Below are positions 1-41,832 of a DNA stretch of 41,832 nucleotides, one piece after another; the first letter of the stretch is position 1, and every line of letters begins with the position of its first letter. The notes below the pieces were generated by a model. That model was given only the letters and a program-made list of their open reading frames with translations. It searched no databases and was not told the DNA's origin. The stretch lies in NCBI GenBank assembly GCA_030037775.1, contig JASHQB010000053.1:1-41832 (forward strand), read 5' to 3'. Source of the DNA: Candidatus Acidiferrales bacterium. Lineage in GTDB: Bacteria > Acidobacteriota > Terriglobia > Acidiferrales > UBA7541. A program made the position numbers and the translations under genes.

Positions 1-2146
1 AATCGTCCTTGCCCAGGTCCATTCCGTTGACGCCGCCGGCTTGCCGTCCCATCGCACGCACCTCGGTTTCGCGGAAGAGAATGGCCTGACCTTCGTGGCT
101 CGCCAGGAAAATCATCTGCTTGCCGTCGGTGAGCTTGGCGCCGATGAGTTCGTCGTTGGACTCCAGGTTGATAGCGATAATGCCGCTTGGCCGCGGATTC
201 GAAAACTCCGCAAGCCCGGTCTTTTTCACCGTGCCTTGTTTGGTGGCGAGAAAAACGTAGCGCCCTTCTTCTTCGAGATTGCGCGCCGCGACTACCGCGG
301 TCAGCTTCTCGTTTTCCTGGAAGTGAACCAGGCTGTTGATGGCCTTTCCGCGCGTGGCCGCGGCGGCTTCGGGAATCTCGTAAACCTTGAGCCAATAGAC
401 GCGGCCCTTTGAAGTGAACAGCAGTATGTACGTGTGCGTGGAGGCCACGAAAAGATGCTCGACGAAATCCTCTTCGCGCGTGCGCGCGCCGATGCGGCCT
501 TTGCCGCCGCGGGATTGATGGCGGTAAACGTCAACAGGCGTGCGCTTCACATAACCCGCGTGGCTCACGGTGATGGCCATCTCTTCGTCTTTGATCAGGT
601 CTTCCAGCTTGATTTCTTCGACGCGGTCGACAATTTGCGTGCGGCGCTCGTCGCCATAGCTCTTGTCGATCTCCTTCAGCTCGGCGACGATGACGGCGCG
701 GAGCTTTTTGTCGCTGGCGAGAATTTCTTTCAGTTCGGCGATGCGGACCTGGATCTGCTTCAGCTCTTCCAGGATTTTCTCGCGCTCCATCTGCGTCAGG
801 CGATGCAACTGCAAATCCAAAATCGCCTGCGCCTGGCGCTCGGTAAAACCGGCGGCGGCGCTGCGGCGCGTGTCGTCATAGGGTTGGTGCGCGCCGCGGA
901 CGTCCATGGCCATCAACGCTTCTTTGGCTTCCTTGGGCGACTTGCTGCGGCGAATCAGCTTGATGATTTCGTCCAGATGGTCGAGGGCGATCTTGAAGCC
1001 GACCAGGATGTGCTCGCGTTCTTCGGCTTTGCGCAAATCGTACTGCGTGCGGCGGCGCACGACTTCTACGCGGTGCTCGATGAAAAGCTTGATCAGCTCG
1101 ATCAACCCGAGCTCACGCGGCTGCCCGGCGACAATCGCCAGCAGAATCATCCCGAAGGATTCCTGCATCTGGGTGTGCTTGTAGAGGTGATTCAGGATGA
1201 GCTGCGGCTCTTCGTCGCGCTTCACTTCGATGACGATGCGCATGCCGTCGCGGTCGGATTCGTCGCGAATGTCGCCAATGCCCTGAATTTTTTTGTTCTG
1301 TACGAGCTCGGCGATGTGTTCGATCAGGCGCGCTTTGTTGACTTGATACGGAAGCTCGGTGATGACAATGTTCTCGCGCTCCTTGCCGGCTTGCTCGATG
1401 GCCGCTTTTGCGCGCACTTGGAAAGTACCGCGGCCGTTTTTGTAAGCCTGCTCGATACCTTCGCGGCCGTAAATGTAGCCACCGGTGGGAAAATCCGGCC
1501 CGGGCACCACTTTCATTATTTTCTTCAGATTGATTTCAGGATCCTCGATCAGCATCACCGTGGCTTCGATAATTTCGCGCAAATTGTGCGGCGGAATGTT
1601 GGTGGCCATGCCCACGGCGATGCCGCTCGAGCCGTTGACCAACAAATTCGGGATGCGCGTGGGAAGGACCAGCGGCTCCTGCGTGCTTTCGTCAAAATTG
1701 GGGATGAAGTTGACGGTTTCCTTGTCGATGTCCGCGAGCATTTCCTCGGCGATCTTGGAGAGGCGCGCTTCGGTGTAACGCATCGCCGCGGGAGGGTCGC
1801 CATCGACGGAGCCGAAGTTTCCCTGGCCGTCGACCAGCGGATAGCGCATGTTGAACGACTGCGCCAGGCGCACGAGCGCATCGTAGACAGGCGCGTCGCC
1901 GTGCGGATGGAATTTGCCGAGGACTTCGCCGACGATCTTGGCGCACTTGCGGTACGGCTTCGTGGACGTAAGCCCGAGTTCGTACATGCCGAAAAGAATG
2001 CGGCGATGAACGGGCTTGAGGCCATCGCGCACATCGGGCAGCGCGCGGCCGATGATTACGCTCATGGCGTAATCGAGGTAGGACTTCTTCATCTCCGATT
2101 CGATATCGACCGGAGTTAGGATCTGCTGTGATTGCTCGTCAGCCAT
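1..2146 (-). CDS. gyrA: DNA gyrase subunit A (3' end cut by window edge)
   Basis: GyrA is the breakage-reunion subunit of the A2B2 gyrase that introduces negative supercoils. The first 715 residues are present; the rest of the C-terminal domain lies beyond position 1. The start is ATG at 2146 with GGGGAG nine bases upstream. The N-terminus carries the family block [21 protein letters not shown]. The catalytic tyrosine is Tyr124 in RYTEARL, and [11 protein letters not shown] lies just before it. The C-terminal part contains QSRGGKG, a close match to the GyrA box (QRRGGKG), which argues for GyrA rather than ParC. The quinolone-region motif reads [10 protein letters not shown], so the positions equivalent to E. 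coli Ser83-Ala84 are Ala85-Pro86. It lies downstream of gyrB and a small unknown gene on the same strand, about 130 bp after the latter. Confidence 0.98.
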
Positions 2147-2192
2147 TCAAATTGCTCCCCAAAATGCGGATTCGAGAGAGTGCGTTTTTGTA

Positions 2193-2270
2193 CCGATTAG
2201 AACGTATGCCGGTGCTTTATTTTCAATAACTTAGCTCGATTTCTAATTCCGGATCATGCCGATTAGAAAT
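2193..2270. repeat. Inverted and direct repeats upstream of gyrA
   Basis: The gap between the small gene and gyrA is AT-rich. It holds a perfect 9-bp inverted repeat, ATTTCTAAT at 2239-2247 and ATTAGAAAT at 2262-2270 with a 14-base spacer. A direct copy of CCGATTAGAA lies at 2193-2202 and 2259-2268. On the gyrA strand the repeats read TTCTAATCGG and could be -10-like elements or a protein-binding site. The function is inferred only. Confidence 0.4.
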
Positions 2271-2278
2271 GCTTGCAG

Positions 2279-2539
2279 CTAACGCTTTGCGCTCCATTCC
2301 AGAACGTAAGCCTTTACCCCTTCAAACGCGGCGGCGTTGTTGGAAAAGCGCTGCGCGCCGAAATGGGCCTCAAGCTTGAGCATCAGGTCGGCGCATTCGG
2401 CCTCGCTGGTGCATTCGAAGGCCACGCCCCGCTTAGTGTCGGGCGATTTTGTCGGGACCGCGCGAAAACCCGAGCACGAGAGGCCTTTCGTTCCCGGCAA
2501 TGTTTGCCAGCTCAATTGATAGAACATTTGCCCATCCAC
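2279..2539 (-). CDS. Small hypothetical protein between gyrB and gyrA
   Basis: An 86-residue reading frame starts with GTG 17 bases after the gyrB stop; an internal ATG lies four codons later. Only a weak AGGG precedes it. The product is soluble-looking, with no signal peptide or membrane helix, three cysteines and two tryptophans. The central part, ECADLMLKLEAHF, looks like an amphipathic helix, and the end reads AYVLEWSAKR. I do not recognise the family. Its tight spacing with gyrB suggests co-transcription. It is a plausible real gene because its composition is protein-like and it fills the gap in the same direction as its neighbours, but it could also be fortuitous. Confidence 0.5.
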   Translation of the reverse strand: MDGQMFYQLSWQTLPGTKGLSCSGFRAVPTKSPDTKRGVAFECTSEAECADLMLKLEAHFGAQRFSNNAAAFEGVKAYVLEWSAKR

Positions 2540-2556
2540 GCTGCGCCCTAAAAAAC

Positions 2557-5277
<2,721 letters not shown>

Positions 5278-5306
5278 ATTGTAGCGAAAATCACGCAGAG
5301 CCACAA
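5278..5306 (-). promoter_or_regulatory. Predicted gyrB promoter
   Basis: On the minus strand, TTGTGG (5306-5301) is followed by exactly 17 bases and TACAAT (5283-5278), a good sigma-70-type match. The predicted transcript would start near 5271 and carry a leader of about 300 bases before gyrB. It is divergent from the padR promoter. Confidence 0.5.
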
Positions 5307-5457
5307 GGTAATTGTGCTGATCTAGGCGGCATTTCTCGACCACTAAAGCAAATATTATCATATTGTTACAGCGGACAGCGCAGGACAGACGCGACTTACC
5401 ACGGGAAACTCCGAGGCCCAAAAAACTCCTTCCGAATGAGAGGGTCAAATTCTTCTG

Positions 5458-5507
5458 TTGCACACCAAACTGGGATGGATTATTCTCCCATAAACATCTT
5501 ATGGGAG
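5458..5507 (+). promoter_or_regulatory. padR promoter with overlapping inverted-repeat operator
   Basis: TTGCAC (5458-5463), a 17-base spacer and TATTCT (5481-5486) form a promoter. A perfect 9-bp inverted repeat, CTCCCATAA (5485-5493) and TTATGGGAG (5499-5507) with a 5-base spacer, covers the end of the -10 region, the likely start point and the Shine-Dalgarno GGGAG of padR. This is the expected position for autorepression by PadR. The same repeat in RNA could also hide the ribosome binding site. Confidence 0.6.
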
Positions 5508-5514
5508 CACTGCA

Positions 5515-5853
5515 ATGGCTGATACAAATCGGACCGGCGAACTGATGCAGGGCACGCTGGACATGTTGATATTGAAAACGCTGACGCGCGGAGCGATGCA
5601 CGGCTATGCGATCGCGGAGTTCATCCAGCAGTCGACAGAAAACGTGCTGCGCGTGGAAGAAGGAGCACTGTACCCGGCACTCCACCGGCTGGAGCTGCGC
5701 GGATGGCTGGACTCGGCGTGGGGGCTTTCGGAAAACAAGCGGCGCGCGAAATTCTACCGATTAACGCCGGCCGGAGAAAGGCAACTGGCCGATGAGAAGG
5801 CGCATTGGGGCCGGATGACTGGGGCGATCGCTCGCATCATGGAAACAGTCTAA
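5515..5853 (+). CDS. PadR-family transcriptional regulator
   Basis: A 112-residue winged-helix regulator. The start is ATG 5515 with GGGAG seven bases upstream. The sequence shows the PadR signature: GTLDMLILKTL at about 13-23, HGYAIAEFI, EEGALYPALHRLE with the recognition helix, and KFYRLTPAGERQL in the wing. It is the short PadR form without a long C-terminal dimerisation domain. Its stop is followed by the permease start nine bases later, and TAAGGAG gives the next gene its Shine-Dalgarno, so the two are translationally linked. PadR-ADOP pairs are a known acidobacterial arrangement. The inferred role is repression of its own operon; the inducing signal is unknown. Confidence 0.93.
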   Translation: MADTNRTGELMQGTLDMLILKTLTRGAMHGYAIAEFIQQSTENVLRVEEGALYPALHRLELRGWLDSAWGLSENKRRAKFYRLTPAGERQLADEKAHWGRMTGAIARIMETV

Positions 5854-5862
5854 GGAGCAGCG

Positions 5863-8523
5863 ATGTTTAAGGGATGGATTCGGGCGGCGCAGTTGCGAAT
5901 GAAGGCACTGGCGAAACGGCGGCAGCTTGAGCGCGACCTGGAAGACGAGCTGCAGTTTCATCTAGCGATGAGCGAAGAGAAACTCCGTGGCGACGAATCG
6001 CGTGCATTGGCGCGCGCAGCTGCGCGGCGCAAGTTCGGAAACGCGACTTTATTGAAGGAGGTGTGCCGGGACATGTGGACCTTCCATTCGATGGAAAAGC
6101 TCTTGCAAGACTTGCGCTATGGCGCACGAATGCTGCGCAAGTCGCCGAGCTTCACGGCAATCGCTGTGCTGACGCTGGCGCTCGGCATCGGCGCGAACAC
6201 GGCGATTTTTTCGGTGGTGAACGCTGTGCTGCTAAAGCCCTTGCCGTACCCGGACGCGAATCGACTGGTGATGATGTTCCTCCAAGCCCCGGCACTGCCT
6301 CTCGCTCGCGGCGACATGGGCGATGCCGACTTTCTTGCGTTGGCGGAGCAACAGCACAGTTTCGAAAGGGTCGCGGCGTATAAGGCATCGGACAATGGAT
6401 TCACGCTGACTGGTGACGGAGAGCCCGAGGAAATTCCCGGAGGACAAGTTACCGCGCACTTTTTTGACGTGCTCGGCATCAGGCCCATGATGGGCAGGAC
6501 TTTCTCGCCCGGCGAAGATCGCGCCGGGCGGGCCCTAACCGTCGTGGTGAGCAACCAGTTTTGGCGCGAGCACTTGCGACGCGACCCGCAGGCAATCGGA
6601 CAAAGCATTACGCTCGACGAACAGAGCTTCACCGTCATCGGCGTGATGCCAGCGACTTTTCATTTCGGCGAGCGGGGCGCCGATGAGCTGTGGCCCATCC
6701 GGCAAACGGAGGCCCCTCACCAGCGCTGGCCTTATTTTTTGACGGTGTTCGGCCGGCTGAAGCCCGGGGTGCCGCTGACGATGGCGATCGCAGACGCCAC
6801 ACGAATCGCTCAGAGCGTCACGCGGCAATATCCGGTCTCCGGCGTTGCCGGTGCGACGGCGGTGCCGATGAAGCAAGTGGTCATCGGCGACTCATTTACG
6901 CCTTTGTTGATTTTGCTCGGGGCGGTTGCCACCGTACTGTTGATCGCTATTGTGAACGTGGCCAATCTGCAAGTGTCGCGCGCCGCGACCAGACGGAAGG
7001 AGATGGCGATTCGCACCGCGTTGGGCGCCGGGCGGCTGCGGCTGGTGCGGCAACTCCTGACGGAGAGCGTCCTGCTGGGAGGGACTGGGGGCGCGTTGGG
7101 CCTGGCTCTGGCGTATGGCTGCGTAAAGGCAATCGTGGTCCTAGGCTTCGATCTCCTGCCACGAGTGGATGAAGTGTCCGTGGACTGGCACGTTTTGCTT
7201 TTCGCCGCCGCGGTCACACTGCTCTCCAGCATTCTCTTCGGGCTTGCGCCCGCGACGCGAACGCGGGCGGCGAAGCTCGACGAATCACTCAAAGAAACCG
7301 GGCGCGGCGGAGGAGAAGGCGCGGGATCGAGGTTGTTGCACGACGCGCTGGTCGTGGTGGAGTTTTCTCTGGCCTCGGTGCTGCTGATCGCGGCAGGGTT
7401 GCTGCTGGGCAGCCTCGTGAAGCTCGAAGCCGTGAGCCCCGGATTCCAGCCGGAGCACATTCTGACGATGCGCGTGGACTTGCCGCCGGTGCACTACCGG
7501 AAGGCGAGCCAGACCACGTCGTTTTACCGGCAGCTGCTGGAGAAGACAGAAAGTATTCCAGGCGTGCAGTCGGCGGCGGTAGCGATGAGCTTGCCGCCGA
7601 ATTTGCTGGAAGTCGAAAATCCGTTTCACGTGGAGGGACAGCCGTACACGCCGGGAAAGTCTGTGACGCTGGCGGAGGAGATCCCCATCAGCGAAGATTA
7701 TTTCCGGACATTGGGCGTGCCGCTGATTGCGGGGCGCTTCTTTGCCGATGAAGACCGAGCCGAAGGGCACAACTCGCTGGTCATCAATCAGGCGATGGCG
7801 GAGCGGTATTTCGGGGGCAACGCTGTGGGCAAGCGCGTGCAAACGGGCGATGCCGATCCGAAATCGGCATGGGAAACGATCGTCGGGGTAGTGGGAAACG
7901 TGAAATACGAAGGACTGGGCGAGAAGGATCAGCCGACAATGTATGTGCCGTACTATCGCGACGGCTGGGCGCCGTGGTTCGTTTACTCGATGTATGTTGT
8001 GGTAAAAACGCCCGCAGAAGCGGGAAGCGTTGCGGCGGCTGTGCGCTCGGTGGTCGGTTCCATCGATGCGTCCGTTCCGCTCACGAAGGTTCAAACGATG
8101 GACGAGTTGCTCTCCCAGTCGGTGAACGCTCCGCGGCTGGGGGCTGTCTTGCTCAGCTCCTTTGCGGCGTTGGCGCTGTTGCTGGGGGCGATCGGTATCT
8201 ACGGCGTGATGAGCTACGCCGTGACGCAGCGCACCCATGAAATCGGCGTGCGAATCGCGCTCGGCGCGCAGCAACGAGACGTGCTGCGGCTGGTGCTTGG
8301 TTCCGGCGCGAAGCTGGCGTTGATCGGAAGCGCCATCGGCGCCGGCGTTTCTCTGGCGTTCACCCGGTTTCTATCGAGTTTGCTTTTCGGCGTTAGTCCT
8401 ACTGACCTCCTGACATTCGCCGGGGTGACTCTCTTGCTCATGGCTGTCGCACTGGTGGCCTGCTACCTGCCGACGCGCCGAGCGATGCGCATCGACCCGA
8501 TCGCCGCACTGCGGCACGAATAA
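5863..8523 (+). CDS. ADOP-type ABC permease (duplicated MacB/FtsX permease)
   Basis: 886 residues, typical of the acidobacterial duplicated orphan permease family. The cytoplasmic N-terminus (about 1-85) holds RRQLERDLEDELQFHL, the prefix found in ADOPs. Then comes the first permease unit, with the start motif LRYGARMLRKSPSFTAIAVL and a helix ending in NTAIFSVVNAVLL. A periplasmic MacB-like region and an FtsX helix bundle follow (about 345-470). The second unit has its periplasmic part at about 530-740 and ends with helices containing GVMSYAVTQRTHEIGVRIALGA and the tail motif RRAMRIDPIAALRHE. No ATPase is encoded nearby, which is normal for ADOPs. The substrate is unknown; MacB relatives work in mechanotransmission-type export of peptides or lipids. 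The start ATG lies 10 bases after the padR stop and has AAGGAG. Confidence 0.93.
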   Translation: MFKGWIRAAQLRMKALAKRRQLERDLEDELQFHLAMSEEKLRGDESRALARAAARRKFGNATLLKEVCRDMWTFHSMEKLLQDLRYGARMLRKSPSFTAIAVLTLALGIGANTAIFSVVNAVLLKPLPYPDANRLVMMFLQAPALPLARGDMGDADFLALAEQQHSFERVAAYKASDNGFTLTGDGEPEEIPGGQVTAHFFDVLGIRPMMGRTFSPGEDRAGRALTVVVSNQFWREHLRRDPQAIGQSITLDEQSFTVIGVMPATFHFGERGADELWPIRQTEAPHQRWPYFLTVFGRLKPGVPLTMAIADATRIAQSVTRQYPVSGVAGATAVPMKQVVIGDSFTPLLILLGAVATVLLIAIVNVANLQVSRAATRRKEMAIRTALGAGRLRLVRQLLTESVLLGGTGGALGLALAYGCVKAIVVLGFDLLPRVDEVSVDWHVLLFAAAVTLLSSILFGLAPATRTRAAKLDESLKETGRGGGEGAGSRLLHDALVVVEFSLASVLLIAAGLLLGSLVKLEAVSPGFQPEHILTMRVDLPPVHYRKASQTTSFYRQLLEKTESIPGVQSAAVAMSLPPNLLEVENPFHVEGQPYTPGKSVTLAEEIPISEDYFRTLGVPLIAGRFFADEDRAEGHNSLVINQAMAERYFGGNAVGKRVQTGDADPKSAWETIVGVVGNVKYEGLGEKDQPTMYVPYYRDGWAPWFVYSMYVVVKTPAEAGSVAAAVRSVVGSIDASVPLTKVQTMDELLSQSVNAPRLGAVLLSSFAALALLLGAIGIYGVMSYAVTQRTHEIGVRIALGAQQRDVLRLVLGSGAKLALIGSAIGAGVSLAFTRFLSSLLFGVSPTDLLTFAGVTLLLMAVALVACYLPTRRAMRIDPIAALRHE

Positions 8524-8599
8524 AAAAAGAGCTTACCGATCTGCAAGCGGCGGACGGGATCGTGAAGTCAAGCATTTTCTGCCCCGATTCGTCAGAATT

Positions 8600-8860
8600 C
8601 GCACTGTGGAAAAGCTGTGAATTGTTTGTGTATGCTGTGCACGTGTTTCGCTCAATTTTCTCTTGCTCCTGAGCTTCCGTTTAGGCAGAATCCGCGCTCA
8701 CACTCAAGAGGTGCCGAGAATTTGAATTCCTCGACAGGTTCGTGGAGGCCGCGTGGGGCGGAAGTCCTGCTGCGAATCTGAGAATCAGTGAAAGGTCGGC
8801 CGCCTGGAAAAAGAGTCCGGTGGGGTGTTTTCCACAGGATTTCCACGGGTGTGGAAATTG
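8600..8860. other. Candidate oriC portion: DnaA-box-like cluster upstream of dnaA
   Basis: The 355-base gap between the permease and dnaA has no gene. It holds TGTGGAAAA at 8605-8613 (reverse TTTTCCACA), TTTTCCACA at 8828-8836, and a convergent pair ATTTCCAC (8839-8846) / GTGGAAAT (8851-8858) separated by GGGT. These differ by one or two bases from the TTATCCACA consensus. The clustering just ahead of dnaA fits either autoregulation or part of an origin. No strongly AT-rich unwinding stretch is visible here. Confidence 0.45.
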
Positions 8861-8878
8861 GCGGAGTTTGATGTCACT

Positions 8879-10183
8879 GTGAATTCCTGGGACAAAATAC
8901 TGCAACACATGGAGCGGCGGGTTAACGCCCACAGTTTCTCTACGTGGTTCCGGCCAACGCGACTGGAAGCGGCAGAGAACGATCGCTTGCTCGTTCGTGT
9001 GCCCACCCCCATCTTCCGGAAGCGGCTGACGCAAACGTACGGTGACCTCCTGCAGGCCGTGCTGGCGGAAGTAGGCATGACCACAACTCGGCTGGAGTTC
9101 ATTTGCGCTGAGAACGAGGCCGCTCCCGTGCCGCCGGCGCAAGCCAAGCTGGATTTTGATTCCTCGAATCACCAACTGAATCCGCGCTATACCTTTGAGA
9201 CATTCGTGGTGGGCAGCAGCAACCAGTTCGCGCATGCGGCGGCGCTGGCCGTGGCGGAACAACCTTCCCGGTCTTACAACCCGCTATTCCTCTACGGGGG
9301 AGTGGGCCTGGGAAAGACACATCTGATGCACGCCATCGGGCATTCGATCAAGCGGCGGAATCCAGCGGCGCGACTGACTTACGTAAGCGCGGAGAAGTTC
9401 ACCAACGAAGTGATCGCCGCGGTGCGTTTTGATCGCATGAGTGCTTTTCGTGACCGCTTCCGCACTATGGATGTGTTGTTGGTGGACGACATTCAGTTCA
9501 TCGCCGGAAAAGAACGGACCCACGAGGAATTCTTTCACACTTTCAACGCACTCTATGAACAGCAAAAGCAGATCGTGATCTCCTCCGATTGCCCTCCCAA
9601 GGAGATTTCCGCCATCGAGGAGCGGTTGCGCTCGCGCTTCGAATGGGGCTTGATCGCCGACATTCAGCCGCCGGACCTGGAAACGAAAATAGCAATCTTG
9701 CAGAAGAAAGCGGAGAGCGAGCAGGCCCGGCTGGCCGACGACGTGGCGGAGTTCATCGCGCGCTCAATCAAATCGAACATTCGCGAGCTTGAGGGCGCGT
9801 TGATTCGCCTGCTGGCATACGCCTCGCTCACGGGCATCGAGCTGAGTGTAGCTACCGCGCAGCAAGTGCTGAAGAATTTAATCGACACGCAGGAAAAGAA
9901 GGTGTCCATCGAACAGATTCAGCGGCGCGTGGGCGAGCATTTCGGCTTGCGCGGCCAGGATCTGAAAGTGCGAAGCAATTCAAAGGCGATTGCTTTCCCC
10001 CGCCAGGTGGCCATGTACCTGGTGAAGCAACTGACTTCGGCATCGCTTCCCGAAATCGGGAGGCAGTTCGGCGACAAGCATCACACGACCGTGCTGCATT
10101 CCATCCACAAAATCGAAAACTTGCGCCGCGTGGATAAAGAATTGAACAAAACGATTAACAGGCTACTGGATTCGCTCGGATAG
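8879..10183 (+). CDS. dnaA: Chromosomal replication initiator protein DnaA
   Basis: 434 residues if started at GTG 8879, which gives MNSWDKILQHMERRV, the usual domain I start; GGAG is 12 bases upstream. GTG 8849 (AGGA nine bases before) is an alternative, but it would place the DnaA-box-like sites inside the gene. Domain I is about 1-75 and linker II is short (75-100). Domain III AAA+ has Walker A GGVGLGKT (140-147) and Walker B LLVDDIQF (200-207); RSRFEWGL (251-258) is the sensor/arginine-finger region. Domain IV ends with the DNA-binding signature FGDKHHTTVLHSI (397-409). DnaA-ATP binds DnaA boxes to open oriC. dnaN follows after 271 bases. Confidence 0.97.
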   Translation: MNSWDKILQHMERRVNAHSFSTWFRPTRLEAAENDRLLVRVPTPIFRKRLTQTYGDLLQAVLAEVGMTTTRLEFICAENEAAPVPPAQAKLDFDSSNHQLNPRYTFETFVVGSSNQFAHAAALAVAEQPSRSYNPLFLYGGVGLGKTHLMHAIGHSIKRRNPAARLTYVSAEKFTNEVIAAVRFDRMSAFRDRFRTMDVLLVDDIQFIAGKERTHEEFFHTFNALYEQQKQIVISSDCPPKEISAIEERLRSRFEWGLIADIQPPDLETKIAILQKKAESEQARLADDVAEFIARSIKSNIRELEGALIRLLAYASLTGIELSVATAQQVLKNLIDTQEKKVSIEQIQRRVGEHFGLRGQDLKVRSNSKAIAFPRQVAMYLVKQLTSASLPEIGRQFGDKHHTTVLHSIHKIENLRRVDKELNKTINRLLDSLG

Positions 10184-10454
10184 AGTTGCAAGAGTTTTCC
10201 TCAGTAACCGTCTCCCGTGGATGTGAATTCTGTGTGAATTCCTCGGGTCCATACTCCACGCGGCCGTTTTTCCCTAGAACACTCACCTCATTCCACAGGC
10301 GAGCGGCGGAGCCAAGCGCATGAGGGGAGACAGGTTGCGACGATTTCCGCAAAATCCACAGGTCCGGCGACTACGGCTGTATTACCCTGTTTATTCAATT
10401 CAGAAAAAGAAGTAAAGTACGTCGCAGCCAAAAACCAAGTGAGGAACGTGCCCG
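10184..10454. other. dnaA-dnaN intergenic region, possible origin segment
   Basis: The 271 bases hold no gene. They contain TGTGAATTC twice, 11 bases apart (10222-10230, 10233-10241), and two box-like sites, TTCCACA (10291-10297) and AAATCCACA (10352-10360). A short AT-rich stretch at about 10377-10420 precedes the dnaN start. Together these could be a bipartite origin with the sites upstream of dnaA. No skew analysis was possible, so this is inference. Confidence 0.35.
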
Positions 10455-11567
10455 ATGGAATTCAGCGTAAAGAAATACGACCTTCTGGAAGAGCTCGAGC
10501 TTACGCAGGGCGTCATCGAGCGGAAAACGACGATTCCTATTCTGTCGAATTTGCTGTGTGAAGCAAAAGGGAACCGGTTGTTCCTTACGGCGACGGACCT
10601 AGAGTTGAGTATTCGCACATCGTGCGAAGCCAAAGTGAAGAAGGAAGGCGCGGGAACGATTCCCGCCAAGAAGCTCCTGGACTTGGTGCGGCTGCTGCCG
10701 GAAGAAGAAATTCGCTTCAAACTGCTCGATAACCACTGGGTACAGATCGTTTGCGACCGCAAGACCTACAAGATGGTAGGAATGTCCAAGGACAATTTTC
10801 CGACGCTGCCGCCCTTTCCGCACACGCAAGTGAAGATCCCCGGGAAGCTTTTATCGGAGCTAATCTCAAAGACCATCTTTGCGATCGCCCAAGAAGAGTC
10901 GCGTTACACCCTGAACGGCGCGCTGCTGGTTCTGAATACAGCCACGCTGACGATGGTGGCGACGGACGGCCACCGGTTGTCCATCGTAGAGGTGCCGCAC
11001 AAGCTGACGGGATTGCCGGGAGACGTCCGCGTGCTGGTGCCGAAGAAGGCCATGTCCGAAGTTCTGCGCATGTGCGGAAAGTCCAGCGATGATGCAGATG
11101 TGGAATTCGCGCAAGACGACAGCCACCTCTTCTTCCAGTTCGGCGGACGGCTGCTGAGTTCGCGCAAACTGACCGGCACGTTTCCACCCTATGAGGCGGT
11201 GCTGCCGCGGGACGCCAATAAGACAGTTGTGCTGGAGCGCGGCGAGCTGCAGGATGCGCTGCGGCGCGTTTCCCAACTGGCGGACCAGCGCTCCCATGCC
11301 GTGAAATTCATGCTGTCGAAGGAAGGGGTCGAAATTTCCGCTTCCAGCCCCGAGTACGGCGAGGCCAAAGAGGCGTTTGAGAAGGACTTCAAAGGCGATC
11401 CGATCGCAATTGGGTTCAATGCGCAGTACCTACTGGATTTCCTCGCGGCGGCCGCCGACGGGCCCATCTCGGTCGAGTTGAAGGACGATCAATCGGCAGG
11501 ACAGATGCGCCCACTGGCTGACGAAGCCTCGCGTTACCGGTACGTCGTGATGCCAATGCGGATTTGA
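10455..11567 (+). CDS. dnaN: DNA polymerase III beta subunit (sliding clamp)
   Basis: A 370-residue clamp of normal length with the three-fold domain layout. The start is ATG 10455 with GAGGAA upstream. Family features include IPILSNLLCEA near residue 28, TATDLELSI near 49, NFPTLPPFP (114-122) at the end of domain I, YTLNGALLVL and ATDGHRLSIVE in domain II, and the C-terminal YVVMPMRI that forms part of the partner-binding pocket. The protein encircles DNA and tethers polymerase III and other partners. It follows dnaA on the same strand. Unusually, no recF follows; the next gene is an unrelated pentapeptide-repeat protein. Confidence 0.97.
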   Translation: MEFSVKKYDLLEELELTQGVIERKTTIPILSNLLCEAKGNRLFLTATDLELSIRTSCEAKVKKEGAGTIPAKKLLDLVRLLPEEEIRFKLLDNHWVQIVCDRKTYKMVGMSKDNFPTLPPFPHTQVKIPGKLLSELISKTIFAIAQEESRYTLNGALLVLNTATLTMVATDGHRLSIVEVPHKLTGLPGDVRVLVPKKAMSEVLRMCGKSSDDADVEFAQDDSHLFFQFGGRLLSSRKLTGTFPPYEAVLPRDANKTVVLERGELQDALRRVSQLADQRSHAVKFMLSKEGVEISASSPEYGEAKEAFEKDFKGDPIAIGFNAQYLLDFLAAAADGPISVELKDDQSAGQMRPLADEASRYRYVVMPMRI

Positions 11568-11658
11568 ACCGCCCAACGCGGCCTAACGACCTTCTCCCGA
11601 GTTTTCCCTGCCTGTAACTCTGGGCGAACCGCTCCTGACCCTCAGGACAGGAGATTTC

Positions 11659-11841
11659 TTGGCGTCACCCGCTCTACGATGGAAGGGGTGTGTGCGGGCA
11701 AAGCCGGTAATCTGGATGAGGCATGGGGCCCGAGCAGAGACGTTCTACTCGCTACCGGTGGTGTGCTCATTTTCCTGTTCGCGATGCGCGCGATTCCTGA
11801 ATTCCAAGATTCCGTTCGTCGGATGGGGTGACCAGCTTTGA
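11659..11841 (+). CDS. Possible small ORF upstream of the pentapeptide protein
   Basis: This 60-codon frame starts with TTG 11659, has AGGAG five bases before it, and its TGA stop overlaps the TTG start of the next gene. The product is Arg/Cys-rich (VVCSFSCSRCARF) with no recognisable domain. The good Shine-Dalgarno and the overlapping stop-start could make it a leader peptide coupled to the next gene, but the peptide itself looks unconvincing. Confidence 0.2.
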   Translation: MASPALRWKGCVRAKPVIWMRHGARAETFYSLPVVCSFSCSRCARFLNSKIPFVGWGDQL

Positions 11842-13823
11842 AGAAGCTGCGTTTTCGCTTTGGAGCGTCCGCAGAAGAAGTGGACAAGCCGGCTGCGGCT
11901 GAGCAGGAGAAAAGAGCCGAGGCGACGCTGAAGTATTGGTGCCGCAAATTCGGCGACCCGGAGCTCGATGAGATCGTCGAAGACCACCGCGCGTGGATGG
12001 AATCGCGCGGCGAATTCGGACGAAAAGCGGATCTGGCGAGTGCGAATTTCGAGAAGGCGGATTTGATGGGCGCCGAACTGCAAGGCGCAAATCTACTTCG
12101 CGCGAATCTGCAGGGTGCGGACTTGCTGTTGGCGGACCTGCGCGGTGCGTGCCTGATCGAAGCGGACCTGAGCGACGCAAACCTGGTGAGCACAAATCTG
12201 CGCGGCGCCAGCTTGGTGGGCGCGAACTTATCGACGGCCACCGGGCTCGTGGCGCGGCAGTTGGCGGGGGCAAGCCTGTTTGGGGCGGCGCTGCCGGAGT
12301 CGCTTTATCCTTTTGAAGGCGTCGCCAAGGCCACGGTAGTCAGCAACGTTTTGCAGATTCTCCTTGGCACCATGACGGTGATGTGCATTTTTCTCTGGGC
12401 TGCCGTCGGAGCGACGACAGACGCGCAGCTGGTGAAAAACTCTCCGGCGCCGATACCGTTCGCCGGAAATGTGATGCCGACTCTGGTCTTTTACCTGATG
12501 GCGCCGATGCTGCTCGCCGGAGTTTACATCGCCTTCCACTTTCATCTGCAGCGGTTGTGGGATGCGCTGGGCGAGTTGCCGGCGGTATTTCCGGATGGCC
12601 GCAGACTCGCGGAATACGTACCCGCGTCGATGATTGCTCTGGCGCCGGAGCGGCTGTGCGAGTTGGAATCGCGCGGAACGGCGTTCGGCTTCGTACGGCG
12701 GCTTTTCTCGAAGATGCTGGGGTATTGGATGGTTCCGGCGACGCTCGTTTTAGTGTGGGCGCGCTATCTGACGGAGCAGGACTGGCGCGGGAGCCTGTTG
12801 CAGATATTCTTTATTCTCGCGGCCGCGGCAATGAGTGGATTCCTCCCGGGAAGTGAGGCCAGTGTTTTTGACTCTGCCCGAAAGGGCGGGCGCAGAACGG
12901 CGGCGTGGGATTCGTGGCACACCAGCCGGTTCATGGTAATCACGGCAGTAGGCTGCTTTTTGCTGGTGCTGATGTCCCTGGGCGTGATTCTGGGAGCGCC
13001 GCATGCGGCGAATCGCGCTCCGAGGCTGGCGGCGGGGAATTTCCGGCGGTGGTCGGCGACTGTTTTCTGGCTTGCAGGCTACGATCCATTTCCGAATCTG
13101 AGCGGCGCACGCATATCGGATGCCCCCGCGGTATGGTTCAGCTCCCCGAATGACTTGAAACCGGTAAAAGGAGCGCAACTCCGGGATGCGAGCTTGCGTT
13201 ATGCCGAAGGTGACGGCGCATTCTTTGCGCGAGCCGCGCTGCAAGACTCCGACTTGGGGGGAGGGAATTTTTCCGAGGCAGATTTCCGGGCGGCGAATCT
13301 GAGGTCCGTCAACCTGAAGGAAGCGGATCTCTCTCGAGCGAATTTTCAAGACGCTGACCTCACCTATGCGGTGCTGGATGGCGCGATCGGCGTGGAAGCG
13401 GAATTTGACGGCGCGAACCTATATAGCGCCCGGCTTGCGGGCGTGCGCTTCGACCGGGCCCGCCTGGCCAAGGCCGACTTGCGCGGCGCTGTTCTGGAAA
13501 CGGCGGAATTGAACCAGGCGGACTTCAGCGGGGCCTACATGGGAGGGGCAAAGCTTTCCGGAGCATCGCTCCAGAGCGCGCATTTCAGTGCGGCCTTTCT
13601 CGACGGCGCGGAATTGCGCAACGCCGACCTGCGCGGCGCCGCTTTCGCGGGCGCAATTCTGAGTGGCGCTGATCTGGGCGGCTCCAATTTGGACGGCGCC
13701 GATCTGCGGGGTGCGCTCAGCGCGACCGCGGCACAAATCTGCGCAGCGGCTAGCCGCAAAGGGACGCAGATGGATGACGCCCTGCTTCAGCGGGTCATGA
13801 TTTCTTGCGGAGTTGGCCAATAG
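11838..13823 (+). CDS. Membrane protein with two pentapeptide-repeat domains
   Basis: 661 residues, starting at TTG 11838. An in-frame stop nine bases upstream rules out a longer start, and GGGGTGA provides a Shine-Dalgarno. Residues 64-150 are pentapeptide repeats (A(D/N)LxxAN type), which fold as a right-handed quadrilateral beta-helix. Residues 168-192, 212-234, 293-310, 319-337 and 364-387 look like five membrane helices. Residues about 445-625 are a second, longer pentapeptide block. The charged N-terminus contains FGDPELDEIVEDHRAWMES. Such repeats occur in the gyrase-binding Qnr/MfpA proteins and also in many unrelated bacterial membrane proteins, so function cannot be assigned. Five helices would put the two repeat domains on opposite sides of the membrane. 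It lies just after dnaN and converges with the next gene, 21 bases away. Confidence 0.85.
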   Translation: MKKLRFRFGASAEEVDKPAAAEQEKRAEATLKYWCRKFGDPELDEIVEDHRAWMESRGEFGRKADLASANFEKADLMGAELQGANLLRANLQGADLLLADLRGACLIEADLSDANLVSTNLRGASLVGANLSTATGLVARQLAGASLFGAALPESLYPFEGVAKATVVSNVLQILLGTMTVMCIFLWAAVGATTDAQLVKNSPAPIPFAGNVMPTLVFYLMAPMLLAGVYIAFHFHLQRLWDALGELPAVFPDGRRLAEYVPASMIALAPERLCELESRGTAFGFVRRLFSKMLGYWMVPATLVLVWARYLTEQDWRGSLLQIFFILAAAAMSGFLPGSEASVFDSARKGGRRTAAWDSWHTSRFMVITAVGCFLLVLMSLGVILGAPHAANRAPRLAAGNFRRWSATVFWLAGYDPFPNLSGARISDAPAVWFSSPNDLKPVKGAQLRDASLRYAEGDGAFFARAALQDSDLGGGNFSEADFRAANLRSVNLKEADLSRANFQDADLTYAVLDGAIGVEAEFDGANLYSARLAGVRFDRARLAKADLRGAVLETAELNQADFSGAYMGGAKLSGASLQSAHFSAAFLDGAELRNADLRGAAFAGAILSGADLGGSNLDGADLRGALSATAAQICAAASRKGTQMDDALLQRVMISCGVGQ

Positions 13824-13844
13824 AAGCGGGCTCGATCCGTCCGC

Positions 13845-14888
13845 CTATTTCGTTTTTGCGGGCGGGGTGAAGGGTAGATCGGGTCGGGCGAACTCGAAAA
13901 TGCCGTGAGGATCATCGGCGAGAAGAATTCGGTGCGGTTCGATGATAATCGCGGACGGCGTCAAATCCTCGCTGTTCGTGTTCAGCGTGCGGTAGCTTTC
14001 CACGCGGTTCCCACTCTTGTCGAACTTCATCAGGTAATCACCGAGAGAGATCCAAACTTCCTGCGTTTGCGGATCCACGCCGATGGCGTTGATGACAATG
14101 GGGATCGGCTGCGGAATGCTGCGCTCGTCGATTCGCGCGATGTCTCGCCGCTGGGCTTGCGCTGAAGGATAGACGTCCAGAGTGTGCAGCGAGATCTCGT
14201 AAGCGGAAGATCCGAAGGGATCGTACTTGCGAACCGTGGGTTCCGGGTAGTACGTGAAGGCGTAATAAATGTGGTTTCCCGGATCGGAGGCAAGCCGGCC
14301 GATATTGAGAAAACGATTGAAGTCCTCGTGGTCGGCGAGATCGGAGATGTCGCCAAACTCGCGCAGCAGCTTGCCTTTTGGGTCATAGACGGCCACGAGC
14401 TGGCGCGACTTGAGGCCGGAAACGGCAATTTGGCCGGAGGCGAGCGCAACCACCGAGGTAGGTGAGCCGGCGGGTATCGAAAGGGACAAGCTGCCGTCCG
14501 GCGTGTACACCTTTACCGCATTGGCGCCGCGGTCGGCGACGTAGATGCGCCCGGCGGCGTCCACGTCGAGATCCGCACCGTCAACAATGGCGGCTTTGCC
14601 GGAGTCAGTGCGAGGGACCTGGCCGAGGAAAGTGTTATCCGCAGTGTAAATGCGGACGACGTGATCTGCGGTCGACAGGAAATAGTAACGGCCGCGCGAA
14701 TCGCGCTTCATGGCTTTGATTCCGGGGCCAACGTCGGGAAACAAGCGCGCGCGTGCCGTGAGTTCGATTTGACTTTCGAGCACGCCCTCTTGCGCACGGG
14801 CGCTGCATGGCGCGAGCAGGAAGAAGGCTCCGGAAAGAAAGAAACCTGCAAAGAGCCCGAGGGAAACATGGCTGGGTCGAAATCTCAT
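13845..14888 (-). CDS. Secreted six-bladed beta-propeller (NHL-like) protein
   Basis: 347 residues from ATG 14888; an in-frame TTG three codons upstream is less likely. Residues 1-33 are a signal peptide: a basic start, the hydrophobic run GLFAGFFLSGAFFLLAP, and ARA before cleavage. The mature part has repeated blades with the pattern D..GRYYFLS.ADHVVRIY, D.AGRIYVADRGANAVKVY, DPKGKLLREFG and DPQTQEVWISLGDYLMKFD. These are typical of NHL/6-bladed propellers, a fold used for protein or ligand binding or as an enzyme scaffold. A consensus TATAAT lies 9-14 bases before the ATG, so the mRNA may be nearly leaderless. The function is not assignable; export to the periplasm or outside is likely. Confidence 0.8.
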   Translation of the reverse strand: MRFRPSHVSLGLFAGFFLSGAFFLLAPCSARAQEGVLESQIELTARARLFPDVGPGIKAMKRDSRGRYYFLSTADHVVRIYTADNTFLGQVPRTDSGKAAIVDGADLDVDAAGRIYVADRGANAVKVYTPDGSLSLSIPAGSPTSVVALASGQIAVSGLKSRQLVAVYDPKGKLLREFGDISDLADHEDFNRFLNIGRLASDPGNHIYYAFTYYPEPTVRKYDPFGSSAYEISLHTLDVYPSAQAQRRDIARIDERSIPQPIPIVINAIGVDPQTQEVWISLGDYLMKFDKSGNRVESYRTLNTNSEDLTPSAIIIEPHRILLADDPHGIFEFARPDLPFTPPAKTK

Positions 14889-14982
14889 ACCATTCAATTA
14901 TACATAGCGCGGCAGCGCAGTTAGGATGCGTACGAAGGCCGGAGGGTTTACGCCTAACAATTCTTATTGGTCAGGCACATTG

Positions 14983-15828
14983 CTAATGCTGTGTGGACTT
15001 CCAAAAGCCCGGGTCGCCGGCAGCAAAGTCATCGGAAATGTGGCTCGCGGCGGGATTGACCATGTAGAGTTCGCTATCCCAGGAAATGTAGGCGTTGCGC
15101 GCGATTTCCTGCAAGCGCGAGTCAACCGTCGTTCCCTCGGCGTCGCGGAGGGCTTTGGTCCTGGCGATATAATCGTCCATCTCCTTGAGAGAGCGCATCG
15201 GCATAAAGATCACGAAGGTTGTCGACGGCGCGCCGGCGTTCACCTGATAGGTCACCCAGGGAGCGTCCGCATTGAGACGCGCATAAGCGGCGCTCAAGTC
15301 CCGCATCGCTTCGGCGAATTCCTCTTCATGGCCCTGGCGAACATGAATCGTGGCCACGCGAAGGATATGCGCCTTGGAAAAATCGATCGAGGCGGCGCGA
15401 TAGCCGATACCATCCCTACGCACGGCAATCTCGTTGGTTTCGCTGGAAACGAAAGTCAGCAGGCGCTCCTGCATGGGCACCCACTCAGGATGAGCGGCGT
15501 TGCTCTTCGCGAGAGCGTCCGAGGTTGCTTCCATATCGGCGAAGGTATCGAAAAAATTCAGATAGATCACGCCGGAAGGTCCCGAGAGAGATTGCCCTCC
15601 GAACCAGTAGACCGGTGTCCTCGCTCGCTCATAATTACGGGCGATGGCGGTCAGCAATTCCTGGTAGGAGGCGTCCTTGCCCAGCACTAATTCTTGATGG
15701 ACGATGTTGAGAATTTCCGGCGGCTGGCCGGCCAGATTCAAGGCCTGATTGGCTTGGGCACGCACAGCTCGTGGAGACAAGAGGCAAGTCGCGAGAACGA
15801 TGGTCAACCCGAGGACATTCCGGATCAT
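14983..15828 (-). CDS. Secreted protein with two dimeric alpha/beta-barrel-like repeats
   Basis: 281 residues, start ATG 15828 with a strong AAGGAGG nine bases upstream. Residues 1-25 form a signal peptide ending ARA-like (VRAQA). Two related halves follow: one starts at about 40 (ILNIVHQELVLGKDASYQELL), the second at about 153 (AHILRVATIHVRQGHEEEF). Each has the beta-alpha-beta pattern of ferredoxin-like dimeric barrel proteins (ABM/NIPSNAP-like). No catalytic residues can be named. It lies 94 bases before the propeller gene on the same strand and may share its expression. The family role is unknown. Confidence 0.75.
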   Translation of the reverse strand: MIRNVLGLTIVLATCLLSPRAVRAQANQALNLAGQPPEILNIVHQELVLGKDASYQELLTAIARNYERARTPVYWFGGQSLSGPSGVIYLNFFDTFADMEATSDALAKSNAAHPEWVPMQERLLTFVSSETNEIAVRRDGIGYRAASIDFSKAHILRVATIHVRQGHEEEFAEAMRDLSAAYARLNADAPWVTYQVNAGAPSTTFVIFMPMRSLKEMDDYIARTKALRDAEGTTVDSRLQEIARNAYISWDSELYMVNPAASHISDDFAAGDPGFWKSTQH

Positions 15829-15849
15829 TGAGCAGTCCTCCTTCGCTAA

Positions 15850-16632
15850 TTAATCGGACCGGACAACAAGAGTTTCGATGGAGCGGGAATGGCCGGAGGT
15901 TTCATCCACGTCGATGAGCACCGCGTGCATCTGCACGTCTGCCTCCGCGACTTCAAAGCGTGCGGGGAGGCTACTCAGGAAACGCTGAATGATCGGCTCT
16001 TTGGTCATGCCGATGATGGAGTCATGCGGGCCGGTCATGCCGACGTCAGTGATGAAGGCGCTGCCGTTGGGTAGGACGCGCGCATCCGAGGTGGCCACGT
16101 GGGTATGCGTGCCAACCACCGCGGAGACCTTTCCATCGAGAAACCAGCCCATAGCCTGTTTTTCGGAGGTGGTCTCGGCGTGCATGTCAACAAGGATGAC
16201 TTTCACGTCGGGCGGAATGCGGGCTAGCTCGCGTTCCGCGGTGCGAAAAGGGCAGTCGATAGGCGCCATGAAGGTGCGCCCCTGCAGATTCAGGACCGCG
16301 TAACGCGTGCCGTTGCGGGCGCTGCCAATGTAAAGGCCGCTGCCCGGCAGGCCGTCCGGAAAATTCGCGGGACGCAGCAGACGGGGCTGGTGCGGAAAAT
16401 AGTCCATGATTTCCTTGCGGTCCCAGATGTGATTTCCGCCGGTGAGAACATCGGCGCCCGCGGCGAAGAGTTCATCGGCCAGGCGTGGAGTGATACCGAA
16501 ACCGGAGGCGGCATTTTCACAGTTCACAATGGCTAAATCGATTTTTCTCTGCTCGACGATGTCCGCCAGATGATCTTTGAGGATGATCCGCCCGGGAGAG
16601 CCAACAATATCGCCCACAAATAGAATCAGCAT
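15850..16632 (-). CDS. ymdB: YmdB-type metallophosphoesterase
   Basis: 260 residues, the usual length for the TIGR00282/YmdB family. It shows the dinuclear-metal signature residues: D8 in FVGDIVG, E39-N40 in NCENA, N67-H68 in TGGNHIWD, DMHAETTSEK, and GTHTHVATSDAR. Family members hydrolyse 2',3'-cyclic nucleotides and, in Bacillus, influence RNase Y-linked switching. The gene is usually next to rny (RNase Y); rny is absent here. The start ATG 16632 has no clear Shine-Dalgarno. Confidence 0.93.
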   Translation of the reverse strand: MLILFVGDIVGSPGRIILKDHLADIVEQRKIDLAIVNCENAASGFGITPRLADELFAAGADVLTGGNHIWDRKEIMDYFPHQPRLLRPANFPDGLPGSGLYIGSARNGTRYAVLNLQGRTFMAPIDCPFRTAERELARIPPDVKVILVDMHAETTSEKQAMGWFLDGKVSAVVGTHTHVATSDARVLPNGSAFITDVGMTGPHDSIIGMTKEPIIQRFLSSLPARFEVAEADVQMHAVLIDVDETSGHSRSIETLVVRSD

Positions 16633-16681
16633 AGGTAAGCGCTAGAGTTTAGAGGGTGGCGTGGAGAAAGAGTAGAAAAAT

Positions 16682-16697
16682 CGTTTCACGTGGAACA
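16682..16697. other. parS-like centromere site 2
   Basis: The 16-mer at 16682-16697 contains GTTTCACGTGGAAC and matches the parS consensus TGTTTCACGTGAAACA at 14 of 16 positions. The CACGTG core and GTTT/GAAC flanks are kept; GTTCCACGTGGAAC-type parS variants are used in other phyla. It lies in the 95-base gap between the DUF1990 stop and ymdB. Confidence 0.7.
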
Positions 16698-16727
16698 AAG
16701 GCCCAATTGGGCACCTGCTGCTCGGAT

Positions 16728-17300
16728 TTATTGCCGAATCGCTTCTTTCATGGCGTTCATGGAATCCTTTGCGAAGCGCCTCTGCAGTAGTCTGGCATAG
16801 GGATAAGCCAGGCGCGCCATCAACCGTGGGCGGGAGAAGGCGTAGACGTCGTACCAAACAGAATCATCCTCGGGGCGAAATTCAACGGTGAAGCGTTCTT
16901 CGCCGCGCTCGGCATGCGCCGGCAGAGTTCCGTAAGCGAAGCCATACTTCTCGCGAGCGCCGTGCTCTTCTATCACGTACACGATGCGGCAGGCGTTCAA
17001 CGACCAGAAACCAGCGTGCGATGCGAGAACGGCGACCGTTGCATTGGCCTCGATGGGAGTATCGGGCCAGCAAAGCGTGAGCCACGGCATGCTAAACATC
17101 TTCCACTGTTGTATGGCCCTGCGTGCTTTCTTAAAAATGTCCACCCCGGCGCCCAGCTGAACGCGATGGCGGTCCACATCGTAGCCGCGCGGCGCCTGCT
17201 CGCGAGAAACCCCCACGTGAGCATAAGAAAAGGGCTGATTCTTTTGAGTCGACAGAAAGTCTCGAATGAATTGCGAAGTAGGTTTCGCGGGAAAGAACAC
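16728..17300 (-). CDS. DUF1990 family protein
   Basis: About 190 residues. The family signature is clear: FSYAHVGVSR, GYDVDRHRVQLGAGVDIF, WKMFSMPWLTLCWPDTPI, GFWSLNACRIVYVIEE, YGFAYGTLPAHAERGEERF and FSRPRLMARLAYPYARLLQRRF. Members are about 160-200 residues long and of unknown function. The frame has no ATG at its beginning. It stays open to TTG 17402, but that part coincides with the 6S RNA candidate and parS, and family proteins start shortly before FSYxxVG. I therefore prefer GTG 17300 (TTG 17309 is also possible), although neither has a good Shine-Dalgarno. In related genomes rny often occupies this position. Confidence 0.85.
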   Translation of the reverse strand: MFFPAKPTSQFIRDFLSTQKNQPFSYAHVGVSREQAPRGYDVDRHRVQLGAGVDIFKKARRAIQQWKMFSMPWLTLCWPDTPIEANATVAVLASHAGFWSLNACRIVYVIEEHGAREKYGFAYGTLPAHAERGEERFTVEFRPEDDSVWYDVYAFSRPRLMARLAYPYARLLQRRFAKDSMNAMKEAIRQ

Positions 17301-17315
17301 AGGACACAATTCTGA

Positions 17316-17331
17316 TGTTTCACGTGAAACA
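17316..17331. other. parS centromere site 1 (perfect consensus)
   Basis: TGTTTCACGTGAAACA is a perfect 16-bp palindrome identical to the consensus ParB-binding site known from Bacillus and conserved across bacteria. It lies between the 6S RNA candidate and the DUF1990 start, about 7 kb from dnaA, as expected for an origin-proximal centromere. parA and parB themselves are not in the window. Confidence 0.92.
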
Positions 17332-17334
17332 AAA

Positions 17335-17538
17335 GCAAGCGGAGAGGTCCACGTCGCCGTGGCGGCTAGGCCGCTGAACCCCTGAATAAAGTGGGCGCCC
17401 AACGCCTGCCTTCAGGCTTTCCGATCCCGATTGCTCGGGAGGGACATGCGCACCGGCAGAACGACAAGGACTCCCGGGGACTCAGTGTTGGTTCAAAAAG
17501 GCCATCGCAGCGAAACGCGCGTCGCAGGCCAACTCCGC
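17335..17538 (-). ncRNA. ssrS: Probable 6S RNA
   Basis: This roughly 200-base region, directly downstream of zapA, folds as one long rod on the minus strand. Nested co-linear helices are 17533-17538 with 17339-17344 (GCGGAG/CTCCGC), 17500-17503 with 17369-17372 (GGCC/GGCC), 17490-17494 with 17376-17380 (GAACC/GGTTC), and 17480-17485 with 17382-17387 (CTGAGT/ATTCAG). Terminal hairpins such as TCCCGA/TCGGGA lie in the middle. TACAAT at 17549-17544 is a -10 element placed so that transcription would begin near 17538, exactly at the closing stem. The 3' side runs into a U-rich stretch. Linkage to zapA is typical of 6S RNA, which binds sigma-70 RNA polymerase by mimicking an open promoter. The ends are approximate. 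Confidence 0.7.
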
Positions 17539-17641
17539 GTCTCATTGTAACAGGACTGATTGGCGGGAATCGCTGGGGACAGAGCGAAGCGCGTTATCGT
17601 GCGTCGAATCTTGGGATTGAGTTGAGTAAGGACCGGGGCTG

Positions 17642-17920
17642 CTAGGCAGACGTCTCAAGGGTCTTTTCTACGAGACGAACGCAACGTTGCACGTGCTGGC
17701 GCAGGGGACCCTCGACTTCTTGCTGGCGCTTTCGAAGGATGTAAAGTTCGTCCGCGATGTTTAGAGCGGTAAGCACGGCAACGCGCGTGGAATCCACCTG
17801 GCGCGTGGATTCGGCGACGGCGCGCATTTTTTCGTCCACGAAAGCGGCTACTTCGCGAAGATAATGCTCGTCGCCGTCTGCTTGAACATTATAGGTTTGA
17901 TCGAAAATTTCGACTTTCAT
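17642..17920 (-). CDS. zapA: Cell division protein ZapA
   Basis: 92 residues. The frame is open further upstream, but ATG 17920 has GGGAG seven bases before it and gives the normal ZapA start MKVEIFDQTYNVQADGDEHYL. It shows the ZapA core (FVDEKMRAVAEST, VDSTRVAVLTALNIADELY) followed by a C-terminal coiled coil (LRKRQQEVEGPLRQHVQR). ZapA bundles FtsZ protofilaments at the Z ring. It lies downstream of pheT and just upstream of the 6S RNA candidate. A 222-base gap to pheT (17921-18142) holds no gene that I can support. Confidence 0.9.
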   Translation of the reverse strand: MKVEIFDQTYNVQADGDEHYLREVAAFVDEKMRAVAESTRQVDSTRVAVLTALNIADELYILRKRQQEVEGPLRQHVQRCVRLVEKTLETSA

Positions 17921-18142
17921 CGGCGATCTCCCGGCTGGCTGCCGCCATTCTGCTGGATTGGGGCAGGCAACGCAAGGGCGCGGAGAGCTCTCCGCAAGCG
18001 TTCTACCGATGGTGCTTGTGCGGCTGGCGGGCAGGCTCAACCCCAGCGTTCCTTGGGCATCAATGCGGCCAACGCCCTGGCCCGTAGGCAATCGTCGGAG
18101 TAAAAACAGTGGCTAGAGCGCCGGTCGGTACGCTGGTGCCTT

Positions 18143-20227
18143 TTAGGCGCGCAAGCTCGTGCCGAGCTTTTCGCCCAGCGCCGAAGCAATGCGCGCGGAG
18201 AAATCGGTGAGCTGCGATTCGGTAAGCGTAGCCGTTTCGCTTTGGAAGGTTACGCGCAGCAGCAAGGAATATTTCCCGGCAGGAATTTGTCCACCGCGGA
18301 AAAGGTCCACAGCTTCAATGCGGCGCAATTCAGGAATATCGAGCGCGCGAACGACGTCCTCAATCTTTGCAAAAGTTGTGCCGTCGGAGAGGACCAGAGA
18401 AAAATCGCGTTCCACGGCAGGGAAGCGCGGCAACGGTTCGTACCGCAAAGCGGCGCTATGTCTGGCGATGGCTTCGAGCAAGGGCTCCAAGCGCAGCTCC
18501 GCGAGATAGGCGTCCTGACGAAGTTTGAACCGTTGCGCAACCGATCGAGCGAGCCGGCCGGCAGCGCCGATGACTAGATGGCCGTTTGGAGACAGTGACA
18601 ACTGCGCGGCGAATCCGCTCGCAAGCCAGGGCATTCGCGCCGGCTCCCACCGCGCACCGCCAGCGAGCGTCAGGATTTGGTCCACGTCGCCTTTCAAATC
18701 GGCGAAGGAAAATTCGCGCGCGGATTGATGAATCGATTGCTCGCGCGCCAATCCCGTGGCGCCGAGCGACAGCGTGCGCGTCTCCGCAGGTTTTCCATCG
18801 CGCACTTCGTAAACTTTGCCGAACTCAAACAGGCGCACGTTTTTTTGACCGTGATTCAAGTTCCATTCCAGAGCGCTAACCATGCTTGTCGCGCCGGAAG
18901 TGCGCATCACAGAAGCGTCCTCGGAAAGTGGATTGCCGATGACGGCGGCTGTCGTGTCCGCGGGCCGGAAGATTGCGTCGCGCTCCGGATCGACCAGTGG
19001 AATGGCCACGATTTCTTCGTAGCCGAGGGCCACTAACCGTTCGCGCAGCCGAGCTTCCTCGTAAGCATGAGGCAGTCGCGCGGCGGGCTGTTTTGCCGGG
19101 GGCAAGCGCGCGGGAAATTTGTCGTAGCCGTAAAGTCGCGCGACTTCCTCGATGAGATCGATTTCGCGCGTGACGTCGCCACGCCACGACGGCGCCGTGC
19201 ACGCCCACACCGCTGCCAGTGAACCAGCGCTGCCGCGGTTCACATCGACGCGCACCGGCGCGAAGCCCAGCGCCGCTAGAATTTCATCAACTTCGCGGTC
19301 CGGCACGTCTGCGCCCATCACGCGCAGCAATTCCTTGCGCGACAATTCGATTTTGCACAGCGATTGTGGATGCGGATAAACATCGACCACCCCCGCGAGC
19401 GCTTCGCCACCCGCGAGCTGCTGAATCAATTCCGCGGCGCGCAGCGAGGCAAATGCCGCGGCTTCGATGTCCGCGCCACGCTCGAAACGCAACGATGCTT
19501 CTGTGCGCAGACCGAGGGTTTTAGAAGTGCGGCGGACGGAAATGGGATCGAACCAGGCGGATTCGATGAGCAAGTTCCTGGTACTGAAGCTGATTTCGCT
19601 CTCCGCTCCGCCCATCACGCCGCCGATGGCCACCGGCGCGCGCGCGTCGCAGATCAGACACATGTCTTTGGAAAGCTTGCGTTCGATTCCGTCGAGCGTG
19701 CGCATGGTCTCGCCGGGCTTGGCGCGCCGCACGACGATACGGCGCTCGGAAAGTTTGTCCAAATCGAAGGCATGCAGCGGCTGGCCAAGTTCGAGCATGA
19801 CGTAATTCGTCACGTCCACCACGTTGTTGATGGAAGACTGGCCCAGCGCTTCCAGCCTCTGCCGCAGCCACTCCGGTGACGGCTGGATTTTCACGCCGCG
19901 TATGATCCGCGCGGTATAACGGGCGCACAAATCGGGGGCCTCGATCTCCACTCGCGCGACTTTCGCCGCGGCGTCGGAAGATTCTTTTACCTTGGTCTGG
20001 ATGGGTTTCAGGTTTACGCGATACAGCGCGGCAACTTCGCGTGCGACCCCGGCGTGCGCGAGTAAATCCGGTCGATTGATGGTGATCTCCGCATCCAGAA
20101 CGGGACCTGCTGCACTTTCTTCCACCGAGTCGATCGATACGCCTGCCATTGAGAGACGCGAGGGCAACTCCGCGGCCGGCGCCGTAATGTCGGCGAATTC
20201 CTTGAGCCAATCGTAAAGGATCTTCAT
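18143..20227 (-). CDS. pheT: Phenylalanine-tRNA ligase beta subunit, short form
   Basis: 694 residues, clearly shorter than the usual roughly 800. The N-terminus MKILYDWLKEFADI and LSMAGVSIDSVEE is normal, but the sequence then goes directly to DAEITINRPDLLAHAGVAREVAALY. The OB-fold tRNA-binding (EMAP/YtpR-like) domain normally found at about residues 40-150 is therefore missing. The B3/B4 editing domain, the B5 domain (IELSRKELLRVMGADVPDREV), the catalytic-like domain and a C-terminal FDX-ACB anticodon-binding domain (RFPAVERDFSLVLSDGTTF, about 600-694) are present. Together with PheS it charges tRNA-Phe as an alpha2beta2 enzyme. It starts 23 bases after the pheS stop. Confidence 0.95.
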   Translation of the reverse strand: MKILYDWLKEFADITAPAAELPSRLSMAGVSIDSVEESAAGPVLDAEITINRPDLLAHAGVAREVAALYRVNLKPIQTKVKESSDAAAKVARVEIEAPDLCARYTARIIRGVKIQPSPEWLRQRLEALGQSSINNVVDVTNYVMLELGQPLHAFDLDKLSERRIVVRRAKPGETMRTLDGIERKLSKDMCLICDARAPVAIGGVMGGAESEISFSTRNLLIESAWFDPISVRRTSKTLGLRTEASLRFERGADIEAAAFASLRAAELIQQLAGGEALAGVVDVYPHPQSLCKIELSRKELLRVMGADVPDREVDEILAALGFAPVRVDVNRGSAGSLAAVWACTAPSWRGDVTREIDLIEEVARLYGYDKFPARLPPAKQPAARLPHAYEEARLRERLVALGYEEIVAIPLVDPERDAIFRPADTTAAVIGNPLSEDASVMRTSGATSMVSALEWNLNHGQKNVRLFEFGKVYEVRDGKPAETRTLSLGATGLAREQSIHQSAREFSFADLKGDVDQILTLAGGARWEPARMPWLASGFAAQLSLSPNGHLVIGAAGRLARSVAQRFKLRQDAYLAELRLEPLLEAIARHSAALRYEPLPRFPAVERDFSLVLSDGTTFAKIEDVVRALDIPELRRIEAVDLFRGGQIPAGKYSLLLRVTFQSETATLTESQLTDFSARIASALGEKLGTSLRA

Positions 20228-20250
20228 TTTTCGCTACGCGCGCGCCTGGG

Positions 20251-21351
20251 CTATGGAAATTGCCGCAGGAAGCGCACGTCGTTCTTGAAAAACTGCTGCA
20301 AATCGTCGATGCCGTACTTCAGCATGGCGAGCCGATCGACGCCCAGCCCGAAAGCGAAGCCGCTATAGCGCTTCGCATCGTAATTCACAAATCCATACAC
20401 CGCCGGATTCACCATGCCCGCGCCGAACATCTCAATCCAGCCAGACTGTTTGCACGTGCGGCATCCGGCGCCGCCGCAGACGTGGCACGAAGCGTCGAAT
20501 TCTGCCGAAGGCTCGGTAAACGGGAAATAGCTGGGACGCAGGCGCACGCGCGTTTGCGGCCCGAAAAATTCTTTCGCGAAATATTCGATCGTGCCTTTGA
20601 AATCGCAAAACGTGATGTCCGTGTCGACCGCCAATCCCTCGAGCTGATGGAACATGAACGAGTGCGTCGCGTCGGGATTGTCGCGGCGGTACACCTTCCC
20701 CGGCACGACGATGCGCACCGGCGGCTGCTGTTTCTCCATGGTGCGCGCCTGCATCGGCGAAGTGTGCGTGCGCAGCAAATACCCCGGTGCGTTCTCGATG
20801 TAAAACGTGTCCATGTTGTCGCGCGCGGGATGATGCTCGGGAATGTTCAGCGCCTCGAAGTTGTAATAAGCCGTTTCGATTTCCGGCCCTTCTACCACGG
20901 AAAATCCGATCGAGCCAAAAATGCGAAACAGCTCTTCGTACGTTTGGTGAACAAGATGCTCGGTGCCCAGCGGCAGGACCACTCCGGGAAGCGACAGGTC
21001 AATCGATGGGCCTTCTGAATCCGCGCTCGGACTCTTAAGAATTTCTTCTAAGGTCGAGTCGACGTGTTTCTTAAGCTTGTTGAACTCTTCCCCGAGAGTG
21101 CGCTTAAACGTCGGCGTTGCGGGCTTAAGCCAATTATCGGCAACGCGCGTCAGCACTCCGCTTTTCCGACCCAACCAGCTGAGGCGCAGGGCCTCTGAGT
21201 GCTCCAGATTTCGCACTCCGACGGCGGAAAAGTCTCGATTCTCCTTATCGAACTGTTCCTGCAATTGTGCAAAGAGCTGCAGAATCTGATCGGCAGACGA
21301 CACGCCCAGCTTTTCGAATGTCAGATTCGTTTTTTCGAGGATGTCTGCCAT
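20251..21351 (-). CDS. pheS: Phenylalanine-tRNA ligase alpha subunit
   Basis: 366 residues. It has an N-terminal coiled coil (about 1-110) and a class II catalytic core. Motifs are GPEIETAYYNFEALNIPEHHPARD, the substrate loop LLRTHTSPMQARTM, motif 2 (VVPGKVYRRDNPDATHSFMFHQLEGL), and motif 3 (FAFGLGVDRLAMLKYGI, about 333-349). A zinc-knuckle-like insert, CHVCGGAGCRTCKQSGW, is common in this family. The gene lies between rplT (15 bases upstream) and pheT in a translation operon. Confidence 0.97.
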   Translation of the reverse strand: MADILEKTNLTFEKLGVSSADQILQLFAQLQEQFDKENRDFSAVGVRNLEHSEALRLSWLGRKSGVLTRVADNWLKPATPTFKRTLGEEFNKLKKHVDSTLEEILKSPSADSEGPSIDLSLPGVVLPLGTEHLVHQTYEELFRIFGSIGFSVVEGPEIETAYYNFEALNIPEHHPARDNMDTFYIENAPGYLLRTHTSPMQARTMEKQQPPVRIVVPGKVYRRDNPDATHSFMFHQLEGLAVDTDITFCDFKGTIEYFAKEFFGPQTRVRLRPSYFPFTEPSAEFDASCHVCGGAGCRTCKQSGWIEMFGAGMVNPAVYGFVNYDAKRYSGFAFGLGVDRLAMLKYGIDDLQQFFKNDVRFLRQFP

Positions 21352-21366
21352 GCTGCGCGCGAAAAT

Positions 21367-21750
21367 TTACGCCGAAGCCGGTGCTTTTGCCGCGGCGCTC
21401 AGATGCTGCTTCGCCTGCGCCACCAGCGCGGCAAAACTTTCCGGTTCGCGCACCGCCAGGTCCGCCAGAATCTTGCGGTCCAGCTCCACGCCGCCGGTCT
21501 TCAGCCCGTGCATGAATTGGCTGTACGAAATTCCGTTATTGCGCGCGGCCGCGCCGATGCGCTGAATCCACAGCGTGCGGTAATCGCGCTTGCGTGTCCG
21601 CCGGTCGCGGTAGGAATACCGCAGCGAGCGGTTCATGGCTTCCTTCGCCGAGCGATACAACTTGCTCTTCGTCAGAAAGAAACCCTTGGTGTGCTTCAGA
21701 ATCTTCTTGCGCTTAGCGCGCCGTTTGGTCCCGCGTTTAACTCGTGGCAT
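21367..21750 (-). CDS. rplT: 50S ribosomal protein L20
   Basis: 127 residues, starting at ATG 21750 with GAGGAG seven bases upstream. It has the typical [19 protein letters not shown] start, [39 protein letters not shown] and [14 protein letters not shown]20 binds 23S rRNA early in 50S assembly and in other phyla represses its own operon by binding a leader that mimics its rRNA site. The C-terminus has a short Ala-rich tail. The gap to rpmI is unusually large (280 bases) and holds a terminator and a hairpin. Confidence 0.97.
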
Positions 21751-21794
21751 GAAAAAGCTCCTCGGTGAATTTCAAATCGTTGCAAATTTCTCAG

Positions 21795-21849
21795 GAGACA
21801 AACGGATCGCGCGCGGCGAAAACGCGCCTCAACGCAACGGGTTTGTCTC
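21795..21849 (-). promoter_or_regulatory. Leader hairpin upstream of rplT
   Basis: A perfect 9-bp stem, GAGACAAAC / GTTTGTCTC (21841-21849 with 21795-21803), encloses a second GC-rich hairpin. It ends about 45 bases before the rplT start. Its position suggests a ribosomal-protein leader, possibly an L20 binding site; that function is inferred. Confidence 0.45.
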
Positions 21850-21930
21850 GTAGGACCTGCATACTGCTTCCGCGCCCATTCTCCAGCGCGATTTGGCCGG
21901 CAGGCACCCGTGAAGCGCTGCCTAGCGCAA

Positions 21931-21968
21931 AATCAAAAAAGCGAACTGCGATTATCGCAGAGCTTCGC
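21931..21968 (-). terminator. Factor-independent terminator between rpmI and rplT
   Basis: On the minus strand, GCGAA-GCT-CTGCGAT, a one-base loop, then ATCGCAG-TTCGC are followed by TTTTTTGATTTT. The stem has 12 paired bases with a three-base bulge. It ends or attenuates infC-rpmI transcripts before rplT. Confidence 0.8.
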
Positions 21969-22030
21969 CGCCGCTCCAACCGATTTCATCAGCGAGACGA
22001 ATTCAGACGAAGCGGCTGCATCGAGCTTTA

Positions 22031-22255
22031 TTAAGGCAGCCCGTAAGGCAACTGGAGGCGAACTTTTGCGGCGTCGCCGGGCGTGACTTCAATCGACTTT
22101 CCCAGGCGCCGCATGCGCTTCGGTTTCTTTGTCCCGAGCAGGTGGCGCTTTCCGGAATGATGCCGCATCACTTTTCCGGTCGACGTCATTTTGAATCGCT
22201 TGGCAGCCCCGCGATGCGTCTTTAGCTTGATCTTTTTTCTTGGTTTCCTCGGCAC
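22031..22255 (-). CDS. rpmI: 50S ribosomal protein L35
   Basis: 74 residues, very basic. The start is GTG 22255 with GAGGAG just upstream. The family pattern is MPRKPRKKIKLKTHRGAAKRFKM at the N-terminus, then HHSGKRHLLGTKKPKRMRRLG. It is a component of the 50S subunit. It lies 51 bases after infC, as in the common infC-rpmI-rplT order, but is separated from rplT by a terminator. Confidence 0.95.
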   Translation of the reverse strand: MPRKPRKKIKLKTHRGAAKRFKMTSTGKVMRHHSGKRHLLGTKKPKRMRRLGKSIEVTPGDAAKVRLQLPYGLP

Positions 22256-22306
22256 AAAGCTCCTCGTTCGAACAGAGATAGAATTTTCGCAGAATAGCGG
22301 GCTAGT

Positions 22307-22864
22307 TCAGTTGCTCGCGGCTGCCGGTGCGGGGCGCGCCGCAGCGCCCTTCTTGGGCGCAAGCAACGCCAGCAGGATATTCGCTTCCATACGCGGGCCG
22401 AATTCAATCAGCGCGTGCTCTTCGACTTCCTTCAGCAAACGCGTCATCTTGGCGCGGCCCACGTCCTGATGCGCCATTTCGCGGCCGCGATGGAAAATCA
22501 TCGCCTTGACCTTATACCCTTTGCCGAGAAAATCGATGATCTGATTCTTGCGCACCTGATAATCGTGTTCGGCGGTCGACGGCCGGAATTTCACTTCTTT
22601 GATCTGTGTGCCCTTCTGATGCTTGCGCGTTTCGTGCGCTTTTTTGTTCTGCTCGTACAGAAACTTGCCAAAATCGGCGATCTTGCATACCGGAGGCACG
22701 GCATTCGGGGAGATTTCGATCAGGTCGAGCCCCGCATCGCGCGCCGCCTTCATGGCGTCGAAATAAGTGAGGACGCCAAGCTGGTTGCCTTGCTCATCAA
22801 TCACGCGGACTTCGCGCGCGCGGATGCGTTCATTCACCCGCGGTCCAAGACTACGTTCGGCGAT
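22307..22864 (-). CDS. infC: Translation initiation factor IF-3, AUC start
   Basis: About 185 residues. The IF-3 N-domain begins VNERIRAREVRVID and continues GLDLIEISPNAVPPVCKI, DFGKFLYEQNKK in the linker, then the C-domain KEVKFRP, KNQIIDFLGKGYKVKAMIFHRGREMAHQDVG. The perfect Shine-Dalgarno GGAGGT (22876-22871) lies six bases before an ATC codon at 22864, which adds nine residues (AERSLGPR after the start) to the GTG at 22837; that GTG has no Shine-Dalgarno. Non-AUG starts such as AUU on infC are the known basis of IF-3 autoregulation, so I choose ATC. IF-3 keeps 30S subunits free and proofreads start codons. The C-terminus is Ala-rich. Confidence 0.93.
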   Translation of the reverse strand: MAERSLGPRVNERIRAREVRVIDEQGNQLGVLTYFDAMKAARDAGLDLIEISPNAVPPVCKIADFGKFLYEQNKKAHETRKHQKGTQIKEVKFRPSTAEHDYQVRKNQIIDFLGKGYKVKAMIFHRGREMAHQDVGRAKMTRLLKEVEEHALIEFGPRMEANILLALLAPKKGAAARPAPAAASN

Positions 22865-22933
22865 AAACCCACCTCCAGCAGGAACTACCGTCCCGGAACC
22901 GTGCAGAAATGCCCGCAGGCGGACGGGCTATGA

Positions 22934-22942
22934 AGTATAGCA
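22934..22942 (-). promoter_or_regulatory. Extended -10 promoter for infC
   Basis: On the minus strand TGCTATACT fits an extended -10 (TGnTATAAT-like) in the 128-base gap between thrS and infC. No good -35 lies at 17 bases. The leader would be about 60 bases and contains a GCCCG/CGGGC hairpin. Confidence 0.4.
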
Positions 22943-22992
22943 CGAGTTCCTGACGGCCTAGCAAGTGCCCGGGTAGGTTCAGAGAACGCGAG

Positions 22993-24930
22993 TTAGTTAC
23001 TTGTCTTGGCGGCGATTTCGGCCCGAAGTGCTGTGACGAATTGGTCGAGCGGCTGCGGACCCAGATCGCCCTTCGAGCGATGCCGCACGGAGACCGAACC
23101 TGATTCAGCCTCTTTGCCTCCGACGACCAGCATGTAAGGAATTTTTTGCAGTTGCGCATCGCGGATTTTCGCTTGTAGCTTTTCATTGCGGTCGTCCACG
23201 TGCACGCGAATGTGATTTTCGCGGAGCTTCGTTTCCACGGATTTCGCATACTCCGCGAATTTCTCGCTCAGCGGCAAAATTGCCGCTTGCACCGGCGCGA
23301 GCCAGGTGGGAAACGCACCGGCGTAGTGCTCGATCAATATGCCGAAGAACCGCTCGACAGAGCCGAGCAATGCGCGGTGCACCATCAGCGGCTGGTGGCG
23401 AGCGCCATCTTCGCCGACGTACTCGAGCGCGAATCGCGCCGGCAGGTTGAAATCGAATTGCACGGTGGTGAGTTGCCACGGGCGGCCGATGGCGTCGATG
23501 AGCTTCATGTCGATTTTTGGCCCGTAAAACGCCGCTTCGCCCTGAATGCGCTTGAACGGAATCTTCATGCGGTTGAGCGTGTCGCAAAGCGCCGCGGTGG
23601 CGCGGTTCCAGTCTTCCGCTTTGCCCGCGTAATTTTCCGGATGCGCCGCATCCCATTCGGAGAGTTCCACTTCGTAGCGGTCGAAGCCGAAAGTCTTCAT
23701 CACCGCAAACGCGAAATCCAGGCAGCCCTCTACTTCCGCTTCGATCTGGTCGGGACGGCAAAAAATATGCGAATCATCCTGGGTGAAGCCGCGCACGCGC
23801 AGCAATCCGTGCAGCACGCCGGAGCGTTCGTAGCGGTAGACCGTGCCGAGCTCCGCGTAGCGCAGCGGCAGGTCGCGATAGCTGCGCAAATGTGATTTGT
23901 AAATCAAAATGTGGCCGGGGCAGTTCATCGGCTTGATCTGGTAATCGGCCTTTTCGATTTCGATAGGGCTGAACATGCTCTGCTGATAAAAGCCGGTGTG
24001 TCCGCTGGTCTTCCAAAGGTCCAGGCGCATCACGTGCGGAGTGAAAACCAGATCGTAGCCGCGGCGCAGCAATTCCGCGCGCAGCCAATCTTCGACAATC
24101 GTGCGAATCAAACCGCCCTTGGGATGCCAAAAAATCAATCCCGGGCCGGCTTCTTCTTGAATGCTGAAAAGGTCGAGTTCCGTGCCGAGTTTTCTGTGGT
24201 CGCGGCGCTTGGCTTCTTCGAGTTTGTGCAGATATTCGTCGAGCTCCTGCTGCGTGTAAAAGCACACGGCGTAAATCCGCTGCATCTGCGGATTGCCTTC
24301 GTGGCCCTTCCAATAGGCACCCGCGACGTTCATCAATTTGAACGCGTGGATGCGGCCGGTGGAGGGGATGTGCGGCCCGCGGCAGAAGTCGATGAATTTT
24401 CCCGTGGTGTAAAACGACACCATCGGCTCGATGGCTTTTTCTTCCACCAGCTCGCATTTGAATTCCTGCTTCGAGTCGCGGTAGAGCTTTATCGCTTCCG
24501 GCTTCGGCAGAAGTTTTCGCTCGTTGGGAATATTCTGCGAAGCGAGCTCGCGCATTTTTTTCTCGATGCGCTCGAGGTCCTCGGGAGTGAATGGTTCTTC
24601 GCGCAAGAACTCGTAGAAAAAGCCGTTGTCGATGGGCGGGCCGATGCCGAGCTTCACGCTGGGGAAAAGCTCGATTACCGCGGCGGCGAGAAGATGCGCG
24701 GCGGAGTGCCGCAGGACTTGAATCGCCTCCGGATCTTTCGGAGTGAGAATCGCGAGCGAGGTACTCTCTTCGAGCGGGCGCGAAAGATCCCACAGTTGAG
24801 CATCCACTCGCGCCACCAGAGCTTCTTTCTCGAGACGCGGCGAAATCTGCCGCGCGATTTCCGCGGGCGTGGTGCCACTGGCCACTTCGCGCTTGGCGCC
24901 GTCGGGCAGCGTGATTTCGATGGTGCTCAT
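22993..24930 (-). CDS. thrS: Threonine-tRNA ligase
   Basis: 645 residues, full length. It has an N-terminal TGS domain (about 1-62), an editing domain with HSAAHLLAAA at about 75, and IDNGFFYEF. The class II core has motif 2 (RYAELGTVYRYERSGVLHGLLRVRGF), the zinc ligand in KPMNCPGHILIYKS, the DDSHIFC motif, and motif 3 with HRALLGSVERFFGILIEHY. The anticodon-binding domain starts at about 540 (APVQAAILPLSEKF). It charges tRNA-Thr and deacylates Ser-tRNA-Thr. The ATG at 24930 has no clear Shine-Dalgarno; a GCAGG/CCTGC hairpin lies just upstream. Confidence 0.97.
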   Translation of the reverse strand: MSTIEITLPDGAKREVASGTTPAEIARQISPRLEKEALVARVDAQLWDLSRPLEESTSLAILTPKDPEAIQVLRHSAAHLLAAAVIELFPSVKLGIGPPIDNGFFYEFLREEPFTPEDLERIEKKMRELASQNIPNERKLLPKPEAIKLYRDSKQEFKCELVEEKAIEPMVSFYTTGKFIDFCRGPHIPSTGRIHAFKLMNVAGAYWKGHEGNPQMQRIYAVCFYTQQELDEYLHKLEEAKRRDHRKLGTELDLFSIQEEAGPGLIFWHPKGGLIRTIVEDWLRAELLRRGYDLVFTPHVMRLDLWKTSGHTGFYQQSMFSPIEIEKADYQIKPMNCPGHILIYKSHLRSYRDLPLRYAELGTVYRYERSGVLHGLLRVRGFTQDDSHIFCRPDQIEAEVEGCLDFAFAVMKTFGFDRYEVELSEWDAAHPENYAGKAEDWNRATAALCDTLNRMKIPFKRIQGEAAFYGPKIDMKLIDAIGRPWQLTTVQFDFNLPARFALEYVGEDGARHQPLMVHRALLGSVERFFGILIEHYAGAFPTWLAPVQAAILPLSEKFAEYAKSVETKLRENHIRVHVDDRNEKLQAKIRDAQLQKIPYMLVVGGKEAESGSVSVRHRSKGDLGPQPLDQFVTALRAEIAAKTSN

Positions 24931-25045
24931 CGCCGTTTGCAGGAGGTTACACTACACCTGCGTCCCACGCATTCTCAGGGAACATCTAGCTTACTGGCCG
25001 CGTGTTGCGAGGTCAAGAACGGCTTGTGAAAGGCGCGGTATGCGC

Positions 25046-25396
25046 CTAAAACCGCGTTTCATTCGAAGGGGCGTCGCCACCAGTGGATTCGCTCCCGAGG
25101 TCAGCGAAAAGAACTTCCTGGCTTTCGATCAGCGGAAATCCTTTCGACGCGGCCAGGACTTTCGCGAGGGCCTGATAGAAATAAAAATTCTGCTCGCCGG
25201 CCTGCAGGTCCTCGATGGAATTCCAAATGGATATCACGCGCACATTGACCGAGGATGCGGTGGCGCCGCCGTGCAGCGCCAGCAGCGCGCGAAAGCCTTT
25301 TTGCTGGCGCGCGTGCGGAATCGCGGATTGGAGAGCCGATAGGAACTGCGGAAGCTGGTCGGGCAGAATGTGAAATTGCGTCACGCGCGCATACAT
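25046..25396 (-). CDS. ABM-like dimeric alpha/beta-barrel protein
   Basis: 116 residues from ATG 25396, with GGAG six bases upstream. The pattern MYARVTQFHILPDQLPQFLSALQSAIPHARQQKGFRALLALH and VRVISIWNSIEDLQA matches small antibiotic-biosynthesis-monooxygenase-like (ABM/DABB) proteins, which form dimeric barrels. The substrate is unknown; many such proteins are not monooxygenases. There is no signal peptide, so it should be cytoplasmic. It lies 115 bases upstream of thrS on the same strand. Confidence 0.75.
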   Translation of the reverse strand: MYARVTQFHILPDQLPQFLSALQSAIPHARQQKGFRALLALHGGATASSVNVRVISIWNSIEDLQAGEQNFYFYQALAKVLAASKGFPLIESQEVLFADLGSESTGGDAPSNETRF

Positions 25397-25484
25397 AATC
25401 TTCTCCAAGGCCGGGTCAAGTCTTTGGGAAACAGATGCGCGCGCTTAGGCTACGCTGTTCATGCCCCGTCGTAAAGGGGGAGGA

Positions 25485-25563
25485 CGTTTCGCGGGAGCCT
25501 CTCTTTCTGGCCTACCTCGAAATACTCCAGCGATTGTCATTTGACGTGCTTCCCCGCGAAACG
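25485..25563. repeat. 11-bp inverted repeat in an intergenic gap
   Basis: CGTTTCGCGGG at 25485-25495 and CCCGCGAAACG at 25553-25563 form a perfect inverted repeat around 57 bases. The 234-base gap between two minus-strand genes holds no coding region that I can support. There is no U-run, so it is not an obvious terminator. Confidence 0.45.
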
Positions 25564-25630
25564 CCAAGTTTTCTCGCGACCCTGTCCGCCGAGATGCGGG
25601 GCCCACGGACGAAGTAGTTCCGCGAGGCTT

Positions 25631-26572
25631 TCAGGGATCGGTCAAGATCCCGCAGCAGTGCGCCAGGTTGCTTTGCGCTTCGGCAAGAGCGTCTCCCGGG
25701 CTGCCCAGGAACGCGTAGCCCGTGCTCAAAGTCACATCGCGCATCGCGAACGAAAATAGAAACTTTCTGCCGGAAATATCGTATTGATAGAGTGTGGGCT
25801 CCCAGATACCGGGCGCGGCGGGAGCTTGTTCCATATGGAAGTGGCCGCCGCTGTAAATCTTGCCCAGCACGCCGCCACCAACGCTGATGTCGCGAATGAT
25901 CGTGGCGTCGATGGAAACGACCTGGGCCGCCTCTGGGTCGACCCAGGCGATGGCGCGGGCATGGGTCAGCCAGTCTGTACTGTCGCGGCGAGGAGCATAA
26001 TGCGGGTTGGGCTCCAGCTGGAGTTTTTCGACCAAGCGCCCGTCACGAATTTCGCGCCCGAGCCAGGTAATCTGGTAAGCGCTGAGTACGTTGTCGACAA
26101 AACGGGCTTGCTCTTGTCGCTTTTTCTGCTGTTTCGCGACGACGGCAATTTCTCGAGGGTCGTCGGGGTGGACAGCGACTTCGAGGACGCCCTCCCAGTC
26201 GCGCAACTGGCGCTGATAGAGGGCGGCTGGGACGCGAGCTCCGTTTTCGCGTATCAGCAGTCTGAGCGTGCCGCTGCCGGTGGGGACAACGCGGTAGGTC
26301 TTTTCGTCCGTCACGGGCCCATTGACGCTGCCGGCGTGAGTGACGTGGCGCTCGATCCGCTCGAAGGAATCGAGTGCGGCATCATCCCGATGCTGATTGG
26401 CGATGGTTCGCAAGAGCAGTTCGTGCACTTGTTCGGCGGTGAGCGGAGTTTGATCCGGTGCAGCGGACTGAGCAGCTAAGGCGCGCTCTTTAGCAGCGCG
26501 CAAATGAAGGGGCACCACACACAATGCGGCGAGCGCGGTGAAAGAGAGGGCGACTTGGATCCGATTCGTCAC
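25631..26572 (-). CDS. Secreted hypothetical protein
   Basis: 313 residues. The N-terminus MTNRIQVALSFTALAALCVV looks like a signal peptide, cleaved near residue 27 (LRAAKE). The mature part has HELLLRTIANQHRDDAALDSFERIERHV, then a beta-rich stretch with alternating strands (RRDSTDWLTHARAIAWVDPEAAQVVSID) that recalls LolA-like or outer-membrane lipoprotein-sorting folds, but I cannot assign a family. It ends with CCGILTDP. It is divergent from the MacB-like permease pair, about 185 bases away. I make no functional call. Confidence 0.7.
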   Translation of the reverse strand: MTNRIQVALSFTALAALCVVPLHLRAAKERALAAQSAAPDQTPLTAEQVHELLLRTIANQHRDDAALDSFERIERHVTHAGSVNGPVTDEKTYRVVPTGSGTLRLLIRENGARVPAALYQRQLRDWEGVLEVAVHPDDPREIAVVAKQQKKRQEQARFVDNVLSAYQITWLGREIRDGRLVEKLQLEPNPHYAPRRDSTDWLTHARAIAWVDPEAAQVVSIDATIIRDISVGGGVLGKIYSGGHFHMEQAPAAPGIWEPTLYQYDISGRKFLFSFAMRDVTLSTGYAFLGSPGDALAEAQSNLAHCCGILTDP

Positions 26573-26758
26573 CGTTCAGTACTTATATATCTGGATTCCG
26601 GCGGGTGGCTCCCGGTTGCTAAGTCCGGCCGACGATAGGATTGTAGCGTTTTTTTATAAGCGTGTTCCGCGCATTGCGAACCGCGTGGCCAGAGTGTCAT
26701 CCTGGAGCGAGGGAGCCGCGGCGAATTAGGGTGTTTCCAGGTGGGAATAACAGGGCAT

Positions 26759-28027
26759 ATGCCAAGCGACCCGAAACTAAGACTGGGTTTCCGACAGACT
26801 CTGGTCAGCCTGCGCGAAGCTACGTGGCTCGCGTTGGATACGCTGCGCACGCATAAACTGCGCACCTTCCTGACTCTGCTGGGTGTAATTCTGGCGGTGA
26901 CGACGCTGGTTTCCGTGATGAGCGTATTGAACGGGTTGAATCTTTACGTGTCGACGAAGATTGCGAACCTGGGATCGAATGCTTTCATTCTGGACAAATA
27001 CGGCATCATCACGAGCTATGAAGGCTTCCTGAAGGCGCAGAAACGGCCCCGGCTGACGATGGCCGACTATTACGCGATGAAAGAGAATTTGCAGTATGCC
27101 AAAACGGTCGCGGGTGAAGAAAACACCGTTGCGGACGTGCACAATGGGCGGCTGATCGACGAAGACGTGACGCTGCTGGGAGCCACTCCCGAATTTACTC
27201 AGGTGCGCGAGTACGACATCGCGGTGGGGCGAGAATTCACGGAAGAAGATGAGCTGCACCGCGCGGCGATTTGCTTTATCGGACATGACGTTGCGCAGCA
27301 GCTTTTTCCGGCGATTGATCCGATCGGCAGAGAAATTCGCGTAGGAGAGGAGCAGTACCAGATCGTGGGCGTGGCGAAGGCGCTGGGAACGGAGCTCGGG
27401 CAGTCGCAGGACAATTTCGTGATGGTCCCGCTTTCGACCTACCGCGAAGCATGGGCGCAAGAAGAAGACAGCGTGACAATTTTCGTGGGGGCGATCAGCA
27501 CAGACGCGATTCCGGCCGCGGTGGATGAGGCGCGAGTGTTTCTGCGGGCGCGCCACCACCGACGCTATCAGGATGAAGACGATTTCGGAATCATCGAGTC
27601 TTCGTCGATCACGGATTTGTGGAAGAAACTGACGACGAACATATTCGGCATCGCGGTGTGGCTGACGAGCGTGTTTCTGGTGGTGGGCGGCATCGTCATC
27701 ATGAACATTATGCTGGCCAGCGTGACGGAACGGACGCGGGAAATTGGCGTCCGGAAATCCCTGGGTGCGCGGCGGCGCGACATCGTGCTGCAGTTTCTGA
27801 TGGAATCGTCGACACTGGCGGCGGCCGGCGGAGCGATGGGCGTGATTGTGGCGGAGGGCGTGACGATACTGGTGCGGGCGACGACGCCTATGCCGATGAA
27901 CATTCCGATTTATTCGATTTTGATTGCGCTAGTGCTTTCGTCGGCGGTGGGTTTGTTCTTTGGAATTTATCCAGCGGTGCGAGCTTCGCGGCTGGATCCC
28001 ATTGAAGCGCTGCGGGCGGAGACGTAG
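26759..28027 (+). CDS. MacB/FtsX-type ABC transporter permease 1
   Basis: 422 residues from ATG 26759; GTG 26741 would add six residues. The N-terminal helix follows the typical LDTLRTHKLRTFLTLLGVILAV. A MacB-like periplasmic domain covers about 50-270. Three C-terminal helices carry the FtsX motif VGGIVIMNIMLASVTERTREIGVRKSLGA and the end GIYPAVRASRLDPIEALRAE. Such permeases pair with a MacB/LolD-type ATPase and often a periplasmic adaptor; neither is encoded next to it. It is followed nine bases later by a second permease, so the two probably form a heterodimer. Confidence 0.9.
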   Translation: MPSDPKLRLGFRQTLVSLREATWLALDTLRTHKLRTFLTLLGVILAVTTLVSVMSVLNGLNLYVSTKIANLGSNAFILDKYGIITSYEGFLKAQKRPRLTMADYYAMKENLQYAKTVAGEENTVADVHNGRLIDEDVTLLGATPEFTQVREYDIAVGREFTEEDELHRAAICFIGHDVAQQLFPAIDPIGREIRVGEEQYQIVGVAKALGTELGQSQDNFVMVPLSTYREAWAQEEDSVTIFVGAISTDAIPAAVDEARVFLRARHHRRYQDEDDFGIIESSSITDLWKKLTTNIFGIAVWLTSVFLVVGGIVIMNIMLASVTERTREIGVRKSLGARRRDIVLQFLMESSTLAAAGGAMGVIVAEGVTILVRATTPMPMNIPIYSILIALVLSSAVGLFFGIYPAVRASRLDPIEALRAET

Positions 28028-28036
28028 GGCGAAGCT

Positions 28037-29278
28037 ATGAAACAGGACATAAAAGAGAATCTGGCGCTGGCATTCGACACGTTACGCTCGCACAAGACCC
28101 GCAGCCTGCTTGCCGTTCTGGGCGTGGTGATCGGCGTGGGCGTGATTATCGTGGTGGCGGCGCTTATCACCGGCTTTCGGGCCACCATTTCGGAGGAAAT
28201 CGAGGGATTCGGCGCTAACACAGCTTGGGTCGCCCGCTATGATCAGGGTCCGCGAATGACGAGCCTGCCGGAAAACCAGCGGATGCGTCCCCCGCTCACG
28301 CTTGAGGAGGGCCTTGGACTTAATTCGCAGTGTCCGGCGATCAAAGAGGTGGCGATCTCGCTTTATCAGTGGCGGGACGATCATCTGGCGACCTACGGAA
28401 GGAATCAGGTGGACGCGCTGGATATGAGCGGGACGACGCCTTCCTACATGGACGTTTACAGCAACGCGAACCTGCAGGCGGGCCGCTTCTTCACGGATTC
28501 CGAAAATGATGAACGGGCGAAGGTAGTCGTTTTCGGGGAAGACGCCGCGAAGGCACTTTTTCCTAACGTGCAGGATGCCGTGGGGAAGACGGTGAGTTTG
28601 GATGGCTCGGATTTTCGGGTCATTGGAGTTTTTGCAACGCAGAAAGGCGGCTTCGGCTTCGGCACGGAAGACAAGCGGGCGGTAGTTCCTTACGACACGC
28701 TGCACGAGATGTATCCGCAGGCTCTCGACAACGGCTATCGGTTCGTCGCGTATCCGGGCCAGCTGGATGAGGCGGTGGACGAAGCTCGCGGCGTGCTGAG
28801 ACGCGAACGCAAAGTGCCATACAACGCGCCCGACAGTTTCTCGATTACCACGCAAGTTCAGCAAGAAGAACAGTTCAACCAAATCATCGGCGGCGTGGCG
28901 CTGGTGCTCATCGTACTGAGCTCGATCGGCTTGCTGATTGGCGGCGTCGGTGTGATGAACATCATGCTGGTCAGCGTCACCGAGCGCACGCGCGAAATCG
29001 GCGTGCGAAAAGCGATTGGCGCACGGAGCCGCGACATCACCTGGCAATTCCTGTTTGAAGCAATGACGCTGACCGGCGCCGGCGGCGTTCTCGGCGTTGC
29101 GTTTTTCAGCGGACTTGCCATGCTGATCCCGCGCATCACTTCGATGAAGGCGTCGGTCCCGATTTGGGCGGTGATCGTCGGAATCGCCGTGTCCGTAGGC
29201 ATTGGGCTTATCTTCGGGGTGTGGCCGGCGGTGAAGGCAGCGAAGCTCGACCCGATCGAAGCCCTGCGTTACGAATAA
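28037..29278 (+). CDS. MacB/FtsX-type ABC transporter permease 2
   Basis: 413 residues, start ATG 28037. It has the same architecture as the preceding gene: N-terminal LAFDTLRSHKTRSLLAVLGVVIGVG, a periplasmic MacB domain, then GGVGVMNIMLVSVTERTREIGVRKAIGA and the tail GVWPAVKAAKLDPIEALRYE. The two proteins are clearly paralogous (duplication). The likely role is export of, or resistance to, an unknown substrate together with an ATPase encoded elsewhere. A nested hairpin (29329-29381) lies 50 bases after the stop. Confidence 0.9.
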   Translation: MKQDIKENLALAFDTLRSHKTRSLLAVLGVVIGVGVIIVVAALITGFRATISEEIEGFGANTAWVARYDQGPRMTSLPENQRMRPPLTLEEGLGLNSQCPAIKEVAISLYQWRDDHLATYGRNQVDALDMSGTTPSYMDVYSNANLQAGRFFTDSENDERAKVVVFGEDAAKALFPNVQDAVGKTVSLDGSDFRVIGVFATQKGGFGFGTEDKRAVVPYDTLHEMYPQALDNGYRFVAYPGQLDEAVDEARGVLRRERKVPYNAPDSFSITTQVQQEEQFNQIIGGVALVLIVLSSIGLLIGGVGVMNIMLVSVTERTREIGVRKAIGARSRDITWQFLFEAMTLTGAGGVLGVAFFSGLAMLIPRITSMKASVPIWAVIVGIAVSVGIGLIFGVWPAVKAAKLDPIEALRYE

Positions 29279-29328
29279 TTCCACGCGACGAAAACAACTG
29301 GTGCGAGTGCTTGTGTTTGCGGACGCCC

Positions 29329-29381
29329 ACACCACTACCTGTAGACAATTTGGACACGGAGAGCCAAATATTTTGTGGTGT
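29329..29381. other. Nested hairpin after the permease pair
   Basis: The outer arms ACACCAC (29329-29335) and GTGGTGT (29375-29381) enclose an inner stem ATTTGG (29348-29353) / CCAAAT (29364-29369). The downstream sequence CGTTGCGGTTTTCTC is only weakly T-rich. It could be a permease-operon terminator or part of nrdJ control. Confidence 0.4.
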
Positions 29382-29396
29382 CGTTGCGGTTTTCTC

Positions 29397-29425
29397 TTGA
29401 CACGTTTTCCACAACCCAGTACAAC
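29397..29425 (+). promoter_or_regulatory. Predicted nrdJ promoter with a DnaA-box-like site
   Basis: A consensus TTGACA (29397-29402) is followed by 17 bases and TACAAC (29420-29425). TTTTCCACA (29405-29413) sits in the spacer; further box-like sites are ATTTCCACA (minus, 29546-29554) and TTTTCCACC (29608-29616). The leader would be about 360 bases. A TATAAT at 29725-29730 could be a second, nearer start but lacks a -35. Confidence 0.45.
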
Positions 29426-29795
29426 TCTCGCCAGATTCCGGGGGAGCGAGAGGGTTTCGCGAGATAAGGGCCGGGGCAAAAACTCACGGCACCCAACGGG
29501 TCACAATCGCGGACATAAAGGGCTGAGCGCCCCAGGCGCGGTGGTTGTGGAAATGCGCCGGGGGGCGGAGCGTTCCTTGTTTGCCGATTTTTCACAGGGG
29601 AGAGAGTTTTCCACCGGTGAGCCGATTGTGCTTTCCTGAATCGCGGAACTAGACTCGGATCCCTTGAATCTGCGCGGCGCTTGCCTGCCCCTTCCACGCC
29701 GCGAGCCGGAGCCGGGAGGTGCGGTATAATTGGTGTATCCCGTCCTCGCACCCGGCGATCTTGAGCGGCAGGACTGCCTGCGCGGAGGCGGACAT

Positions 29796-32600
29796 ATGGC
29801 GGAAGCAAAAATGGCATTGAACGGCAAGACAGAAGTCGAGCAGCAAAATCAGCCGGCCTGTTCAGGCGGCTTGGAATTTCAGCGGCGTTTTACGGATGGA
29901 AAGGTCGCTCCATTTGACGCAGTGGAGTGGGAGCGCCGCACTGCCCAAATCGGGAACGAGAAAGGCCAGGTTATTTTCCGGCAAGAGAACGTCGAAGTTC
30001 CCAAATCGTGGTCGCAGACGGCGACGAACATCGTTGCCTCCAAGTATTTTCACGGCAAGCCCAACACCGCGGGCCGCGAGACCTCCGTCAGGCGTCTGAT
30101 CGGGCGCGTGGCAGACACGATTGTGCGCTGGGGCGAACAGGGCAGTTACTTCGCGTCTCCCCATTCACGGGATGCGTTTCGCGACGAACTGATCCATTTG
30201 CTCGTCGAGCAGAAGATGGCCTTCAACTCGCCTGTGTGGTTCAACGTTGGCGTGCAGCCCAAGCCGCAATGCTCCGCATGCTTCATCAATTCCGTCCAGG
30301 ACTCCATGGACTCGATCATGAACCTGGCGAAAACGGAAGGGATGCTTTTCAAATGGGGCTCAGGCACCGGGACGAATTTTTCGACCCTGCGCGGAAGCAA
30401 AGAAACATTGTCCGGAGGCGGGATTGCCTCCGGCCCGGTGAGCTTCATGAAAGGGTTTGACGCTTTTGCTGGCGTCATCAAGAGCGGCGGCAAAACGCGC
30501 CGCGCGGCGAAGATGGTGATCCTCAATGTGGATCACCCGGACATCGCCGAATTCATCAACTGCAAAACGAAAGAAGAGCGCAAAGCGCAAGTTTTGATCG
30601 AGCAAGGCTACAATCCGTCCATCGATGGCGAAGCTTACAGCTCCGTCTTTTTCCAGAACGCCAATCACTCCGTGCGCGTCACCGATGAATACATGCAAGC
30701 CGTCGAAGAGGACCGTGATTGGTGGACGCGCAACGTCACCGACGGCCAACCCAATGAAAAATTCCGCGCGCGCGATCTGCTCCACGAGATGGCGGAGTCC
30801 GCTTGGCATTGCGGCGACCCCGGCATGCAGTACGATTCGACCGTAAATCGCTGGCACACTTGCAAGGGAACCGACCGCATTTACGCCTCGAATCCCTGCT
30901 CGGAGTACATGTTCCTCGACGACACGGCCTGCAACCTGGCTTCGCTCAATCTGCTGAAATTCTTGGGGACGAATGGGCAGTTTGACGTCGAGGGTTTCCG
31001 GCACGCCGTCGACATCACCATCACCGCGCAGGAAATCCTGGTCGACAACGCCAGCTACCCTACGCCGAAGATCACGCAAAACTCACGTGATTTCCGTCCA
31101 CTGGGCTTGGGCTACGCGAATCTGGGCGCGCTGCTTCTTTCGCTTGCCGTACCCTATGACTCCGACCAGGGCCGCGACATTTGCGGAGCCGTCACCGCGC
31201 TCATGACCGGCGAAGCCTATGCGCAATCGGCACGCATTGCGGAGCGCCTCGGCGCCTTTCCCGGCTACACGGAAAATCGCGAACCGATGCTGGATGTGAT
31301 GCGCATGCATCGCGACGCGCTGCGTCCGATCAAGGAGGAAAACGTGCAGCCGCAACTGCTGCGCACGGCGCGCGAGTCATGGGACAACGCTGTGGAACTC
31401 GGCGAAAAGTTTGGATACCGCAATTCGCAGGTCTCCGTGCTCGCGCCGACCGGAACCATCGGCTTCATGATGGATTGCGATACCACTGGCATCGAGCCGG
31501 ACCTCGCGCTCGTCAAGCACAAACGGCTGGTCGGCGGCGGCGTCATCAAAATCGTCAACAACACCGTTCCTATCGCGCTGATGCGCCTGGGCTATTCCGA
31601 TGTGCAGGCCTCGCTGATCGTCGATTGGATCGACCAGCACGGCACGATCGAAGGCGCGCCGGCGCTCCGACCCGAGCATCTGCCGGTGTTTGATTGCTCG
31701 CTCGCGACCAACGGCGGGCGCTCCATCGCCTGGCGCGGCCATTTGCGGATGATGGCGGCGGCGCAGCCGTTCCTGTCCGGGGCGATCTCAAAGACGATCA
31801 ACATGCCGGAGGAATCCACCGTCGACGATGTGATGCAGGCTTACGCTGAGTCCTGGAAACTAGGGCTCAAGGCTGTGGCCATCTATCGTGACAACTCGAA
31901 GCGTTCACAACCTCTTTCCGCGGCGGGCGCGAAGAAAAGCGAAACAGCAACGGCGGAGACTGCCACGCCACCGGCAACCGCCGCGTCGAAAACCGAAGCG
32001 CCGGCTGCTGCGCAACAAGAGCTTTTCCGCGCCGGCCGCAAGAAACTGCCCAACGAGCGCCGCTCCATCACTCACAAATTCAATGTCGGCGGCCACGAAG
32101 GCTATCTCACCGTGGGGATGTACGACGACGGCGAGCCCGGCGAAATCTTCATCAAGATGGCCAAGGAAGGCTCCACGCTCTCCGGAATCATGGACGGCTT
32201 CGCGCTTTCCGTGTCCATCGCGCTGCAATATGGCGTGCCGCTGCGCGCGCTGGTGGATAAATTCGTGAACGCGCGCTTCGAACCCTCCGGCTACACCGGC
32301 AATAAGCAGATTCCGTACGCGAAGTCGATCATCGATTACATTGGCCGGTGGCTCGGCGGCAAATTCATCTCCCCCGATTACGTGGTGCAAACCACGGATT
32401 CTTTGGAAGCGCCCGCCCAGGCGGCTCCATCGTTCTCACCGCCGGTCGTGACCGCCAGCGTCAGCGTCGCCGAGGAGAAATCGCGTCCGCGCGCGGCCAT
32501 CGACGACGCGCCGTCCTGCTCCGAATGCGGCATGATCATGACGCCCAACGGCAGCTGCTACAAATGCGAGAATTGCGGCAGCACGTCAGGCTGCAGCTAA
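29796..32600 (+). CDS. nrdJ: Adenosylcobalamin-dependent (class II) ribonucleotide reductase
   Basis: 934 residues. ATG 29796 has GGAGG upstream, and I prefer it to an open frame 66 bases longer. NrdJ reduces ribonucleotides using B12 instead of an iron-tyrosyl radical, so it works with or without oxygen. Visible parts are NSPVWFNVG (144-152), Cys159 of the redox pair region, GSGTGTNFSTLRG (188-200), the radical-site motif NPCSE with Cys368, Cys379, and PTGTIGF (551-557). A variable Ala/Pro linker (about 705-740) leads to a C-terminal domain and a zinc-ribbon tail with CSEC...CYKCENC (908-927). It is followed by a clear terminator. No other RNR gene is in the window. Confidence 0.96.
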   Translation: MAEAKMALNGKTEVEQQNQPACSGGLEFQRRFTDGKVAPFDAVEWERRTAQIGNEKGQVIFRQENVEVPKSWSQTATNIVASKYFHGKPNTAGRETSVRRLIGRVADTIVRWGEQGSYFASPHSRDAFRDELIHLLVEQKMAFNSPVWFNVGVQPKPQCSACFINSVQDSMDSIMNLAKTEGMLFKWGSGTGTNFSTLRGSKETLSGGGIASGPVSFMKGFDAFAGVIKSGGKTRRAAKMVILNVDHPDIAEFINCKTKEERKAQVLIEQGYNPSIDGEAYSSVFFQNANHSVRVTDEYMQAVEEDRDWWTRNVTDGQPNEKFRARDLLHEMAESAWHCGDPGMQYDSTVNRWHTCKGTDRIYASNPCSEYMFLDDTACNLASLNLLKFLGTNGQFDVEGFRHAVDITITAQEILVDNASYPTPKITQNSRDFRPLGLGYANLGALLLSLAVPYDSDQGRDICGAVTALMTGEAYAQSARIAERLGAFPGYTENREPMLDVMRMHRDALRPIKEENVQPQLLRTARESWDNAVELGEKFGYRNSQVSVLAPTGTIGFMMDCDTTGIEPDLALVKHKRLVGGGVIKIVNNTVPIALMRLGYSDVQASLIVDWIDQHGTIEGAPALRPEHLPVFDCSLATNGGRSIAWRGHLRMMAAAQPFLSGAISKTINMPEESTVDDVMQAYAESWKLGLKAVAIYRDNSKRSQPLSAAGAKKSETATAETATPPATAASKTEAPAAAQQELFRAGRKKLPNERRSITHKFNVGGHEGYLTVGMYDDGEPGEIFIKMAKEGSTLSGIMDGFALSVSIALQYGVPLRALVDKFVNARFEPSGYTGNKQIPYAKSIIDYIGRWLGGKFISPDYVVQTTDSLEAPAQAAPSFSPPVVTASVSVAEEKSRPRAAIDDAPSCSECGMIMTPNGSCYKCENCGSTSGCS

Positions 32601-32644
32601 ACGCGAAGCTCGCAAGCAACCAACTTCGTTCCAGCCGTAATCAT

Positions 32645-32680
32645 AGCCGGTGTCCACTAAGAGGCACCGGCTTTCGTTTT
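32645..32680 (+). terminator. Factor-independent terminator after nrdJ
   Basis: AGCCGGTG (32645-32652) and CACCGGCT (32665-32672) form a perfect 8-bp stem with a 12-base loop, followed by TTCGTTTT. It starts 45 bases after the nrdJ stop. Confidence 0.85.
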
Positions 32681-32727
32681 CTGCAGCGAATCTGTCTCAG
32701 AGTGGTACAGTGGAAGTTTCCAAAACC

Positions 32728-33234
32728 ATGCAAGAGGCCCTCAGACTCCGGTATCAGATTCCTCCACTCACCCTGCGAACCTCCGACGGGCGCAGCGTCT
32801 CTGCCTGGGATTTCAAGCAGAAGCGCAATCGCGTGATTGCGTTCTTGCGCGCGGATTCGCCGGTCGCGTGGGATTTCGTGGGGCAATTGGTTACCCATGC
32901 CGCAGACTGGAAGGAAAAAGAAGCTGTAGGGCTCATCGTTTTCCAGAAAGTGCCGCGCACCGGCTTGCCAAGCGAACTGCCGCCCGAAATCATCGCCGGA
33001 ACGGATGCCACGGGAAATTCCCTCGCGCGCTATCTGGGTGAGGAAGCGTTAGATGCCGACGGACTCGAGCGCCAGGGCATTTTCGTGGCCGACCGCTACG
33101 GAGAACTTTACGCGAAGTGGATTGTCGAGGAAGACAGTGAACTGCCTGCGATTTCTGACATTCTGAAGGCGCTCGAGCAAATCGAAATCGCCTGCGATGA
33201 ATGCGAGCCCTCTGCTTGGCCCCTCGACGGCTAG
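32728..33234 (+). CDS. Redoxin-like protein without the peroxidatic cysteine
   Basis: 168 residues from ATG 32728. An earlier in-frame GTG at 32650 lies inside the nrdJ terminator and is unlikely. The fold pattern (PPLTLRTSDGRSVSAWDF, RVIAFLRADSPVAW, GIFVADRYGELYAKWIV) matches AhpC/TSA-like redoxins. The expected active-site Cys after the first beta strand is absent; the only cysteines are the CDEC at the C-terminal end (ACDECEPSAWP). A C-terminal CxxC before W-P occurs in a group of bacterial redoxin-like proteins. It may be a thiol-based sensor or a structural protein. It follows nrdJ but has its own transcription unit. Confidence 0.75.
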   Translation: MQEALRLRYQIPPLTLRTSDGRSVSAWDFKQKRNRVIAFLRADSPVAWDFVGQLVTHAADWKEKEAVGLIVFQKVPRTGLPSELPPEIIAGTDATGNSLARYLGEEALDADGLERQGIFVADRYGELYAKWIVEEDSELPAISDILKALEQIEIACDECEPSAWPLDG

Positions 33235-33255
33235 CCGCCGGTTTTAACCCCATTC

Positions 33256-34179
33256 CTATGGTCCCGGACCGAGGTCGAAAACTACAGTAATAAGTGTGTC
33301 TACTTCCACAGGCTGTCCATTGAGGGTCGTTGGGCTATATTGCCACTGACTAACCGCCTCCAAAGCGGCTCGATTGAGCAACGGAGGGCCGCTGACCACC
33401 TGCAACTGGCACACACGCCCGTCCATTCCGACGGTCGCATGCAGCACGACTTTGCCTTCTATGTGATTGTACTTTGCCTCGTCCGGATACACGGGGAAGA
33501 CAGTCCGGGTTAGTTTCTTCGCCATCACATTGGCGCCGATTTTGAGTGCATGACTGTCGGGCATCTTCATCTGAAAGTTGCTGAGGTAGCGAAATCCCCC
33601 CTCGACATACGCGAAATATTGCAAGATACCGAGTTGCGAGTTGGAACTTGCGTGTATGACGTAGAGAGGCTGTTGATGTGTACGGCTCATGAGAACTGGG
33701 TACTCCGCATCCGTGGCTTCTGGATTACAGGAATCTGTGAAAAGTATGGCCGCAAGTTTGGTCGTACGGTGTGCCTGCAATTGGCCCAGCGTGTCTGGAA
33801 ATGAGAGCGGAAGGTTCATTCGGTTATAAGAGTCACCAAGTTGCGCTCCAATTTGATCGCCGAACGTCGCACGAAACCACGCGTCGGCATTAGGGAGGAC
33901 CAATGACTGGAGGTATGGTGCGAGATCCTTGGCATCGCCGTCTTTTTGCAGCTTAAGCATGTCGTTGATTAGGTTCTGCAAGCCCTCCGGCGAATCCGGA
34001 TACGAACGGATCACGGGTGCTGCTGCGGCCTGCGCTATTCCCGCGGAACTGACCGCTGCCTGCTGCGCAAACAGTGGCGCAACACAAATAGGCAAAGCGA
34101 CGCATGCCGCGCACATCCACCGCAGGCGCTCACGGAAATTCTTCACGCAGGAAAAGGATCGGCTGACTGCTGCACTCAC
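33256..34179 (-). CDS. Secreted TonB-C domain protein, single module
   Basis: 307 residues. The GTG start at 34179 overlaps the TGA of the upstream gene (GTGA), so translation is coupled. Residues 1-39 hold a signal peptide (basic KNFRERLR, then the hydrophobic run CAACVALPICVAPLFA). Residues 59-205 are one copy of a domain also present twice in the upstream gene: SYPDSPEGLQNLINDM, APYLQSLVLPNADAWFRATFG, FAYVEGGFRYL. Residues about 215-307 are a TonB C-terminal domain (PVYPDEAKYNHIEGKVVLHATVG, LEAVSQWQYSP). There is no transmembrane anchor or Pro-rich spacer for ExbB/ExbD coupling, so this is not a classical TonB. It probably functions in the periplasm. Confidence 0.8.
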   Translation of the reverse strand: MSAAVSRSFSCVKNFRERLRWMCAACVALPICVAPLFAQQAAVSSAGIAQAAAAPVIRSYPDSPEGLQNLINDMLKLQKDGDAKDLAPYLQSLVLPNADAWFRATFGDQIGAQLGDSYNRMNLPLSFPDTLGQLQAHRTTKLAAILFTDSCNPEATDAEYPVLMSRTHQQPLYVIHASSNSQLGILQYFAYVEGGFRYLSNFQMKMPDSHALKIGANVMAKKLTRTVFPVYPDEAKYNHIEGKVVLHATVGMDGRVCQLQVVSGPPLLNRAALEAVSQWQYSPTTLNGQPVEVDTLITVVFDLGPGP

Positions 34180-35870
34180 CGGCCCGGTCCATAACTGTAT
34201 TGAAATGGATAGGTGGTCGCCTGGGCCTTGCCGTCTACGGTGAGCGGAGTGAAGCGCCATTTCTTTACTGCCTCAATTGTCGCCTGCACGTAGGGGCACG
34301 TGCCTTCGATGACGTGCAGATCACTCACCGTGCCGTCAACTCCAATCGTGCCCCAGAGCTTGACCAGGCCGCTGTTGTTGGGCCGGTTGAATCCGTTCGG
34401 ATAAGTTGGCGCGACGTCATGGATTAGCTTCGGCCATTGGATATTATCCCCATAGACGCGGTTGTCGGGCTGTTTGACTTGTAGATCGCCGAGATAGCGG
34501 AAGCCCCCGTCCACATAGGCAAACGGAAACAACCACCGATAGGCAGTGTCCTTGACGAAGCGAACTTCGTACAACGACATGGACTGGTCTTCGCGAGCCG
34601 CCAGGACCGGATATTCGGATTCATTCGCGTCAACCGTACACGCGGTTCGAAAGCGCTGTACCTCTACCGAGGTGAACTTTAGTCCTGAATTCGACTGCAA
34701 TGTATTCGCGAACAGCATGGGCAGGTTTTGTTCCATGCTCTGATAGTTCTGTGCAAAGCGGGTTCCCTGGCTGGCGCCAAATTGCGCCGAGAACCAGGAA
34801 TCCGGGTTGGGGACCAGCAGAGCATGAAAATATGGCTGCAGGTCTTCCAGTTTTCCATGCTGGGCCATGTCCAGCATCTGTTTCATCATTTTCGTCAAGC
34901 CACTCGGAGAGTCGGGATAGGAGGGAATTGGTGCGTATGCTCCGGAAGCGCTTGGCTGTCCCGCGGAGGGCATTCCTGATGGCAAATGAAATTGAACGGT
35001 GATCGTCGTATCTACCGTCACGGCCTGTCCATTTAGCAAGACCGGCGCGAATCGCCACTGGCGCACCGCTGCTTCTGCTGCTTCGACCAGCACCGGGTTG
35101 CCGCTTGTCACGTCTACGGATTGCACGGTTCCATCTGGTGCGATAATCGTGTGGAGCTCTACAGAGCCTTCCAACTTCTGGGCCAGCGCCTCCGGCGGAT
35201 AAACAGGGAGAACGCGATGCGCAATGTGCGCTTCGGCAACGTCCCCGCCTAAGCGAATCCTCTTCGGTATCTCCGGCGTGGTTGTGCCTTCGGCTGGCGT
35301 GGAAGGCGGAGCCAGCCGCAGATCTGCCACCGGGCCCAGGTAACGGAACGCGCCTGCGTCGTAAACGAAGTAGGCCCAGCGCATGGTCGAGCCGTCTCCC
35401 GATTTGAAGGTAACGACGTAAAAGGTCTGCGGGTGCTTCACCAGCCCCAGAAAATAGTTGTCTTTGTCCGTTGTGCCGGGATCGCCCGGGCGGTCGAAGC
35501 CCAAGGCAGCCACATCACTCATCTGCGACGCAACCGCGCGCGCAACGTCCCCGGCGATCTGGAAATTCCGCGCGTCCGTCCACGCATCGTAAAACATGGC
35601 GAGCTGCTGACCATCGTCCCCGCCAAAGATGACAGAGAACCACGCCGCATGGTCGGGAAGGGCCAGCGACTGCAAGTACGGCGCAAGCGCATTCTCTCCT
35701 CCGCTTTTCTCCGCTGCGATCATGTCCCAAACAAGTTTCTGCAATCCATCGGTGGAATTGGTATAGGAAGACGGCGCTGGGGCCTGGGGCTCGGGAAGAG
35801 GCCTTGCAATGATTGGCGCCACGATGACGAACAAGCACGAAACGAATGTCAAAACCATTCTGGGCTTCAT
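34176..35870 (-). CDS. Secreted TonB-C domain protein, two tandem modules
   Basis: 564 residues from ATG 35870 (AGGTG nine bases upstream). The frame extends further but would overlap the glmM end. A signal peptide covers 1-23. Module 1 is an N-domain (36-185, YTNSTDGLQKLVWDM, APYLQSLALPDHAAWFSVIFG, YDAGAFRYLG) plus TonB-C (about 210-295, PVYPPEALAQKLEGSVELH). Module 2 is an N-domain (316-470, SYPDSPSGLTKMMKQM, FAYVDGGFRYLGD) plus TonB-C (about 478-560). With the next gene this makes three copies of the same module, evidently from duplication. The N-domain is unknown to me. Confidence 0.8.
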   Translation of the reverse strand: MKPRMVLTFVSCLFVIVAPIIARPLPEPQAPAPSSYTNSTDGLQKLVWDMIAAEKSGGENALAPYLQSLALPDHAAWFSVIFGGDDGQQLAMFYDAWTDARNFQIAGDVARAVASQMSDVAALGFDRPGDPGTTDKDNYFLGLVKHPQTFYVVTFKSGDGSTMRWAYFVYDAGAFRYLGPVADLRLAPPSTPAEGTTTPEIPKRIRLGGDVAEAHIAHRVLPVYPPEALAQKLEGSVELHTIIAPDGTVQSVDVTSGNPVLVEAAEAAVRQWRFAPVLLNGQAVTVDTTITVQFHLPSGMPSAGQPSASGAYAPIPSYPDSPSGLTKMMKQMLDMAQHGKLEDLQPYFHALLVPNPDSWFSAQFGASQGTRFAQNYQSMEQNLPMLFANTLQSNSGLKFTSVEVQRFRTACTVDANESEYPVLAAREDQSMSLYEVRFVKDTAYRWLFPFAYVDGGFRYLGDLQVKQPDNRVYGDNIQWPKLIHDVAPTYPNGFNRPNNSGLVKLWGTIGVDGTVSDLHVIEGTCPYVQATIEAVKKWRFTPLTVDGKAQATTYPFQYSYGPGR

Positions 35871-35974
35871 GGTTCCGCACCTCGCTAGATTCCTGCAGTT
35901 GTTATGTGCGGGGTACTTTACGATGTCAGTAATAAAAGGGCAATAGAAGTAAGGTAGAAGTATGTCTGGGGTAG

Positions 35975-37339
35975 CTAAGCCGCGCCTACGGAGGATTCGA
36001 GTGCCCCAGCAATCGAGGCGCTGCAATCGTCTACGTCAACTTGCCGCTCTGCTTCCACCATCACACGGGCGAGCGGCTCGGTGCCGGAGTAGCGCACCAC
36101 AATGCGGCCCGAATCGCCGAGTTTCTTTTCCGCCGCGCGGATCGCATCTGCAACCAGCGGAAGGGAGTCCAAAGGCGGCTTCGCGCGCACGCGCACGTTA
36201 ACGATTTTCTGAGGAAAGACTTTCAAGCCATCGAGCAGCGTGTCGAGCTTTCCGGCGATCGATACCAGGGATGCCATCTTGACCGCCGTAAGCATACCGT
36301 CTCCGGTGGTCGAATCATCGAGAAAGATCACGTGACCGGATTGCTCGCCGCCCAAGTTCGCCTTGATCTCGATCATTCTCTCGAGCACGTACCTGTCGCC
36401 GACCGGCACGCGCGCCAGCAGAAGCCCTTCGCGCTCCAGCGCCCGCTCCAGGCCGAGATTCGACATCGATGTGCCCACGATGGTGTCACCCTTGAGCGTC
36501 CTGGTTTGTTTCATGTAACGTCCGACGGCAAAAAGCACGGCGTCACCGTCGACGTATTTGCCGCTCGACGTGGAAAAGAGCGCACGGTCTGCGTCGCCAT
36601 CGAAAGCCACTCCCAAATCCGCGCGGGAAGCGACGGTCTTTTCTTGCATCTTTTCCGGATACAGGGAGCCGCAACCCGCATTGATGTTTTTGCCGTCGGG
36701 GCTGTCGCAGATGGCGATGACTTCAGCGCCGAGCGAGCGAAATAGCTCCGGCGCGAGCTTGCTCGCTGCGCCGTTGGCGCAGTCCAGCACTATCTTCATG
36801 CTGGAAAAGTCCGCGCCGTCGAAGGCCCTCTGCCGCAGGGCGGAGAGATAGTCGTTGGACAGCGCTGACGTGGGGGGCAGGCCGGTGCGGCTCAGCCGCG
36901 GTACCGGTGACTTTTCCTTTTGCGCGGCAAGAATACACGCTTCGATTTGCGCTTCTGCTGCGTCGGGGAATTTCATACCGCTGGCCGAAACCAGTTTGAC
37001 CCCGTTGTCGTGGTACGGATTGTGCGACGCGGAAATCACCGCGCCCCCAGCGAAATCTTCGCTGTGAACGAGCCACGCAACTCCGGGCGTGGTCATGATT
37101 CCTGCGGAAACAGGCTCAACCCCCGCGACCCGCAGCCCCTGAGCGATGCAGCCCGCGATCTCCGGCCCCGATTCGCGCGTGTCCATGCCGATTAGCACGC
37201 GCAGCGACTTTGTAGCGTCGTGATGCTCCGACAAATATTGGCCCAGCGCGACGCCGGTGCGAAACAACGTCGCATCATCGAGAGGATATTTGCCGGGCAG
37301 TCCGCGGATTCCGTCCGTTCCAAATAGTTCCTTGGGCAT
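35975..37339 (-). CDS. glmM: Phosphoglucosamine mutase
   Basis: 454 residues; the start is ATG 37339, giving MPKELFGTDGIRG. It interconverts glucosamine-6-P and glucosamine-1-P for UDP-GlcNAc and cell-wall synthesis. Visible motifs are FGTDGIRG (6-13), the phosphoserine loop ISASHNPYHDNGVK with Ser105, the metal site DGDADR (247-252), the sugar loop GEQSGHVIF, and RYSGTEPLARVM at the phosphate site. It lacks a visible Shine-Dalgarno; an extended -10 TGCTAAACT at 37391-37383 may give a short leader. Confidence 0.95.
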   Translation of the reverse strand: MPKELFGTDGIRGLPGKYPLDDATLFRTGVALGQYLSEHHDATKSLRVLIGMDTRESGPEIAGCIAQGLRVAGVEPVSAGIMTTPGVAWLVHSEDFAGGAVISASHNPYHDNGVKLVSASGMKFPDAAEAQIEACILAAQKEKSPVPRLSRTGLPPTSALSNDYLSALRQRAFDGADFSSMKIVLDCANGAASKLAPELFRSLGAEVIAICDSPDGKNINAGCGSLYPEKMQEKTVASRADLGVAFDGDADRALFSTSSGKYVDGDAVLFAVGRYMKQTRTLKGDTIVGTSMSNLGLERALEREGLLLARVPVGDRYVLERMIEIKANLGGEQSGHVIFLDDSTTGDGMLTAVKMASLVSIAGKLDTLLDGLKVFPQKIVNVRVRAKPPLDSLPLVADAIRAAEKKLGDSGRIVVRYSGTEPLARVMVEAERQVDVDDCSASIAGALESSVGAA

Positions 37340-37382
37340 TTGGTCAAAACGAATAGCCTGTCTGAATGGGACTTCCAATTCT

Positions 37383-37391
37383 AGTTTAGCA
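37383..37391 (-). promoter_or_regulatory. Possible glmM promoter (extended -10)
   Basis: TGCTAAACT on the minus strand, 44 bases before the glmM ATG, fits an extended -10. No -35 at 17 bases is evident. The 134-base thiE-glmM gap holds nothing else that I can name. Confidence 0.35.
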
Positions 37392-37473
37392 CGCGCGCTG
37401 GGAATGCTTTACGCCGATTCCATGGATGCAGCGAAAGAAATACGGCAAACAGTTCTTCAGATGGAGCGGCGCT

Positions 37474-38136
37474 CTATGCCAGTGCGCGGAGTCGCGCCAC
37501 GCTCGCTGCGAGAGCGGCTGCCCCCGGCGCTTGCTGAAACACGCGGATGGCTGCGATGCCTGAAGCGCCGGCGCGAAGACATGCAAGCGCATTTGCTTCG
37601 GTGATGCCGCCAATCGCGAGCACAGGAATGCGTGAGCTGCGGGACACCTCGGCGAGCTTGTCGATTCCTTGAGGCGCTCCGAAACTCACCTTCGACGGCG
37701 TTTCGTAAACTGGACCAAAGAAAACGTAGCTCGCGCCGGCCTTTTCCGCAGCGATGGCTTCCTCCAAACTGTGACAGGAGACGCCGACGGCAAAACTCTC
37801 GGGGGCGTTGCCGGCGCGCAGCCAAGAGATCGCTTCCGCCGGTGGAACCGATACGGCGGACAGATGCACTCCTTGCGCGCCCGCGGCCAGGGCTACGTCA
37901 ATCCGGTCATTCACAATCACCCTCGGTGCATCAGCCCTGCTGCCAGTTGCCTCGCGAAGAACGGAGGCCACCGCGCGCCGCGTGAAATCGGCCAAATCGC
38001 GCGCGCTCAAGTCCTTTTCGCGAATCTGAATCCAATCGACTCCTGCGGCCGCGGCATATTCGACGCGTTGCAACAAATCATCGAGCGGCGCAGCCCTATT
38101 GAGGAGATGACGATCCGTGACGTAGCAGAGAACCAT
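37474..38136 (-). CDS. thiE: Thiamine-phosphate synthase
   Basis: 220 residues, TIM-barrel. It joins the thiazole and pyrimidine moieties to make thiamine phosphate. Motifs are CYVTDRHLL, VDWIQIREKDLSARDL, VNDRIDVALAAGAQGVHL, VGVSCHSLEEA, YVFFGPVYETPSK and IPVLAIGGITEANA; all match ThiE (TenI lacks several). It starts 14 bases after a small membrane-protein gene and is 134 bases before glmM. No other thiamine gene is in the window, and no TPP riboswitch is seen upstream. Confidence 0.9.
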   Translation of the reverse strand: MVLCYVTDRHLLNRAAPLDDLLQRVEYAAAAGVDWIQIREKDLSARDLADFTRRAVASVLREATGSRADAPRVIVNDRIDVALAAGAQGVHLSAVSVPPAEAISWLRAGNAPESFAVGVSCHSLEEAIAAEKAGASYVFFGPVYETPSKVSFGAPQGIDKLAEVSRSSRIPVLAIGGITEANALACLRAGASGIAAIRVFQQAPGAAALAASVARLRALA

Positions 38137-38149
38137 GAGCTGCCTGGAG

Positions 38150-38392
38150 TTAACTGCGCGCGGCGGCGGGACGCCTCCGCCGGAACGAATCCACAGCCAG
38201 CACCGCGTCCACTACGCCGAGGCCCGAAATCGCGCCTCGAACACAGGGATTAAGCAAGATCGGAATCAGTGACGGATAGCGATTGAGAAAGTAATTCGCA
38301 TCCCAAAAAGGAGACCAGGGAATCAGGATGATCAGCAATCCCAATTCAAGCCACAGGAGGAGCAGAAGCGCGCGAAGGAGACGATGTGCCAA
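38150..38392 (-). CDS. Small membrane protein, hypothetical
   Basis: 80 residues, start TTG 38392, seven bases after the TPR gene stop. Residues 4-26 are a long hydrophobic helix (LLRALLLLLWLELGLLIILIPW). A second, weaker hydrophobic region at about 42-68 contains IPILLNPCVRGAISGLGVVDAVLAV. It ends with a basic tail (SFRRRRP). It resembles the short uncharacterised membrane proteins common next to housekeeping genes in Acidobacteria. It is probably co-transcribed with the TPR gene and thiE. The function is unknown; there is no Shine-Dalgarno. Confidence 0.6.
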   Translation of the reverse strand: MAHRLLRALLLLLWLELGLLIILIPWSPFWDANYFLNRYPSLIPILLNPCVRGAISGLGVVDAVLAVDSFRRRRPAAARS

Positions 38393-38399
38393 GTGTATT

Positions 38400-40940
38400 T
38401 TAGTGTTTTTGCAGGGCCGAAATGCGCTCAGAAACGTCGCGATAATCGATGTTCATGGCGTAGACCTGCCGGAAACTATCGAGCGCGGCATTGGTATTCC
38501 CGGCTTGTTCTTCGGCCACGCCCAAATCATACCTCAATGCGATGATGGTTTCCTGCTCCAGCCCCGGCAATTCGAGCGCCCGCTGATACCAGAGAGCGGC
38601 AATTTTCGGCTCCGACTTGTCCGTGAACGTCAGGCCCAGCAGCGTGCAGCATTGCATGGCGTAGCGGAACGATTGCCCATCCTGAACGGCCTTGGCCACC
38701 TTTTGGAATTCCCCGATGGCTTCGTCGAGCAAACCCATTTCACGATAGGCGATGCCAAGATTATAGTGCGTCTCGAGGTCTTCGCCCTGCTCCTGTTCCT
38801 CCATTTCGCCGAGCTCAGCGCGGAACTCTTGAAACACTTCGCTTAACTGGTCCACGTTGCCAGAAGCTTCGCCGGCGGGCTTGGCTGTCCGCGCGCGCAT
38901 GGGAGCAACGGGAGCTTCTTCGCGCGTCTCGACGGCCTCTTCCGCGTGAATACGGCTCGGTTGTTCAACGGGAGCGGGAGCCGGGGGATGCTGTTCCGGA
39001 GCGGCGCTTTCCAATCCTTCGACCTCTGCGACAAGCTGATCCAGCAGGTTCTCGGTATTCACTGCCTCGTTGTTGCCGTGGCCGGGTTCTGCAACGAGTT
39101 CCAAATCGAACTCCGCCATTTCGGTCTCTGGCTCGGCCGATGGCGCCGCCACCGGTGCTGCTGTTTCCGGCTCCGTTTGTGTGGCCAGACTCTCCCATTC
39201 GTCGGAGAGATCAATTTCCGGCTCTGCCGCGGGCTGCGGCGCTTTGGCGTCAGGAATCGAAAACTCGGGAGGGGCAGCAGCGCCGGATGGCGCGGGAGGA
39301 GTCGACCGAACGGGCGGGGGAGCAGGCGCGGCGGCAGCGGGAGAAGCTGCCAATTCCTCTTCCGTCGCGCCGGAAGCGCGTTGAAAACGCCGGCGAAGCT
39401 CGGCGAAACGCTCGGCATTCTTCGCGTCGTCGCGCTGCGTGTAAATCTGTTCGAGCTGCGCGGCAAGCTCTGCCGTGCGCCGATCATTTCCTGTGCCAAG
39501 GGTCAAGTCGAGCAGGCGCTCAAGGGTGGGGGTATGCTGGGGGACGCGCTGTAAGACGGTTTCCAGCAGCTGGATGGCTTTTTGCGAAAGCCCGTAACTC
39601 GAAAACAGGTCCACATCGGTGAGCGCTTGGGTGATGAACTGCTGCGTCTCATCATCGAGGCCCATTTCATTGGCGGACACCGACGCCGGTACGGGCGTCC
39701 CAATCAGCGGATCGCGAGCCGGCTGTTGCGGAAAGGCAGTTTCATCGAGAGCGGCGGGAGCCGTGGAGGCGCGCCCGAGTTTTTTCTGAAGCTGGCCCAA
39801 GCGCTGCCGCGCTAGTTCATTATCCGGCTCGCGCTCCAGCAGCTCCTTGAGAGTGGTTTCAGCTCGCTGCAAGTCGCCCGCATTAATCAAGGCGTCGGCA
39901 AACTCCGATTGCGCTTCCGACAGATTGTTGTCCGCGGTCCGCCGGTACAAATCGACCAGCCATTCCTGCGGCTCCAGCCTGTCCTTCAGCTTTTCTCGAA
40001 TGCTGATGAGTACCTTGGCCAGGTACTCCTGGTTTCCAGAAGAGACCGCCGACTCCCGGATTCCGCCGATGAGCTCGACGGCCTTGTCCGCCTCATCCGC
40101 ATCGATCAGGGAGTTGGCCACCTTGGAGATCAACGTGTACTTCTCCGGGCCCTTCAGGTCCGCGTGGCTCACCAGATCAACGGCGCGCGCGCTTTTTCCG
40201 CTTTTCAGGCACAAGTCAACTTGCAGACCAATCGTCTCAGAAGTTGAATCCGCCTCTGGAAGTTTGGTCAAAGCATCGAGGGCCGCGTCGGCATTTCCGG
40301 TCGAACCCAGCATCCGCGCTTTGAGCAGCAGCGCCGCTGAGTCCCCGGGCTGAGCGGCAATCGCCGCATCGACCATTTTGAGAGCTTCGGAAGCGTCGCC
40401 GTGTTCCTGGAGGTAGCGGGCGAAGTGAAGGTAGGTCTGCGCCGCTTCCTTTTTCTGGCCCATGGCCAGGTAAAGTTCGGCGAGCCTTCGCTGCACGCGC
40501 GGATTGTCGGGCTCCACTTCAAGCAGCCGCCGCAAAACGTCGACGGCCTTGGCGGTTTGATTGGCTTTCAGGTGTGCTTCAGCAAGCTGCAGGAAAATAG
40601 GCCGCGCTTCGCTAAGGATGCCTTGCTGAACGTAAAGATTCGCCAGTTTTTCAAGCGGCTGCGTCTCATTCGGTGCCAGCTTGGAGATTTTCTTGTAGAT
40701 GGCGATGGCTTTGCTGTTGAAACCGTCGTTGAGATAGAGCTGCGCGAGGCGCTCGAAATACTCCACCGCCTGCGACATATTCGACTGTCGCACGAACAGA
40801 TCGCCGACGGTCATCAGCACGACCTGATCGTTCGGGTCGCTGCGCAGGATGGTCTGGTACTCCTGAATTGCCTGAGCGACTTTGCCCTGGTTCAGCGATT
40901 TCAGCGCTGATTCCATGGCCTTGGCTTTATTCAATGCCAT
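38400..40940 (-). CDS. Large tetratricopeptide-repeat protein
   Basis: 846 residues from ATG 40940; an in-frame codon 90 bases earlier is less likely. From about residue 7 to 400 there are consecutive TPR units (GKVAQAIQEYQTILRSDPNDQVVLMTVGDLF, FNSKAIAIYKKISKLAPNE, LLEVEPDNPRVQRRLAELYLAMG). More repeats follow near 440-540. A long Ala/Pro/Glu-rich linker (about 540-720) leads to a final TPR cluster (THYNLGIAYREMGLLDEAIGEF). There is no signal peptide or membrane helix. It is probably a cytoplasmic scaffold; its neighbour is an FHA-domain protein, and FHA plus TPR proteins often share a complex. The exact role is unknown. Confidence 0.85.
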   Translation of the reverse strand: MALNKAKAMESALKSLNQGKVAQAIQEYQTILRSDPNDQVVLMTVGDLFVRQSNMSQAVEYFERLAQLYLNDGFNSKAIAIYKKISKLAPNETQPLEKLANLYVQQGILSEARPIFLQLAEAHLKANQTAKAVDVLRRLLEVEPDNPRVQRRLAELYLAMGQKKEAAQTYLHFARYLQEHGDASEALKMVDAAIAAQPGDSAALLLKARMLGSTGNADAALDALTKLPEADSTSETIGLQVDLCLKSGKSARAVDLVSHADLKGPEKYTLISKVANSLIDADEADKAVELIGGIRESAVSSGNQEYLAKVLISIREKLKDRLEPQEWLVDLYRRTADNNLSEAQSEFADALINAGDLQRAETTLKELLEREPDNELARQRLGQLQKKLGRASTAPAALDETAFPQQPARDPLIGTPVPASVSANEMGLDDETQQFITQALTDVDLFSSYGLSQKAIQLLETVLQRVPQHTPTLERLLDLTLGTGNDRRTAELAAQLEQIYTQRDDAKNAERFAELRRRFQRASGATEEELAASPAAAAPAPPPVRSTPPAPSGAAAPPEFSIPDAKAPQPAAEPEIDLSDEWESLATQTEPETAAPVAAPSAEPETEMAEFDLELVAEPGHGNNEAVNTENLLDQLVAEVEGLESAAPEQHPPAPAPVEQPSRIHAEEAVETREEAPVAPMRARTAKPAGEASGNVDQLSEVFQEFRAELGEMEEQEQGEDLETHYNLGIAYREMGLLDEAIGEFQKVAKAVQDGQSFRYAMQCCTLLGLTFTDKSEPKIAALWYQRALELPGLEQETIIALRYDLGVAEEQAGNTNAALDSFRQVYAMNIDYRDVSERISALQKH

Positions 40941-41096
40941 GCGTGTCTCTCGGTCCCCTTGCTCGTGCTGCCTGGCGCGAGCATCCCCTTTAGGGTCTAG
41001 CGCGGATTCCTGCAGCGAATCGGTTCCCATCGCGCCGGGCCCCGCAAACCAGATATGAAACCGCCACCGCTGCGCGGCTGGGATAGCTCGTTGGCT

Positions 41097-41126
41097 AAGT
41101 TAGCACACGCGAAAAACAGGGGTCAA
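41097..41126 (-). promoter_or_regulatory. Predicted promoter of the TPR gene
   Basis: On the minus strand, TTGACC (41126-41121), 18 bases and TAACTT (41102-41097) with TG one base before it give an extended -10 promoter. Transcription would start about 150 bases ahead of the TPR gene, within the 280-base gap to the FHA gene. The rest of the gap holds an AGCGGC/GCCGCT hairpin without a U-tract and no gene. Confidence 0.45.
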
Positions 41127-41220
41127 CGAACTGCGCAGAGGCCGTATATGAAGTGGATAACACCCCGTGAGCGGCCGAGAGCCGCTGTAGCCCTTGGTAT
41201 TGCCCCCCTTTGAGAAAGTT

Positions 41221-41832
41221 TCAGTCGCGGTAGAGGAATTCCAGCTGAATTCCCGCCACTTCAATGATGTCGCCCGGCGACAGCTTGGTTGGGTGAATCA
41301 CCGGCTGCCCGTTGACCGTCGGGACGTGATCGGCTGCGCCAATGTAGTAAGAGTTGTCTTCGCGCCGGTTGATCTGCGCCGCGGCCTTGGGCGCAAACCA
41401 GCCCTTCAGCTTGACCGTGGCCATGGATGATTTTCCTACCACCGTGAGTTTGTCGCTTAAGGTGTACTCGTGCTTGTCGGTTTTGCCTTTGTTCACGACC
41501 AGCGTAGCGACCTTGATGCGCGCCGGCGCCACCTGCGCACTCTCGCCGACCGCCGCTACTTTTTGAAGAAACTCGCGGCGCTCCTTGGTATCGAGCATTA
41601 CGGTTTCGTTGATTTTGGGCGCTGCCGGTCTGGGAATCCCACCTTTCCAGAAAGGGTCTGAGCCTTCGCGCGAATCCGCCACAACAATCGTATGTTTCCC
41701 GATGGCCACCGAGTCGCCGGGCTTGAGCGTGACCATCTTCACGCGCTGTCCATTCACGAAGGTGCCGTTCAAGCTGCCAAAATCCTCCAGCATCAATCGC
41801 CCTTCCTCGTTGAACACGCGCGCGTGGTAGTG
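41221..41832 (-). CDS. FHA-domain protein (5' end cut by window edge)
   Basis: The last 203 residues are present; the start lies beyond 41832. The visible part holds most of one FHA domain (HYHARVFNEEGRLMLEDFG, SLNGTFVNGQRV, with the phosphothreonine-binding SLNGT). A linker (about 60-105) follows, then a second FHA-like unit (LTVVGKSSMATVKLKGWFAPKAAAQINR, VPTVNGQPV) with a less canonical binding loop. FHA domains bind phosphothreonine peptides, so it is likely a partner of a Ser/Thr kinase pathway or a scaffold. The TPR gene downstream may be its partner. Confidence 0.85.
   Translation of the reverse strand, partial: HYHARVFNEEGRLMLEDFGSLNGTFVNGQRVKMVTLKPGDSVAIGKHTIVVADSREGSDPFWKGGIPRPAAPKINETVMLDTKERREFLQKVAAVGESAQVAPARIKVATLVVNKGKTDKHEYTLSDKLTVVGKSSMATVKLKGWFAPKAAAQINRREDNSYYIGAADHVPTVNGQPVIHPTKLSPGDIIEVAGIQLEFLYRD

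Follow-up and report, generated by a model that had tools for sequence, protein, structure and literature searches.

A 6S RNA (ssrS) gene between zapA and a DUF1990 gene, close to dnaA, in Candidatus Acidiferrales

Many bacteria make 6S RNA, a small RNA that occupies RNA polymerase and thereby damps transcription. In a 41,832-nucleotide stretch of Candidatus Acidiferrales DNA (here called the window), the bases downstream of zapA were predicted from the letters alone to encode such an RNA, and the open reading frame of the neighboring DUF1990 gene was said to run through them. We therefore asked whether this locus is a 6S RNA gene or whether it belongs to a protein-coding gene, and how it is placed in the genomes of related bacteria. 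The features discussed below are collected in Table 1.

Table 1. Coordinates of features in and around the 6S RNA gene of the window.
Feature	Position	Strand	Basis
gyrB	2557-5151		
dnaA	8825-10183		
dnaN	10455-11567		
ymdB-like phosphodiesterase gene, usual direct downstream neighbor of 6S in relatives	15850..16632	minus	Pfam PF13277, 5.4e-106; synteny
Second parS-like site, CGTTTCACGTGGAACA	16682..16697	. (given as + strand)	exact match
DUF1990 gene, probably starting past the 6S RNA, at TTG 17309 or GTG 17300	16728..17309	minus	Pfam PF09348
parS-like palindrome, TGTTTCACGTGAAACA, 7 bases past the 3' end of the RNA	17316..17331	.	exact match
6S RNA (ssrS), predicted transcript of ~200 nt	17339..17538	minus	RF00013 match and covariation in 29 homologues
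Closing stem, 3' strand CTCCGC, then weak T-rich tail TTGCTTTTGTTT	17339..17344	minus	fold; terminator-like site 17352-17339
Predicted pRNA template, CCTTTTTGAACCAAC (pRNA 5'-GUUGGUUCAAAAAGG)	17487..17501	minus	by analogy with B. subtilis 6S-1
Closing stem, 5' strand GCGGAG	17533..17538	minus	fold; partner 17339-17344
-10 promoter element TACAAT	17544..17549	minus	kept in congeners, upstream flank not
zapA, upstream neighbor of 6S	17642..17920	minus	Pfam PF05164 (ZapA), 6.6e-20

The check proposed with the original prediction, a search of the minus strand with the Rfam 6S / SsrS model RF00013, returned a full-length match (17533-17342, model positions 1 to 187) of 61.8 bits (E = 5.2e-10), 15 bits above the curated gathering score of 46.4 bits. 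This was the sole Rfam match in the window and the sole RF00013 match in the 4.19-Mb assembly, whereas B. subtilis has two 6S RNAs. Given this family match together with the conserved structure, -10 box and gene neighborhood described below, we put the probability that positions 17339 to 17538 of the minus strand are the single 6S RNA (ssrS) gene of this bacterium at about 0.96. Like other members of the Rfam family, the RNA is predicted to be a rod of some 190 to 200 nt with a bubble and an apical hairpin, and it is an ordinary molecule, a further member of a known family. Its score is moderate, and 6S seems to be missing from this place in some lineages of the class, as might be expected if the gene had decayed and lost its function. 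However, many members in the class score likewise, identity to the congeners is 87 to 94%, and both the closing stem and the -10 box are intact, so that we regard decay as extremely improbable.

The predicted fold of the minus strand consists of a closing stem, nested internal helices and an apical hairpin. The rod of about 200 bases that had been proposed is thus recovered, and its closing stem (17538-17533 with 17344-17339) is real. Folding energy by itself was unremarkable: at −85.1 kcal/mol it was weakly better than the shuffled mean of −78.7 (z = −1.48; 19 of 200 shuffles were equally good) and is uninformative for judging this feature. The real support for the structure is the covariance-model match and covariation. 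When 29 of the homologues found by RF00013 were aligned and passed to RNAalifold with no structure supplied, it returned 28 pairs, 17 of them with compensatory changes on both sides. We also scored the window's own 67-pair fold on this alignment and compared it with shuffles and with slid partners. Paired cells amounted to 82.6%, against 38 to 44% when the partners were slid; cells changed on both sides numbered 173, against 70 ± 7 in shuffles, none of 500 shuffles reaching that count; and the covariation score was 0.274, against at most 0.111 in the slid controls. Among the pairs most often broken were those in alignment columns 60 to 65, the site of the 6S bubble, as expected of a region that should be open. 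What covariation supports is therefore a rod with a closing stem, a helix-flanked bubble and an apical stem-loop.

Is the region instead the N-terminal part of the DUF1990 protein, its fold being incidental? Ahead of its likely start, the DUF1990 frame does remain open for 102 bases and reaches into the RNA, but there it meets a stop, the in-frame TGA at 17412-17414, and the overlap is confined to the last (3') ~70 bases; the claim that the frame runs through the RNA held there and failed for the rest. Moreover, the PF09348 match of the DUF1990 gene begins as late as codon 17228, and four congeners (86 to 99% complete) that have no DUF1990 gene nevertheless keep the RNA at 87 to 94% identity. 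Protein-like codon conservation, named beforehand as the pattern that would speak against an RNA, was absent: variable sites in the 6S regions of the congeners were spread over the three codon positions without bias (16, 13 and 16, of 68 each), and indels occurred too. For most of the region the protein reading is thereby refuted, and we give it next to no chance overall. Positions 17339 to 17538 are an RNA gene and not protein coding. A gene caller that moved the DUF1990 start upstream would run into the 3' end of the RNA.

The 6S RNA gene may also have its own promoter. The predicted -10 element was confirmed at 17549-17544, shortly before 17538, where pairing begins, and a TACAAT or TATAAT box is present in all five congeners (TATAAT in one, the same box in three); farther upstream, their DNA is dissimilar. 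A scan of the gene for consensus promoters found none and no recognizable -35 element; a -35 that is weak or beyond recognition accounts for the empty scan. At the 3' end, a short T-rich tail follows the closing stem, and the site at 17352-17339 is at most a weak terminator; in one congener, nine consecutive T's follow the stem.

We then examined the gene neighborhood. In the window, zapA, pheT and pheS lie upstream of 6S, and the DUF1990 gene and a ymdB-like gene lie downstream; among named sequences, those closest to the YmdB protein come from Candidatus Acidiferrales metagenome-assembled genomes (Acidobacteriota). The order pheT-zapA-6S-ymdB is conserved synteny (30 loci, tblastn). Behind 6S, ymdB was found at 27 of the 30 loci; of the remaining three, one was cut by a contig end and tblastn found no ymdB at the others. 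Its start lies 216 to 396 bases from the 5' end of the RNA at every locus except that of the window (901 bases). Within 1.5 kb upstream, zapA was found at 14 loci and the C terminus of PheT at 15. The original prediction had invoked zapA as the classical 6S location. The gene does lie directly upstream in the window, as in the zapA-ssrS order known from beta- and gammaproteobacteria (PMC7641849), but in these relatives the linkage of 6S to ymdB is the stronger one (27 of 30 versus 14 of 30 loci). Linkage to zapA is a proteobacterial pattern, not a requirement of the 6S family. The window copy also differs from the Rfam family in its closeness to dnaA and in what lies downstream, where DUF1990 and then ymdB take the place of ygfA or EVE.

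With ymdB so close behind 6S in most relatives and the terminator so weak, the RNA could be read as a structured leader, a cis-regulator of ymdB or DUF1990, rather than as a free 6S RNA; in E. coli, too, ssrS shares a transcript with ygfA (PMC7641849). Against this, the RNA matches the complete 6S consensus, it has stayed intact despite the insertion of DUF1990, and two relatives (L009 and L020) carry 6S with no adjoining ymdB match. We consider a leader very unlikely.

As a free 6S RNA, the molecule would be transcribed from its own sigma-70-type promoter and form a rod of about 200 nt; the bubble inside this rod would mimic promoter DNA in its open state. If it behaves like its E. coli and B. 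subtilis counterparts, the RNA would bind the housekeeping (primary-sigma) RNA polymerase holoenzyme as growth slows. Release would come when the polymerase takes the bubble as a template and makes a short pRNA. From the homologous template position we predict a pRNA of 5'-GUUGGUUCAAAAAGG, beginning GUUGGUUC; the TGAACCAA at this position is nearly invariant among homologues. Expression, polymerase binding and pRNA synthesis are thus ascribed to the window 6S by analogy. The pRNA of B. subtilis 6S-1, which starts at C40 (PMC8876501), is 5'-GUUCGGUCAAAACUA (PMC12005410), and the pRNA predicted here likewise starts with GUU followed by an A-rich stretch, so that GTP would be its first nucleotide; unlike that of B. 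subtilis, it is placed by homologous position alone.

RF00013 matches were present in 44 of 61 relatives and, phylum-wide, in 206 of 297 Acidobacteriota genomes. Of the 17 relatives without a match, 13 had ymdB. Rescanning the 6S-negative relatives at permissive thresholds yielded a single partial 6S (L137, at a contig end, 23 bits). In L136, both halves of a 6S-like RNA surround an apical insertion, 387 bases in total, on the reverse strand, between roughly 424 and 37 bases ahead of ymdB. An Rfam search of L136 did not recognize this candidate, which may represent a larger form of 6S or a 6S gene split by an insertion. In five further relatives (L135, L138, L141, L143 and L144), the end of the zapA match and ymdB are only ~80 to 155 bases apart with no recognizable 6S between them, which suggests lineage-specific loss or relocation.

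The 6S gene lies 7.2 kb from dnaA in the window. In eight of nine same-family relatives with both genes on one contig (G001, G004, G006, G007, G008, G010, G018 and G019), the distance is 1.4 to 5.8 kb; in G013 it is about 135 kb. In this family (UBA7541), 6S thus mostly sits 1 to 7 kb from dnaA. Our literature search found no report of 6S placed beside dnaA, and we know of none. As a separate observation, sub-threshold matches to Rfam AsdA, an antisense RNA of dnaA mRNA, occurred in L135 (759-839) and L138 (2946-3023); they are probably conserved dnaA coding sequence.

Only in the window genome, among the 30 loci, does DUF1990 stand between 6S and ymdB, and there the two parS-like palindromes, TGTTTCACGTGAAACA and CGTTTCACGTGGAACA, bracket it. 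The first is identical to a published parS sequence of Hyphomonas neptunium (PMC7022226). Across the class, 14 of 200 genomes have a DUF1990 gene. We found no parS-like sites beside 6S in the relatives examined and none within the examined flanks of DUF1990 genes elsewhere in the class, so that a recurrent cassette of DUF1990 and parS-like sites was rejected. The evident parS pair of this genome, two copies of TGTTCCACGTGGAACA, is on another contig (L035) and adjoins open reading frames that read as rsmG, parA and parB; parS-like sites were present in 34 of 41 genomes examined. Taken with the published match, these observations make it plausible that the window's palindromes are extra, origin-proximal parS sites. 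They could let ParB spread over 6S and so tie its expression to origin segregation and, more generally, the dosage of a 6S gene placed next to the origin, as in Acidiferrales, could follow the rate of replication, but we think either effect very unlikely. The placement of 6S about 7 kb from dnaA, beside two partition-like sites, is a modest curiosity.

A literature search on 6S RNA with Acidobacteria found no acidobacterial 6S work in the main text of the paper examined. The window copy leaves the view of how 6S RNA works unchanged. It confirms that 6S RNA is present in an acidobacterial order that is little studied and mostly uncultured, and it is one more case in a phylum where this RNA is common. 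The neighborhood pheT-zapA-6S-ymdB near dnaA is an aid to annotation and to locating divergent 6S copies by position.
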